Assembly: GCF_021390675.1 (NCBI RefSeq)
Contig: NZ_JAJEJV010000004.1
Coordinates: 2,976,001 to 3,040,000 of the forward strand
Origin: Dyella sp. 2HG41-7
GTDB taxonomy: Bacteria; Pseudomonadota; Gammaproteobacteria; Xanthomonadales; Rhodanobacteraceae
Length of the DNA: 64,000 nt
Direction: 5' to 3'
Part shown: in pieces, positions 1-64,000 of the stretch
Layout of the letters: the number at the start of each line of letters is the position of its first letter
Numbering within the stretch: the first letter of the stretch is position 1
Notes under the pieces: model-generated
Told to the model about the DNA's origin: nothing
Seen by the model: the letters and a program-made list of their open reading frames with translations, nothing else
Database searches by the model: none
Made by a program: the position numbers and the translations under genes

Positions 1-98
1 ACGGCGTCGATCGCACGCAACTGCAGGCACTCGGCGAAATTCGCCGTCCCTCGGTCAGCGATCTGTTCGTCGCCACCATGAAGGGGACCTACGCATGA
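1..98 (+). CDS. ABC transporter ATP-binding protein, C-terminal end (partial)
   Basis: Only the last 31 codons are present, read in the frame that begins at base 3 and ends with TGA at 96-98. The tail PSVSDLFVATMKGTYA is the usual end of ATPase subunits of ABC-2 type exporters, where the phrase DLFVATM follows the nucleotide-binding domain. The stop overlaps the start of the permease gene in an ATGA junction, so the two are translationally coupled and probably form one exporter. Walker and signature motifs lie outside the window, so the assignment rests on the tail and the neighbour. Confidence 0.75.
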   Translation, partial: GVDRTQLQALGEIRRPSVSDLFVATMKGTYA

Positions 99-1060
99 AA
101 ACCCTATATTGGCTCGTCAAACGCGAATTCTGGGAACATCGCGGCGGCTTTATCTGGGCGCCGGTGATCACTGGCATCGTGTTTCTGGTGTTGAATCTGA
201 TGGGCATCGTGAGCGGCGAAGTATTCGGCTCACGCCACGGCCTGCACATCGGCCCGTTGGATGGTCAAGATATCGCTGCGAAGCTTCAATCGCTGGATGC
301 GCATCAAATGCAGGAAGTGGGCTCCGCTCTGGACCTTGCGATGCTTTCGTCCAGCGGACTAATTAGCGTGGTCTTCGCCTTCGTCGTCTTTTTCTACTGC
401 CTTGGCTCGCTCTACGACGACCGTCGCGACCGCAGCTTCCTGTTCTGGAAATCGCTGCCGATTTCCGACACCAATACCGTGCTGTCCAAAGTCATTGCGG
501 GTGCGCTGATCGCGCCGATCGCGGTGGTGGTTTGCGGTGTTTTGACGGGTATTGCGATGCTGCTGCTGTTCGCTATCACACTGTCGTTCCATGGTGTCAG
601 CGTGTGGTCGCTGCTGGTGCTGGCGCATCCGTTCCAGATGGTCGGTTTCTTGATCGGTAGCATTCCGCTCTACCTGCTGTGGGCGTTGCCGACCGTGGGC
701 TGGCTGATGCTCTGCTCGTCCTGGGCTCGCACCAAACCGTTCTTGTGGGCCGTGGTGATTCCGGTTGCGCTGGGCGTCATCATCAGCTGGTTCAACCTGC
801 TTGGCTCGGAAGATTTCAAGAGTAATTGGTACTGGCGCGATATCGTGGCCCGCGTATTGTTCAGCGTATTTCCCGGTGGCTGGTTGCACGACAGCGCCGC
901 GCATCAACTGAGCAAAGATCCGGAAAGCATCGGCCAAGTCTTCAGCCTGTCGAACTCCTACGCCGTGCTGGCCTCGCCGAATATCTGGATTGGCGCCGCA
1001 GCCGGTATCGCGATGCTCGGCGGCGCAGTATGGTTCCGCCGCTGGCGCGACGACAGCTGA
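95..1060 (+). CDS. ABC-2 type transporter permease
   Basis: A 321-residue membrane protein, probably the transmembrane subunit of the exporter whose ATPase ends at base 98. It starts MKTLYWLVKREFWEHRGG, the amphipathic N-terminus typical of ABC-2 permeases, followed by one hydrophobic segment near residues 23-40 and a large loop with HGLHIGPLDGQ. At least five more segments follow between about 105 and 310. The YDDRRDRSFLFWKSLPIS loop after the second segment is characteristic of this family. The substrate cannot be read from the sequence. The lipoprotein genes downstream may be co-transcribed, with a gap of 49 bases before the first. Confidence 0.85.
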   Translation: MKTLYWLVKREFWEHRGGFIWAPVITGIVFLVLNLMGIVSGEVFGSRHGLHIGPLDGQDIAAKLQSLDAHQMQEVGSALDLAMLSSSGLISVVFAFVVFFYCLGSLYDDRRDRSFLFWKSLPISDTNTVLSKVIAGALIAPIAVVVCGVLTGIAMLLLFAITLSFHGVSVWSLLVLAHPFQMVGFLIGSIPLYLLWALPTVGWLMLCSSWARTKPFLWAVVIPVALGVIISWFNLLGSEDFKSNWYWRDIVARVLFSVFPGGWLHDSAAHQLSKDPESIGQVFSLSNSYAVLASPNIWIGAAAGIAMLGGAVWFRRWRDDS

Positions 1061-1109
1061 GAACGCCGATCCAATCATTCACGACGCGATCAATTCAAGG
1101 GGAACCATC

Positions 1110-1631
1110 ATGAAATACGCAAGGACGGTAACGCTGTTTGCACTTTGCGCCGCACTCAGCGCCTGCGATGTTCCTGACACTTCCATGATGAACGGCGCTG
1201 TCACGCTCAAGGACAACGTGCTGACCTTGCATGCCAAAGACGCTCCCGACGCGCTGATAAGTTCGGACGGAGCGTTGCAGATCGACGGCAAGGACGTACC
1301 AGTTACGCCCGCGCAACGCGGCCTTCTGATGCTCTATTTCCAGAACGTTATGGACGTGCATCAGACCGGCGCGGAGATGGGTAAAATCGGCGCAAACATC
1401 GGCGCCAATGCGTTGAAGGACACCATCGACGGCAAGTCGAAAACCGAAAAGGACAACGACGCAAAAGCCGGTGGCGGCCAATTGAAAACGCTTGGGCTGA
1501 AGATTTGCCAGGACCAAGTCAACATCAAAAACGTGCAGGACCAGATCGCCGCATCGTTGCCTGCCTTCAAGCCGTACAGCCATATCGCGGATGACCACGA
1601 CGGCGATAAGTGCACGAAGGACGACGATTAA
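1110..1631 (+). CDS. Putative lipoprotein, DUF2884/YggN-like (paralogue 1)
   Basis: A 173-residue predicted lipoprotein. The start at 1110 is chosen because an AAGGGG ribosome site lies 7-12 bases upstream and because it gives a clean signal: MKYARTVTLFALCAALSAC, with lipobox LSAC and Cys19 as the lipidated residue. The mature part has a short acidic stretch, then ISSDGALQIDGKDVPVTPAQ, a glycine-rich helix (GAEMGKIGANIGANALKDT) and a C-terminal region with Cys residues (KICQDQVNIKNVQ and DKCTKDDD). The same blocks recur in the next gene. Architecture resembles E. coli YggN (DUF2884), whose role is unknown. No function is claimed. Confidence 0.7.
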   Translation: MKYARTVTLFALCAALSACDVPDTSMMNGAVTLKDNVLTLHAKDAPDALISSDGALQIDGKDVPVTPAQRGLLMLYFQNVMDVHQTGAEMGKIGANIGANALKDTIDGKSKTEKDNDAKAGGGQLKTLGLKICQDQVNIKNVQDQIAASLPAFKPYSHIADDHDGDKCTKDDD

Positions 1632-1756
1632 GTCGATTTGCGGAGCAAGCGCCTAGGCGCTGCGGGTGTCGTATCGCAAGTTTGCCGTCGCCAAGGAATT
1701 CCACCGCCGGCACGAAGCACCCGACATCTTGTCGAACCGAATTGGGGAACACATCC

Positions 1757-2461
1757 ATGAAAACCAACGTAGTCGCATTCGCCATACTTGCCGCGCTGCT
1801 GTTGCCGCCGCTGACCGCCTGCAGTCAATCGTCCGATGACGACGCTCATAGCGCCACGGCGCAGGCGATGAAGGAGGTGCAACAGCAGACGTCTTCGTCG
1901 GCCATCGCCGCGGAAGTTCGCAAGGGCATCGACAAGGCCAAGCAAGAGCTGCTTACGCAAGACATCGACGTGAGCAGCGTGCATATCAACAACTCCGGCA
2001 TGCACGACAGCGACGATAACAAACTCCCGAAGGCCGTGATCACGCCGCAAGGCAACTTGGTGATCGCCGGCAAGCCGGTCGACGCCACCGCTGAGCAGCA
2101 CGCCATGCTGGTGGATTACCGCCAGCAAATCATCGGCATCGCCGAAGCGGGCATGGACATCGGCGCCAGCGGCGCGGACGTCGGCGTCGCCGCCGCGAAA
2201 CAGGCGATCGTGGGCGCACTCACCGGCAAGAGCGACAAAGAAATTGAGGCGAGCATCAAACCGCAGACCGATCAGATTGAGGCCGACGCCAAGCGCCTAT
2301 GTGGTCGAATGCCCGACATGCTCGCTTCGCAACAGAAGCTGGCCGCCGCCATGCCCGCGTTCAAACCCTACGCCACGATGACGCAGAAGGACGTCGACGA
2401 CTGCGGCAAGGAAATGACCGATCAGAACGGCAAAAAGGGTTCCGCCGTTTTTTCCAACTAA
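1757..2461 (+). CDS. Putative lipoprotein, DUF2884/YggN-like (paralogue 2)
   Basis: A 234-residue predicted lipoprotein starting MKTNVVAFAILAALLLPPLTAC, with lipobox LTAC and Cys22. The mature protein adds an N-terminal segment of about 60 residues rich in Ala, Gln and Asp that paralogue 1 lacks. It then matches paralogue 1 block for block: ITPQGNLVIAGKPVDATAEQ, a Gly/Ala-rich helix (GMDIGASGADVGVAAAKQA), a region with LCGRMPDM, and a shared AAxPAFKPY motif near the end. The two therefore arose by tandem duplication. The gene is separated from paralogue 1 by 125 bases in which I see nothing else. The role is unknown, probably at the outer membrane or in the periplasm. Confidence 0.7.
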   Translation: MKTNVVAFAILAALLLPPLTACSQSSDDDAHSATAQAMKEVQQQTSSSAIAAEVRKGIDKAKQELLTQDIDVSSVHINNSGMHDSDDNKLPKAVITPQGNLVIAGKPVDATAEQHAMLVDYRQQIIGIAEAGMDIGASGADVGVAAAKQAIVGALTGKSDKEIEASIKPQTDQIEADAKRLCGRMPDMLASQQKLAAAMPAFKPYATMTQKDVDDCGKEMTDQNGKKGSAVFSN

Positions 2462-2471
2462 GTTCGAGCTG

Positions 2472-2505
2472 ACGAGGAACGACGCCAACCGGCGTCATTC
2501 CTCGT
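2472..2505. terminator. Hairpin between convergent lipoprotein gene and fumC
   Basis: Arms 2472-2486 and 2491-2505 pair over 15 positions with one C-A mismatch and a 4-base loop. The hairpin covers the last codons and stop of fumC and the end of the lipoprotein unit. There is no clear T tract on either strand, so it may be a weak or Rho-assisted bidirectional terminator. Confidence 0.4.
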
Positions 2506-3877
2506 GAATACCGCCCTTGGTCAATGCCAACGGATCGAGCAGCTTTTGCAGCCGCGCTTTCGAAAGTCCCGATTGCTCCAGCGCCACATCCATGATGGGG
2601 CGCTTTTCTTTGTACGCTTGTTTGGCGATCGCCGCGCCTTTTTCGTAACCGATCACCGGATTCAACGCGGTGACCAGAATCGGATTCATCGCGAGCGCTT
2701 GATTCACGCGCTCCTTGTTGATACGGAATCCGGCGATCGCTTTATCGGCGAGCAGGCGAGATACGTTGGCGAGGATGTGTATCGACTGCAGCAGGTTGTA
2801 GGCGATCAACGGCAGCATCACGTTGAGCTGAAAATTGCCGGATTGTCCGGCCACGGTAATCGCCGCATCGTTGCCGATGACTTGCGCCGCTACCATCGCC
2901 GTCGCTTCCGGAATCACCGGGTTCACTTTGCCCGGCATGATCGACGAGCCCGGCTGCAACGCAGGCAATTCGATTTCACCCAAGCCCGCCAGCGGCCCGG
3001 AATTCATCCAGCGCAAATCGTTGGCGATCTTCATCAACGTCACCGCCAGCGTTTTTAGCTGACCGGAAAGCTCAACTGCCGCGTCTTGCGACGCCATGCC
3101 TTCGAAAAAATTGCTCGCCGATTCGAAACGAACATCCGTGAGTTTTTTCAACGCGCGCGCGACGGCGGGGCCGAACTTCGGATCGGCGTTGATTCCCGTA
3201 CCCACGGCGGTGCCACCTAACGGCAATTGCCGCATGCGCTTGAGGCTGTCGTCGATGCGATCTTGCGCCGACGCGACTTGCGCCGACCAACCCGACAATT
3301 CCTGCCCGAAGGTAACTGGCATCGCGTCCATCAAATGCGTACGCCCCGTTTTGGGAACGTTGCGCAATTCGCGCGCGCGGCGATCGATCGTGTGTCTGAG
3401 GTGCTTCAGCGCCGGCAGCAATGCTTCGTACGCCGTCAACGTGGCGCTGACGTGAATCGCAGTGGGAATCACATCGTTGGAGCTTTGTCCGTAGTTGACG
3501 TGATCATTGGGGTGGATCTTGGTCCCAGCCTTGGTGGCGAGATGCGCGATCACCTCGTTGGCATTCATGTTGGTGCTGGTGCCCGAACCCGTCTGGAGCA
3601 CGTCGATCAGAAACTGATCGTCGTACTGCCCTTCCGCCACCGCCAATGCGGCTTTGCGAATCGCCGCCGCCTGCCCCTTCTTCACATGGCCCAATGCCAG
3701 GTTGGCGTCGGCCGCCGCGGCCTTGATCAGGCCCAGCGCGCGGATAAAGGCGCGCGGCAAATGCAGGCCGGAAATCGGAAAGTTGTCGATGGCGCGTTGG
3801 GTCTGCGCGCCGTATAGCGCCTTCGCGGGCACCTTCAATTCGCCCATGCTGTCGTGTTCCATGCGGAAGCCGCTCAT
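2495..3877 (-). CDS. fumC: Class II fumarate hydratase
   Basis: 460 residues, the normal length for the oxygen-stable, iron-free fumarase that interconverts fumarate and malate in the TCA cycle. The aspartase/fumarase signature GSSIMPGKVNPV lies at residues 310-321, with the catalytic serine in the SS loop. TGSGTSTNMNANEV (97-110), NDHVNYGQSSNDVIPTA and the general acid-base region TGRTHLMDA (His181) are intact. It is divergent from purB, a member of the same fold superfamily, with a 102-base gap between the two starts. The start MSGFRMEHDSMG matches the usual RxEHDSMG N-terminus. Confidence 0.97.
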   Translation of the reverse strand: MSGFRMEHDSMGELKVPAKALYGAQTQRAIDNFPISGLHLPRAFIRALGLIKAAAADANLALGHVKKGQAAAIRKAALAVAEGQYDDQFLIDVLQTGSGTSTNMNANEVIAHLATKAGTKIHPNDHVNYGQSSNDVIPTAIHVSATLTAYEALLPALKHLRHTIDRRARELRNVPKTGRTHLMDAMPVTFGQELSGWSAQVASAQDRIDDSLKRMRQLPLGGTAVGTGINADPKFGPAVARALKKLTDVRFESASNFFEGMASQDAAVELSGQLKTLAVTLMKIANDLRWMNSGPLAGLGEIELPALQPGSSIMPGKVNPVIPEATAMVAAQVIGNDAAITVAGQSGNFQLNVMLPLIAYNLLQSIHILANVSRLLADKAIAGFRINKERVNQALAMNPILVTALNPVIGYEKGAAIAKQAYKEKRPIMDVALEQSGLSKARLQKLLDPLALTKGGIHEE

Positions 3878-3931
3878 GGTCGCGCCTCGTGCGTTTTAGG
3901 GACCCCACAACTATAAGCCTGCAAACGTTAG

Positions 3932-5347
<1,416 letters not shown>

Positions 5348-5390
5348 TTCGACAGACCGGACAAACCAGGGAGCATTTGTCATGATGCTT

Positions 5391-5659
5391 GGGATGCTCT
5401 GATTCATTCCACATAGGTGGCATGATGTCCAGAAGGCCCGCAGGGTGTGTTGCGCGGCGCAGGGCAGACTGGCCGTCTGCTCAAGCCGCGCGACGCAGCA
5501 TGCGGGCCTTCTGGACATCACCCTCCGGGCCGATTCTGTGTGTCCGCATGCCTTCGGTCCATCGACTCGAAAGACGGCCAGTCTGTCTTCGCCGATGGCC
5601 CTGTGGCCTGCAGACACACAGTACCGGTGACACCTGTGTGGAATGAATCAGAGCATCCC
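5391..5659. repeat. Dispersed palindromic element, copy 1 (269 bp, MITE-like)
   Basis: It fills most of the gap between purB and the TSUP gene. It is bounded by a perfect 23-bp terminal inverted repeat (5391-5413 and 5637-5659, outer end GGGATGCTCTGA), flanked by TT on both sides. Inside are two hairpin modules. Module 1 has perfect 20-bp arms at 5423-5442 and 5501-5520 around a smaller GCAGAC/GTCTGC hairpin. Module 2 has imperfect arms (CTGTGTGTC at 5536-5544 with GACACACAG at 5613-5621, CCATCG at 5559-5564 with CGATGG at 5593-5598) around AGAC/GTCT. A second copy lies at 58736-59003 in reverse orientation. No credible ORF is inside. It resembles a non-autonomous element or composite REP; the family is not identified. 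Confidence 0.85.
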
Positions 5660-5680
5660 TTGTCGGCCTGAACGAGAGTC

Positions 5681-6433
5681 ATGGCGCCCTTTTCCGAATT
5701 CCTGATATTCGCCGGTATCGGTGCGCTCGCCCAACTTGTGGACGGCGCGCTGGGCATGGCCTATGGCGTCACGTCGGCGGGGATGCTGCTGGGCATCGGC
5801 ATGCCGCCGGCACTCGCGAGCGCCAGTGTGCATTACGCGGAAACTTTTACGTGCGGCGCGTCGGGCCTCAGCCACTGGTGGGCCGGCAATGTGCAACGCA
5901 ATTTGTTTTGGGCGCTGGTGATTCCAGGCGTGATCGGCGCGGTGATCGGTGCGACTGCGCTCGCGCATATGCCGCCGATATGGATACGGTATTTCCTTAC
6001 GCCGTATCTGCTCGCCATGGGCTTGTTTCTGGTCTTTCGCACTACGCGCCGCAAAGATCGCCGCACCGATGTGCCGCACGGCACGCGCGTATTGGGCTTT
6101 ATCGCCGGCTTGCTCGATGCTGCCGGCGGCGGCGGGTGGAGCGCACTCACAGTGACGACGATGGTTGCGCGCGGACAAGAGCCGCGCACCGTCATTGGCA
6201 GCGTGCATTTGGCCAAATGCATCGTGAGCCTCGCTGCGAGCATCACGTTTTTGCTCAGCATTGGTCAAAGCAAGTTGCATGTGGTGCTGGGCCTGATTTT
6301 CGGCGGTGTAGCCGCAGCGCCGTTCGGCGCATGGCTGGTGCGCCGATTGCCGCCGCGCGTGTCCACGCTCATGGCCGGCCTGACCGTGCTGGCCCTAGGC
6401 ATCTACAACTTCTATCACCTGATGCATCGGTGA
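5681..6433 (+). CDS. TSUP family (TauE/SafE) membrane permease
   Basis: 250 residues with about eight hydrophobic segments. It shows the two-fold TauE/SafE pattern: an N-terminal half with AQLVDGALGMAYGVTSAGML and a second half with GFIAGLLDAAGGGGWSALT. Members move sulfite, sulfonates or related organic anions across the inner membrane, but the substrate cannot be told from sequence. The start at 5681 follows a GAGAG site eight bases upstream. The element end at 5659 lies 21 bases before the start, so the repeat probably supplies part of the 5' untranslated region. The downstream gene is convergent, 16 bases away. Confidence 0.85.
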   Translation: MAPFSEFLIFAGIGALAQLVDGALGMAYGVTSAGMLLGIGMPPALASASVHYAETFTCGASGLSHWWAGNVQRNLFWALVIPGVIGAVIGATALAHMPPIWIRYFLTPYLLAMGLFLVFRTTRRKDRRTDVPHGTRVLGFIAGLLDAAGGGGWSALTVTTMVARGQEPRTVIGSVHLAKCIVSLAASITFLLSIGQSKLHVVLGLIFGGVAAAPFGAWLVRRLPPRVSTLMAGLTVLALGIYNFYHLMHR

Positions 6434-6449
6434 GTTGGGCCCGAAAGCG

Positions 6450-7058
6450 CTAACGCGACAAATCGCAGATCCAGTTCACCTCCCAATTTTTGCCGTCCGG
6501 CGAAAACGATTGCTCCATATGCGCTGCGTGCGGCGACACGTTGAGCCACATCCAACGCACCAGCACCACGCGACCGTTCCATGTAACGCGGTTGTAAAAC
6601 TCACCGCGATTCCCGTGGAATTCGCCAACGACAGGCGCCGCCGGATCGAGTTCGGCGTTGTCCAGATCGAGCCCGTAGATGATCCACTGACGGGTTTTCG
6701 GGTTGTACATACGCAAGGTCTGCGCTTTGAGATGCTCTTTCCCGTCCGTACTGGTGACTTCGAATTGCTCGAAATTCGCATTGGTGTCGAGCAGTTTGTG
6801 ATGATTGGAAATACCGTCGTATTCGACCCAGACGTGAGAGCCGTTGAGTCGATCCGGCAGCCTGCGCACATGCGCTTTCCAATCGCCGATAAGGAAGTCG
6901 AAATCGTGAGAGCCGTCGTGCTGCGGTCCGGCGAATATCGCCGTGGGATTGGACGCTGTGTCGTCCGCGGCGACGGGAACGGCAATCCCCATCAACAACG
7001 CCGCGCTCATCATTAGCGATACGAGGGCTTTCGGTTTAGTCAGTTTCCGTACGACCAT
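6450..7058 (-). CDS. Secreted protein of unknown function (DUF1579-like)
   Basis: 202 residues with a signal peptide: basic start MVVRKLTKPK, hydrophobic stretch to about residue 28, then VPVAADD as a likely cleavage region. The mature part begins HDFDFLIGDWKAHVRRL, a pattern of small beta-barrel, lipocalin-like proteins of the DUF1579 type in which a 'DFLIGxW' phrase opens the barrel. Further strands include WVEYDGISNHHKLLD, LRMYNPKTRQWIIYGLD and VTWNGRVVLVRWMW. A GGGAG ribosome site precedes the start. It is transcribed alone, divergent from roxA. No catalytic motif is recognised and the ligand, if any, is unknown. Confidence 0.65.
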   Translation of the reverse strand: MVVRKLTKPKALVSLMMSAALLMGIAVPVAADDTASNPTAIFAGPQHDGSHDFDFLIGDWKAHVRRLPDRLNGSHVWVEYDGISNHHKLLDTNANFEQFEVTSTDGKEHLKAQTLRMYNPKTRQWIIYGLDLDNAELDPAAPVVGEFHGNRGEFYNRVTWNGRVVLVRWMWLNVSPHAAHMEQSFSPDGKNWEVNWICDLSR

Positions 7059-7201
7059 GCTCTGCTCCCGCGAGTTGACGCGATAGGAAGGGGGTTGCCG
7101 CCGGTTACCGCCCCCGGCGCAGTGCTAGGTCATGCGCCTGGGTGGGGTGTGGCGGCGGGGCCTACGCTTATCGATAGTCGGATTCCATACAATGACCACC
7201 T

Positions 7202-8413
7202 ATGACTCTTTCTAACGCATCCCGTAAACCACTACCCATCGAAGTAAGCGGTTCGTCGAAACTGCCGCTGGGCATGACTGACGCGCAGTTTCTGCGCGAT
7301 TACTGGCAGAAGCGACCGTTGCTGATTCGCAACGCCTTCCCCGATTTCCACTTGCCGATCCAACCGGAAGATCTGGCCGGACTGGCGTGCGAAGAAAGCG
7401 CGCTGTCGCGTCTAATCCAACACGATGAAGATCGCGAACGCTGGCGGGTAAAAACCGGTCCGCTAAGCGAAGACGATTTCAGCAAAACCGGCGACGCCAA
7501 TTGGACGCTGCTGGTGCAAGACGTCGACAAGTGGGATATGGACGTCGCCGCGCTGCTGGTGCATTTCAGCTTTCTGCCCAGCTGGCGCGTGGACGATGTG
7601 ATGATTTCCTACGCCGAGCCTGGTGGCGGCGTCGGCGCGCATGTCGATCAATACGATGTGTTTTTGCTACAGGGTCTCGGGCAACGTCATTGGGCGATCA
7701 GCACCGATCCGCATGCGCCGAAAGATTTTCGTCTCGACGTCGAGCTCAAGCAGTTGCAGCATTTTGCACCCACGCACGAGTGGCTGCTCGATCCGGGCGA
7801 CATGTTGTATTTGCCGCCAGGTATCCCACACGACGGCGTGGCGTTCGGTGGCCCGTGCATGACGTTCTCCATCGGCATGCGCGCGCCGTCGCAAGCCGAA
7901 CTGGTGGGCGATCTCGCCGATTACCTCGCCGAGCGCTTGTCGGAGGAGCAGCGTTACGCCGATCCGGATCTTGCGCCGGTCAAACGCACGGGTGAAATCG
8001 ATAAGGCCGCGCTCAATCGCGTGCGCGTCGCAGTGCCGTTTGCCGCATCGCTGGATGACGCCGCGTTGGTCGACTGGTTCGGCTGCTTTATCACGCGTTA
8101 TCGCAGCGCGCAGACGCCGTTGGCGCCGAGCAAACCGGTCAGCGAAGCGGCTTTGATGAAGCAACTGTCGAACGGCGCGTCGCTGTTGCGCCATCCATGG
8201 TCGCGTATGGCATGGGCGCAGGTCGGCTCGCGTTGCTGGTTGTACGTCAATGGCCATGCTTATCCGGCGTCGGTGCGTCGCGCCACACAGCTTTGCGCGG
8301 AGCGTACGCTGTCGCCGCCATTCGAATTGTCCGCCAACGATCTCGCCCTGTTGCTGGCGCTGGTCAATGATGGACATCTGATTCCCCGCCGGCTTCGAGG
8401 GCACCGCGCATGA
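7202..8413 (+). CDS. roxA: JmjC-type ribosomal protein arginine hydroxylase (ribosomal oxygenase)
   Basis: 403 residues, the size of E. coli YcfD/RoxA, a 2-oxoglutarate and Fe(II)-dependent oxygenase that hydroxylates an arginine of ribosomal protein uL16. The metal triad is visible: GGGVGAHVDQYDVF gives His147 and Asp149, and PPGIPHDGVAFG gives His210. The N-terminal FLRDYWQKRPLLIRNAF is the standard opening of this family, and a C-terminal winged-helix-like region follows residue 250. There is no Shine-Dalgarno sequence before ATG 7202. A TACAAT hexamer at 7188-7193 would place transcription start within a few bases of it. The stop overlaps the next gene (ATGA). Confidence 0.88.
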   Translation: MTLSNASRKPLPIEVSGSSKLPLGMTDAQFLRDYWQKRPLLIRNAFPDFHLPIQPEDLAGLACEESALSRLIQHDEDRERWRVKTGPLSEDDFSKTGDANWTLLVQDVDKWDMDVAALLVHFSFLPSWRVDDVMISYAEPGGGVGAHVDQYDVFLLQGLGQRHWAISTDPHAPKDFRLDVELKQLQHFAPTHEWLLDPGDMLYLPPGIPHDGVAFGGPCMTFSIGMRAPSQAELVGDLADYLAERLSEEQRYADPDLAPVKRTGEIDKAALNRVRVAVPFAASLDDAALVDWFGCFITRYRSAQTPLAPSKPVSEAALMKQLSNGASLLRHPWSRMAWAQVGSRCWLYVNGHAYPASVRRATQLCAERTLSPPFELSANDLALLLALVNDGHLIPRRLRGHRA

Positions 8414-8925
8414 ATACCCCATCGCTCACCCCGGACGATGGCGCCCGGGCCGTTACCGGGCTCGATGCCATTGCGGCGATGCGCCTGGAATTGCTGACCG
8501 CGACGCGCTTCAAGCTGCACATCCACCTGCCCACCCTTCCGGCGTCGGTGCTGAGCAGCGAGGCCGAGCTGGCCGAGCTGCGTCGCATCGCCATCTCCGG
8601 CCGCGGGGCAGAGATTCGCGTCTTGCTGGGAAATCCCTCGGCGGCGTTGCGCACGGGGCACCGCCTGATCGATCTGGCGCAACGACTCCCCAGCGTCCTG
8701 CAAATTCGCAGCCCCGCCCACGACGAAGACGAAAACGGCATCAAAAACGCCAGCAGCTGGCTGCTCAACGACGCCAGCGGCTATCTGTTCCAGCCCGATG
8801 CCGATCGCTGGGAAGGCCGGGCAGCCCTGCGAGACGGCCCCGGACAAGCGCCTTTGTTGCTGCAGTTCGAACAAATCTGGGAGCGCGCGGCGCCCGCCAG
8901 CCAACTGCAGGCGCTCGGCTTGTAA
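8410..8925 (+). CDS. Conserved hypothetical protein (possibly DUF7931)
   Basis: 171 residues, overlapping roxA by four bases (ATGA), so it is translated with the oxygenase. The sequence shows alternating helix and strand: GLDAIAAMRLELLTATRFKL, ELRRIAISGRGAEIRVLLGN, LAQRLPSVLQIRSP, then SSWLLNDASGYLFQPDADRW and a C-terminal FEQIWERA helix. This looks like half of a phospholipase-D-like fold, without an HKD motif. I associate the pattern with DUF7931 of Xanthomonadales, but only weakly. A link to ribosome hydroxylation is suggested by the coupling alone. Confidence 0.6.
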   Translation: MNTPSLTPDDGARAVTGLDAIAAMRLELLTATRFKLHIHLPTLPASVLSSEAELAELRRIAISGRGAEIRVLLGNPSAALRTGHRLIDLAQRLPSVLQIRSPAHDEDENGIKNASSWLLNDASGYLFQPDADRWEGRAALRDGPGQAPLLLQFEQIWERAAPASQLQALGL

Positions 8926-9068
8926 ACCATTGGCTGAATACCCATGCAGGCATCGCCAATGGCGACTGTCGGCTTATTCGGCGACCGGACGCGCTAAAGC
9001 ATTGTCAGGCCTACATTCGCGTAGGCAGATACCGACACCGGCATCCATGGCCGGCAGCGCTTATCAGC

Positions 9069-9099
9069 TTGCCGCATTGCGGAAAGCGCAGGCTATAAT
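9069..9099 (+). promoter_or_regulatory. Candidate sucA promoter
   Basis: A consensus TATAAT lies at 9094-9099, about 80 bases before the sucA GTG. The best -35 is TTGCCG at 9069-9074, but the 19-base spacer is long, so only the -10 is well supported. Confidence 0.5.
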
Positions 9100-9177
9100 T
9101 AACAGGATTTTTCGCCGGCGAACCCCTGGCATGACCAAAGTGGTTCGCTGAGGCTTCCCTTCCCTGCCGGTGGTGAC

Positions 9178-12021
9178 GTGAGCACAAACCTGATCCGCGA
9201 GTTTTTTGAATCCTCGCAACTCGCAGGCGGCAACGCCGACTATGTCGAATCGTTGTATGACGCCTGGCTAGCCGACCCCGCGTCGGTGCCTGCCGAGTGG
9301 AATACCTACTTCAAAGCATTCAAAGGCCGCGAGTCGGGAGACGTCTCCCATACCGCGGCCATTGCGCGTATAGAGGCGGCGCAAAAGCAGCGCCCCGGCT
9401 TCGTCGCAGCGGGCCCCGTCAGCGACGAACATGCGCGCAAACAGGCCGGTGTGTTGCGCCTGCTCACGGCCTACCGTTCTCGCGGCCACCTCGCCGCCGA
9501 TCTCGATCCGCTGGGCCTGACGTCCAAGACGCACGCTCCCGATCTGGACCTTGCCTTCCACGGCCTGTCCGACGCGGACCTCGATACCGAATTCGATTGC
9601 GGCAACTTCGCCGGCGGCGGTCAGCGCATGAAGCTGCGCGAGCTGTTCGCGCGCCTCAAGCGCGTGTACACCGGCACGATCGGTACGGAGTTCATGCACA
9701 TCTCCGACCACGCGCAGCGCAATTGGCTCTACACACGCCTGGAACAGGCCAACGGCAGCGCCGGACTGGATAAAGCCGGCAAGCAGCACCTGCTTGGAAG
9801 CCTGACGGCCGCCGAGGGTCTGGAGCGCTACCTGCACACGAAGTACGTCGGCCAGAAGCGCTTCTCGTTGGAAGGCGGCGACAGCTTGATTCCGATGGTC
9901 GACGACGTCGTGCGCGCCGCGGGCGACAACGGTATCAAGGACCTGGTTATCGGCATGGCCCACCGCGGCCGTTTGAACGTGCTGGTGAACATTCTCGGCA
10001 AGCCGCCGAAGACCCTGTTCAACGAATTCGAAGGCATCTTCGAGCACCACGAAGACGACCCCGCACACTCCGGCGACGTGAAGTACCACATGGGCTTCTC
10101 CGCCGACGTGCGTACGCCCAAGGGCGGCGTGCACGTGGCGCTGGCGTTCAATCCGTCGCATTTGGAAATCGTCAACCCGGTGGTCGCCGGTTCCGTGCAC
10201 GCGCGCCAAGTTCGCCGTCGCGACAACGACCGCACCAAGTCGTTTGCTGTGCTGATTCACGGCGACGCCGCGCTCGCCGGCCAGGGCGTGAACATGGAAT
10301 TGTTCAACATGTCGCAGGCGCGCGGCTTCAAGATCGGCGGCACGCTGCATATCGTGGTGAACAACCAAGTGGGCTTCACCACGTCCAACCCGCAAGACGC
10401 GCGCTCCACGCTGTATTGCACCGACATCGCCAAGATGGTCAACGCGCCGGTGTTCCATGTGAACGGCGACGATCCGGAAGCGGTGATTCAAATCACGCGA
10501 CTCGCGTATGAATTCCGCAAAGAATTCCGCAAGGACGTGGTGATCGATCTGGTCTGCTATCGCCGTCACGGCCACAACGAAGCCGACGAACCGGCCGCCA
10601 CGCAGCCGGTGATGTATCAAATCATCCGCAAGCGCCCCACCACGCGCGAACTCTACGCGCAGCAACTGACGAAGGAAGGCGCGCTGGCCGATGGCGATGC
10701 GCAGAAGCTCGTCGACGATTACCGCAATCGCCTCGAAGCGGGCGCTGCGATGACCGATCTGCATCCGTCGCTGACCAAGGACGTGGAAGTGGATTGGAGC
10801 AAGTTCATCGGCGGCAAGCTTTCCACGCCGACCGACACCACCATCGCCAAGAAAAAACTGGTCGAACTCGCTACGCGCATTCTTGATCTACCGAAGGACG
10901 TGACGCTGCAATCGCGCGTCGCCAAGATCTACGACGATCGCCGCAAAATGGCGAGCGGCGAACAATCGGCCGACTGGGGCTTCGCCGAAAACCTCGCCTA
11001 CGCCACGCTGATCGACGAAGGTCACAACCTGCGTCTGGTCGGCCAGGATGCGGGTCGCGGTACGTTCTTCCATCGTCATGCCGTGCTGCATGATCAGAAA
11101 GACGGCCATACGTACATGCCGCTCGCGTCGCTGCGTCCGGATGCCGACGTCGAAGTGATCGATTCGCTGCTCAGCGAAGAAGCCGTGATGGCGTTCGAAT
11201 ACGGTCACGCCACCACCGATCCTTACACGCTCAACATCTGGGAAGGTCAGTTCGGCGATTTCGCCAACGGCGCGCAGGTGGTGATCGATCAGTTCATCAG
11301 CTCCGGTGAAGCGAAGTGGGATCGACTGTGCGGTCTGGCGCTGTTCCTGCCGCACGGTTACGAAGGCCAGGGTCCGGAGCATTCCTCCGCGCGTCTGGAA
11401 CGCTTCCTGCAATTGTGCGCGCTGGAAAACATGCAGGTGTGCGTGCCGACCACGCCGGCGCAGGATTTCCACATGATCCGCCGCCAGATGCTGCGCCCGG
11501 TGCGCAAGCCGCTGATCGTGATGACGCCCAAGTCGCTGCTGCGCCACAAGCTGGCCGTCTCCACGCTGGACGAACTGGCCAACGGCAGCTTCCAGCTGGT
11601 GATCGGCGAACATCGCGATCTGCAAGCGAAGAAAGTCAAGCGCGTGGTGCTGTGTTCGGGCAAGGTTTATTACGACTTGCTGGAAGACGCCGAAAAGCGC
11701 GGCGTCAACGATGTCGCCATCGTGCGCGTCGAGCAGCTCTATCCGTTCCCGCGCCCGGAAGTGACGGCCGAACTGGAAAAGTATCCTTCCGCCAAGGAAG
11801 TGATCTGGTGCCAGGAAGAGCCGATGAACCAGGGCGCATGGTTCCAGATCCGTCATCACTTGCAGGCTTGCGTCAACAACAAGCAGAGCCTCTCGTACGC
11901 CGGTCGCGCGCGTTCGCCCGCTCCGGCTGCCGGTCATCTCAACGATCACGTTGCCGAACAAGCGTCGCTGGTTGAACAAGCGCTGGTTGCACCGGTCGGT
12001 CCCGATCACTCAGCAGAATAA
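9178..12021 (+). CDS. sucA: 2-oxoglutarate dehydrogenase E1 component
   Basis: 947 residues, the full length of homodimeric OGDH E1. It decarboxylates 2-oxoglutarate with thiamine diphosphate and passes the succinyl group to SucB. The N-terminal E2/E3-binding segment [22 protein letters not shown] is present. [18 protein letters not shown] and [20 protein letters not shown] carry active-site residues, and [10 protein letters not shown] is typical. The C-terminal pyrimidine-binding and regulatory region ends with [16 protein letters not shown]. Translation starts at GTG 9178 (SxNLIREFF N-terminus); no ATG fits better. It is first of a sucA-sucB-lpdA operon, 17 bases before sucB. The 252-base upstream gap holds the promoter and nothing else recognised. 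Confidence 0.97.
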
Positions 12022-12038
12022 ATTTTCAAGGATTCCTC

Positions 12039-13247
12039 ATGTCTACCGAAGTCAAAGTCCCCGTTCTGCCCGAGTCCGTCTCCGACGCCACCATCGCGAC
12101 CTGGCACAAGAAAGCCGGCGACGCTGTGAAGCGCGACGAGAACCTGGTCGATCTGGAAACCGACAAAGTCGTGCTGGAGGTGCCGGCGCCGGTCGATGGC
12201 GTGCTGAAGGAACTCAAGTTCCAGGAAGGCGCTACGGTTAACAGCCAGCAAGTGATCGCGATCATCGAGGAAGGCGCAGCTGCTGCCGCGCCGGCTCCCG
12301 CGGCCGCTGCACCCGCTCCGGCCCCGGCGGCCGCCGCGCCGGCTCCGGCCGCTCCGAAGGCTCCCGCTGCGGGCGCCGCCGATCTGTCTCCGGCCGGCCT
12401 GCGTGTCGCCACCGAACAGAACATCGACCCGTCCAAGGTCGCTGGCACCGGCCGCGATGGCCGCGTGACCAAAGAAGACCTGGTCAATTACGGCAAGGGT
12501 GGCGCTCCCGCTGCTGCCGCGCCGGCCGTGGCGCCGACGCCGGGTTCGCGTCCGGAAGAACGCGTGCCGATGACGCGCATCCGCACACGCATCGCCGAGC
12601 GTTTGATGCAGTCGAAGAACTCCATCGCGATGCTCACCTCGTTCAACGAAGTGAACCTCGCCGAAGTGTCCAAGATGCGCAAGACGCTGGGCGAGCAGTT
12701 CGAAAAAGCCAATGGCGTGAAGCTCGGCTTTATGAGCTTCTTCGTGAAGGCCGCGACCGAAGCGCTGAAGCGTCATCCGATCATCAACGCCTCGGTCGAC
12801 GGCAACGACATCATCTATCACGGCTATCAGGACATCTCCATCGCCGTGGCCACCGACAAGGGCTTGGTGACGCCGGTGCTGCGCGATGCGCAGAACATGA
12901 GCTTCGCCGACGTCGAAAAGGGCATCGCCAACTACGCGAAGAAAGCGCGCGAAGGCAAGCTCGGTCTTGACGATCTGCAAGGCGGCACGTTCACCATCAC
13001 CAACGGCGGCACCTTCGGTTCGCTGTTGTCGACGCCGATTGTCAATCCGCCGCAGAGCGCGATCCTCGGCATGCACACCATCAAGGAGCGTGCGATCGTC
13101 GAGAACGGCCAGGTGATCGCCGCGCCGATGATGTACCTAGCGATCTCCTACGATCATCGCATCATCGATGGCAAGGACGCGGTGCTGTTCCTGGTCGATA
13201 TCAAGAACCAGCTGGAAAATCCGCAGCGCATGCTGCTCGGCATGTAA
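12039..13247 (+). CDS. sucB: Dihydrolipoyllysine succinyltransferase (OGDH E2)
   Basis: 402 residues. One lipoyl domain (1-78) carries the lipoate acceptor Lys43 in [11 protein letters not shown] low-complexity Ala/Pro linker follows (about 84-115), then the E3-binding domain [20 protein letters not shown] second short Ala/Pro linker precedes the catalytic acyltransferase domain from about 170. The active-site motif [13 protein letters not shown] places His373 and Asp377. The protein forms the core of the OGDH complex between SucA (17 bases upstream) and LpdA. A possible ribosome site AAGGA lies 10 bases before the start. Confidence 0.97.
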
Positions 13248-14795
<1,548 letters not shown>

Positions 14796-14814
14796 TCGAC
14801 CTCGACATGATTCA

Positions 14815-14852
14815 CGGCCCGCCCATGGCAACATGCGCGGGCCGTTTTATTT
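14815..14852 (+). terminator. Intrinsic terminator after lpdA
   Basis: Stem CGGCCCGC (14815-14822) with GCGGGCCG (14837-14844), followed directly by TTTTATTT. It closes the suc operon and lies within an in-frame 5' extension of the next ORF, which argues for the later start of that gene. Confidence 0.85.
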
Positions 14853-14898
14853 CCGCATCTGCGTCACGATCCATCACCCGAAAGCCGAGCCCACCGAC

Positions 14899-15495
14899 AT
14901 GCCCCAACCCACCGCCCTTTGCGTCTACTGCGGCTCCCAAGGCGGCAACCGCCCTCTCTACACCGAAACGGCGCAGGCCTTCGGCGCCGAGTTGGCGCGG
15001 CGGAATATCACCCTGGTATATGGCGGCGGCAAAGTGGGATTGATGGGCTCGGTGGCCAATGCGACTTTGAACGCGGGCGGCAAAGTTATCGGCGTTATTC
15101 CACGCCAGCTGGTTGAGCGCGAAGTCGCGCACACGGGACTGAGCGAGCTTGTGGTGGTCGACACCATGCATCAACGCAAGACGCGCATGTACGAACTCTC
15201 CGATGCGTTTGTCGCGCTGCCCGGCGGCTTCGGCACCATGGATGAGATGTTCGAAATGCTGACGTGGGCGCAACTGGGATTGCACAGCTATCCGTGCGGA
15301 TTTCTGAACACGCTCGGTTATTACGAACACTTGCGCGGCATGATGGATCACATGGTGTCGCAAGGTTTTGTTTCGCAGAGCCGTCGCGACGCCGTGTGGT
15401 TCGGCGACTCCACCGACGCGTTGTTCGATTGGATAAGCCGCTACCAAGCAGCCGCAACGTCGTTCGGCATCGACACCTCCAGCATCAAGGCATAA
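14899..15495 (+). CDS. LOG family protein (TIGR00730), nucleotide 5'-monophosphate phosphoribohydrolase
   Basis: 198 residues with the full LOG signature: a Rossmann start LCVYCGSQGG, YGGGKVGLMGSVA, and PGGFGTMDE at 108-116 together with RKTRMYELSDAF. Homologues cleave cytokinin riboside monophosphates or other nucleoside monophosphates to free base and ribose phosphate; in bacteria the physiological substrate is often unclear. An upstream ATG at 14833 in the same frame lies inside the lpdA terminator and gives a non-conserved N-terminus, so 14899 is preferred. It is probably co-transcribed with the reductase gene 11 bases downstream. Confidence 0.85.
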   Translation: MPQPTALCVYCGSQGGNRPLYTETAQAFGAELARRNITLVYGGGKVGLMGSVANATLNAGGKVIGVIPRQLVEREVAHTGLSELVVVDTMHQRKTRMYELSDAFVALPGGFGTMDEMFEMLTWAQLGLHSYPCGFLNTLGYYEHLRGMMDHMVSQGFVSQSRRDAVWFGDSTDALFDWISRYQAAATSFGIDTSSIKA

Positions 15496-15506
15496 GGCGC
15501 ACGGCT

Positions 15507-16502
15507 ATGACCGCATTTCAGGCATTTCGCATTCACAACGACGCCAATGGCTATCGCGGCGGCATAGAAACACTGCAAGCCGACGCGCTGAGCCCTGGCG
15601 AGGTGTTAGTGAAAGTCGCCTACTCGTCGGTGAATTACAAAGATGCGCTCGCGGGCACGGGCAAAGGCAAAATCCTTCGCCAATATCCGCTCAACGGGGG
15701 CATCGACGCGGCAGGTGTCGTGGTGGCGTCCACCAGCACCGCCTTCAAAGAAGGCGACCAGGTGCTATGCACCGGCAGCGGCCTCTCCGAAACGCGCGAC
15801 GGCGGCTATGGCGAATACATTCGCTTGCCTTCGTCGTGGACGATTCCGTTGCCGCAAGGGCTCAGCCTGCGCGAGAGCATGATTCTCGGAACAGCCGGCT
15901 TTACGGCTGCGCTGGCGCTGGTGCGGATGGAAGACAACCGCCAATCGCCCGCGCTCGGCCCACTTGCCGTGAGCGGCGCCAGCGGCGGCGTCGGCATGCT
16001 CGCCATCGACATCTTCACGCGCGCCGGTTACCAGGTGCATGCGATCAGCGGAAAATCGGCGCACTTCGATTTCTTGCGCAGCCTCGGCGCGACGGAATGC
16101 ATCGATCGTCACCAACTCCAATTCAGTGGCAAACCGATGGATTCGGCCCGCTTCGGCGGCGCGCTGGACAACGTGGGCGGCGCAATGATCGCCGGCCTGC
16201 TCCCGCTGATCGTGCCGTACGGCAACGTCGCCATTTGCGGCAACGCCGGCGGTATCGAGCTGGACAGTACCGTGATGCCGTTCATTATTCGCGGCGTCAG
16301 CCTGCTCGGCGTCGCCTCGGCCGGCACCGCCCGCGATCTGCGCGATCAGGTGTGGCAACATCTCGCCAGCGACTGGAAACCGCGCCATCTCGATCGTATC
16401 GCCACCCAAGAAGTGAGCCTGGAGCAGCTCCCGCAGGTATTCGACCGCATGCTGGGGGGTGAATCGTTTGGACGTACAATTGTGAGAGTCGGCAACATCT
16501 AG
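15507..16502 (+). CDS. AcuI/YhdH-type quinone oxidoreductase (acrylyl-CoA reductase family)
   Basis: 331 residues of the medium-chain dehydrogenase superfamily. N-terminal VKVAYSSVNYKDALAGTGKG and the variant GGIDAAGVV are typical of the YhdH/AcuI subfamily, which reduces acryloyl-CoA with NADPH and lacks the zinc ligands of alcohol dehydrogenases. The nucleotide-binding motif is VSGASGGVGMLAIDIF, and C-terminal GVSLLGVASAG matches the family. The start at 15507 removes a long upstream extension that overlaps the LOG gene in another frame. The in vivo substrate is not certain, so no symbol is given. Confidence 0.85.
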   Translation: MTAFQAFRIHNDANGYRGGIETLQADALSPGEVLVKVAYSSVNYKDALAGTGKGKILRQYPLNGGIDAAGVVVASTSTAFKEGDQVLCTGSGLSETRDGGYGEYIRLPSSWTIPLPQGLSLRESMILGTAGFTAALALVRMEDNRQSPALGPLAVSGASGGVGMLAIDIFTRAGYQVHAISGKSAHFDFLRSLGATECIDRHQLQFSGKPMDSARFGGALDNVGGAMIAGLLPLIVPYGNVAICGNAGGIELDSTVMPFIIRGVSLLGVASAGTARDLRDQVWQHLASDWKPRHLDRIATQEVSLEQLPQVFDRMLGGESFGRTIVRVGNI

Positions 16503-16505
16503 TGC

Positions 16506-16534
16506 TTGGAAGCATCGCCGCCACGACTTAGAAT
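16506..16534 (+). promoter_or_regulatory. pilH promoter
   Basis: TTGGAA at 16506-16511 and TAGAAT at 16529-16534 are separated by exactly 17 bases. Transcription would start near 16541, about 23 bases before the pilH ATG, and an AAGGGG ribosome site follows at 16546-16551. Confidence 0.65.
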
Positions 16535-16563
16535 TAACGAAACGACAAGGGGATTTCCACCTT

Positions 16564-16929
16564 ATGGCACGCATTCTTATCGTCGACGATTCTCCGTCGC
16601 AGCTTCTCGGTATCAAGCGCATCGTCGAGAAGCTCGGCCATGAAACGCTGACCGCCGAAGACGGTGCCGCGGGTGTCGCTGTGGCGAAGCAGGAAAAACC
16701 TGCGCTGATCTTGATGGACGTGGTGATGCCGAACCTCAACGGCTTCCAGGCAACCCGCACCATCAGCAAGGATCCGGAAACCGCGCATATTCCGATTGTG
16801 CTGGTCACCACCAAGGATCAGGAAACCGACAAAGTCTGGGGCATGCGCCAAGGCGCAAAGGCCTACGTCACCAAACCGATCAAAGAAGAAGAGCTGGTGG
16901 CCGTGTTGAAAGAGCTGCTGCCGGCTTAA
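16564..16929 (+). CDS. pilH: Twitching motility response regulator PilH
   Basis: A 121-residue single-domain CheY-like receiver. Acidic pocket Asp8/Asp9, phospho-acceptor Asp52 (ILMDVVMPNLNGF) and Lys104 (YVTKPIKEEE) are present. The segment VTTKDQETDKVWGMRQGA is nearly identical to Pseudomonas PilH and separates it from PilG and CheY. PilH modulates the Pil-Chp system that controls type IV pilus extension and retraction. Here it stands alone, with its own promoter and terminator, away from other pil genes except pilZ 36 kb away. Confidence 0.88.
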   Translation: MARILIVDDSPSQLLGIKRIVEKLGHETLTAEDGAAGVAVAKQEKPALILMDVVMPNLNGFQATRTISKDPETAHIPIVLVTTKDQETDKVWGMRQGAKAYVTKPIKEEELVAVLKELLPA

Positions 16930-16951
16930 ATAAAAGCTCAACCTCAAAAGC

Positions 16952-16982
16952 AAACGGCGCCTTCAAGGCGCCGTTTGTTTTT
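16952..16982 (+). terminator. Intrinsic terminator after pilH
   Basis: Arms AAACGGCGCCTT (16952-16963) and AAGGCGCCGTTT (16965-16976), followed by GTTTTTC. The stem is nearly perfect, with a very short loop. The T tract is on the plus strand. Confidence 0.85.
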
Positions 16983-17001
16983 CTGCGATCGGAAAACCCG
17001 A

Positions 17002-17901
17002 TCATTGTCGCGGATCGTAATGGGCGAATTGCGTGCGCAATGCTTCATAGGCTTGGCGTTGCGTATCGTTTTCCGCAAGGGGTACTCGGATCGACACTTC
17101 CACCAACTGATCGCCGGCCATCTTTCCCGGCAACCCTCGTCCTTTCAAACGCAATTTCCGTCCCGATTGCGTACCTGCGGGGATGCGCAAATCCACCGTG
17201 CCGGCGAGCGTCGGCACAGGCACCGTTGCACCCAGCGCCGCTTCCCACGGGCTGACGGGCAACACATGCAGCACGTTTAGACCGTCCAGCTTGAAGCGCG
17301 CATCGTCGCGTATGCCCACCTCCAGCAACAGATCGCCATTGGGACCGCCACCTGCGCCAGGATGGCCCTGGCCGCCGAGTCGAATGACCTGAGCGGGCTG
17401 AATGCCAGCCGGAATCTTCACTTCAAGCACGCGCTCGACACCGCTGCCGTCGTCGAGACTCAAGCGCGTCTTGCCGCCATTGAACGCGGTTTGCAAATCG
17501 ATCTGAACCTTGGCGTGCGCATCGCGTCCGCGGCGCGCACGCGGTGCATGGCGCGCACCGCCGCCCGCGCGTCCAAACAAGCTCTCGAAGAAATCGCTGA
17601 AATCGCCTTCGCCCGATTCATTGAAATCGAAGCCTTGTCCCTGCCCCCAATTCGGCGGCGGGCGGAACTGCTCACCGGAACGATAACCGCCCGCACGCAA
17701 CTGATCGTAAGCGCGACGCTTTTCGGTATCGCGCAAAACTTCATTGGCCTCGTTGACGGCCTTGAACTTCTCTTCCGCGCCCGCGTCTTTGTTCTTGTCA
17801 GGATGATATTTGCGCGCGAGCTTGCGAAAAGCCGCCTTGATATCGGCTTCGCTGGCGTCGGGTTTGACGCCCAGCGTGTCGTAATAGTCTTTGAATTCCA
17901 C
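17002..17901 (-). CDS. cbpA: Curved DNA-binding protein / DnaJ-class co-chaperone
   Basis: 299 residues. J domain at 1-70 ([21 protein letters not shown]) with the HPD motif at 33-35, a Gly/Phe-rich linker (about 75-130), then two beta-barrel substrate-binding domains. There is no zinc-finger, so it is CbpA-type and not DnaJ. CbpA acts with DnaK and binds curved DNA in the nucleoid. It lies 96 bases behind hsp20 on the same strand, suggesting a heat-shock pair. A perfect 9-bp hairpin (17943-17951 with 17958-17966) lies in that gap without a T tract, so partial read-through is possible. Confidence 0.88.
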
Positions 17902-17942
17902 TGTCGCTCCCCAGAGCAGGCACTACACCAACAGAGACAGCC

Positions 17943-17966
17943 CGCCACGGATCATGGTCCGTGGCG
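17943..17966 (-). other. Hairpin between hsp20 and cbpA
   Basis: Perfect arms CGCCACGGA and TCCGTGGCG with a 6-base loop. No T tract follows on the minus strand, so it is more likely an mRNA processing or stabilising structure than a full terminator. Confidence 0.45.
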
Positions 17967-17997
17967 AGCGATCTGCGCAACATCAAGCAATATACGG

Positions 17998-18450
17998 TTA
18001 CTGCGCCGTGTGAATGGTAATGCGGCGCGGCGCCGTATCGGCTTTCTTGGGAATCACGATTTCCAGCACGCCAAGCTTGCCGGATGCGCTGATCGCATCG
18101 GCATCGGCGCTATCGGGCAAGGCAAAGCGGCGATGGAAGCTGCCGTGCGCACGTTCCACGCGTGTAAAACGGCCTTGCTCATCGTCCTTCTCCGCCGTGC
18201 GTTCGCCTTTGATGGTGAGAACGCCTTTGGCCATGCTCACTTCGATATTTGCCGGATCCACACCGGGCACGTCGACGTAAATCACAAAGCGCTGCGCTTC
18301 TTCGAGGATATCCGCACGCGGCGCCCACTGGCCCACTGCGGCATTGGTGCTATCGTTTTGGGCATGATGAAAGACGCGATCAAAGGCGTGACGGACATCG
18401 GCAGGAAGCGCGCTGGGAGCGCCCCAGATGGCGCTGCGAACTGAAATCAT
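17998..18450 (-). CDS. Small heat shock protein, Hsp20/alpha-crystallin family
   Basis: 150 residues. The alpha-crystallin domain spans about 41-138: ADILEEAQRFVIYVDVPGVD, VLTIKGERTAE, and the closing GVLEIVIPKK, followed by a C-terminal tail. Such proteins hold unfolding proteins for DnaK/ClpB. The start MISVRSAIWG at 18450 is chosen because GAGGAA lies eight bases upstream. The open frame extends further upstream only as the shadow of the divergent peroxiredoxin gene. A sigma32-like promoter precedes it at 18497-18525, and the ribosome site may be paired in the leader. Confidence 0.9.
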   Translation of the reverse strand: MISVRSAIWGAPSALPADVRHAFDRVFHHAQNDSTNAAVGQWAPRADILEEAQRFVIYVDVPGVDPANIEVSMAKGVLTIKGERTAEKDDEQGRFTRVERAHGSFHRRFALPDSADADAISASGKLGVLEIVIPKKADTAPRRITIHTAQ

Positions 18451-18496
18451 GGGTAGTTCCTCAATAAAGGTGCGGCATGTTTTCCGCTTGAGAACC

Positions 18497-18525
18497 ACAT
18501 AAGTTCCGATGTCGCCCGTTTCAAG
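18497..18525 (-). promoter_or_regulatory. Sigma32-type heat-shock promoter of hsp20
   Basis: On the minus strand CTTGAAA (18519-18525) is a perfect sigma32 -35 box. Fourteen bases later ACTTATGT (18497-18504) matches four of seven defined positions of the CCCCATNT -10. The spacing and the gene downstream fit the known heat-shock consensus. Confidence 0.6.
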
Positions 18526-18588
18526 GCGACAAGCCGCCAAACCCGGCAGTACCATGGTGGACGTTGCCAACGCTTCAGCGATAACCCC

Positions 18589-19080
18589 ATGACCATACAA
18601 ATCGAACAAACCCTTCCCGATGTCGAAATCGCCGTTGTCGATGACGGCGCAGAAGTACAACGCGTCACGACATCCACGCTGTTCGCCGACCGGAACGTCG
18701 TGCTGTTTGCCGTGCCCGGCGCGTTCACGCCGACGTGCTCGAATCGCCATTTGCCGGGTTACGTCAAACACTTCGACGCATTCAAAGCGCGCGGCGTCGA
18801 GGTGTATTGCATGGCCGTCAACGATGCGCACGTCATGAAGGCGTGGGCCATCTCGCAGCAGGTTCCGGCAGGGCTCAAGCTGCTCGCGGACGGCAATGGT
18901 TCGTTCACCAAAGCCCTCGGCTTGGAAATGGATGGCAGCGCATACGGGATGGGCATGCGATCGCGCCGCTTCGCCCTCTATGCAGAGAATGGCGTGGTGA
19001 AATTGCTCAATATCGAAAGTCCAGGCGAGTTGCGCGTGACGACCGCCGAAGCGATGCTGGATGCGCTTGTGCGCCAGTAA
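18589..19080 (+). CDS. Peroxiredoxin, Prx5 family
   Basis: 163 residues, the length of type-5 peroxiredoxins that reduce hydroperoxides with glutathione/glutaredoxin or thioredoxin. The active site VPGAFTPTCSNRHLPGY contains the peroxidatic Cys50 with Pro43 and Thr47. A second cysteine, Cys74, sits in VEVYCMAVND. There is no C-terminal resolving cysteine, so it probably works as a 1-Cys or glutaredoxin-linked enzyme. It is divergent from hsp20 with 138 bases between the starts. No good Shine-Dalgarno is seen before ATG 18589. Confidence 0.88.
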   Translation: MTIQIEQTLPDVEIAVVDDGAEVQRVTTSTLFADRNVVLFAVPGAFTPTCSNRHLPGYVKHFDAFKARGVEVYCMAVNDAHVMKAWAISQQVPAGLKLLADGNGSFTKALGLEMDGSAYGMGMRSRRFALYAENGVVKLLNIESPGELRVTTAEAMLDALVRQ

Positions 19081-19088
19081 CGTCGACA

Positions 19089-19122
19089 ACAAAAAAGCCC
19101 CGGAAAACCGGGGCTTTTTTTT
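19089..19122. terminator. Bidirectional intrinsic terminator (peroxiredoxin / gyrA)
   Basis: Stem GCCCCGG (19097-19103) with CCGGGGC (19108-19114) is flanked by an A run on the left and eight T residues on the right. It can end both the plus-strand peroxiredoxin transcript and the minus-strand gyrA transcript. Confidence 0.9.
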
Positions 19123-19138
19123 CATACTGCCATCAACT

Positions 19139-21745
19139 TCACTCGACGGGTTGCGTCGTATCTGCCGAACCGTCTTGATCGGGCGGCAGGCCTTCACCGT
19201 TTTCCGTTTCGTCGCCATTGCTTTCGTCCGCGTCCAAGCGCACGACGCTGACGAGTGACTCTTCTGCCGGCAAGCGAATCAACGTAACGCCCTGCGTGTT
19301 GCGGCCGAGCTGAGAGATTTCCATCGCGCGCGTGCGCACCAGGGTGCCCTGGTTGGAGATCAGCATCAGTTCGTGGGCATCGGTGACTTGCGCCGCGGCG
19401 ACCAACGCACCGTTGCGCTCGGAGCATTGAATGCCGATGACGCCTTGCGTGCCGCGCCCTTTCTTGGGGAATTCGTCGAGCTGCGTGCGCTTGCCGTAAC
19501 CGCGTTCGGTTGCGGTAAGAATGTCGCCCTCTTCCGCCACGATCAGCGATACGACCTTGGCCTCGTCGGTGAGCTTCATGCCGCGTACGCCCGTGGCCGT
19601 GCGGCCCATCGGGCGCACTTCGCTTTCGTCGAAGCGGACGACCTTGCCGTTGGATGCGAACAGCAGCACGTCGCTGTTACCGTCCGTCAGCATCACGCCG
19701 ACCAGCGCATCGCCTTCGTCCAGATTGATGGCGATCTTGCCTTTCTGCAGCTGGTATTCGAATTCGGTCAGCGAGGTTTTCTTCACCGTGCCTTGCGACG
19801 TAGCGAAGAACACATAGCGATCAGCGCTGTATTCATGCACCGGCAACACGGCCTGTACCTTCTCGCCTTCGGCGAGCGGAAGCAGATTCACCATCGGCTT
19901 GCCGCGCGCATTCGGACCGGCTTCCGGCATCTGATACACCTTCAGCCAGTAAACGCGACCCGTGCTAGTGAATGTGAGCAGCGTGTCGTGTGTATTCACC
20001 ACCCACAACTGTTCGACGAAATCCTCTTCCTTCAACGCCGACGCCGAGCGACCTTTGCCACCGCGACGTTGCGCGCGATAGATGCTGGTCGACTGACGCT
20101 TTACGTAACCGGCATGCGACAGCGTCACGACCACGTCTTCCGGCGCGATCAAATCGAGAACGTTGAGATCTTCCTGCGAATGCTGAATTTCGGTGCGGCG
20201 CGCGTCGCCGAATTCGGCCTTGATCGCTTCGAGCTCGTCGCGAATCACCGACAGCAGACGCGCGGGATCTTCCAGAATTTCGATCAAGCCGCGGATGACT
20301 TCGAGAATTTCGCGATATTCGTCGGACAGTTTTTCCTGCTCAAGACCCGTGAGGCGATGCAGGCGCATGGCGAGGATTTCCTGCGCCTGCGTCTCGGAAA
20401 GCTGATAGCCGTCCGCCTTTAAACCATCGCGCGGGTCCATGTCTTCCGGTCGCGACGATTCCGCGCCGGCCGCAGCCAGCAGCGACGAGACCATGCCCGG
20501 CTGCCACTTACGCGCCAGCATGCGTTCGCGCGCTTCCTGCGGCGAGGCGGAGGTCTTGATCAGCTCGATCATCTCGTCGATGTTGGCGAGCGCAACCGTG
20601 AGGCCTTCCAGAATGTGCGCGCGTGCGCGTGCTTTGCGCAGTTCGAAAATCGTGCGGCGCGTGACCACTTCGCGGCGATGGCGAATGAACGCCTCAAGGA
20701 TTTCCTTCAAATTGAGCGTGCGCGGCTGACCGTCGAGCAGCGCCACCATGTTGATGCCGAAGGTAACCTGCAGCTGCGTTTGCTGGAACAGGTTGTTGAG
20801 CACCACATCGCCCATCGCGTCGCGGCGGATCTCGATAACGATGCGCATGCCGTCCTTGTCGGACTCGTCGCGCAGTTCGGAGATGCCCTCGACTTTCTTT
20901 TCCTTGACCAGCTCGGCGATCTTTTCGATCAGACGCGCCTTGTTCACCTGATACGGCAGCTCGTGAACGAGGATCGTCTCGCGACCGTTGGATTCGGTTT
21001 CGATCTCAGTGCGCGCGCGCACCAAAATGCGGCCGCGACCGGTGCGATACGCTTCGATGATGCCGGCGGCGCCATTGATGATGCCGGCGGTCGGGAAATC
21101 CGGACCGGGCACGTGCTGCATCAATTCGTCGACGGTGAGCGACGGGTTGTCGATCAACGCGATGGTCGCGGAAATCACCTCAGTGAGGTTGTGCGGCGGC
21201 ACGTTGGTGGCCATGCCCACCGCGATACCTGCCGAACCGTTCACCAGCAGATTCGGTACGCGCGTCGGCAGAACCAGCGGTTCCTGCTCGCTTTCGTCGT
21301 AGTTAGGTCCGAAGTCGACGGTTTCCTTGTCGATATCGGCTAGCAACTCGTGCGTGAGGCGCGACATGCGCACTTCGGTGTAACGCATCGCCGCCGCATT
21401 GTCGCCGTCGACCGAACCGAAGTTGCCTTGGCCGTCCACCAGCATGTAGCGCAGCGAGAACGGCTGGGCCATGCGCACGATGGCGTCGTAAACCGATGCA
21501 TCGCCGTGCGGATGGTATTTACCGATCACGTCACCGACGACGCGGGCGGATTTTTTGTACGGCTTGTTCCAAGCGTTGCCGAGCTCGTTCATTGCGAACA
21601 ACACACGACGATGCACGGGCTTCAAACCATCGCGAACGTCCGGGAGGGCGCGTCCCACGATCACGCTCATGGCGTAATCGAGATAGCTCTGGCGCATTTC
21701 GTCTTCGATATTGACGCGGATGACTTCTTTGGCGAGCTCTGCCAT
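19139..21745 (-). CDS. gyrA: DNA gyrase subunit A
   Basis: 868 residues. The winged-helix/tower breakage-reunion domain contains catalytic Tyr122 ([12 protein letters not shown]). The quinolone-determining region reads [11 protein letters not shown], so positions 83, 84 and 87 are Ala, Ser and Asp in E. coli numbering. The C-terminal beta-pinwheel carries repeated [15 protein letters not shown]-type blades and the GyrA box QRRGGKG. The tail is acidic. The start is ATG 21743-21745, eight bases after GGGAAG; a TTG codon directly before it is not needed. GyrA with GyrB supercoils DNA. It is transcribed alone. Confidence 0.97.
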
Positions 21746-21828
21746 CAATCAGCTTCCCTGGTAACAAATAGGAGCCCCGAGACAGGCGCTCCGAGCGCGT
21801 GTCTGCGAGGGTCAGACGGTAGGTTGAA

Positions 21829-21837
21829 AGTGTAACA
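21829..21837 (-). promoter_or_regulatory. Candidate gyrA promoter (extended -10)
   Basis: Minus-strand TGTTACACT forms an extended -10 about 85 bases before the gyrA ATG. No convincing -35 is visible, which is acceptable for extended -10 promoters but limits certainty. Confidence 0.4.
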
Positions 21838-21883
21838 CAGTGGCGCGTGAAGAGGCCTAATTTTAGCCTTTTCAATCAATGAG

Positions 21884-22294
21884 TTAGGAGCCTGTTTTGG
21901 CGCGACGAAAAAGCAGCGTCCGTGCGCTCACGAAATTGACGAACGCGGCAAAAAAAGAGCCCACGCCAACGGCCAGCGCCGGCCACCGATGCCAGCTCGG
22001 AAAGGCCATCAAACACGCCACATAAGCGCCGTAATTGATCGCCGCGCCACCGCTCATCAAGGCCATCCAGTGCAGCCATTCCACCGTGAGCGATCGCCCG
22101 CTCTGGCGCGCCGCAAACGTTTGGCTGCGGTTCCACCACCACGTCACCGTCGCGGCCAACAGAAAAGAAATTACGCGCCCGATGTATGGATTGACGTGCG
22201 CAAAAGTGACCAGCGTCTGCACGACACCTGCGTCGACCACGAAGCCGAGCAGGCCGCCAATGGCGAACAGCATCACTTCGCGGCGCAGCTTCAT
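21884..22294 (-). CDS. GtrA family membrane protein
   Basis: 136 residues with four transmembrane segments. It shows the GtrA pattern: [14 protein letters not shown] in helix 1, [24 protein letters not shown] between helices 2 and 3, and [12 protein letters not shown] in helix 4. GtrA-like proteins are thought to flip lipid-linked sugars for glycosylation of surface polysaccharides. No glycosyltransferase gene is beside it. It overlaps mtnA by four bases, so it is translationally coupled to an unrelated function. Confidence 0.8.
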
Positions 22295-23310
22295 GCGATG
22301 AAAACGGCTCGCATGCGTTCAAGCGTCGGCTGCTCGATCACGCCGCGCTCGGTGACGATGGCGTCGATCAACGAGGCTGGCGTGACGTCGAACACGGGGT
22401 TCCATGCTTGCGCGCCGTCGACCACTGTGCGGCGTCCCGCCACGCTGAGCAATTCCGCCGGATCGCGCAATTCGATGTCGATGTCATCGCCCGACGCGGT
22501 CGCCATATCCACCGTGGAAGACGGTGCAACCACCATGAACTTCACGCCGTGATAGCGCGCCGCGATGGCAAGTTGGTACGTGCCGATCTTGTTGGCGGTA
22601 TCGCCGTTGGCGGCGATGCGATCCGCACCCACCATCACCCATTTCACCGCGCCGGATTTCATCAGGTGCGATGCGGCGGAATCGGCGATGAGCTGCGCGG
22701 GAATGCCGTCGCGAACCAACTCCCACATGGTGAGACGCGCGCCCTGCTGCCACGGCCGCGTTTCGCCGGCGTAAACCTGGTTGATGCGCCCCGCCGCAAC
22801 GCCTGCGCGAATCACGCCCAGCGCCGTGCCGTAGCCGGATGTGGCGAGCGAGCCGGTGTTGCAATGAGTCATCACGCCAGAGCCCGGCGCGATCAGCGCC
22901 GCGCCCAACTCGCCCATATGGCGATTAGCGGCGAGGTCTTCGTCCTGAATGGCCTGCGCCTCGCGCTCCAGCGCGGCGGTGTCGGCACCGGCGACAATGC
23001 GCGCCTTCATACGATCGAGCGCCCACATCAGATTGACCGCCGTGGGCCGCGCCGCGCGCAATTGCGCCAGCGCCTGATCGAGCTCGGCGCCTTGCTGCGC
23101 GGCAAGCACCACGCCCCAAGCCGCAGCAATGCCGATGGCGGGCGCACCGCGCACCACCAGATCCTTGATGGCTTGGGTTACGTCCGCGGAACTGCGGCAT
23201 TCGAGCCAGCGTTCTTCGGCCGGCAACAGTCGCTGGTCCAGCAAGCTGAGATGGTCGCCGCGCCATTGCACGGCGCGGATGGTGTCGTGGGCAGATGCGA
23301 GATTTGTCAT
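22291..23310 (-). CDS. mtnA: Methylthioribose-1-phosphate isomerase
   Basis: 339 residues of the eIF2B-alpha/MtnA family. It converts methylthioribose-1-phosphate to the ribulose form in methionine salvage. Diagnostic motifs are [14 protein letters not shown] (53-66), the catalytic Cys150 in [12 protein letters not shown] and Asp230 in [20 protein letters not shown]. No other salvage gene (mtnB, mtnC, mtnD, mtnP) is in the window, so the rest of the pathway must be elsewhere. A short 65-base gap separates its start from the phaC stop. Confidence 0.95.
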
Positions 23311-23375
23311 CGCCCTAGTTTATCAGCAATGGCAGCACTGCCCTCGGCGGAAAACGTGTCGCGAAAAGGACAGTT

Positions 23376-24446
23376 TTACGCGCTGCGCTCGCGCAACCAC
23401 TGGTGAATCGCAGGCGCCACTTCGCGTTGCGCGCGGCCGGACACGTAAATGCCGATATGGCCGCCCTTGAAGGCCACCTCGGTGTAATCGGTGGTGCCGA
23501 CATGTTTCTGCAATGCGCGCGAGGCATCCGGCGGCACGAGGTGATCTTGCGTCGCGAAAATGTTGAGCACGGGCTGAGTCACCATCCCGAGATCGACCGG
23601 ATGTTTGCCGATTTGCAAATCGCCTTTGATCAATTTGTTCTGCTGGAAGAATTCCTTGATGAACTCGCGAAACGCTTCGCCGGCCTGATCGGGCGAATCG
23701 AAAATCCAGCGCTCCATGCGAAGGAAATTTTTCAGCTCGGCGGGATTGTCGAGAATGTCGACCAGACTCACGTATTTCTGCTGATTCAAGCGCAACGGCT
23801 TGAGCATCAGGTACACCCAGTTCATCAACTCCGCCGGCACATTGCCGAGCGTGTCTACGAACAGATCGATGTCCATGTTCTGCACCCAGTGCGACAGCAT
23901 GTTGTCGGGCGTGCGGAAATCCACCGGCGTCACCATGGTGACGAGATTCTTGACCTTCTCCGGGTGCATCGCGGTGTAGCACAGCGAGAACGTGCCACCC
24001 TGGCAAATGCCAAGCAGATTGATCGCGTCCAGGCCATGACGTTTGCAAATCGCATCGACGCAGCGGTCGAGATAACCGTTGAGATAATCGTCCAACGTCA
24101 GCCAGCGATCGGCGCCGTCGGGATAACCCCAGTCGATAAGATAAACATCCTCGCCCTGCGCGAGCAGGTTGCGCACGAGCGAGCGATCGTCCTGCAGATC
24201 GGTCATCCACACGGTGTTGACCAAGGCGTAGACGATAAGCGTCGGCACGCGCGCCGTCGGCTTGTTGGCGCCTTTCATATGCCATACGGTGAGCTTGTCT
24301 TCGCGATAGATCGCTTCGCGCGGCGTATCGGCATACGCCTGTTCGCCCAACCCCTGAAGATTTTTCATGCCTGCAGCGAGCTTGCGCTGAAACTCGGCCA
24401 TTTCGCCGAAGGCTTGCTGCGGGTCGATATGAAACGGATTTTGCAT
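23376..24446 (-). CDS. phaC: Class III poly(3-hydroxyalkanoate) synthase subunit PhaC
   Basis: 356 residues from the preferred start at ATG 24446, which has AAGGA six bases upstream. ATG 24452, two codons earlier, is too close to that site. The size is that of class III PhaC, not class I. The lipase-like box is GICQGG with nucleophile Cys148; Asp301 (ATQDHLVPP) and His330 (FKGGHIGIYV) complete the triad. It polymerises hydroxyacyl-CoA into storage polyester granules. It lies just behind phaE, its required partner, separated by nine bases. Confidence 0.93.
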   Translation of the reverse strand: MQNPFHIDPQQAFGEMAEFQRKLAAGMKNLQGLGEQAYADTPREAIYREDKLTVWHMKGANKPTARVPTLIVYALVNTVWMTDLQDDRSLVRNLLAQGEDVYLIDWGYPDGADRWLTLDDYLNGYLDRCVDAICKRHGLDAINLLGICQGGTFSLCYTAMHPEKVKNLVTMVTPVDFRTPDNMLSHWVQNMDIDLFVDTLGNVPAELMNWVYLMLKPLRLNQQKYVSLVDILDNPAELKNFLRMERWIFDSPDQAGEAFREFIKEFFQQNKLIKGDLQIGKHPVDLGMVTQPVLNIFATQDHLVPPDASRALQKHVGTTDYTEVAFKGGHIGIYVSGRAQREVAPAIHQWLRERSA

Positions 24447-24455
24447 GCGCATTCC

Positions 24456-25487
24456 TTACTTGCGTTTGCCGGTGGCGGAGCGTGTCGCCTTCGCGCGTCG
24501 CGAAGGGCTTGCCGTTTTACCGTTCTCGCCTGACTTGCGTTCGATGGAATGAACTTTGGTCGCCTTGCTCTCGGCCAATTCGCGCTTGAGCGAGGCGATC
24601 TCTGCTTGCAACGTATCGACCAGCGACACGTCGACGGCAGACGCGCCTTGGTTTTGCGCTTTCAATTCGCGCCGCATTTCCTGCAGGCGCTTGCCGAGGC
24701 TATTCACTTCGCTGCGCGTGGGAATGCCGAGCTCGCGGCACATATGTTCCGTTTGCTCTTGTTGCAATTTGCGCACATGCATTTGCGCGTTGGCCAATGC
24801 GCCGAACACCTCGCGGTATTCATCGGACATCGCCATCGTGGCGTATGCCTCTTCCATAGCGTCCACCCACAAGTCGTACAACGCTTTCAGGGACTCGACC
24901 TGTTTTCCAGTCTCTGCTTGTTGCGACAGCATTTGCTGTAAGCGCGCGATGCCTTGGGTGTTTACTTTCTGCAGCAAGCCTTGATAACGCGCATTGATCT
25001 GCGCGTACTGTTGCATGGCGGCCGCGAGCGCTTGCTGATCGAGCTGCACTTCGCGCGTGATGCCGAAGGCGGCCATCTGGCTGGGCATCGCAAACGTGCC
25101 CGCGTTTTGCTGCATGGCTTGCAGCCACGACTGCCATTGATGTTCCAAACCAAATGCTGACGAACTGTCGATGCCCGCTACGGTCTGCGCGAACGGCTGA
25201 TTGAACGCCGCCAGGAACGATTGCATCGCGCTCGGCTGCTGCCAGTTGCCCATCGACATCGGGCCCATGCCGGCTCCAGCGGCTTGCTGCAGCCAACTGC
25301 CGTAGGCCTTGAGGCTGGACAGGCTACGCGTCAGCAAATCGTTCTGCGGTACAGCGGTGGCGGCCATGCCAAAGGGCGAAAAGGGAGCGGGCTGCCCTTG
25401 CTGCTGCATGTATCGCATCCAGGCATCCCAGGATTGCTGCGCGAAAGCCTGGTAGTCCTTCAGAAAATCATTCGCCTGGTCTGGCAT
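24456..25487 (-). CDS. phaE: Class III PHA synthase subunit PhaE
   Basis: 343 residues. It starts PDQANDFLKDYQAFAQQSWDAWMRY, then a Met/Gln-rich helical region, and has the PhaE block YDLWVDAMEEAYATMAMSDEYREVFGALANAQM near residues 205-240. A heptad-rich region follows (about 275-310). The last 35 residues are strongly basic and Ser/Ala-rich (SPSRRAKATRSATGKRK), unlike a usual PhaE end and similar in style to DNA-binding phasin tails. PhaE is needed for PhaC activity and granule attachment. A TTGAGGA ribosome site precedes the start. Confidence 0.88.
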   Translation of the reverse strand: MPDQANDFLKDYQAFAQQSWDAWMRYMQQQGQPAPFSPFGMAATAVPQNDLLTRSLSSLKAYGSWLQQAAGAGMGPMSMGNWQQPSAMQSFLAAFNQPFAQTVAGIDSSSAFGLEHQWQSWLQAMQQNAGTFAMPSQMAAFGITREVQLDQQALAAAMQQYAQINARYQGLLQKVNTQGIARLQQMLSQQAETGKQVESLKALYDLWVDAMEEAYATMAMSDEYREVFGALANAQMHVRKLQQEQTEHMCRELGIPTRSEVNSLGKRLQEMRRELKAQNQGASAVDVSLVDTLQAEIASLKRELAESKATKVHSIERKSGENGKTASPSRRAKATRSATGKRK

Positions 25488-25543
25488 GCCTGCATCCTCA
25501 AGGAGAGGCGTGATCGTACCAAATACAAGGTTTCAGAAACGAA

Positions 25544-25573
25544 AACGCCCGGCTGCGAGAGCCGGGCGTTTTG
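25544..25573 (-). terminator. Terminator after pnp
   Basis: Perfect 11-bp stem AACGCCCGGCT (25544-25554) with AGCCGGGCGTT (25560-25570). On the minus strand it is followed by TTCGTTTC. It separates pnp from phaE, which starts 57 bases further on. Confidence 0.75.
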
Positions 25574-25598
25574 TTGAATCGGCGTGTAGGAAAAGCGC

Positions 25599-27704
25599 TC
25601 AGACGCTGGCGCTTTCGTCCTCAGTGACCGCTTTCATGGACAGGCGGATACGGCCCTGCTTGTCCACTTCCAGCACCTTCACCTTCACGATGTCGCCTTC
25701 CTTGAGCTTGTCGGAAACCTTTTCCACGCGCTCGTTGGAGATCTGCGAGACGTGAACGAGGCCGTCTTTGCCCGGCAGAATGGTCACGAACGCGCCGAAA
25801 TCCATCAGCTTGGCGACCTTGCCTTCGTAGATGCGACCCGGCTCGACGTCGGAGACGATCTGATCGATGCGCTTGCGCGCTTCTTCCGCCGCCATGCGAT
25901 TGACCGAGGCGATGACCACGGTGCCGTCGTCGCTGATGTCGATGGTGGTGCCGGTTTCTTCGGTGATCGAGCGGATGGTGGCGCCGCCCTTGCCGATGAC
26001 TTCGCGGATCTTGTCCGGATGGATCTTGATGGTGAGCAGACGCGGCGCGTATTCGCTCATCTCCGCACGCGCCGTGCTGATCACCTTGGCCATTTCGCCG
26101 AGGATGTGCAGACGACCACGCTTGGCCTGCTCCAGCGCCAGCTTCATGATCTCTTCGGTGATGCCTTCGATCTTGATGTCCATCTGCAGCGCGGACACGC
26201 CATCGGCGCTACCGGCCACTTTGAAGTCCATGTCGCCGAGATGATCTTCGTCGCCCAGGATGTCGGAGAGCACGACGTAGTCGTTGCCTTCCTTCACCAG
26301 GCCCATGGCGATACCGGCCACCGGCGCCTTGAGCGGCACACCGGCATCCATCATGGCGAGCGAGGAACCGCACACCGAGGCCATCGAGGACGAACCGTTC
26401 GACTCGGTGATTTCCGACACCACGCGCACGACGTACGGGAACGATTCCAGCGACGGCTTCACCGCCTGCACGCCGCGCTTGGCGAGACGGCCGTGGCCGA
26501 TTTCGCGACGCTTGGGCGCACCGAAACGACCGGCTTCACCGACCGAGAACGGCGGGAAGTTGTAGTGGAACAGGAACGGATCTTTCGATTCGCCTTCCGG
26601 TGCGTCGATGATCTGCGCATCGCGGGCGGTGCCGAGCGTGGCTACGACCAGCGCCTGCGTTTCGCCGCGCGTGAAAAGCGCCGAACCGTGCGTGCGAGGC
26701 AATACGCCAACGCGCACGCTGATCGGACGGATATCGTCCAGCTTGCGGCCGTCGATGCGGATCTTGGTCTTCAGCACGCCGTCGCGCATCGTGCGGTATT
26801 CGATGTCCGCAAACGCATTGCTGATGTCCAGATCGGACCAGCCGTGCGACGCGGCGGTTTCAGCGATACCGGCCTTGATGTCGGCCTTCAGCGCGGCGAT
26901 GGCGTCGCGGCGTTCCAGCTTGTCGCGGATGGCGAAAGCCTTTTCCATGCGATCGCCGAGGATGCCGTTGATGTCGTTGTACAGCGCGTCGTTGCGGGCC
27001 GGAGCGGACCACGAAAATGCCTTGCGACCGGCTTCAGCGACGAAGTCGTTGATGGCCGAGATCGCGGCCTGCATCTGCTTGTGGCCGAACACCACGGCGC
27101 CGAGCATCACTTCTTCGCTGAGCAGCTTCGCTTCGGATTCCACCATCAACACGGCGTTGGACGTACCGGCGACCACCAGATCCAGGTCCGAGGTCTTCAG
27201 CTCGGTCACGGTCGGGTTCAGCAGGTAGTTGCCGTTGGCGTAGCCCACGCGCGCAGCGCCGATCGGCCCCTTGAACGGGATGCCGGCCAGGCTCAGCGCA
27301 GCGGAAGCGCCGATCATCGAAACGATGTCGCCGTCGATTTCCGGATTGAGCGAGACCACCTGGGCGATGATCTGCACTTCGTTCTTGAACTCTTCCGGGA
27401 AGAGCGGGCGCACCGGACGATCGATCAGACGCGAAGTGAGCGTCTCTTTTTCAGTCGGGCGACCTTCGCGCTTGAAGAAACCGCCGGGAATGCGGCCGGC
27501 GGAGTAGAACTTCTCGACGTAGTCGACAGTGAGCGGGAAGAAGTCTTGACCTTCTTTCGCTTTCGATGCGGCCACCACGGTGACGAGCACCACGGTACCG
27601 CCCATGCTGACCATGACAGCGCCCGAAGCCTGGCGGGCGATTTCGCCCGTCTCCAGAGTGACTTCGTGGTTACCGTACTGGAATGACTTGGTTACTTTCG
27701 CCAC
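25599..27704 (-). CDS. pnp: Polyribonucleotide nucleotidyltransferase (PNPase)
   Basis: 701 residues with the full domain order: RNase PH 1 (about 1-230), all-helical linker, RNase PH 2 (about 310-545), KH ([15 protein letters not shown] near 565) and S1 ([18 protein letters not shown] to about 690). It degrades RNA 3' to 5' by phosphorolysis and is a degradosome partner. The N-terminus [20 protein letters not shown] is standard. The 78-base gap to rpsO contains two short hairpin-forming sequences (27705-27782), in the place where E. coli has an RNase III site used for pnp autocontrol. Confidence 0.96.
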
Positions 27705-27782
27705 TTTGGATGTCCTGATTTAAAAGGTGCGGCCATGGATGACCGCTTTTTGACCTTTGCGTGCACGGATGCGCGCAAAAAA

Positions 27783-28052
27783 TCAGCGACGCAAGCCGAG
27801 GCGTTCGATCAGGCTCTGATAACGACCCAGATCACGATCCTTGAGGTAGCCGAGCAGGCGCTTGCGCTGGTTCACCAGCTTAAGCAAACCACGACGCGAG
27901 TGATGATCCTGCTTATGCGCCTTGAAGTGATCGGTGAGGTGATCGATACGCGCAGAGAGCAGCGCAACCTGCACTTCGGTGGAGCCGGTATCGTTCGGCG
28001 CGTGGCCGAAGTCAGCAATGATCTTGCTGGACTGTTCAACGGTGAGAGACAT
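27783..28052 (-). CDS. rpsO: 30S ribosomal protein S15 (uS15)
   Basis: 89 residues, exact family length. The protein reads [17 protein letters not shown], then [34 protein letters not shown] and a basic end with [13 protein letters not shown]. It binds 16S rRNA with S6/S18. The start at 28052 follows TTTAAGGAA; a longer ORF adds 15 non-conserved residues from the leader. A perfect 14-bp hairpin and a promoter lie upstream, and pnp follows in the conserved rpsO-pnp order. Confidence 0.97.
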
Positions 28053-28082
28053 GTGTGTTTCCTTAAAAAAACGGGTGCGGAA

Positions 28083-28118
28083 CTTGCGCAACGTCACCGC
28101 CCGATGACGTTGCGCAAG
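28083..28118 (-). promoter_or_regulatory. rpsO leader hairpin
   Basis: Arms 28083-28096 and 28105-28118 are perfectly complementary over 14 bases with an 8-base loop. The stem lies about 30 bases before the rpsO start and has no T tract. In E. coli S15 represses its own translation through leader RNA structure, so an autoregulatory or RNase-processing role is plausible but not shown. Confidence 0.5.
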
Positions 28119-28156
28119 CTCCGACAGTTGAGTGAACGTACTGAATCAAGAGGGTT

Positions 28157-28186
28157 ATTGTACCGAGCCCAGGCGTATTGCAACAA
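28157..28186 (-). promoter_or_regulatory. rpsO promoter
   Basis: On the minus strand TTGTTG (28181-28186) and TACAAT (28157-28162) are 18 bases apart, just downstream of truB. This would let rpsO-pnp be transcribed apart from the rimP-truB operon. Confidence 0.55.
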
Positions 28187-28203
28187 GACCATAGCGTGAA
28201 ACG

Positions 28204-29136
28204 TTAAGCCGGCACGGGCAAATTGAAGCCCCTAAGGATGCGTATCCGGTTCTGTTCGTCGCGATCGACCAGGGCCAGCAGGCGTCCATCGGCGGCAAAA
28301 ACCGCGGATCGCTCGTCCGGATGCCCTGCGGGCCATTCAATCTGGCGCCCCCGTGAGACGGCCAGGCTCATCGCCTCGTCGAGGTGCATCGCCGGCCAAT
28401 CGGCCACGCCGGCGGACAGCGGAAGCATCACCTGATCGAGCGCGTGATCGCCCTGCTCGGCCGCTTCCCGCAGGGCGTCCATGGTGATCATGACCGGGGC
28501 GCGGAACGGATCCACCCATAACCGCCGCAACCCGCTCAGATGTGCGCCGCAGCCGAGCTTTTCGCCCAGATCGACCGCCAGGCTGCGGATGTACGTGCCC
28601 GAGCCGCATTCCACATGCAGGGTCAGCGTATCGTCCGTGCGGGCCAGCAAATCCAGGGCGTAGATATCCACTTGGCGCGGCGGCGCCATCACGTCTTCGC
28701 CGCGGCGCGCTTTGAGATAGAGCGGCTCTCCACCCTGCTTGAGCGCCGAATACACCGGCGGCACCTGCACGATGCGTCCGCGAAACGACGCAAGCGCCGC
28801 CTCGATCGCCGCATCGTCCAACACCGGGACCGGGCGTCGATTCACTTCTTCACCTTCAAGATCGGCGGTGGTCGTGGTGACGCCGAGCCGGCATTCGGCC
28901 ACATAGGCCTTGCGCGAACCCAGCAAGTTGCCGGCGATCTTGGTGGCTTCGCCGAAACACAACGGCAACAAACCCGTCGCCAGCGGATCGAGCGCGCCCG
29001 TGTGCCCACCTTTCGCCGCGCGCAGGATGGCCAAAGCCACCTGCAGCGCTTTGTTAGAACTCATATGCAGCGGTTTGTCGAGCAGCAGGATGCCGTGCAG
29101 ATCACGGGCATGCGGGCGGTGTCGGCGACGGCTCAT
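28204..29136 (-). CDS. truB: tRNA pseudouridine(55) synthase
   Basis: 310 residues. It makes pseudouridine 55 in the T loop of tRNAs. N-terminal GILLLDKPLHMSSNKALQ and the catalytic motif GHTGALDPLATGLLPLCFG (Asp50) are clear. VPPVYSALKQGGEPLYLKAR and ECGSGTYIRSLAVDLGEKLG are further TruB blocks, and a small PUA-like domain ends the protein. It lies 57 bases behind rbfA in the conserved infB-rbfA-truB order. Confidence 0.96.
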   Translation of the reverse strand: MSRRRHRPHARDLHGILLLDKPLHMSSNKALQVALAILRAAKGGHTGALDPLATGLLPLCFGEATKIAGNLLGSRKAYVAECRLGVTTTTADLEGEEVNRRPVPVLDDAAIEAALASFRGRIVQVPPVYSALKQGGEPLYLKARRGEDVMAPPRQVDIYALDLLARTDDTLTLHVECGSGTYIRSLAVDLGEKLGCGAHLSGLRRLWVDPFRAPVMITMDALREAAEQGDHALDQVMLPLSAGVADWPAMHLDEAMSLAVSRGRQIEWPAGHPDERSAVFAADGRLLALVDRDEQNRIRILRGFNLPVPA

Positions 29137-29193
29137 CGGTTACGCGGAAAGATTTGTTCGAAATACGTGGTTATCGCCCATCGCAGCGACGCA

Positions 29194-29571
29194 TCAATCT
29201 TCATCGTGATCCGACGACGGCGGAGTGTCTTGGTTATCGCGTAACAGCTGCTCGATGCGTTCGCCCTTGTCCACCGAATCGTCGTACTTGAAGCGCAGCT
29301 CCGGCACGCGACGCAGGCGCATGCTGCGCGACAACGAACGGCGAAATTCGCCGCCCAGTTCGTTGAGCGCTTTCACCGCTTCTTTCGACTGCGCCGGCAA
29401 CAACGCCGTCACCCACACGGTGGCCCAATCCAGATCGCGCGTAACTTCCACGTCCGACACGCTGCACGACGGCAGGCCGTGATCGCGCACGGCGGCGTGG
29501 ACCAAGGTGCCGAGTTCGCGACGAAGCTCGGCGCCAACGCGATCGGTTCGCTTGAAGTCACGTGATGGCAT
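29194..29571 (-). CDS. rbfA: 30S ribosome-binding factor A
   Basis: 125 residues, a KH-fold factor that matures 16S rRNA and is needed in the cold. FKRTDRVGAELRRELGTLV, VTRDLDWATVWVT and RRSLSRSMRLRRVPELRFKYDDSVDKG are the standard blocks. The C-terminal tail is acidic (SSDHDED). It is separated from infB by 170 bases that contain a terminator-like hairpin, so it may be partly uncoupled from infB. Confidence 0.95.
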   Translation of the reverse strand: MPSRDFKRTDRVGAELRRELGTLVHAAVRDHGLPSCSVSDVEVTRDLDWATVWVTALLPAQSKEAVKALNELGGEFRRSLSRSMRLRRVPELRFKYDDSVDKGERIEQLLRDNQDTPPSSDHDED

Positions 29572-29655
29572 GGGGGAACTCCTTCAAAACACCGCCCGGC
29601 TATCGCGGGGCGAAGTGCGCGCGGCAACAGCGTCGCGCGCCAAACAAGTGAAGAA

Positions 29656-29681
29656 GCCCGGACAAAGCGTTTTGCCCGGGC
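29656..29681 (-). terminator. Hairpin between infB and rbfA (attenuator-like)
   Basis: Arms 29656-29666 and 29671-29681 pair over 11 positions with one mismatch and a 4-base loop. On the minus strand TTCTTC follows instead of a T run, so termination is probably partial and rbfA-truB can still be reached. Confidence 0.5.
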
Positions 29682-29741
29682 CTCCGATTTTCTTGACGCC
29701 GAATTTTCGCGATCTCGCTACTTATCCGACGCCCGATGCGC

Positions 29742-32546
29742 TTACAGCGTACGAGCGACTTCGATACGTTCGAAGCACTCAATCTGATCGCCCACCTTCA
29801 CATCGTTGTACTGCTTCACCGCGATACCGCATTCCATGCCGGAGCGCACTTCGTCGACGAGGTCTTTGAAGCGGCGCAGCGATTCCAATTCGCCTTGGAA
29901 GATCACGGTGTTGTTGCGCAGCACGCGAATCGGCTTGCTGCGTTTGACCATGCCTTCCACCACCATGCAACCGGCGACCGCGCCGAACTTGGAACTGCGG
30001 AACACATCGCGCACCTGAGCGGTACCGATGATTTCTTCGCGCACTTCCACGCCGAGCAAACCCGATGCCGCCTGTTTCACCTGATCGATCACGTCATAGA
30101 TGATCGAGAAGTAGCGAACATCCAAACCGGCCGTATCGATGACCTTGCGTGCGGATGCATCCGCGCGCACGTTGAAGCCGATGATCAGCGCCTTCGATGC
30201 CGCCGCCAACGTCGCATCGGATTCGGTGATGCCGCCGACGCCGGCTGCGATCACGTTGACCTTTACGTTCTCGTTGCCGATCTGGCTGAGCGAATCGCGC
30301 AAGGCCTGCACCGAACCCTGTACGTCGGCTTTGACCAGGATATTGAGCGTCTGCTGCTCGGTCGCCTGGCCCATCTGCGCCATGATGTCTTCGAGACGAT
30401 TAGCCTTGCTGACCATGCGCGTCTCGCGACGCTTCAGCTGACGCTCTGCCGCCACTTCGCGCGCAAGGCGTTCGTCGGCCACGGCCACGAAGTCGTCACC
30501 CGCTTCCGGCACGCCGGACAAGCCGAGCACCTGCACCGGAATCGAAGGACCCGCTTCCTGCACGGTTTTGCCGGTCTCGTCGATCAGTGCACGCATGCGG
30601 CCGTATTCGATGCCGCACACCACGAAGTCGCCGCGCTTCAACGTACCCTGCTGCACCAGCACGGTCGCCACCGGACCGCGACCGCGATCGAGGCTCGATT
30701 CGATGACCACGCCCGAAGCGGGGCCGTCCTTGACCGCGGTGAGCTCCATGACTTCGGCCTGCACGGAAATCGCGTCGAGCAAAGCATCAACACCCATGCC
30801 GGTCTTGGCCGACACCGGCACGAACGGCGTATCGCCGCCCCACTCTTCCGGAATCACTTCGAGATTGCCCAGACCCTGCTTGACGTGGTCCGGGTTCGCG
30901 TCGGATTTGTCCATTTTGTTGATCGCGACGATCAACGGCACCTTGGCGGCGCGAGCGTGTTGCACGGCTTCCTGCGTTTGCGGCATGACACCGTCATCGG
31001 CCGCCACCACCAGCACCACGATATCCGTCGACTGCGCACCACGCGCACGCATCGCGGTAAACGCGGCGTGGCCTGGCGTATCGAGGAAGGTGATGACGCC
31101 CTTCGGCGTGGAGACGTGATACGCGCCAATGTGCTGCGTGATGCCGCCCGCTTCGCCCGACGCCACTTTGGTGCGACGGATGTAATCGAGCAGCGACGTT
31201 TTACCGTGGTCGACGTGGCCCATGATGGTGACCACCGGCGGACGCGGCTCGCGCTCGCCATCCAGCTCGGCGTTTTGCGTGTGCGCAGCCAGTGCGGCTT
31301 CCGCACCTTGATCGCTCGCTTCCACCGGCTTATGACCCAGCTCTTCCACGACCAGCGCTGCGGTGTCGTGATCGATGGTCTGATTGATGGTGGCCATCAC
31401 GCCCATCTTGAACAGCGCTTTGACCACTTCGGAGCCTTTGACGGCCATTTTCTGCGCAAGCTCGGCAACCACGTTCGCATCGCCGATCACGACTTCGCGC
31501 ACCACCGGTGCGGTCGGACGCGAGAAACCGTGCGCACCGCCGCTAGCGGGCGCACCGCCGCGCACGGCTTCGCGCACAGCGCCCTTGCCGGGCTTGCCGC
31601 GCTTGCTGGAACGACGCGCGCGATCGGCTTCAGACAAATGCAATTCGCCCGCCGCAAAACGCTTGCCGCCGGCGACATCGTCGCGCTCGCGGAAACCGTG
31701 CTGCTTTGCTTTGCCACGCGCGTCGCCAGCGGCCGCGGCCGGCGCAGGCGCCGGAGCGGGTGCGGGCGCAGGTGCTGCAACGGGCTTCTTTTCGCGCTTA
31801 CGAGGTTCGTGAATGCGCGGCAGGATCATGCCCAGTGAATGCTGATCGATACGCTTGACCGACGCGGATTCTTCAGGCGACGCAGCCTTCTCGGCCGATT
31901 CGACGACTTCAGGCGCAGGCGTCTGCGGCGCGACGGGCGCCGATGCGACCTGCTCGCGAGCATGCTGAGCCTGTTCTTTTTCTTTGGCAGCCTGCGCTTC
32001 GGCGGCGGCTTGCGCTTCTTCGCGCACACGCTCGGCTTCCGCTTCGCGACGCGATTGTTCTTCATCGGCGCGTTGCTGCGCTTCTTCCTGGCGACGACGT
32101 TCCGCTTCGACGCGCTCGGTTTCTTCGTGCTCGCGCAGCTGCTGCGATTCGTGCAGCCGGCGCAAAGCCTCTTCGCGTTCCGAATCCGTGCTTGCTTCTT
32201 CGGCGATCACGCTGCGCTTGACGTAGGTGCGCTTGGCGCGCACTTCCACGTTCACCGTTTTGGCGCTGCTGGCAGCACCGCGGCCGCTCGGCGTGGAGAC
32301 CTTGAGCTCGCTGATCTTGCGACGCTTCAAGGTGATTTGCCTTGGCGCGGAATCCTCGGTTTCCACCGTCGCATCGGCCTTGCCGTGCGTGCGGCGCAGG
32401 AAGCCCAGCAGTTTCACCTTTTCGGTGCTGCTGATGACTTGCTCCGGATCGGAGAATTTCATGCCCGCTTCGCCAAGCTGCCCAAGCAGCTTGTCGACTG
32501 GCATACCCAGAACCTGGGCGAGTTGTTTGATTGTGACGTCCGACAT
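29742..32546 (-). CDS. infB: Translation initiation factor IF-2
   Basis: 934 residues from ATG 32546, which follows GGAGAAAG and gives the family start [21 protein letters not shown]. An in-frame extension of 21 residues is not conserved. The IF2_N domain is followed by a long charged Ala/Glu/Arg segment (about 110-330), then the GTPase domain with [18 protein letters not shown] (G1), DTPGHAAF (G3) and NKMDKSDA (G4). The C-terminal domains bind fMet-tRNA. The initiator tRNA gene lies 5 kb upstream. It follows nusA after 144 bases. Confidence 0.96.
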
Positions 32547-32690
32547 CGTGATTCTTTCTCCGCCGTTCCCGCGCTTATCGTCCGTACAAAAGCAGTTCTC
32601 TAAAAACATGTTCTTGCACGGCTGCCTTCCATCCCTGGTGGAGACGTTTCAGTCTCCCGGCGCGCCCATCCGGGACGCTGCCGCCCGCGG

Positions 32691-34196
32691 TTAGCCGCCC
32701 TTCTCCAGCCGCGCAATCATCGGCGCACGAGCCGCCATGATGAGTGCCGCAGCACGATCTTCGTCCATGCCTTCGATGTCGATCAGGTCGTCGATCGCCA
32801 GATCGCCCAGATCGTCCATCGTCACCACGCCACGCTCGGCGAGCGCATACGCGGTGGATTCGTCCATGCCTTCCATGTCGAGCAATTCCTGCGAGGGCTG
32901 GTGCTCCTCGAGGTTCTCTTCGACCGCCAGTGCTTCCGTGAGCAACGAATCGCGAGCGCGGGCGCGAAGTTCTTCGACGATGTCTTCGTCGAAGCCTTCG
33001 ATAGCCAGCAGCTCGGCGCTCGGCACGTAAGCAATTTCCTCGACGCTGGAGAAACCCTCCTGCACGAGGATGTTGGCGATTTCCTGGTCCACTTCCAGCT
33101 TGTCCATAAACAACTGACGAGCGGATTCCTGCTCGGCTTCGCTCTTGGCGGCGACCTGATCCTGCGTCATCACGTTGAGCTGCCAGCCGGTGAGCTTGCT
33201 GGCGAGGCGCACGTTCTGGCCGCCGCGACCGATGGCTTGCGAGAGCTTGTCTTCCGCGACCGCGATATCCATCGAGTGCTTGTCTTCGTCCATGATGATG
33301 GACTGCACTTCGGCCGGCGCCATGGCGTTGATCACGTACTGCGCCTGATTTTCGTGCCACAGGATGATGTCGACGCGCTCGCCATTGAGCTCATTCGACA
33401 CAGCCTGCACGCGCGAACCGCGCATGCCGATGCACGCGCCGATAGGATCGGTGCGGCTGTCGTGCGCGACCACGGCGATCTTGGCGCGGTCGCCCGGATC
33501 GCGGGCGCAGCCCTTGATTTCCACCAAGCCCTGGCCGACTTCCGGCACTTCGAGCTTGAACAGTTCGATCATGAATTCCGGTGCGGCGCGCGACACGAAC
33601 AGCTGCGGACCGCGCGCTTCGGAACGTACTTCTTGCAGGTAACCGCGTACGCGGTCGCCGACGCGATGCGATTCGCGCGGAATGGTCTTATCGCGCGGAA
33701 TGAACGCCTCGGCGTTGCCGCCCAGATCGAGGTAGACATTGCCGCGCTCGACGCGCTTCACGATGCCGGTGACCAACTCGCCCACGCGATCGTTGAACGC
33801 ATCAACGACCTGCTGGCGTTCGGCTTCGCGCACGCGCTGCACGATCACCTGCTTGGCCGCCTGCGCTGCAATGCGGCCGAATTCGGCGTTTTCAATCTGC
33901 TGTTCAACGAATTCGCCAACCTGCGCGCCGGGACGCTCGTCCTCGGCATCCATCAAGCGCAGCTGATGGAACGGCGATTCCATCTCGCCATCGTCCGCAA
34001 TCACTTCCCAGCGGCGGAAGGTTTCGTAATCGCCAGAGTTGCGATCGATAGAAACGCGAATATCCGGATCTTCGTCCGGATAACGCTTTTTCGCGGCCGA
34101 CGCTAACGCAGCTTCCATGGCTTGGAAGATAACGTCGCGCGACACGCCTTTTTCGTTGGCAACTGCATCAACGACCAGCAAAAGCTCTTTGCTCAT
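32691..34196 (-). CDS. nusA: Transcription termination/antitermination protein NusA
   Basis: 501 residues, the proteobacterial long form. N-terminal RNA polymerase-binding domain (1-125), S1 ([21 protein letters not shown]), two KH domains ([24 protein letters not shown] and the [16 protein letters not shown] block), and two C-terminal acidic helix-hairpin-helix repeats (about 365-495). The start at 34196 ([17 protein letters not shown]) has GGAG nine bases upstream; GTG 34205 is too close to it. NusA affects intrinsic terminators, and two of them lie in the leader of its own operon. Confidence 0.96.
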
Positions 34197-34244
34197 TGCA
34201 ACCACTCCGTGAACGCCTAGCTAGCGTTCCATCGACAGATTGAC

Positions 34245-34766
34245 CTAATTCGACTCTTTCTTTTTGCCCGGCTTGCGACCGCCGGGTTTGGGCTGCGGCA
34301 TATAACCCAGCGCTGCCCAGTTCGGCACGATGCGTGCGCTTTCCACGGCATCGTGACCGAATTGAAATGTTTTGCCTTCGGCTTCCAGCACGATCTGATC
34401 GCCGTCCACCGACACCACTTTGCCGCGCAAACGACGGCGGCCTTCCAGCGGCGCTTTCAACAACAGTTTTGCTTCTTGGCCGATCACCTTGGCGAACTGC
34501 TCGGCGGTGAACAACGGCCGGTCGATGCCGGGCGAAGACACTTCCAGCAGGTAATGACCGGGAATCGGGTCTTCGACGTCGAGCAGCGCCGAAAGCTCGC
34601 GGCTCGCCGCTTCGCAATCGTCGAGATTGACCTCGCGACCTTCGGCATCCAAATACACGCGCAACGTGCTTTGCCCCTGCGACGGGGAAAATTCCACGCC
34701 AATGCATTCCAGCTGAAGATCAGCCAGAACCTCGGTGAAGCGGCGTGCAAGCGCTTGTGTGTCCAA
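34245..34766 (-). CDS. rimP: Ribosome maturation factor RimP
   Basis: About 173 residues. It helps assemble the 30S subunit. Family blocks are [43 protein letters not shown] and [17 protein letters not shown], and the end is basic ([14 protein letters not shown]). No ATG is available near the conserved N-terminus. TTG 34764-34766 gives [17 protein letters not shown], which aligns with other RimP starts. TTG 34793 would add nine residues but lies within the T tract of a leader terminator. The start therefore remains uncertain. It is first of rimP-nusA-infB-rbfA-truB. Confidence 0.88.
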
Positions 34767-34787
34767 TCTCTCGTCTACCGTTGCCAG

Positions 34788-34816
34788 AAACAAAAAATGG
34801 GCTCAGACGGCCCATT
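34788..34816 (-). terminator. rimP leader terminator T2
   Basis: Stem AATGGGC (34796-34802) with GCCCATT (34810-34816). On the minus strand it is followed by TTTTTTGTTT. It ends 22 bases before the proposed rimP start, so some transcripts must read through it. Confidence 0.75.
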
Positions 34817-34911
34817 CCCTTACCTTGCCGATGTCCCGACTCGTCCAAATCCTTCCTCGCAATCGCCGTGGCTCGAAAGAACCCGGTACCTTTGCGCTCG
34901 CATCCGTGCGG

Positions 34912-34940
34912 CCAACAAAAAAGCCTCGCGAGGAGGCTTT
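34912..34940 (-). terminator. rimP leader terminator T1
   Basis: Stem AAGCCTC (34921-34927) with GAGGCTT (34933-34939), loop of five bases, followed on the minus strand by TTTTTTG. A second hairpin, arms CTTTCTTG and CAAGAAAG at 34937-34954, overlaps one arm and could compete with it. Confidence 0.75.
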
Positions 34941-35030
34941 CTTGTGCAAGAAAGATCTGGCAGCGCGGGCGCGATCGAGGCCAGTCACAAAGGCCTTGCC
35001 GCGTTCCTCTCCCTCGCTCAGAGTTTGAAA

Positions 35031-35059
35031 AGTATACGGTGCACGCCCATTTGGCGCAA
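35031..35059 (-). promoter_or_regulatory. Promoter of the rimP-nusA-infB operon
   Basis: On the minus strand TTGCGC (35054-35059) and TATACT (35031-35036) are exactly 17 bases apart. The transcript would carry a leader of about 260 bases containing T1 and T2. The rest of the 34794-35261 gap holds the start region of pqqU on the other strand; no further gene is seen. Confidence 0.7.
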
Positions 35060-35261
35060 TAACGAGGGCGTCAAAACGGGGTTTACCGCTGGATTTCGAC
35101 GATTTTCCCGCCGCCACGCGATTTGTCGTCATCATGACTCCCCATTGAAAGGATGTGACCGCCGTCCTGGCATGCGGCTTGCTGAATGGCGGCGAGTTCC
35201 GCAATCTCGGGGCCTGTCCGGAAACCAGGACGTCCACAAGGGTTACCCGAAGACAAGCGAC

Positions 35262-37406
35262 ATGGTGATACCGGCTTCCTTCCGTTTTGCGCCTGTGATC
35301 GGCTGCCTTCTCGCCTGTTGCTCGACAGCAGAGGCGCAACAGTCCTCCTCTCAACCCGAGGTCGCGCCTGCGCTGCCCGTTCTTAAAGTAAACGCGACAC
35401 GCCTGGACGTGCCCGCATTCGACGTCCCTGCCGCAGTTAGCGTGGTCAAGATTTCGCCGAACAGCACGGGAACACCCGGCGTGAATCTGTCCGAGTCGCT
35501 GGTCGGCGTTCCCAGCATCCTGGCGCGCGACCGGCAGAACTACGCCCAAGACGAGCAGATTTCCATACGCGGATTCGGTGCTCGCGCCACCTTCGGGGTG
35601 CGCAGCATTCGCCTATACGTGGATGGCATCCCGGCCACGCTGCCGGATGGCCAAGGTCAGGTCTCCCACTTCAACTTCGACTCTGCGGATCGTGTGGAAA
35701 TTCTGCGTGGCCCCTTTTCCGTGCTGTACGGCAATGCGGCCGGCGGCGTGGTGCAAGTATGGAGCGCCGACGGCACACCGCAGCCGCAAACCACGCTTGG
35801 CGTAAATGCCGGCAGCAACGATTCGTTTCGTTACAGCGCCGATACGCGCGGCACGATAGGTCCGGTCGATTACAACGTTGCCGGGTCCGAATTTCTTTCC
35901 GGCGGATATCGCGAACACAGTCGCGTGCATCGCGAATCGGATAACGCGAAGTTCGGCATCGATTTGGCCGATGGCAAAAAAATCACGCTAGTTTTCAATA
36001 GGCTTTATCAACCGATATCGCAAGACGAATTGGGGCTGACGCGCCCGCAACTCGATGCCGATCCGCGACAAGCGAATCCTGCGGCAATCCAGTTCAACAC
36101 ACGCAAAAGTATCGAACAGAATCAAGGCGGCGCGATCTACGAGCAATCGCTCGGCGAAGACGACCACGTTCGCGTAATGCTGTACGACGGTCAGCGCAGC
36201 ATCCTGCAATTCCAGGCGATTCCGGTTGCCGTGCAACGCAATCCATTGCAATCGGGCGCCGTGGTCGATCTCGATACGCAATTCGGCGGCGCCGACGCGC
36301 GATGGACGCACGATGGCGAGTTGTTCGCCGGGCGCTATGAATTCGTGCTCGGCGCCAGCGGCGATTACCAACGCCAACATCGTCTCGGTTACACCAATTT
36401 CGCGGGCGACGTGCTGGGCATTATCGGCGCACTGCGTCGCAACGAAAACGACAATGTCACGAGTGCCGATCAATACGCACAGTGGTATTGGCATTTCGCC
36501 GATGCGTGGGTATTGCTGTTTGGCGCTCGGCACGACGACGTTCGATTTGCGGAACACGATTTCTATATCACGCCGCAAAATCCCAACGACAGCGGCGGCG
36601 TGAATTACACCGCCACTACGCCTGTGCTTGGCCTGCAATTCAGGCCAAACAGCACGACACGTGTTTATGTCAGCGCAGGCAAAGGATTTGAAACGCCCAG
36701 CTATAACGAACTCGGTTATCGCAGCGACGGGCTTCCAGGTCTTGCGTTCAATCTACGCCCGGCCTTGAGCAGAAACTACGAGGTCGGCTTCAAGTGGCAG
36801 ATAACGCCTGCGCTCGAATGGGACACCGACGTGTTCCGTTCGGACACGCACAACGAGCTCGCCATCGACACAAATGAAAACGGCCGCTCGACGTATCAGA
36901 ACGTTGGCGATACGCGACGGCAAGGATTGGAATCGTCGCTTACCGGCGCACTGGCCGACGAGTGGCACATAACGGCCGGCTTCACGCATATGCAAGCGCG
37001 TTTTCGCAGCGCGTTTCTCACGTGCTTCAGCACGCCCTGCCCGATTCCGAACATCCGAATTCCGGCGGGAACGCGCATTCCAGGCGTGCCCGACGATTTC
37101 GGATCGCTTCGTCTGCAACACGGCAAAGATCTCGGTTGGCGCGAAGGGATCGATTTCACCGGCATCGGCTCCGTCACCGTCAACGATAACGCCACACAAC
37201 AAGCCGCCGGTTATAGCTTGATCGGGCTCGATGCCGGGTACGCGTTTCGTATAACCGGACGCACGCTGCTGGATCTCAGCGCGCGCATCGACAACGTCGC
37301 CAATCGTCGCTACATCGGGTCCGTTATCGTCAACGACAGCAATGGGCGCTATTTCGAACCAGGTCCTGATCGCACGTACATGTTCGGCGCGCGTCTGGTG
37401 TTTTGA
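35262..37406 (+). CDS. pqqU: TonB-dependent receptor, PqqU (YncD)-like
   Basis: 714 residues. Signal peptide MVIPASFRFAPVIGCLLACCSTAEAQ, a TonB-box-like LPVLKVNATR, a plug domain and a 22-strand barrel ending in Phe (TYMFGARLVF). Many phrases match E. coli YncD/PqqU, the outer-membrane receptor for pyrroloquinoline quinone: DRQNYAQDEQISIRGFG, DGIPATLPDGQGQ, LRGPFSVLYGNAAGGV, AGKGFETPSYNELGYRSDG and GSVIVNDSNGRYFEPGPDRTY. Import of PQQ for periplasmic quinoprotein dehydrogenases is therefore the likely role. The frame is open far upstream, but only as a shadow of rimP. The gene lies opposite to its neighbours between rimP and tRNA-fMet. Confidence 0.87.
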   Translation: MVIPASFRFAPVIGCLLACCSTAEAQQSSSQPEVAPALPVLKVNATRLDVPAFDVPAAVSVVKISPNSTGTPGVNLSESLVGVPSILARDRQNYAQDEQISIRGFGARATFGVRSIRLYVDGIPATLPDGQGQVSHFNFDSADRVEILRGPFSVLYGNAAGGVVQVWSADGTPQPQTTLGVNAGSNDSFRYSADTRGTIGPVDYNVAGSEFLSGGYREHSRVHRESDNAKFGIDLADGKKITLVFNRLYQPISQDELGLTRPQLDADPRQANPAAIQFNTRKSIEQNQGGAIYEQSLGEDDHVRVMLYDGQRSILQFQAIPVAVQRNPLQSGAVVDLDTQFGGADARWTHDGELFAGRYEFVLGASGDYQRQHRLGYTNFAGDVLGIIGALRRNENDNVTSADQYAQWYWHFADAWVLLFGARHDDVRFAEHDFYITPQNPNDSGGVNYTATTPVLGLQFRPNSTTRVYVSAGKGFETPSYNELGYRSDGLPGLAFNLRPALSRNYEVGFKWQITPALEWDTDVFRSDTHNELAIDTNENGRSTYQNVGDTRRQGLESSLTGALADEWHITAGFTHMQARFRSAFLTCFSTPCPIPNIRIPAGTRIPGVPDDFGSLRLQHGKDLGWREGIDFTGIGSVTVNDNATQQAAGYSLIGLDAGYAFRITGRTLLDLSARIDNVANRRYIGSVIVNDSNGRYFEPGPDRTYMFGARLVF

Positions 37407-37446
37407 TGCCCAACCAGAACCTTGCGCGCATTTTCAGCGCAAAAGA

Positions 37447-37478
37447 AAACGGCGTATTCCGTGAGGAATACGCCGTTT
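37447..37478 (-). terminator. Terminator of tRNA-fMet (also faces pqqU)
   Basis: A perfect 14-bp stem, 37447-37460 with 37465-37478, loop GTGA. On the minus strand TTTTCTTTT follows, ending the tRNA transcript before it can run antisense into pqqU. On the plus strand the tail is poorer. Confidence 0.8.
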
Positions 37479-37489
37479 CGTTCGAATCG

Positions 37490-37566
<77 letters not shown>

Positions 37567-37579
37567 TCAGAGTCCGAGA

Positions 37580-37608
37580 ATTCTAGCGATATGGCAGATT
37601 TCTTGCAA
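37580..37608 (-). promoter_or_regulatory. tRNA-fMet promoter
   Basis: On the minus strand TTGCAA (37603-37608) and TAGAAT (37580-37585) are separated by 17 bases, about 14 bases before the tRNA. No terminator is seen after nuoN, so nuo read-through may add to tRNA synthesis. Confidence 0.7.
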
Positions 37609-37655
37609 GCCTTAAATCGCTTTCTTTCTCGTTGCGGGAATGGAAATCGCGCTCC

Positions 37656-39092
37656 TCAACCCACGAATGCCTGCTTGCACCAGCTAAGCAAGGGACCCCA
37701 ATACAGGCCCAATGCGAGCAACGCCAACGCATTCAACGACAACGTAAGGCGCAGCGTGAAATCAGGCTGAATACGCACTTCGGTGCCGGGTTCCGGCTTG
37801 TCGAAGTACATTACCTTGACCACGCGCAAGTAGTAGTACAGACCGATGATGGCGAACACCGCGCCCACGATCGCCAACCACATCATGCCGGCGTGGATCG
37901 CAGCCTGCAGCACCAACAGCTTGGCGAAGAAACCAAACAGCGGCGGCACGCCCGCCAACGAGAACAGCGAGAGCATCATCAGGAACGCCATCCACGGCGC
38001 GCGCTGATTCAGGCCCTTGAAGTCGTCGATGTTTTCGCATTCAAAGCCCGCACGGCTCAGCGCCAGAATCACGCCAAAGGCTGCGGTGGACATCAGCGCA
38101 TAACTCACTGCGTAGAACATCGCAGCGGAATAACCTTCCGGACCTGCATTGACCAGACCCAGCAGCAGATAGCCCATGTGCGAGATGGTCGAATACGCGA
38201 GCAGACGCTTGAGGTTGCTCTGCACGATCGCCACCACATTGCCGATGGCCAGCGACAACACCGCCAGCGCCGCAAGCATCAACTGCCAATGCTGCGAGAA
38301 ATCGCCCATGCCGGTCGCCAGCAGACGGAACGCCATGCCGAACGCAGCCAGCTTGGAGGCCGAACCGATAAACGCCGTCACCGCCGTGGGCGAGCCTTCG
38401 TAAACGTCCGGAATCCACATATGGAACGGTGCGGCGCCGAGTTTGAACGCAACGCCGATCACCAGGAAGATCAGACCGAACACCAGCAGATGCGGCATGG
38501 CGCTATGCGTGACCGCCGTATGCAACTGCACCAGATCCAACGTACCCGTCGCGCCGTAAATCATCGACATGCCATACAGCAGCATGCCCGAGGACAACGC
38601 ACCCAGCACGAAGTACTTGATGGCCGCTTCCGACGACAGCTTGGAATCGCGGTTCAACGCGACCAGCGCATACGACGACAGCGTCAGCAGTTCCAGGCCC
38701 AGGTAGATCATCACCAGGTTGCCGGCGGACACCAGCAACATCACGCCGATCACCGCAAACAGCATAAGCGTGTAGAACTCGCCCACGAACAGCTTACGAT
38801 CCGTCAAATACGGACGACCGTAGATAAACACCAGGATGGTGGAGAGCAGCGCGAAGACCTTGATGATCTCGGCGACGCCGTCGCGGATAAACATGCCGTT
38901 GAACGCCGTGACCGCACCAGCAGGCTGATGCACGACAAAGTAGCCGGTCAGGATCAGCACGCAGATCGAAGCCCAGTGCAGAAACGCGCGCTGAGACGGT
39001 TTGATGAAGGCGTCGGCCAACAAAAGAATGCACGCCGCCGTTACCAAGAAAAACTCCGGCAGCATGATAAGGATGTCGTTGATATTCGGCAT
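37656..39092 (-). CDS. nuoN: NADH-quinone oxidoreductase subunit N
   Basis: 478 residues with about 14 transmembrane helices, one of three antiporter-like proton channels of complex I. The channel helices contain SYALVALNRDSKLSSEAAIKY, FKLGAAPFHMWIPDVYEGSP and AYSTISHMGYLLLG, which carry the conserved Lys and His residues. It is the last gene of the operon, 12 bases behind nuoM. Confidence 0.96.
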   Translation of the reverse strand: MPNINDILIMLPEFFLVTAACILLLADAFIKPSQRAFLHWASICVLILTGYFVVHQPAGAVTAFNGMFIRDGVAEIIKVFALLSTILVFIYGRPYLTDRKLFVGEFYTLMLFAVIGVMLLVSAGNLVMIYLGLELLTLSSYALVALNRDSKLSSEAAIKYFVLGALSSGMLLYGMSMIYGATGTLDLVQLHTAVTHSAMPHLLVFGLIFLVIGVAFKLGAAPFHMWIPDVYEGSPTAVTAFIGSASKLAAFGMAFRLLATGMGDFSQHWQLMLAALAVLSLAIGNVVAIVQSNLKRLLAYSTISHMGYLLLGLVNAGPEGYSAAMFYAVSYALMSTAAFGVILALSRAGFECENIDDFKGLNQRAPWMAFLMMLSLFSLAGVPPLFGFFAKLLVLQAAIHAGMMWLAIVGAVFAIIGLYYYLRVVKVMYFDKPEPGTEVRIQPDFTLRLTLSLNALALLALGLYWGPLLSWCKQAFVG

Positions 39093-39104
39093 GGTCGTTC
39101 TCGA

Positions 39105-40613
39105 TCAGACCTTGTGAACGGCGAGCACTTGCACAAGCTGCGCCACGGAGCTGTCCATTAAATGGGTGAGCGGCTGCGGCCAGATACCCACGGCCAGAAC
39201 CAGCGCTGCAAACGAGCCCAGCACAATGAGTTCGCGTCCGTTGATATCTTTCATTTCGGCCACATGCGGATTGGTGATGTCGCCCCACAACACGCGCTTG
39301 ACCAGCCACAACGTATAAGCCGCGCCGATGATCAGCGTGAAGGCAGCGAACAACGCGATCCACGGATTGGCGCTGAAGCTGGCCAGGATCACCATGAACT
39401 CGCCCACGAAACCGCTGGTGCCCGGCAGGCCGCAGTTGGCCATCGCGAACAACACGTAGAAGAAGCCGAACCACGGCATGACGTTGATCACGCCGCCGTA
39501 ATCCTTGATCAAGCGCGTATGCAGACGGTCGTACAGTACGCCGATGCACGAGAACATCGCGCCCGAGACGAAGCCGTGGGAAATCATCTGCACCATGGCG
39601 CCCTGCATGCCCAGGCGTGCGGCGTCGGTATTGCCCTGCTCACGCACCAGCATAAAGGCGATAAAGATGCCCAGCGTCACGAAGCCCATGTGCGCAACAG
39701 ACGAATACGCCACCAGCTTCTTCATGTCTTCCTGCACCAGCGCGACGTAGCCGATATAGACCACCGCGATCAGGCTAAGCAGAATCACGAGCCACGCGAA
39801 GTGCATCGACGCATCCGGCACGATCGGCAGACTGAAACGCAGGAAACCGTATCCGCCAATCTTCAGCATCACCGCCGCCAGCACCACCGAACCACCGGTC
39901 GGCGCTTCCACGTGCGCATCCGGCAACCATGTATGCACCGGCACCATCGGCACCTTTACGGCAAAGGCGATCAGGAAGGCGAAGAACAGCCAGCTCTGCT
40001 CCTTCATCGTCAGCGGCAGCGTCGCCAGCGTGTGCAGATCGAACGTGCCAGCCTTGAGATACAGATAGATCAGGCCGATCAGCATGAAGATCGAGCCGAG
40101 GAACGTATAAATAAAGAACTTCAAGGTGGCGTACACGCGACGCGGACCACCCCAGATACCGATGAGGATAAACATCGGGATCAGCATCGCTTCGAAGAAC
40201 ACGTAGAACAGCAAGGCGTCGGTGGCGCAGAACACACCGATCATCAGGCCTTCAAGCACCAGCATGGCGGCCATGTACTGATGCGGCTTGTCCTGGATGA
40301 CATCCCAGGCGCCGATGATGACCAGGATGCCGACGAACGTCGTCAACAGAATCAGCGCGACGGAAATGCCGTCGACGCCGAGGCTGTAATGAACGTTGAG
40401 CGCCTCGATCCACATGTGGCTTTCGACCAGCTGCATGCCGGACACATCCGCGTTGTATTGCGGAATGAGGAACAGGCTGATGGCGAAGGTGAGGATGGCC
40501 ATCAACAACGCGAGCCAGCGGGCCGTGTTGGGACGACCGGATCCGGCCAGCAGAACAGGCACCGCGCCTGCGATGGGCAGCCAGATCAGCAGGCTGAGCA
40601 GATGATTAAACAT
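39105..40613 (-). CDS. nuoM: NADH-quinone oxidoreductase subunit M
   Basis: 502 residues, about 14 helices. Antiporter-family phrases are GVDGISVALILLTTFVG, FEAMLIPMFILIGIWGG, FAVKVPMVPVHTWLPDAHVEAPT and AYSSVAHMGFVTLG. It forms the middle proton-pumping module of complex I. It is encoded 14 bases behind nuoL and 12 before nuoN. Confidence 0.96.
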   Translation of the reverse strand: MFNHLLSLLIWLPIAGAVPVLLAGSGRPNTARWLALLMAILTFAISLFLIPQYNADVSGMQLVESHMWIEALNVHYSLGVDGISVALILLTTFVGILVIIGAWDVIQDKPHQYMAAMLVLEGLMIGVFCATDALLFYVFFEAMLIPMFILIGIWGGPRRVYATLKFFIYTFLGSIFMLIGLIYLYLKAGTFDLHTLATLPLTMKEQSWLFFAFLIAFAVKVPMVPVHTWLPDAHVEAPTGGSVVLAAVMLKIGGYGFLRFSLPIVPDASMHFAWLVILLSLIAVVYIGYVALVQEDMKKLVAYSSVAHMGFVTLGIFIAFMLVREQGNTDAARLGMQGAMVQMISHGFVSGAMFSCIGVLYDRLHTRLIKDYGGVINVMPWFGFFYVLFAMANCGLPGTSGFVGEFMVILASFSANPWIALFAAFTLIIGAAYTLWLVKRVLWGDITNPHVAEMKDINGRELIVLGSFAALVLAVGIWPQPLTHLMDSSVAQLVQVLAVHKV

Positions 40614-40627
40614 GGAGCTCGCTTCCC

Positions 40628-42691
40628 TTATTGCCCGACCAACATGTACCCGCCCAAGAGCAGGATCAGACCGAGGATCATCGCAAACGCGTAGTGATAC
40701 AGATAACCGGATTGCAGGCGGCGCACGCCCGACGCAATGCGCTGGATCGTGCTGGCCGAACCGTCGATCAGCACGCCGTCGATCACGGCGGCGTCGCCAC
40801 CCTTCCAGAACATGCGACCCAACGCGACGCCGCCACGGGCAAAGATCGCGAAGTAGATGTCGTCCACAAAGTACTTGCGATCGAGGATCGTCCAGAACGG
40901 CTTGAGGGCGCTCTTGATCTTGTCGGCAAGCCGAAGGTTAAAGAGATAGATGTAGGTAGTGAGTGCGAAAGCAGCCAGCACCAACCAGAACGGCGGTTGA
41001 GCAAAACCTTCAAGACCCGCCTGCCACCACGAATGGAAGTCTTTGCCAATCTCTTCCAGCACGTTGTTGGCCTGATTCACATGAATCGCACCGCCGAACC
41101 AATCGCCATACAGCATCGGCTTTACGGTAAACCAACCCACGAACAGTGACGGAATAGCCAGCAAGATCAGCGGCAACGTCACAACCCACGGCGACTCCTT
41201 CGGCGGATGATGAAGTACGCCGGACTCGTGGTGATCGTGGTCGTCGTGATGATCGTCGTGACCGTGCGCATCGTGATGGTCGTGACCATGATGGTCGTGA
41301 CCATGATGCTCGACGACCTTGAAGCGCTCTTTGCCATGGAAGGTCATATACATCTGGCGGAACGTATACGTCGCCGTTACGAATGCACCAATCAGCACGC
41401 AAAAGTACGCATAGCCCGAACCCCAGCGATGCGACTCGTGTACGGCTTCAATGATGGCGTCCTTCGAGTAAAAACCCGAAAAGAACGGCACGCCGCACAG
41501 CGCCAGCGCGCCGATCCACATAGTGATCCAGGTGATCGGCATGTACTTGCGCAGGCCGCCCATGTAGCGCATGTCCTGCTCATGGTGCATGGCGATGATC
41601 ACCGAACCTGCGCCCAGGAACAGTAGCGCCTTGAAGAACGCGTGCGTCATCAAGTGATACACCGCGCCGGCATAGGCCGACACGCCGAGTGCGACCGTCA
41701 TATAACCCAGCTGCGACAGCGTCGAATAGGCCACCACGCGCTTGATGTCGTTCTGCACGATACCGATCAGGCCGGTGAACAATGCGCCGGTGGCGCCGAT
41801 CACCATCACGAAGCTCAACGCCGTATCCGACAGCTCATAGAACGGCGACATGCGCGCGACCATGAAGATGCCGGCGGTCACCATCGTTGCGGCATGGATC
41901 AGCGCGGAGATAGGGGTCGGGCCTTCCATCGAGTCGGGCAGCCACACATGCAGCGGCACCTGCGCCGACTTACCCATGGCGCCGATAAACAACAGAATGC
42001 AGATCACCGTGGCCGCATCCCACTGCGTGTTCTGGGTAATCGCGAGCGTCTTGCCGACCAGCGTCGGAGCGGCCGCAAACGCAGTGGCGTAATCCAACGT
42101 GCCGAGGAAGTAGAGAATCGCGGCGATGCCGAGCAGGAAGCCGAAGTCGCCCACGCGGTTGACCAGGAACGCCTTGAGGTTCGCGAAAATCGCCGTCGGA
42201 CGCTTGAACCAGAAACCGATCAGCAGGTACGACACCAAGCCCACCGCTTCCCAGCCGAAGAACAGCTGCAGGAAGTTGTTGCTCATCACGAGCATCAACA
42301 TCGAGAAGGTGAACAGCGAGATATAGCTGAAGAAGCGCTGATAGCCGTCGTCGTCGGCCATATAGCCGATGGTGTACACGTGCACCAGCAACGACACGAA
42401 AGTCACCACCACCATCATCATCGCGGTCAGGCGATCAATGAGGAAACCGACGGTCGCGGTGTATTTGCCGATCTCGAACCACGTGTAGATGTTGTGGTTG
42501 TAGACCGGCGCGCCGCCCATCGTGATCTGGTAGAGCACGTAGAACGACAATCCGCAAGAAATCAGCAGACCGAGAATCGTGATGCTGTGCGCCCCGACGC
42601 GACCGATCTGCTTGCCGAGAAACCCGGCGAACAGACAGCCGACGAGCGGCGCCAGCGCGATGGTCAACAGAATGGAGGAGGAAAGTTCCAT
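40628..42691 (-). CDS. nuoL: NADH-quinone oxidoreductase subunit L
   Basis: 687 residues with about 16 helices, including the long lateral helix at the C-terminal end. FFGWEAVGLVSYLLIGFW, GKSAQVPLHVWLPDSMEGPTP and AYSTLSQLGYMTVA are the antiporter motifs. After YMTFHGKERFKVVEHHG, residues of about 460-500 form an unusual hydrophilic loop made almost only of His, Asp and Gly (encoded near 41207-41320). It could bind metal or simply be a repeat expansion. The distal pumping unit of complex I. Confidence 0.96.
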   Translation of the reverse strand: MELSSSILLTIALAPLVGCLFAGFLGKQIGRVGAHSITILGLLISCGLSFYVLYQITMGGAPVYNHNIYTWFEIGKYTATVGFLIDRLTAMMMVVVTFVSLLVHVYTIGYMADDDGYQRFFSYISLFTFSMLMLVMSNNFLQLFFGWEAVGLVSYLLIGFWFKRPTAIFANLKAFLVNRVGDFGFLLGIAAILYFLGTLDYATAFAAAPTLVGKTLAITQNTQWDAATVICILLFIGAMGKSAQVPLHVWLPDSMEGPTPISALIHAATMVTAGIFMVARMSPFYELSDTALSFVMVIGATGALFTGLIGIVQNDIKRVVAYSTLSQLGYMTVALGVSAYAGAVYHLMTHAFFKALLFLGAGSVIIAMHHEQDMRYMGGLRKYMPITWITMWIGALALCGVPFFSGFYSKDAIIEAVHESHRWGSGYAYFCVLIGAFVTATYTFRQMYMTFHGKERFKVVEHHGHDHHGHDHHDAHGHDDHHDDHDHHESGVLHHPPKESPWVVTLPLILLAIPSLFVGWFTVKPMLYGDWFGGAIHVNQANNVLEEIGKDFHSWWQAGLEGFAQPPFWLVLAAFALTTYIYLFNLRLADKIKSALKPFWTILDRKYFVDDIYFAIFARGGVALGRMFWKGGDAAVIDGVLIDGSASTIQRIASGVRRLQSGYLYHYAFAMILGLILLLGGYMLVGQ

Positions 42692-42696
42692 GATGC

Positions 42697-43002
42697 TCAG
42701 CCCTTCATGCTGTCGATTTCGGCGACGTTGACCGTGCTGCGGTTACGGAACAGCAACACCAGAATCGCCAGGCCGATCGCGGATTCCGCGGCAGCCACAG
42801 TGAGAATGAAGAAGACGAAGACCTGACCCGCGACATCGTGATTGAAACGCGAGAAGGCGACGAAATTGATATTGACCGCGAGCAGCATCAACTCGATGGC
42901 CATCAGCAGCACGATGACGTTCTTGCGGTTGATGAACAACCCGGCCACCGAGATGCAGAACAGAATCGCGCCAAGCACGATGTAATGCGAAAGCGTAATC
43001 AT
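42697..43002 (-). CDS. nuoK: NADH-quinone oxidoreductase subunit K
   Basis: 101 residues, three helices. The conserved membrane glutamates used in proton translocation are Glu37 ([14 protein letters not shown]) and Glu73 ([10 protein letters not shown]). It overlaps nuoJ by four bases. Confidence 0.96.
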
Positions 43003-43652
43003 GGCTTGGTCTCCTGCGCCGGCGCCGGCTGGCTATCGGCCGGGCGCTCCGCCGCCATCTTGATGATGCGCACGCGATCGCTCGCCTTGACGGCCACCTG
43101 TTCGCTGGCCTGCTGATGACGCGCACCGGTGCGCTGACGCAGCGTCAGAGCGACGGCGGCGATCACGCCCACGGTAAGAATCAGCGCGGCGATTTCGAAC
43201 GGCAGCAGGTACTGCGTATAGAGCGCCATACCGAGCCATGCGGTATTGGACATACCCGCGACCGTCGCCGGGTTATCGCCCATCGTCTGCGCATGCATCA
43301 CGCGCACGCCGATCAGGCCGAGCATTTCCACCAGCATCACCACCGCCACGATCAAACCGACGGGCAGAAACTTGACGAAGCCCTCGCGCAGCTTTTCCTG
43401 ATCGATGTCGAGCATCATCACCACGAACAGGAACAGCACCATCACCGCGCCGACGTAAACCACGATCAGCGCAATGGCGAGGAATTCGGCTTCCGCGAGC
43501 ATCCAGATGCACGCGGTGCTGAAGAAGGTGAGCACGAGAGCCAACACGGCATGCACCGAGTTGCGCAAGGTCACCACCGACAGCGCCGCGATCACCGTAA
43601 CGATGGAGAACGCGTAGAAGCAGACGAGTTGGAACACAGACGGATCGATCAT
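42999..43652 (-). CDS. nuoJ: NADH-quinone oxidoreductase subunit J
   Basis: 217 residues, five helices. [20 protein letters not shown] carries the conserved pi-bulge region of the third helix that gates proton transfer. The C-terminal 45 residues are hydrophilic and longer than in E. coli. The stop overlaps the start of nuoK. Confidence 0.95.
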
Positions 43653-43663
43653 CGATAGTGTCC

Positions 43664-44155
43664 TCAGCGGTAGGCCGCGTCTTGGGCGCGGGCCGCCGCG
43701 ATTTCCGCCTCGAAGCGGTCGCCAATGGCCAGCAATTGCGGCTTGGTCACCACGTTCTCGCCGCGATGCTCAAAGTGATATTCGTGCACGTGCGTTTCGA
43801 CGATCGAGTCCACCGGGCAGCTCTCTTCGCAGAAACCGCAGAAGATGCACTTGAACAAGTCGATGTCGTAACGCGTGGTGCGACGTTGACCGTCGCTCGG
43901 ACGCGGCGCCGAATCGATCGTAATCGCAAGCGCCGGGCACACCGCTTCGCACAGCTTGCACGCGATGCAACGCTCTTCGCCATTGGCGTAGCGACGCAAC
44001 GCATGCAGACCACGAAAGCGGTTCGACTTGGGGATGTGCTCCATCGGATAGCGCATGGTGTACTTGGGGCTGAACATGTACTTCCAGGTCAGCGCCATAC
44101 CTTTGAGCAATTCGATCAGCAGCAGGCTTTTGAAATAGTTGGTAATGCGAGACAT
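43664..44155 (-). CDS. nuoI: NADH-quinone oxidoreductase subunit I
   Basis: 163 residues. Two tetranuclear iron-sulfur clusters are bound by [12 protein letters not shown] (Cys63, 66, 69, 73) and [12 protein letters not shown] (Cys103, 106, 109, 113). They pass electrons toward the N2 cluster in NuoB. ATG 44155 gives the usual N-terminus [20 protein letters not shown]; the open frame extends 24 residues upstream into nuoH sequence. Confidence 0.96.
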
Positions 44156-44163
44156 GGCTTTCT

Positions 44164-45186
44164 TTAGCCCCCCGTGCCGATGTGAACCCAGCCGTAGTAC
44201 TTCATGCAGCCGGCGACGAACACCCACACGATGGCGATGGGAATGAAGACCTTCCAGCCCAGGCGCATGATCTGGTCATAGCGATAGCGCGGGAACGTTG
44301 CACGGAACCACAGGAACAGGAACGCGAAGAAGAAAGCCTTCGCCAGCAGCCAGAGGAAACTGGAATGCCCAAGCACCGGCACGCTTTCCGGGAGCGGGCT
44401 CAACCAGCCGCCCATAAACAGGATCGAAGCGAGGAACGCGACCAGGATCATGTTGGCGTATTCGGCCAAGAAGAACAGCGCGAACGCGGAGCCCGAATAT
44501 TCCACGTGGAAACCGGCCACGATTTCCGATTCGCCTTCCGCCACGTCGAACGGCGCGCGATTGGTTTCCGCCACGCCCGACACGAAATAGACCACGAACA
44601 CCGGGAACAGCGGCCACATAAACCAGTGCGCGATGCTGCCGTTCTGCGCCATCACGATATCGGTGAGGTTGAGGCTACCCGCCAACACCAGCACGCACAC
44701 CAGGCACAGGCCCATCGCCAGTTCGTACGAGATCACCTGCGCGGCCGAACGCATCGCGCCAAGCAACGCATAGCGTGAGTTAGACGCCCAACCGGCGAGG
44801 ATGATGCCGTACACGCCCAGCGAGGTCATCGCGAGCAGATAAAGCAGACCCGCGTTCGCGTTCGACAGCGCAAACTTCGCGCCGAACGGGATCACCGCCC
44901 ATGCGGCCAACGCCGGAATCAACGCCAGCAGCGGCGCCGTGTAATACAGGAACCGGTTGGCACTGGTGGGTAGCACCACTTCTTTGCAGATCAGCTTCAC
45001 CACGTCGGCGAAGGCCTGCAGCAAACCCAGCGGACCCACCTGGTTGGGTCCCATGCGCACGTGCATCCAGCCCAGCACCTTGCGTTCCCAGTACACGTAC
45101 AGGGCTACCGTAATGGTGAGCGGCAGCACGACCGCCAGAACCAGCAGTATCGGAATAAGCAGCTGATGGAGAAGTTGGTCGGCCAT
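44164..45186 (-). CDS. nuoH: NADH-quinone oxidoreductase subunit H
   Basis: 340 residues, eight helices, the heel subunit that forms the quinone chamber with NuoB and Nuo[22 protein letters not shown], the charged loop [20 protein letters not shown] and [20 protein letters not shown] are strongly conserved. It starts three bases after the nuoG stop. Confidence 0.96.
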
Positions 45187-45189
45187 GGA

Positions 45190-47517
45190 TTACGCCTTGC
45201 TCAAGGTGATGGCCGCGCCATACGGCGGCAGCGTCGCGGTCGAGTCGTGCGTGGCTTCGATCCACACGGCGCCGTCGGGCACCGTCGCATCGATCACCAG
45301 CGGCAGAACGGCATTCGCCACCTTGACCTGGTTGCCTTCGGCCAAACCGTGACGCTGCGCTTCCTCTGCATTCACGCGCACGGCGGCAGCGCGATTGAGC
45401 GGATGCGCCTGCAACGAGTTGGCGCGGCGAACCACCGCATCGCTGCGATAGATCGGCCAGGTGGCAAGACGGGTGAGGCCCTGCACGGATTTGCGCTCGG
45501 CGAGTCCTTGCTTGGTCGTGGCGCCGTGTTCGGCGATGCCGTCACGCAGACCGGCGATATCGTCAAACTCGAAACCCGGCAGCTTCATTTGGCCGCCGAG
45601 TGCGCGCAGCACCTTCCAGCCGGCGCGCACGTCGTGACCCGGCGCTTTCGCACCCGCTTCCACGCGCTGCGACACGCCATCGACATTCACCAGCGTGCCT
45701 TCGATTTCCGGCAGCAGACCGATTGGGAGAATCACATCGGCGACGTCACGCAATTCCGGCGTTGCGAACGCGGCGAAAGCGACGATGTGCTGCGTGCCGT
45801 GCAATGCATTGGTTACCGCCGAACCGTCGGCGAAGTCGTGCGGCAATTCCAAGCCATACAGAACATACGCCTTGCGCGGCTGCGTCAGCATAGCTTGCGC
45901 ATTGAGACCGCCGTTACCCGGCAGCACGCCGACCTTGGTCAAGCCAACCGCATTGGCGCCAGCGGGCAGTTCGTTGTAAGCGGCGCCCGTGGCCTCCGCG
46001 ATAAAGCCAGCGACGGCGCGCAGCCACGAAGCCTGCGGATGCGTGATCGCGGCTTCGCCGAGAATCACCACGGCCTGCCCCGACTTCAACGCCGCAATCG
46101 CGTTACTGTCTTCTTGATTGCTCGATGCACCGTTGATCGCATCGGCCAGATGCGCAGGCGCCGTCGCGCCACCGGCAACCGCCGCCTTGGCGACCGACAG
46201 CAACGCATCGACCAGCGCTTGCGGCGCGGCGATGGCTTCGCCGGCGAGCTTGTAGTTGAAATGGAATTCCGCCGGATTCACGGCGTATACCTTCGCGCCC
46301 TTCTTCACCGCCTGATGGATGCGGTGATTGAGCAACGGCATTTCATAGCGCAGATTGGAACCCACCAACAGCGCCGCCTTGACCTTATCGACTTCCGCGA
46401 CCGGCATGCCGAACGGCTTCGCGACGGCATCGTCGGCGAAATCGAGCTGACGCAGACGATGATCGATATGCGCGCTGCCGAGGCCGCGTGCCAGGCGAAC
46501 CAGCAAGTCGCCTTCTTCGTTCGTCGTCGACGGATGCACGAGCACGCCCAGGTCGTTGCCCGATACGTCCTTCAATGCTTCAGCCGCCACCGCGAGCGCG
46601 TCGTCCCACGTGGTGCCCTGCCAACGACCGTTGCGCTTCACTTCCGGCGTGCGCACGCGATCGGCCGCGTACAAACCTTCGTAGCTATAACGGTCGCGAT
46701 CGGACAACCAGCATTCGTTGATCGATTCGTTATCGCGCGGCACCGTGCGCAGCACTTCGCCACGGCGCGTGTGCAGCCACACGTTGGAGCCCAGCGCATC
46801 GTGATAACCGATCGACGGCTTGGCGATCAGTTCCCAGGCACGCGCTTTGAACTGGAACGGCTTGTTGGTCAGCGCGCCGACCGGACACACGTCGATAATG
46901 TTGCCCGACAGTTCCGTCTCCAGCGTCTTGCCGATGTACGTGCCGATCTGCAGATTTTCGCCGCGGCTCATGCCGCCGAGTTCATACGTACCGGCGATTT
47001 CGCTGGTGAAGCGCACGCAGCGCGTGCACTGAATGCAGCGCGTCATTTCGGTGGCGACCAGCGAGCCGAGATTTTCGTCGGCGATGGTGCGCTTGCGCTC
47101 GGTGTAGCGCGACACGCTGCGGCCGTAACCCAGCGCCACGTCCTGCAGTTCGCACTCGCCGCCCTGATCGCAGATCGGGCAGTCGAGCGGATGGTTAATC
47201 AGCAGGAATTCCATCACGTCGCGCTGGAATTTCAGCGCTTTCTCGGTGCGCGTGGTGACCTTCATGCCATCGGCCACGGGCGTGGCGCACGCCGGCTGCG
47301 GCTTGGGCATCGGGCGGCCGCCCATTTCCACATCGACCAAGCACATGCGGCAGTTGGCGGCGATGGGAAGTTTGCGGTGATAGCAGAAGCGCGGGATAGC
47401 GATGCCGATGTTGTCGGCCGCTTCGATGATCATCGCGCCTTTGCGGATCTGCGTCGGCTTGCCATCGATTTCGATGTTGACGAGATCCGGCGCGGTATTG
47501 GCTGGCTGCGCACTCAT
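45190..47517 (-). CDS. nuoG: NADH-quinone oxidoreductase subunit G
   Basis: 775 residues. The N-terminal ferredoxin-like domain binds a binuclear cluster (Cys45, 56, 59, 77). A His/Cys tetranuclear site follows (His109, Cys113, 116, 122), and then a [10 protein letters not shown] cluster. The rest is a molybdopterin-oxidoreductase-like domain without cofactor. The length is that of alphaproteobacterial and Xanthomonadales NuoG and shorter than in E. coli. The start overlaps the nuoF stop by four bases. Confidence 0.95.
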
Positions 47518-48836
47518 GCAGCAACTCCACGTTTTTCGGCGAGCTTGTCTTCGGCCATCGACCGACCATGCTGCACGTAATATTCGAATTCATCCCAGAA
47601 ACGGGCGAGGAAACCTTGCACCGGCCACGCGGCGGCTTCGCCGAACGCGCAGATGGTGTGGCCTTCGATCTGTCCCGCGACGGCTTTCAAGCGATGCAGG
47701 TCGTCCTGCGTGCCCTTGCCTTCCACGATGCGCGTCAGCACGCGGTACATCCAACCGGTACCTTCGCGGCACGGCGTGCACTGACCGCAGGATTCTTTGA
47801 AATAGAAACGCGAGATGCGATGGCAGGCCTTCACCATGCAGGTGGTGTCGTCCATCACGATCACGGCGCCCGAACCCAGACCCGAACCTGCCTTTTGCAG
47901 GCTGTCGTAGTCCATCGTGCATTCCATCATCACGTCGGCAGGCAGCACCTTCATCGACGAACCGCCGGGAATCACGGCCTTGAGCTTGTTGCCGTTGCGC
48001 ACGCCCCCGGCCATTTCAAGCAGATCCTTGAAGGATGTGCCGAGACGGATTTCGAAGTTGCCCGGATTGTTGACGTGACCGGAGACTGAGAAGATCTTCG
48101 GACCGCCATTGTTCGGCTTGCCGAGATTGAGGAACCAGTCGGCGCCGTTGCGCAGGATCGCCGGCACCGACGCATACGTTTCGGTGTTGTTGATCGTGGT
48201 GGGTTTGCCGTACAAACCGAAGTTTGCCGGGAACGGCGGCTTGAAGCGCGGCTGGCCTTTCTTGCCTTCCAGCGATTCCATCAGAGCGGTTTCTTCGCCG
48301 CAGATGTACGCGCCGGCGCCGAGCGCGCCATAGATATCGACGTCGATGCCGGTGCCCTGGATGTTCTTGCCGAGCAGGCCGGCGGCGTACGCTTCCTTCA
48401 GCGCCTCTTCGAAATGCTCGAAAGGTTCATGATGGAATTCGCCGCGCAGATAGTTGTACGCCACGGTGGAACCGGTGGCGTAGCACGCAATGGCCAAGCC
48501 TTCGATCACCGAATGCGGATTGAAGCGCAGAATGTCGCGATCTTTCGCGGTGCCCGGTTCCGATTCGTCGGAGTTGCAGAGAATGTACTTCTGCATGGCG
48601 CCCTTGGGCATGAAGGACCACTTCAAACCCGTGGGAAAGCCTGCACCGCCGCGGCCGCGCAAGTTGCTGTTCTTGACGATATCGACGATCGATGCGGGAT
48701 CGGGTTTTTCGGCGAGGATTTTTTTCCACGCCTTATAACCGTCCATCTGCTCGTAGCTGTCCATCGCCCACGGCTTATCCAAATGCAGCGTGGTGTAGAC
48801 GACCTGATGTTCCTGGGGTGCGGGTCCGACTGACAT
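47514..48836 (-). CDS. nuoF: NADH-quinone oxidoreductase subunit F
   Basis: 440 residues, the NADH-oxidising flavoprotein. [19 protein letters not shown] binds FMN and NADH, and [16 protein letters not shown] and [19 protein letters not shown] are further conserved. The N3 cluster cysteines are in [14 protein letters not shown] and [16 protein letters not shown] 48836 is preferred; a 64-residue upstream extension is a shadow of nuoE. Confidence 0.96.
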
Positions 48837-48847
48837 GCCCTGCCCTC

Positions 48848-49375
48848 TCACTTCAAACCGTCGAGAATCTCGTCGACCTTTTCGATCGTGAGACGCTCGT
48901 GGTAGTGACCATTGACCGTCATCGCCGGCGCGTACACGCACGCAGCGATGCATTCTTCTTCCTGCTTGAGATACACGCGACCGTCCGCCGTGCTCTCGCC
49001 AAGCTTGATGCCGAGTTTCTTTTCGCAATGACGCACGATGTCTTCAGCGCCGTTGAGCCAGCACGAGATGTTGGTGCAGATCGCAACGTTGTTGCGCCCG
49101 ACCGGCTTGGTTTCCAGCATCGAATAGAAGCTGGCCACTTCGTACGCCCACACCGCCGGAAGGTCGATGTATTTGGCGACGGCCGTGATCAGCTCGTCCG
49201 TCAGGAAGCCATCGTTCTGCTCTTGCGCGGCGAACAATGCCTGGATCAGCGCCGAGCGCTTGCGATCCGGCGGAAACTTGCCCAACCAATGATCGATGTG
49301 ATGACGCGTATGCTCGGTAAGCACGACGAGCGGATCGATGTGCTTGACCTGCTCGTAATTTCCGGTGGCTTTCAT
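48848..49375 (-). CDS. nuoE: NADH-quinone oxidoreductase subunit E
   Basis: 175 residues. The thioredoxin-like fold binds the off-path N1a cluster through four cysteines in [10 protein letters not shown] and [13 protein letters not shown]. The N-terminal helical part includes [21 protein letters not shown]. It starts at ATG 49375; longer ORF reading into nuoD is not conserved. Confidence 0.95.
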
Positions 49376-49394
49376 GTGTTCGTATCCTCCGGGC

Positions 49395-50654
49395 TCAGCG
49401 ATCGACTTCGCCGAACACGAGGTCATAAGTGCCGATGACGGCGACCGCGTCGGCCAGCATGTGGCCACGCACGACAGCATCCATCGACGAGAGATGCGCA
49501 AAACCAGGCGCGCGCAGATGCACGCGGAACGGCTTGTTCGCACCGTCGGAAACGAGGTAGCAACCGAATTCGCCCTTCGGCGCTTCGACCGCGGCGTAGG
49601 TTTCGCCGGCCGGCACGCCGTAACCTTCGGTGAAGAGTTTGAAGTGATGAATCAGCGCTTCCATGTCTTCCTTCATGGCTTCGCGCTTGGGCGGCGCAAC
49701 CTTGAAGTTTTCCACCATCACCGGGCCGGGGTTGGCGCGCAGCCATGCCACGCACTGCTTGATGATGCGATTGGACTGGCGCATTTCTTCGACGCGCACC
49801 AGGTAACGGTCGTAGCAGTCGCCGTTGACGCCGACCGGGATGTCGAAATCCATCTCGGCGTACTTCGCGTACGGCTGCTTCTTGCGCAGATCCCACGCAA
49901 TGCCCGAACCGCGCAACATCGCACCCGTCATGCCCCACTGCTGGGCCATTTCCGGCGACACGATGCCGATTCCGACGGTGCGTTGCTTCCAGATGCGGTT
50001 GTTGGTAAGCAGTTCTTCGTACTCGTCGACCTTGGTCGAGAAGTCGGTGGTGAACGCGTCGAGGTAATCGAGCATGGAACCTTCGCGCCAGCTGTTGAGG
50101 CGCTTCAGATCCTTGCCCTTGTGCCACGGCGATTCGCGGTACTGGGACATTTTGCCCGGCAGATCGCGATACACGCCGCCCGGGCGATAGTACGTGGCGT
50201 GCATGCGCGCGCCGGAGACCGCTTCGTAGCAGTCCATCAATTCTTCGCGTTCCCGGAAGGCGTACAGAAACACCGCCATCGCGCCGAGATCGAGCGCGTT
50301 CGAACCCACCCACATCAAATGATTGAGGATGCGCGTGATCTCGTCGAACATCGTACGGATGTACTGCGCACGCACGGGCGCTTCGATGTTCAGCAGCTTT
50401 TCGATCGCAAGCACGTAGGCGTGCTCGTTGCACATCATCGACACGTAATCGAGGCGATCCATGTAACCGATCGACTGATTGAACGGCTTGGATTCGGCCA
50501 GCTTTTCGGTACCACGATGCAGCAGACCGATATGCGGATCGGCACGGACGACGGTCTCGCCGTCCATCTCCAGCACCAGGCGCAACACGCCGTGCGCAGC
50601 AGGGTGCTGCGGGCCGAAGTTCATCGTGTAATTGCGAATTTCTTGTGCGGACAT
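49395..50654 (-). CDS. nuoD: NADH-quinone oxidoreductase subunit D
   Basis: 419 residues, the 49-kDa homologue that lines the quinone site. [19 protein letters not shown] carries the quinone-contacting His, and [19 protein letters not shown]-like loops and the C-terminal DLVFGEVDR are typical. ATG 50654 is chosen with GGGAGAA six bases upstream; a TTG two codons earlier is not needed. It is a separate gene, not fused to nuoC as in E. coli. Confidence 0.96.
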
Positions 50655-50656
50655 GC

Positions 50657-51385
50657 TCAATTCTCCCGCCAGTGGTCGGCGGCTTCCGCCTGGGCCTGAA
50701 TCAGGTCGGCGTCGTCGCGGATCACGCGCGGGACCAGCACGCGCGGTTCGATCGAAACAGGTTCATAGATCACACGCTTCTGCTCGGGGTCGTAGCGCAC
50801 TTCGACGTTGCCGATCAGCGGGAAATCTTTGCGGAACGGATGGCCGACGAAACCGTAGTCGGTCAGGATGCGGCGCAGATCCGGGTGACCGTCGTAGATG
50901 ATGCCGAACAAGTCGAACGACTCGCGTTCGAACCAGTTCAGACCCGGCCAGATATGCACGAGCGACGGCACCATCGGAAGACTGTCGTCTTCGCAGAACA
51001 CGCGCACGCGCACGCGCTGGTTGAGTTCGATCGAAAGCAGATGGACGACGGACGCGAAGCGACGCGGAATCGACACCAGACGCGGACGATCCGCCCACGT
51101 GAAACGACCTTGCGCTTCGCCTTCCACGCCACGCGAGAAACCGGTGCCGGACACGTCGGTGGTGTCCCATTCGGTCTGGCCGTAGCCGAGATAGTCGACG
51201 CCGCACAGGTCGACCGCTTCGGAGAAGCGGAATCCGGCTTCGTCGCGCAACGCGGTGGCGACGGACAACAAGTTGGAAGCGGCGACTTCCGCCGTGGTCT
51301 GACCATGCGAAACGGTGATTTTCACCATATCGCCAAATCGCGCGGAGAGGCGCTCGGCCAGCGAGTTCAATTGTGTATCGCTCAT
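50657..51385 (-). CDS. nuoC: NADH-quinone oxidoreductase subunit C
   Basis: 242 residues, the 30-kDa homologue. The family signature [22 protein letters not shown] and the following [13 protein letters not shown] are present. An insertion between about 90 and 120 ([17 protein letters not shown]) makes it somewhat longer than many homologues. The start at 51385 follows the nuoB stop after 11 bases. Confidence 0.95.
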
Positions 51386-51396
51386 GACGACGCCTT

Positions 51397-51954
51397 TCAG
51401 GAACGCGCGATGGTGCTGGTACGACGGATCTTCTTTTGCAACTGCAAAATGCCGTGAATCAACGCCTCGGCCGTGGGCGGGCAGCCCGGCACGTAGATGT
51501 CTACCGGAACGACACGATCGCAACCGCGCACCACGGAATAGGAGTAGTGGTAGTAACCACCACCGTTAGCGCAGCTGCCCATCGAGATCACCCATTTCGG
51601 GTCGGGCATCTGGTCGTAAACTTTGCGCAGCGCGGGGGCCATTTTGTTGACCAGCGTGCCGGCGACGATCATCACGTCGGACTGGCGCGGGCTGGGACGG
51701 AACACCACGCCGTAGCGATCCAGATCCAGGCGTGCGGCGCCCGCATGCATCATCTCGACGGCGCAGCAAGCGAGACCGAAGGTCATCGGCCACATCGAAC
51801 CGGTGCGCGCCCAGTTCATCAGAGCGTCCACGCTGGTCGTCACGACACCGCGCTGAATAACGGGATTGTCGCCAGCCGGACGCAGGATGTCGTCCACCAG
51901 GTTCAACGGCTGCGGGTTGTGCATCACCCGATCTAAGGCGGAGATCACTCCCAT
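51397..51954 (-). CDS. nuoB: NADH-quinone oxidoreductase subunit B
   Basis: 185 residues, holder of the terminal N2 cluster. The ligands are the tandem Cys63-Cys64 ([13 protein letters not shown]), Cys128 ([21 protein letters not shown]) and Cys158 ([12 protein letters not shown]). ATG 51954 has AAGGGAG upstream and overlaps the nuoA end by ten bases. Confidence 0.96.
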
Positions 51955-52301
51955 TCCAGCGCTCCCTTCTTCCACACGTAAGCGAAACCGACCACCAGCA
52001 GCAGCAGGAACAGGCCCATTTCAATGAGCGCCACGATGCCGATGTGCTGGAACACCACCGCCCACGGAAAGAGGAAGGCAATTTCCAGATCGAAAATGAT
52101 GAAGAGGATGGCGAGGAGGTAATAGCGCACGTCGAACTGCATGCGCGCATCCTCGAAGGCCTCAAAGCCGCATTCGTACGGCGAGTACTTCTCTGAGCTG
52201 GGACGACGGGGTCCGACCAGCAGGCCGAGCACCACGAGGACAATTCCCATTCCGGCGGCAACGGCTAGGAACAGGAGAACGGGCCAATATTCGGCGAGCA
52301 C
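51945..52301 (-). CDS. nuoA: NADH-quinone oxidoreductase subunit A
   Basis: 118 residues, three helices. The quinone-gate loop carries the conserved Cys in [15 protein letters not shown], and helix 2 has [15 protein letters not shown] with the conserved Asp-Leu-Glu. It starts with GTG 52301 after GGAGGTAA. It is the first gene of the nuoA-N operon; all 14 genes are present in order. Confidence 0.95.
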
Positions 52302-52437
52302 GGTTTAACTTACCTCCGCACTACATGAGTGCATCAGTGACCGTCGGGGCAAACGGTCCGGAAGTTCAAATCAGCGGGCTGCCAGCATGTGGATGCGGGC
52401 GCTCGACAATCCACGGGACGAGCCCGGGGATCACGAT

Positions 52438-52468
52438 ATTGTATCAGCGGGTACGGGTAGCCCTACAA
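52438..52468 (-). promoter_or_regulatory. nuo operon promoter (extended -10)
   Basis: Minus-strand TGATACAAT contains an extended -10 (TACAAT at 52438-52443). A weak TTGTAG at 52463-52468 could serve as -35 with a 19-base spacer. The nuoA leader would be about 130 bases. The rest of the 52302-52599 gap shows only the pilZ terminator. Confidence 0.5.
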
Positions 52469-52572
52469 GCCTTGTGTGGCGCACCATGGGGCATTTCTTG
52501 CAATAAATTTGCAGCGATCGATGCCTTTGGCACGATCCTTCGATGCAGCCACCGTCTTGACGCAGCGATTTT

Positions 52573-52601
52573 AGAAAAGCCAAGTCGAGCGATATCGACT
52601 T
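52573..52601 (-). terminator. Terminator after pilZ
   Basis: Stem AAGTCGA (52582-52588) with TCGACTT (52595-52601) begins within the pilZ stop codon. On the minus strand it is followed by GGCTTTTC, a modest T tract. Confidence 0.5.
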
Positions 52602-52953
52602 ACATGGTCTGCGTGGCGCGCTCGGAGCCAAGTGCCCCCGCGAGCAGCGATTCAATTCGGCCGCGTGCGGCTTCACCATCGCTCGAATCGTTGAATTGCA
52701 CGCCGATGCCGGCCGTACGGTTACCTTGCGCGCCGATCGGGGTGATCCACACCACCTTGCCGGCCACCGAGAGCCGCTCGCTTTCGTCGATCAAACTGAT
52801 CAGCAGAACCACCTCGTCGCCCAGCGAGTAGCGCTGCGCGGTGGGGGCAAACAGGCCGCCATGCTTGAGGAACGGCATGTACGAGTTGTACAGCGACGCC
52901 GTGTCCTTGAACTTCAGCGAGATGATGCCCTGGCGGGCGGCGACCGGGTTCAT
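52600..52953 (-). CDS. pilZ: Type IV pilus assembly protein PilZ
   Basis: 117 residues, the same length and layout as Xanthomonas PilZ: ARQGIISLKFKD, YMPFLKHGGLFAPT, RYSLGDEVVLLISL, AGKVVWITPIGAQGNRTAGIGVQF and a C-terminal end with TQTM. This class has a PilZ fold but lacks the RxxxR motif that binds cyclic di-GMP. It acts with PilB and FimX-type proteins in pilus biogenesis. ATG 52953 is preferred over an upstream extension. It lies downstream of holB as usual, but with a PIG-L gene between. Confidence 0.9.
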   Translation of the reverse strand: MNPVAARQGIISLKFKDTASLYNSYMPFLKHGGLFAPTAQRYSLGDEVVLLISLIDESERLSVAGKVVWITPIGAQGNRTAGIGVQFNDSSDGEAARGRIESLLAGALGSERATQTM

Positions 52954-53056
52954 GCCTACTCCTGTCGTGCGGCGCTGTCGGCGAATGACGAGGGTACATC
53001 GTAACCACCCCACCCTGCCCACGCAAAGGTTTGCGCGACAAAGCGCGAGCCAATCC

Positions 53057-53968
53057 TCACACGGCCTGCCAGCCCCAATGGTCGAAGATCCAGGGGGAAG
53101 GCCAATCCAGATGGAGCTTCACAAAGACAGGCCCTTCGCTCACGCCTCGCAGTCGATAGGCGCCGTCCGCATCCCGATCCAAGGGCGCATCCCCCCAGGA
53201 CCCATCGCGAACACCCGATGGCGTGGCGACCAGCAAGCGCAACCAGCGCCGCAAGGACATGGGCGGACGCCAAGGCAACTTTCCACTGCCAACCGCACCA
53301 TCGACCACGGCATAACACTCGGCACCGCTCGCCAAGCGATGCATGCGTTTCCCGCTGAGCGCCATTTGCGTCCGGTGTTCGGCCAAGGCCTGCAGCTTGC
53401 GCTCTTGCTGTTCCGGTATGGGATCGATCGATAGCGGATAGGCCGACGTATCCGCCGCGCCATGCACGGGGTAAGCCCATAGCGTGGGCGCGGGATGCAT
53501 ACCCGCCAGCGCCAGGCGACACAATACGTGCGCTGCGCCGTGATCCGGGTGACTGTCCCGCAACGCGGGGCAACAGATCAGGTTCGGTTGAAAGGTCTGC
53601 ACGGCGGCGCGCAATGCCGCAACGGATCCAACGAAGTCGTCGCCAAGGCGCGCCGTTATTTCCATGTCCTGCCAACCCAATGGGTGCAGCGCGGACGCAG
53701 CGGCGCCTAATTGCGCCAACGCGCGCATTACTTCGTCGCGTCGCCGAATGCCCCACCGTTTGCGTGCGGCAGCATCGATGATAAATCGGCGCTCCATGTA
53801 ACGCTGCGGCCAAGGATTATTGTCGCCGTCCGTCATCAACAGAACGCAGACCGCTCCGCCCGCGGCCAAAACCTGTTGCAGCAAGAGACCGCAACCGATC
53901 GTTTCGTCATCCGGATGCGGCGCGACAACCAGCAGACGGGTTTGCGCCGACACGGACGACGATGGCAT
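53057..53968 (-). CDS. PIG-L family deacetylase
   Basis: 303 residues of the LmbE/PIG-L zinc deacetylase family, which removes acetyl groups from N-acetylglucosamine-type substrates. LLVVAPHPDDETIGCGLLL holds the HPDD zinc motif, and SHPDHGAAH gives the third His ligand region. The C-terminal 90 residues after AECYAVVDG are not part of the core domain. The start overlaps the holB stop in TGATG, so the two are coupled. The substrate is unknown; neighbouring genes suggest no glycan pathway. Confidence 0.85.
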   Translation of the reverse strand: MPSSSVSAQTRLLVVAPHPDDETIGCGLLLQQVLAAGGAVCVLLMTDGDNNPWPQRYMERRFIIDAAARKRWGIRRRDEVMRALAQLGAAASALHPLGWQDMEITARLGDDFVGSVAALRAAVQTFQPNLICCPALRDSHPDHGAAHVLCRLALAGMHPAPTLWAYPVHGAADTSAYPLSIDPIPEQQERKLQALAEHRTQMALSGKRMHRLASGAECYAVVDGAVGSGKLPWRPPMSLRRWLRLLVATPSGVRDGSWGDAPLDRDADGAYRLRGVSEGPVFVKLHLDWPSPWIFDHWGWQAV

Positions 53969-54903
53969 CAACGCCAGCGCCCCAGCAATTCCAGCAACAT
54001 CAGATCGCCACGCAACGGACCGCGCAATGCTTCGCGCGTGCGATTGGCTGCGTCGTACCACGCCGCCAACTCTTCGCCGCTGAGCACGCTGGACAGTGGC
54101 GCGGATTGCGTGGTCGTACGCGCGCGAATTTCATCGGCAACGGCTTGCGCTGCAAACCATAGGCGTTGTTCTGGCGCGTCATCGAGCCAGCGCTTGCTCA
54201 TGGTCATGGCATCGCCACGACCGGACGCGAGCGCGGCGAGATCTTTGCGAACGTCTTGGCGCTGCGTCAGCGCCCCCTCTTCCGCCCACTTACGCGCAAG
54301 ACCGGGATTGCCGCCCGCCGCGTCCAGCGCAACTTGCGCATCTTTCACGCCGAGGCTCTTTAGCCACGCCAACGATGCCTCTTTCGAGGGCAATTGGAAA
54401 TCGATGCGCTGGCAACGGCTGCGAATCGTCGCCGGCATACGCCATGGCGCATCGGCCACCAGAATCAGCATCGTTTGCGTGGCTGGCTCTTCCAACGTCT
54501 TGAGCAAGGCGTTCGCCGCAGCGTTGTTCATGGCGTCGGCGGGATCGATGCTGGCGATTTGCCAACCACCGAACTGACTGGCCGTCGCCAGGCGCGCCGA
54601 GAGCTCGCGTATTTGATCGACCACGATGTCCGAACGCTGCACGCCGTCTTTGCGCAAACCGAAGCTCAGCGAAACGTAATCGGGATGCGTGCCGGCGTCG
54701 AGCAGCAAGCAACTGCGGCACGTGCCGCAGGCATCGCCATCGTTAGGATGTTGGCAAAGCAGCCCGCGCACAAAACGGCGGAGAAAATCGCGCTTGCCCA
54801 AGCCCTGCGGTCCGCACAACAACAACGCATGCGGCAACGCATCGCGTTGGCGGCGTGCTTGCAGACGCGTCCAAAGCTCGGCGTGCCACGAAGGAATGCT
54901 CAT
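53968..54903 (-). CDS. holB: DNA polymerase III subunit delta'
   Basis: 311 residues of the clamp-loader family. Walker-like LLLCGPQGLGKRDFL near residues 26-40, zinc-binding cysteines in CQHPNDGDACGTCRSC, and SARLATASQFGGWQIASIDPAD are typical. The IIa-type sensor ALLKTLEEPA is conserved. ATG 54903 overlaps the tmk stop by four bases; a 119-residue upstream extension is the shadow of tmk. Confidence 0.94.
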   Translation of the reverse strand: MSIPSWHAELWTRLQARRQRDALPHALLLCGPQGLGKRDFLRRFVRGLLCQHPNDGDACGTCRSCLLLDAGTHPDYVSLSFGLRKDGVQRSDIVVDQIRELSARLATASQFGGWQIASIDPADAMNNAAANALLKTLEEPATQTMLILVADAPWRMPATIRSRCQRIDFQLPSKEASLAWLKSLGVKDAQVALDAAGGNPGLARKWAEEGALTQRQDVRKDLAALASGRGDAMTMSKRWLDDAPEQRLWFAAQAVADEIRARTTTQSAPLSSVLSGEELAAWYDAANRTREALRGPLRGDLMLLELLGRWR

Positions 54904-55535
54904 GCTGCGGCCTCGAACAAATGTTCCGTCGCGGCGATCGCGGCTTGCAAAACTTTGTCGGGAGATGCGCTCGCGTCGATGACGCGGAAACGCTGCGGTT
55001 CGTTTTGCGCACGCGCACGATAGGTTTCGCGTACACGTTCGAAAAATGCGTCCGCTTCCGTTTCGATCCGATCCGCCGCGCCACGACCCGCGGCACGCGC
55101 GCGCCCCGTCGACACAGGCAGATCGAGCAGCAAGGTCATATCCGGCTTCAAACCGGCGCACGCCCAACGCTCCAGTTCGGCAATGCGTTCCATCGGTTGC
55201 CCGCGCCCACCGCCTTGATACGCGTAGCTTGCATCGACGTAGCGATCGCACAACACCCATTGCCCCGCGTCCAGCGCCGGTGCGATGCGTTCGCGCACCA
55301 ATTGCGCGCGCGCCGCAAACATCAGCAGCAGTTCGCTCTCTGCGCTGATCGACGAATGCGCCGGATCTAGCACGATCGCGCGAATCGATTCGCCCAATGG
55401 CGTGCCACCGGGTTCGCGAACTTGCAACAGCGTTACGCCTCGCGCCACCAAATGGTCGCGCAATCCGGCGAGCAAGGTGCTCTTGCCCGCGCCTTCGCCG
55501 CCTTCCAGTGAAATGAAACGTCCGCGTTGCGTCAT
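54900..55535 (-). CDS. tmk: Thymidylate kinase
   Basis: 211 residues. It phosphorylates dTMP to dTDP. P-loop FISLEGGEGAGKSTLLAGL, REPGGTPLGESIRAIVLDP and the DRYVDASYAYQGGGRG substrate loop are intact. It overlaps mltG upstream and holB downstream by four bases each. Confidence 0.96.
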   Translation of the reverse strand: MTQRGRFISLEGGEGAGKSTLLAGLRDHLVARGVTLLQVREPGGTPLGESIRAIVLDPAHSSISAESELLLMFAARAQLVRERIAPALDAGQWVLCDRYVDASYAYQGGGRGQPMERIAELERWACAGLKPDMTLLLDLPVSTGRARAAGRGAADRIETEADAFFERVRETYRARAQNEPQRFRVIDASASPDKVLQAAIAATEHLFEAAA

Positions 55536-56572
55536 TTGCAGTGCTTCAGTTGATAGCAGGCGACATTGCGATTTTGTTCGTCCAACGTGCTGGCGAAAAT
55601 GTGTGTACCGTCGCCGCGCGCTACGAAATAAAGCGCATCGCCCGGCGCGGGATGCAACGCCGCTTCGATCGCAGGCTTACCAGGCATGGCGATCGGCGTC
55701 GGCGGAAGGCCGGGACGCGTATAGGTGTTGTACGGCGTATCGGTCGTCAGATCGCTTTTGTGGATATTGCCGGTGTAACTCGACCCCATGCCGTAGATTA
55801 CGGTCGGATCCGTCTGCAGCAACATGTTCTTTTGCAGACGACGAACAAAGACGCCAGCGACCCGCGAACGCTCGTCGGCGCGACCGGTTTCTTTTTCGAT
55901 AATCGACGCAAGGATTAACGCGTCGTAAGGCGAATGGAGCGGCACATTAGGATCGCGTTGCGCCCATAGCGAAGCTAGCGTTTTCGTCATGGCCTCGTGC
56001 GCGCGACGAAGTACGTCCAGATCGCTGTCGCCTTTTACGTACGCATACGTTTCCGGCAAAAAACGGCCTTCGGGTTTCTCGCCCGGCGCACCGAGTTTTT
56101 GCATGATCGCTGCGTCGTCCAGACCATCCGTATCGTGTTTCAGCTTGTCAGCTTTCGACAGCGATTGCAGCACGTCGCGAAATGTCCAACCGTCGACAAT
56201 GGTGACATTGCGCTGCATCACTTTGCCTTGCGCCATGTTATCGAGCAGCTGCTCCGGCGTAATGCTGGGCGTGACGGCGTATTCGCCAGCATGCAGTCGA
56301 CCGGCGACGTGCATGCGCTCGGCCAACAGCCGCCAATAGAACGGCGCGGAGGTGGTCAATCCTTCGGCGCGCAATTGGTGCACGATGTCCTTGAAACTGG
56401 TGCCGCGCCCGATATCGATGCTCTCGCCCGTCGCGCTAACGCGCAGCGGCGTCACGGCAAACCGGTTGAAGTCGCGCCAGAACCAACCCGCAGCGGCGAC
56501 GAACGCCACTAACAGGACGAACAGCACGAACCGCCCAAACGCGCGACCGTGTTGATTACCGCTACGATTCAT
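55532..56572 (-). CDS. mltG: Endolytic murein transglycosylase MltG
   Basis: 346 residues. One N-terminal membrane helix (FVLFVLLVAFVAAAGWFW) anchors it in the inner membrane, with a LysM-like then a YceG catalytic domain in the periplasm. ILASIIEKETGRADERSRVAGVF contains the catalytic Glu and LQTDPTVIYGMG is diagnostic. It cleaves nascent peptidoglycan strands. It is the middle gene of pabB-pabC-mltG-tmk-holB, overlapping pabC by four bases. Confidence 0.95.
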   Translation of the reverse strand: MNRSGNQHGRAFGRFVLFVLLVAFVAAAGWFWRDFNRFAVTPLRVSATGESIDIGRGTSFKDIVHQLRAEGLTTSAPFYWRLLAERMHVAGRLHAGEYAVTPSITPEQLLDNMAQGKVMQRNVTIVDGWTFRDVLQSLSKADKLKHDTDGLDDAAIMQKLGAPGEKPEGRFLPETYAYVKGDSDLDVLRRAHEAMTKTLASLWAQRDPNVPLHSPYDALILASIIEKETGRADERSRVAGVFVRRLQKNMLLQTDPTVIYGMGSSYTGNIHKSDLTTDTPYNTYTRPGLPPTPIAMPGKPAIEAALHPAPGDALYFVARGDGTHIFASTLDEQNRNVACYQLKHCK

Positions 56573-57384
56573 GCCTGCTCCATCGGGAAACCCAGTTCAC
56601 GCCAATGCCGCTGCACCGCGCGGACGACTGGGCCGGGAGCGTACACGGTATCGCCCACGGCCTGAACCGGCAGAATGCCGCGAACGCTGGAACTGAGAAA
56701 GAGCTCGGAGGCGCCCAGCGCTTCGTCGATCGGTAGATCCCGCACCCGGCAACCCGGAAACGCGCCCAATATCGCCGCGCGGGCTACGCCGGCCACACCG
56801 CAGCGATCCACCGATGGCGTGGTCAGTTCGCCGTCGATCATGGCGAAAAGATTGGCCGACGTCGCCGACACGACGTGCCGACGGCTATCGCAAACGAGCC
56901 CCTCGGCAAACGACGGATCGGTCCATTCCACGCGAGCTAGTACCTGCTCCAGCCGATTGAGATGTTTGATGCCGGCCAGCAGCGGTTGATCCGCCAGCGT
57001 CGTTTCGCAGCGATACAATCGTATGCCGTCGATATAAAGATTTGCCGATATCGCCGGCATCGGAAACGCCGCAACAATGCGGGTAGGCAAGGTTTCATCG
57101 GGCAACGCATAACCCCGCTGACCCACGCCGCGAGTCAGGGTAAGTCGCAGCACGCAACGCTGCAGATTCCCGACAACCGTTTGCGCCTCTTGCCATAGCA
57201 ACGCGCTATCCGGAGGCGGCATGCGCAAGCGCTCGCAACCGATCGCCAGGCGCTGCATATGCCTCGCCCACAAAGGTGCGACTTTGCCTTCGAAGCGAAT
57301 CGTCTCGAAAAGACCATCGCCGTAGCTCAGCCCACGATCGAGCGCTGAGACGCTCTCGCGCAGCTGGCCGTCGATCAGCATCAT
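56569..57384 (-). CDS. pabC: Aminodeoxychorismate lyase
   Basis: 271 residues of fold type IV PLP enzymes. It releases pyruvate from aminodeoxychorismate to form 4-aminobenzoate for folate. ALDRGLSYGDGLFETIRF at 15-33 and the PLP-lysine region LLAGIKHLNRLEQVLARVE are conserved. Its ATG overlaps the pabB stop in TAATG. Confidence 0.92.
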   Translation of the reverse strand: MMLIDGQLRESVSALDRGLSYGDGLFETIRFEGKVAPLWARHMQRLAIGCERLRMPPPDSALLWQEAQTVVGNLQRCVLRLTLTRGVGQRGYALPDETLPTRIVAAFPMPAISANLYIDGIRLYRCETTLADQPLLAGIKHLNRLEQVLARVEWTDPSFAEGLVCDSRRHVVSATSANLFAMIDGELTTPSVDRCGVAGVARAAILGAFPGCRVRDLPIDEALGASELFLSSSVRGILPVQAVGDTVYAPGPVVRAVQRHWRELGFPMEQA

Positions 57385-58733
57385 TAGCCGGCCGCTCCCA
57401 GAGCGCGCAACATGCCACGCGCCTTCGCACGCGTCTCGTCCAATTCTTTGACGGGATCGGAATCGGCCACGATGCCGGCGCCGGCGCGCAAACTCACGTC
57501 ATGGTCGTGCAAGGTGAGTGTGCGAATGAGGATGTTCAAATCCAGATCGCCGTTGCGATCCAGGTAACCCAAGGCGCCGGTGTAAGCGCCGCGTGGCGCA
57601 TCCTCGAGCGATGCGATGATTTCCATGCAACGCACTTTGGGACAACCCGTGATCGTGCCGCCCGGAAACGTCGCTGCAATCACCTGCCCCGGCGTCACGC
57701 CATCGCGTAATTTTCCGCGCACGTTGGAAACGATGTGATGCACATGCGCGTAACTTTCCACGACCATCAGTTCGTTCACTTCGACCGTGCCCGGTTTGCA
57801 GACGCGGCCGAGATCGTTGCGCTCCAGATCGATCAGCATGACGTGCTCGGCGCGCTCTTTCGGATGCGCCGTTAGTTCACGAATACGCGCCAGCTCATCG
57901 TCGCCGGCCACGCGTGGCCGCGTACCCGCAATCGGACGCGTTTGCGCCACGCCGCGCCGCACTTCGATCAAGCGCTCCGGCGAGGAACTGACCACGGCCC
58001 AATCTTTTTGCTGCAGCAATCCTGCGAAGGGCGCGGGATTGGCGCGACGAAGCGCGGCGTAAAGACTGGCGGCCGTTGGCGCTTTGGCAAATTTCGCACG
58101 CCAAGCACGCGACAGATTGGCCTGAAACAAATCCCCCGCATGCAAATGCTCGTGAATGCGCGCTACGCCATCGAGAAACAGCGATGGCGTGTCTTCGTCG
58201 ATGGCCGATGGGGTCGCTAACGATGGAATCGTCGGCGACTGTGCAAGGTCCGCCTCCATCGTATCGAGCCATGCATCGTGCCCTGCCTCCGCCACCAACA
58301 CGGTACGCTCGCGCAAGTGATCGACGATGATGGCGGCCGGACAGCGGATCGCCAACGCAACGGGCAGAATCTCCGAATGATGCAGGTGCAACGTCGGCTC
58401 GATTTCCGCAGCAAGCTCGTAAGCAAGCAACGTCACCCAGCCGCCGTGAAACGGAAGTCCATCGTCGGCGCCGTAGGGTAAACGCTCGGCATGCCACGCA
58501 GCGTCCAGCGCATCGAGAAATCGGCCAGAGTGCACACGTCCATCGGGTTCGTGGACAAGGCCGTCGGACGTCAACGTGAGCGTTGACTGCGGAAACGCAA
58601 ACAAAATGTCGTAACGCGCGTGCGCGCTACTGCGCGTAACGCTTTCCAACAATGCGGGATAGCGCTCCGGACATGCAGCGGCCGGCGCGAGGAGATCGCG
58701 CCGGCCGGCAAGAGTACGAGTTGCGCAGGTCAC
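57384..58733 (-). CDS. pabB: Aminodeoxychorismate synthase component I
   Basis: 449 residues of the chorismate-utilising enzyme family. It joins chorismate and ammonia on the way to 4-aminobenzoate. FQANLSRAWRAKF, SSSPERLIEVRRG, TRPIAGTRPR, LIDLERNDLGRVCKPGTVEV and FPGGTITGCPKVRCMEII are the standard blocks. The GTG start at 58731-58733 lies two bases from the end of repeat copy 2 and has no Shine-Dalgarno. Without the element it would overlap the fabF stop as TAGTG. The component II gene (pabA) is not in the window. Confidence 0.93.
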   Translation of the reverse strand: MTCATRTLAGRRDLLAPAAACPERYPALLESVTRSSAHARYDILFAFPQSTLTLTSDGLVHEPDGRVHSGRFLDALDAAWHAERLPYGADDGLPFHGGWVTLLAYELAAEIEPTLHLHHSEILPVALAIRCPAAIIVDHLRERTVLVAEAGHDAWLDTMEADLAQSPTIPSLATPSAIDEDTPSLFLDGVARIHEHLHAGDLFQANLSRAWRAKFAKAPTAASLYAALRRANPAPFAGLLQQKDWAVVSSSPERLIEVRRGVAQTRPIAGTRPRVAGDDELARIRELTAHPKERAEHVMLIDLERNDLGRVCKPGTVEVNELMVVESYAHVHHIVSNVRGKLRDGVTPGQVIAATFPGGTITGCPKVRCMEIIASLEDAPRGAYTGALGYLDRNGDLDLNILIRTLTLHDHDVSLRAGAGIVADSDPVKELDETRAKARGMLRALGAAG

Positions 58734-58735
58734 TA

Positions 58736-59003
58736 GGGATGCTCTGACAATGCTACGCAGGCGTCACCGGCTTTGTTCGTTCGCAGGCCACAGGACCATC
58801 GGCGAAGGCAGACTGGCTGTCTGTCGAGACGATGGGCCGAAGGCACGCGGACGGACAAAGCCGGCCCGTAGGGTGATGTCCAGAAGGCTCGCAGGCTGCG
58901 CCGCGCGGCTTGAACAGACGGCCAGTCTGCCCTGCGCCGCGCAACACACCCTGCGAGCCTTCTGGACATCATGCCGCCTACGTAGCATTGATCAGAGCAT
59001 CCC
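58736..59003. repeat. Dispersed palindromic element, copy 2 (268 bp, inverted)
   Basis: Reverse-complement version of the element at 5391-5659. The outer ends GGGATGCTCTGA are flanked by TA on both sides, consistent with a 2-bp target duplication. Inner parts of the terminal repeats differ from copy 1 but still match each other (one base apart). Module 1 arms are at 58874-58893 and 58952-58971. Module 2 arms include CTTTGT (58771-58776) with ACAAAG (58855-58860). It fills the whole fabF-pabB gap, touching both genes. Confidence 0.87.
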
Positions 59004-60241
59004 TAGATGCGACGGAATGCGATCGTACCGTTGGTACCGCCAAAGCCGAACGAGTTGGAGATGGCGATATCGATCTTCGCCTCGCGCGCCGTGTTCGCCA
59101 CGAAATCAAGATCGCAGCCTTCACCCGGTTCATCGAGATTGATCGTCGGCGGCAACACCTGATCGCGCATCGCGAGGATGGTGAAGATGGCTTCCACGCC
59201 GCCCGCCGCACCCAGCAGGTGTCCGGTGGTGGATTTGGTGGAGCTCATCGCCAACTTGTACGCGTGATCGCCGAACACGCGCTTGGCTGCCAGCACTTCG
59301 CCGAGATCGCCCAACGGTGTGGAGGTGCCGTGCGCGTTGATGTATTGCACGTCGGACGGATTGATCTGACCGTCGCGCAGCGCCGAGTCCATGCAGCGTC
59401 CCGCACCTTCGCCGCCCTCGCTGGGCGCGGTGATGTGGAAAGCGTCGCCGCTCATGCCGAAGCCGACCAGCTCGGCGTAGATTTTCGCGCCGCGCGCTTT
59501 GGCGTGTTCGTATTCTTCGAGCACCAGCACGCCGGCGCCGTCGGACAACACGAAACCGTCGCGATCCTTATCCCAGGGACGGCTCGCCTTGGTGGGTTCG
59601 TCGTTGCGCGTGGACATCGCCTTGGCCGAGCAGAAGCCCGCCATCGCCGTGCCCGTGGTCGCGAATTCGGAACCGCCGGCCACCATCACGTCCGCGTCGC
59701 CGTACTGAATCATGCGCATCGCCAGACCGATGTTGTGCGTGGCGGTGGTGCATGCAGTGACGCACGCGATGTTCGGACCTTTGAGACCGAACATGATCGA
59801 CAGATTGCCCGACACCATGTTGATGATCGAGCTGGGCACGAAGAACGGCGACACGCGTCGCGGACCTTTTTCGTGCAAATCGATGGAGGTGTCTTCGATG
59901 GTATTGAGGCCACCGATGCCGGCGCCCACCGCCACGCCAATGCGCGGCGCGTTGGCTTCCGTAATTTCCAATCCGGAATCGCGCAGGGCTTGCGTACCCG
60001 CGGCGATGCCGTAGTGGATGAACGGGTCCATTTTTTTGACATCTTTCGGGGCGATCCACTGCACCGGATCGAAATCGCGCACCTGACCGGCGATGCGCGT
60101 GGCATACGTCGATGCATCGAAGTGCGTAACGTTGCCAATACCACTGACGCCCTTGAGGATGTTGTTCCAGGCGGTGGCGATGTCGTTGCCGACCGGCGAG
60201 ATGATGCCCATGCCGGTCACTACCACACGTCGTTTGCTCAT
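59003..60241 (-). CDS. fabF: Beta-ketoacyl-ACP synthase II
   Basis: 412 residues, elongating condensing enzyme. Catalytic Cys164 ([14 protein letters not shown]), a His in [11 protein letters not shown] and another in [35 protein letters not shown] is the normal start. It follows acpP after 198 bases with a terminator-like hairpin between. The TAG stop shares its TA with the boundary of repeat copy 2. Confidence 0.97.
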
Positions 60242-60351
60242 GGATCGAATTCCTTGCTGGTTCGGGAAAGATCAGCCCTCAGGCATCACCTTCCGCAAAT
60301 CGCGATGCGCGCCGATCACGCAAACCATACGGGATCGGACGTTGCAAATTG

Positions 60352-60382
60352 CAGAAACGAAAACTGCGCCGAGATGGCGCAG
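60352..60382 (-). terminator. Terminator/attenuator after acpP
   Basis: Stem CTGCGCC (60364-60370) with GGCGCAG (60376-60382); on the minus strand TTTTCGTTTC follows. It would lower fabF expression relative to the very abundant acyl carrier protein. Confidence 0.65.
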
Positions 60383-60439
60383 CTTCCGATATCGCTACGT
60401 GGTGCAGGGGACGCGATGTGACTCGCCCCGCCACGAGGA

Positions 60440-60679
60440 TTACTCCTTGGTGTGAGCCTTGATGTAATCGACGGCCTGCTGCACGGTGGTGATCTTTTCG
60501 GCTTCCTCGTCGGGAATTTCGGTTTCGAATTCCTCTTCGAGCGCCATCACCAATTCAACCGTGTCCAGCGAATCCGCGCCGAGGTCGTCAACGAACGAAG
60601 AGTTCGGTTGAACCTCGTCTTCCTTCACGCCAAGTTGCTCGACGACGATTTTCTTGACGCGTTCTTCGATGGTGCTCAT
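60440..60679 (-). CDS. acpP: Acyl carrier protein
   Basis: 79 residues, acidic. The phosphopantetheine attachment serine is Ser37 in [37 protein letters not shown] is the usual start; the longer open frame upstream is intergenic. It carries acyl chains for FabD, FabH, FabG and FabF encoded around it. Confidence 0.98.
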
Positions 60680-60772
60680 GTTGCGTGTGCCTCCCAAGGG
60701 ATATGTTCGTCTTGCCGATTTTTCCACCGGCAAAGTCTGCGGCATTGTAGTGGCTAAGCCGCGAAGCCGCCA

Positions 60773-60778
60773 ATTATA
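60773..60778 (-). promoter_or_regulatory. Candidate acpP promoter -10
   Basis: A perfect minus-strand TATAAT lies about 95 bases before acpP, but no good -35 is seen. The 60680-60978 gap also holds a hairpin after fabG (60949-60955 with 60960-60966) without a T tract. Nothing else is recognised there. Confidence 0.45.
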
Positions 60779-60978
60779 TGCCAGAAATACAAACCGCCAC
60801 GGGTGTTGCGCGGCGTGAAAGCGCCGATTGTCGCCCAAAACGGGCTCCGTGACGACTTTTTTTCGGTTTAACCAACTTCTAGCAAATCGCCGGGTTTCAA
60901 ACGAAACGGCGAATCTTCCGGCTGGAACTTGTGCCCGCCCGGTCCTTTTCAAGCATGCCTGCTTGAGAAAGCCCGATC

Positions 60979-61719
60979 TCAGGGCATATACATGCCGCCG
61001 TTGACGTGCAAAGTCTCGCCGGTGATATAGCCCGCCGCCGACGAGGCCAGGAAGCCAACGGCCTTGGCGATATCGCCGGGCTCGCCCAGACGACCCAGAG
61101 CAATCTGACCCAGTAGCGCCTGCTTGGATTCTTCCGGCAAGCCGCGCGTCATGTCGGTGTCGATAAAGCCCGGCGCCACCACATTGACCGTGATGCCGCG
61201 CGAGCCGATTTCGCGCGCCAGCGATTTGGAGAACGCGATGATGCCCGCTTTCGCCGCGGCGTAATTGGCCTGCCCCGGATTGCCGGTAAGTCCGATGACC
61301 GATGCGATGGAAATGATGCGGCCCTTGCGCGCTTTCATCATGCCGCGCATCACCGCCTTGGACATGCGATAGACCGACGTAAGGTTGGTATCGAGGATGG
61401 CCTGCCAGTCTTCGTCGCGCATGCGCAACAACAGTTGGTCGCGCGTGATGCCGGCGTTGTTAACCAGAATCGACACTGCGCCGAATTGCTTGGCGATATC
61501 GTCGATCAAGGCTTCGGACGATGACGCGTCCGTCACATTGAGTACACGTCCATGACCGCCGTGAGGAGCGAGCCGCGCCTCGATCGCCGCCGCGCCCGAT
61601 TCACTGGTCGCCGTACCGATAACGGTAGCGCCCATGGCCGCCAGTTCGTCGGCGATGGCTGCGCCGATACCGCGGCTGGCGCCGGTGACCAGTGCGATTT
61701 CACCTTGCAGTGTGCTCAT
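60979..61719 (-). CDS. fabG: 3-oxoacyl-ACP reductase
   Basis: 246 residues, a classical short-chain dehydrogenase. NADPH motif [14 protein letters not shown] (11-24), NNAG (87-90), and catalytic Ser140, Tyr153 and Lys157 ([14 protein letters not shown]). ATG 61719 is preferred to an upstream extension. It follows fabD after 46 bases. Confidence 0.97.
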
Positions 61720-61765
61720 TCTTCGATGTCCTTGGGTGAAGCGAGATTCGATGATGAAAGAAGCT

Positions 61766-62713
61766 TCAAGTCCACTCGTTGCGCGCGGCTTCGAGTTCGA
61801 CAGGCGTACCGATCGCGCGCGCTTCAACGCTCTTGTCGATGCGCTTGATCAGACCCGCCAACACTTTGCCCGGACCGCATTCGGCAATGCACGTCGCGCC
61901 GCCGGCCACCAGCGCTTGCACGCACTCGGTCCAACGCACGGGCAAATAGAGCTGACGCTGCAGCGCGCCGCGAATGTCTTCCAGCAATGCGTAACTGCGC
62001 GCTTCGGCGTTTTGCACGACAGGAATCGTCGGCAACTGCCACGCGATAGACGCCATGCGCTCGCCCAACTTGTCCGACGCTTCGCGCATCAACGCGGTGT
62101 GCGACGGAACGGAAACGGCTAATTTCACCGCCTTCTTGATACCTTGCTCGGCGAGCTTCGCCAACGCGCGATCGACCGCTTCCGCGTTGCCGGCAATCAC
62201 AAGCTGTCCGGGTGAGTTGTAGTTCGCGGGTGCAACAACTTGCCCTTGCGCAACTTCTTCGCACACCGCAGCGATCTGCTGATCGTCGCCGCCCAAGATC
62301 GCCGCCATCGCGCCGACGCCGGGGGGCACAGCGGCCTGCATCAAGCGTCCGCGCTCGGCCACCAGGGCCGCCGCATCGTGTAGCGACAACGCGCCTGCAC
62401 AAACCAGCGCGCTGTATTCGCCCAAGCTGTGCCCGGACAATTGCGCAGGTTGCGCGCCGCCAAGTTTCTGCCATACGCGCCACACCGCCACGCTCGCGGC
62501 AAGCAAGGCCGGCTGCGTATTTTCGGTGCGATTGAGTTGATCTTCCGGACCCTGCTGGCTAAGCGCCCACAGATCGACGCCTGCGCCTTGCGAGGCTTCG
62601 TCGAACGTGGCTTTCACGTCGCTGTGAGCGGCCGCCAAATCGGCAAGCATGCCGACCGATTGCGAACCTTGGCCGGGAAAAACGAAAGCGAGCGATGCGG
62701 ACGATTGAGTCAT
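61766..62713 (-). CDS. fabD: Malonyl-CoA-ACP transacylase
   Basis: 315 residues. It loads malonyl groups onto ACP. VFPGQGSQSVGML at 11-23, nucleophile Ser96 in LSGHSLGEYSALV and a catalytic His in VSVPSHTALM are present. It lies 101 bases behind fabH. Confidence 0.96.
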   Translation of the reverse strand: MTQSSASLAFVFPGQGSQSVGMLADLAAAHSDVKATFDEASQGAGVDLWALSQQGPEDQLNRTENTQPALLAASVAVWRVWQKLGGAQPAQLSGHSLGEYSALVCAGALSLHDAAALVAERGRLMQAAVPPGVGAMAAILGGDDQQIAAVCEEVAQGQVVAPANYNSPGQLVIAGNAEAVDRALAKLAEQGIKKAVKLAVSVPSHTALMREASDKLGERMASIAWQLPTIPVVQNAEARSYALLEDIRGALQRQLYLPVRWTECVQALVAGGATCIAECGPGKVLAGLIKRIDKSVEARAIGTPVELEAARNEWT

Positions 62714-62814
62714 GAACGGGCGCAGTCCACCGATAAAAACGAAATGGTGCCATCAAAGCGCGACGTACGCAGCCGTATTCGGCTGCGCGCGACGTGGGGC
62801 AAGAACGTTTTGGA

Positions 62815-63789
62815 TCAGTAACGCAGCAGCGCCGACGCCCAGGTAAACCCGCCGCCGAAGGCTTCCAGCAGCAAATTCTGACCGCGCTTGACCTTGCCCG
62901 AACGGACGGCCGCATCGAGCGCCAACGGCACCGAACCTGCGGACGTATTGGCATGTTGATCGACGGTGACGATCACCTGATCCATCGACATGTTCAAGCG
63001 CTTGGCTGTGGCTTCGATGATGCGCAAGTTGGCCTGATGCGGAATCAGCCAATCCAGTTGCGACGCGTCCATGCCGGCCGCGCCGAGCGTTTCTTCGACC
63101 AGCGAATCGAGCGTCTTGACCGCTACCTTGAACACTTCGCGACCGGACATGCGAATGCGCACGCCGTGATTGGGCTCGTCCTTGAAGCCCACCGATACAC
63201 CGACCGGGTTGTACAGCAATTCTTTGTGACCGCCGTCCGCGTGCAAGCACGTGGCGTAGATGCCAGGCTCGCTGGAGGCTTCCAGCACGACCGCGCCCGC
63301 ACCGTCGCCGAAGAGCACGCAGGTTTCGCGCTCATTCCAGTCGATCATGCGCGTGAGCGTTTCCGCACCGATCACCAGCACTTTCTTCGATTGGCCGCTG
63401 CGAATGAATTTGTCCGCAATGCCCAGGGCGTAAACAAAGCCGGAGCACGCCGCGTTGACGTCGAACGCCGCGCAGCCGTTGGCGCCCAGACGGTGCTGAA
63501 CCAGACACGCGGTGGAGGGAAAAATGATATCGGGCGTGGTCGTGCCCAGGACGATCAGATCGAGTTCCGACGCCTTGACGCCAGCCGCTTCCAACGCGCG
63601 CTGCGCGGCAAGCGTGGAAAGATCTCCCGTGGTCTCTCCTTCCGCCGCGATATGACGCTGACGAATGCCGGTGCGTTCGCGAATCCACTCATCGCTGGTG
63701 TCGACGAATTTTTCGAGATCGGCGTTGGTGAGAACGCGTTCCGGCAGCGCGCTGCCAGTGGCGAGGATGCGGGAGTAGATCTGAGCCAT
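62815..63789 (-). CDS. fabH: Beta-ketoacyl-ACP synthase III
   Basis: 324 residues from ATG 63789, which gives [20 protein letters not shown], the usual start. An ATG 12 codons upstream (63825) is less likely. It condenses acetyl-CoA with malonyl-ACP to start fatty-acid synthesis. Catalytic Cys115 ([13 protein letters not shown]), His in [10 protein letters not shown] and Asn in [10 protein letters not shown] complete the triad. No plsX lies between it and the putative rpmF. Confidence 0.96.
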
Positions 63790-63856
63790 TGAATATCCAT
63801 CAGCGGGCGGAGGTGCTTCGGACATCCGTCATGACGGTAGGCCGAATACCAAGATC

Positions 63857-63871
63857 GCAACGTTACGTTGC
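63857..63871. promoter_or_regulatory. 15-bp palindrome upstream of fabH
   Basis: GCAACGT and ACGTTGC flank one central base, giving a perfect inverted repeat about 70 bases before fabH. It overlaps a weak TTGAAC-17-TAACGT promoter-like pair on the minus strand. It may be an operator; the regulator is unknown. Confidence 0.4.
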
Positions 63872-63916
63872 CGAGACAGCCCGTTCAATAGGTTCTGCAG
63901 CAGGTTTCACAGAACG

Positions 63917-63944
63917 CAAAGCGGCGCGTTGCCGCGCCGCTTTG
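63917..63944 (-). terminator. Hairpin after putative rpmF
   Basis: Perfect 12-bp stem, 63917-63928 with 63933-63944, loop TTGC. The minus-strand tail CGTTCTG is not a strong T tract, so it may terminate only partly before fabH. Confidence 0.5.
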
Positions 63945-63985
63945 TTCGAACCGGCTTCCTGGAGCGTGGACCGCTCCGGGCGTGC

Positions 63986-64000
63986 TCAGTCTTCGTCGAC
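63986..64000 (-). CDS. rpmF: End of upstream gene, probably ribosomal protein L32 (partial)
   Basis: Only four codons and a stop are visible (Val-Asp-Glu-Asp-stop). The position directly before fabH on the same strand is the usual place of rpmF, and L32 often ends in an acidic tail. The sequence alone cannot prove it. Confidence 0.35.
   Translation of the reverse strand, partial: VDED

Follow-up and report, generated by a model that had tools for sequence, protein, structure and literature searches.

How do the two arms of a stem remain matched while their letters change? This question is raised by a palindromic element that occurs twice, in inverted orientation, in a window of 64,000 nucleotides from Dyella sp. 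2HG41-7 (the whole stretch of DNA analysed). The initial annotation noted that, where the two copies differ in their stems, both arms change together, and suggested that either the folded form is functional or the arms are corrected against each other. Reading of the sequence at both places confirmed the two copies (Table 1), which were 86% alike over 257 nt. The paired stem differences were found as described, namely AGGCCCGCA/TGCGGGCCT in copy 1 versus AGGCTCGCA/TGCGAGCCT in copy 2 for the first module, and CTGTGT/ACACAG versus CTTTGT/ACAAAG for the second. Within each copy the inner parts of the terminal repeats matched; the exceptions were a single T·G pair per copy and, in copy 2, a gap of one base. 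The proposed layout of two modules was correct for the modules themselves (P2 and P4 below) but incomplete, since a third small hairpin (P3) was present and the terminal repeats (P1, 29 pairs) closed all of them into one junction. P3 was long-looped in the 289-nt class of copies.

Table 1. Positions of the two element copies and their parts in the window
Feature	Position	Strand	Remark
Copy 1, whole element, 269 nt	5391..5659	+	between purB (3932-5347, +) and open frame 5681-6433 (+)
Copy 1, P1 5' arm (terminal inverted repeat)	5391..5419	+	element positions 1-29, pairing with 241-269
Copy 1, P1 3' arm	5631..5659	+	from the fold
Copy 1, P2 hairpin (module 1 of the initial annotation)	5423..5520	+	
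Copy 1, P2 core (apical domain with T·G pairs)	5444..5499	+	basis of model R1
Copy 1, P3 small hairpin, CCC(TCC)GGG	5521..5529	+	from the fold
Copy 1, P4 hairpin (module 2 of the initial annotation)	5530..5627	+	
Copy 1, TT flank	5389..5390	.	repeated at 5660-5661; probable target duplication
Copy 2, whole element, 268 nt	58736..59003	-	between fabF and pabB
Copy 2, P1 5' arm	58975..59003	-	first G completes the fabF TAG stop codon
Copy 2, P1 3' arm	58736..58763	-	one base shorter
Copy 2, P2 hairpin	58874..58971	-	
Copy 2, P3 hairpin	58865..58873	-	
Copy 2, P4 hairpin	58767..58864	-	
Copy 2, TA target	59004..59005	.	repeated at 58734-58735; filled versus empty site

The folding energies were far lower than those of shuffled sequences, with z of -17.1 for copy 1 folded as RNA and -15.0 for copy 2 folded as DNA, and none of 200 shuffles was as good in either case. 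The 12-base core of the terminal inverted repeat, with up to two mismatches, was no rarer than chance in the window (6 matches versus a mean of 4.6 expected); the significance rests on the whole element and not on this core. It was also observed that copy 2 lies within the stop codon of fabF (59003-59005); the target supplies TA and the element supplies G, and the stop is thereby kept.

The two copies were members of a dispersed repeat family. About 19 near-full copies plus fragments were found in the own genome (4.26 Mb, 99.99% complete), and family matches were obtained in 28 of 61 genomes (the own genome and 60 relatives) and in 14 of 40 genera, all 28 genomes belonging to one family of bacteria. 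An exact 19-base stretch of P2 occurred in named records (57 stretches) mostly from Dyella, and also from Rhodanobacter and Frateuria. This stretch was seen as well in metagenome bins labelled Eremiobacteraeota (L067) and Fermentibacteria (L092), the former label being probably a naming error. A total of 115 distinct full-length copies was extracted, mostly 265-291 bp long and G+C-rich. Removal of 2 outliers left 113 copies, on which the pairwise double/single counts are based, and removal of 6 more with at least 95% identity left 107, which were used for the counts of pairs and of private pair types. In the G012 assembly, eight contigs (C1, C2, C7, C14, C15, C27, C31 and C43) have an element match that starts in their first five bases; this assembly was probably broken by the repeats, and copies there were probably undercounted.

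Through weak matches in the own genome, a further family (B, the first being called A) was found, which had other terminal repeats, the same plan and a mainly shared P2 core. A covariance model of the P2 core (R1) was made from 32 sequences, 26 of family A and 6 of family B or B-like. Under strict filters, with at most 42 candidates scored per genome, the model had matches in at least 16 of the 121 genomes examined from the order; the 16 include the own genome and members of four other families. In a class-wide sample of 321 genomes, with at most 16 candidates scored in each, at least 3 had matches, namely the own genome and two at E of about 1e-4. With the same strictness, at least 41 matches were found in the own genome (G000), at least 32 in G112 and none in G020. 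Reading and folding of loci gave about a dozen variants in which the letters of P1 differed and the folding plan was kept; the minimum-energy fold of L301 was without the plan, and L316 and L344 were cut by contig ends.

Several smaller structures were noticed among the copies. L088, L085, L093, L137 and L045 contained one or two insertions of ~43 nt (CCTCGCTCCTCAAA..GTACATCCATGTAC..CCGCGTG) at three different places in P4 loops; a pyrimidine-rich stretch resembling them, with a GTAC hairpin, was present at the P4 tip of family B. The insertion may be a smaller nested mobile unit. On the right flank of L177, a bare terminal-repeat hairpin adjoined the full copy across a TA, and G012:C3:386896-387010 was a small derivative, a copy with its interior deleted.

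Inspection of the flanks and of empty sites indicated insertion at TA. The fabF end of six relatives without the element read CATCTAGTG in three (L234, L241 and L242), CATCTAAGTG in L239 and another ending in two. The copy 1 site, too, lacks the element in some relatives, and L217, as read by eye, is a degraded copy at that site. The flank consensus of the family was cTA-element-TAg, TA being the commonest bases at all four flank positions, and of 113 copies, 38 had TA on each side, and in 75 it was missing from one side or both. A recent burst of 17 copies in one relative (G019) had CTAG on both sides in 16 copies; the 17th favours TA as the duplicated unit.

The orientation to neighbouring genes was less uniform. 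With crude gene calls, family A copies between co-directional neighbours were 36 sense and 17 antisense (93 sites called, p = 0.013), and a second count gave 45 sense versus 21 antisense of 135 sites, with 26 uncalled (p = 0.004). The bias was absent in the G019 burst (1 sense versus 4 antisense, 9 of 17 uncalled) and in family B (3 sense versus 2 antisense), and in the own genome two methods disagreed (9 to 1 versus 5 to 4). The sense bias was therefore treated as a lead only.

Across the family, covariation was very strong. By the initial annotation, the structural idea would fail with only two copies or without covariation of further copies in the stems; it was not refuted in this way, since the many copies found covaried at most stem pairs. 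In 47 copies, 75 of 105 stem pairs were changed on both sides, compared with 32.7 (sd 3.0) after shuffling and 19-31 for slid partners; 0 of 500 shuffles reached the observed value on any of five measures, with the reservation that related sequences can exceed shuffles and that copy 1 supplied the structure. The 47 copies were every second of 95 usual-length copies plus copy 1, minus L171, in which P4 is inverted; L014, also inverted, was kept. For P1, 27 of the 29 pairs were changed on both sides, and 97.9% of the cells over these pairs were paired.

If the fold of one strand were selected, G·T would be expected to be tolerated above A·C on that strand. The stems of the 107 family A copies differed in this respect. 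Outer P1 was 98.2% Watson-Crick with 7 G·T and 20 A·C cells, an A·C excess (p = 0.019) that is unexplained; inner P1 was 91.8% Watson-Crick with 39 G·T and 31 A·C, and basal P4 had 24 G·T and 28 A·C. Wobble bias was thus absent from P1 and P4. P2 had it throughout, with 50 G·T versus 11 A·C in the basal part and 297 versus 4 in the core, or 75 to 4 when the commonest pair of each position was left out. The G·T pairs of P2 were kept in one orientation, indicating that the fold of one strand is probably selected. In families B, C and D (15, 5 and 6 distinct copies), the G·T/A·C counts were 6/4, 1/0 and 4/4 in P1, and 70/1, 13/0 and 38/4 in P2, in agreement with family A. Their counts in P3/P4 scattered (3/2, 0/6 and 12/2, the cells not being independent), and not all of them agreed with family A for P4.

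Of 107 copies, two had the entire P4 module inverted, L171 and L014 (own genome, C4:3457142-3457410). Inversion of P2 was found in 0 of 107 copies; an inverted P2 may be harder to detect, though the same search found the inverted P4.

Comparison at four orthologous insertions (flanks 77-91% identical) gave 23 double Watson-Crick changes in P1 and P4 versus 8 single ones, 5 of the A·C type and 3 of the G·T type. The ortholog pair L015/L145 showed a one-base deletion in both P1 arms. At the same four sites P2 had 10 double and 11 single changes, and 9 of the single ones were between G·T and Watson-Crick. A fifth pair (L027/L060) was excluded from the count, L027 being a degraded outlier copy, and no orthologous sites between G002 and G012 were found among the extracted copies. 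In the pair L103/L169, the P2 tip of L169 resembled other G009 copies, suggesting that exchange between copies may also occur.

The double changes accumulated with divergence. Among 113 copies, whose pairwise comparisons are not independent, the double/single counts for P1 and P4 were 17/26 at 2-5% divergence, 309/227 at 5-10%, 8140/3029 at 10-15%, 17589/5424 at 15-20% and 32434/8596 above 20%. Basal P2 rose too, from 4/8 at 2-5% to 5583/3801 above 20%, so the course from single to double changes alone cannot separate P2 from P1 and P4. Pair types private to one copy were mostly unmatched (35 versus 18 double in P1, 29 versus 4 in P4), as is expected of recent changes and no proof of later correction. 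In the G019 burst, whose copies were 1 to 5 changes away from their consensus, all 33 paired-site changes were single and fell on 16 positions, and 15 of its 17 copies kept a C·A mismatch in P1. Transposition itself hence does not seem to re-match the arms, and fold-back synthesis at transposition was disfavoured on the same observations. It seems that mismatches are re-matched by the time copies have diverged by a few per cent. Given 2-8% of non-Watson-Crick cells in P1 and P4, and assuming neutrality, the rate of re-matching would exceed that of point mutation per site by an estimated factor of some tens.

The two possibilities of the initial annotation thus appeared to apply to different stems: P2 fits a strand-specific fold, and P1 and P4 of family A fit re-matching of arms in DNA. 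We propose, with a probability of roughly 0.6, that the element is a MITE-like, TA-inserting element in which a DNA-level process re-matches the P1 and P4 arms, and P2 is selected as a single-strand fold. The element would insert at TA, often within CTAG, and duplicate the target. A point mutation in a P1 or P4 arm would then produce a mismatch, and the arms would later be matched again in place, most simply by polymerase template switching, in which one arm is copied from the other and the whole hairpin might occasionally be inverted. The folded single-stranded P2 (RNA or ssDNA), above all its apical core, would probably be recognised by a mobiliser or user, and mobility would depend on a factor whose source may be lost, of a new kind or outside the transposase families searched. 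That template switching can homogenise arms and invert spacers is established (PMC8604942 and PMC8794818, in the parts available); in the available part of PMC8794818, compensatory changes with loop inversion are extremely rare in the authors' own data. Against template switching, only two inversions were found here, and a lack of wobble bias together with a similar time course would also be expected if a cruciform, in which both strands fold, were under selection.

Such selection, with a DNA cruciform or the hairpins of both strands as its target (e.g. as a site of a structure-specific nuclease or recombinase) and with loss of mismatched copies and persistence of compensated ones, would account for the lack of wobble preference in P1 and P4 of family A and for double changes being preceded by single ones. 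It does not predict the inversion of P4 or the matching deletion in both arms at one site, and the copies that spread in G019 were mostly those with the P1 mismatch; we consider it unlikely. It is similarly improbable that the whole element is a structured RNA whose compensatory changes were fixed by selection on the RNA fold. The very strong covariation, the fold shared by variants of different letters, the T·G pairs retained in P2, the P3/P4 counts of family D and the modest sense bias, based on crude gene calls, are all in line with an RNA. However, selection on RNA tolerates G·U, and P1 and P4 of family A had no G·U excess over A·C; the sense bias failed in the G019 burst and family B and was conflicting in the own genome; and no Rfam threshold was reached by the element. 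In the window, tRNA alone scored above the gathering score, and six loci of six variants gave sub-gathering matches alone (microRNA, antisense and sRNA families), the best being mir-431 with E of 6e-5.

An ordinary MITE of a DDE transposase, with matching arms from different sources and terminal repeats kept symmetric for the transposase, would have the terminal inverted repeats, TA duplication and small size of TA-target MITEs (as described in the available part of PMC2229807). This origin is very unlikely, since the co-changes occurred at orthologous sites without new insertion, the letters of P1 vary between variants, and the own genome gave 0 matches both to DDE_3 (PF13358; IS630-type, the source of RUP-type MITEs), although a lost source is possible, and to DDE_Tnp_1 (PF01609; IS4/IS5-type, the single IS5-type Pfam model used). 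The Y1 transposase (PF01797) was present in 4 of 6 genomes searched and gave no match in the own genome and in G112, both rich in P2-core matches. In G003, a relative with many P2-core matches, contig C1 had 18 Y1 matches, 16 of them at 122-129 bits, apparently a separate IS200-like burst. Matches to the element ends in the own genome lay at element copies or remnants in 38 of 40 cases, and by reading, one of the remaining two resembled coding sequence and the other a remnant. No element match was obtained in plasmid and phage collections, and viral contigs had no exact match to a strict P2 pattern. The size of the copies leaves no room for an internal transposase gene; small open frames overlap the copies. 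The full-length relative carrying a transposase that the initial annotation had envisaged was not found in these searches.

As an extension of the preferred reading, the elements might form a class of gammaproteobacterial mobile DNA that is recognised by shape and not by sequence: the mobiliser would read the folded P2 of one strand (RNA or ssDNA), and P1 and P4 could consist of almost any pairing letters, kept paired by template switching. This idea is tentative and rather doubtful. If it were true, terminal sequences could diversify freely without loss of mobility, unlike those of ordinary DNA transposons. Pairing of the P2 loop (TGGYY) with the P4 tip (RRCCA) as a kissing loop was suggestive by eye across variants and was rejected: the pattern matched in 87 of 107 family A copies, without association (41/20 versus 13/11, Fisher p = 0.32).

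Covariation is commonly read as proof that an RNA structure is functional. In this element, two of the three long stems covaried very strongly without wobble intermediates, and the third, in the same molecule, carried an RNA-like signature. DNA-level arm matching and strand-specific conservation of a fold can hence be separable within one element. The family may serve as a natural control that separates template-switch covariation from structural selection, and as a caution for RNA discovery based on covariation. It is also a natural record of the evolution of paired stems, in which the fold plan is constant and the letters change.

Several known systems serve for comparison. The attC sites of integrons have R' and R'' boxes and are recombined by IntI. 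REP/RAYT elements are intergenic palindromes with strand-specific hairpins, a likeness to the present element; in contrast to them, it has terminal repeats and a TA target, and the own genome and G112 were without the Y1 domain. The ERIC sequence of enterobacteria is about 127 bp long.

TA-target MITEs are a known background (PMC2229807, PMC10969869 and PMC1590033, each as far as available). Terminal inverted repeats and many dispersed copies were found here as in such MITEs, and so was a TA target with duplication (the empty sites of copy 2 and the G019 burst), though copy 1 has TT. ERIC, NEMIS/Correia and RUP resemble the element in being short repeats with terminal inverted repeats, TA termini, target duplication and a stable fold (PMC2229807 and PMC10969869, in the available parts). 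According to the available text of PMC2229807, TA-target MITEs are under 200 bp and mostly A+T-rich, with long stem-loops. Judged by these descriptions, the present element is set apart from ERIC, NEMIS and RUP by its length of mostly 265-291 bp, its G+C-richness, its closed multi-arm junction, and its variants with different P1 letters and a common P2 core. The MITE descriptions in the available parts of PMC2229807 and PMC10969869 do not compare G·T pairs with A·C pairs. The CIR repeats of Caulobacter likewise have two long hairpin arms per repeat; their arms are joined by a linker and no terminal inverted repeat is listed for them in the accessible part of PMC2229807, whereas here P1 closes the junction. 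The element family appeared under no title in the literature searched, which covered few subscription journals, and it is a real variant of the TA-target bacterial MITE, unnamed as far as searched. The matching of its arms resembles quasipalindrome correction by template switching, with arm homogenisation and spacer inversion (PMC8604942 and PMC8794818, in the parts available). As a mutational process such correction is already known; in the present case its substrate would be a mobile family with more than 100 copies that can be compared by divergence.
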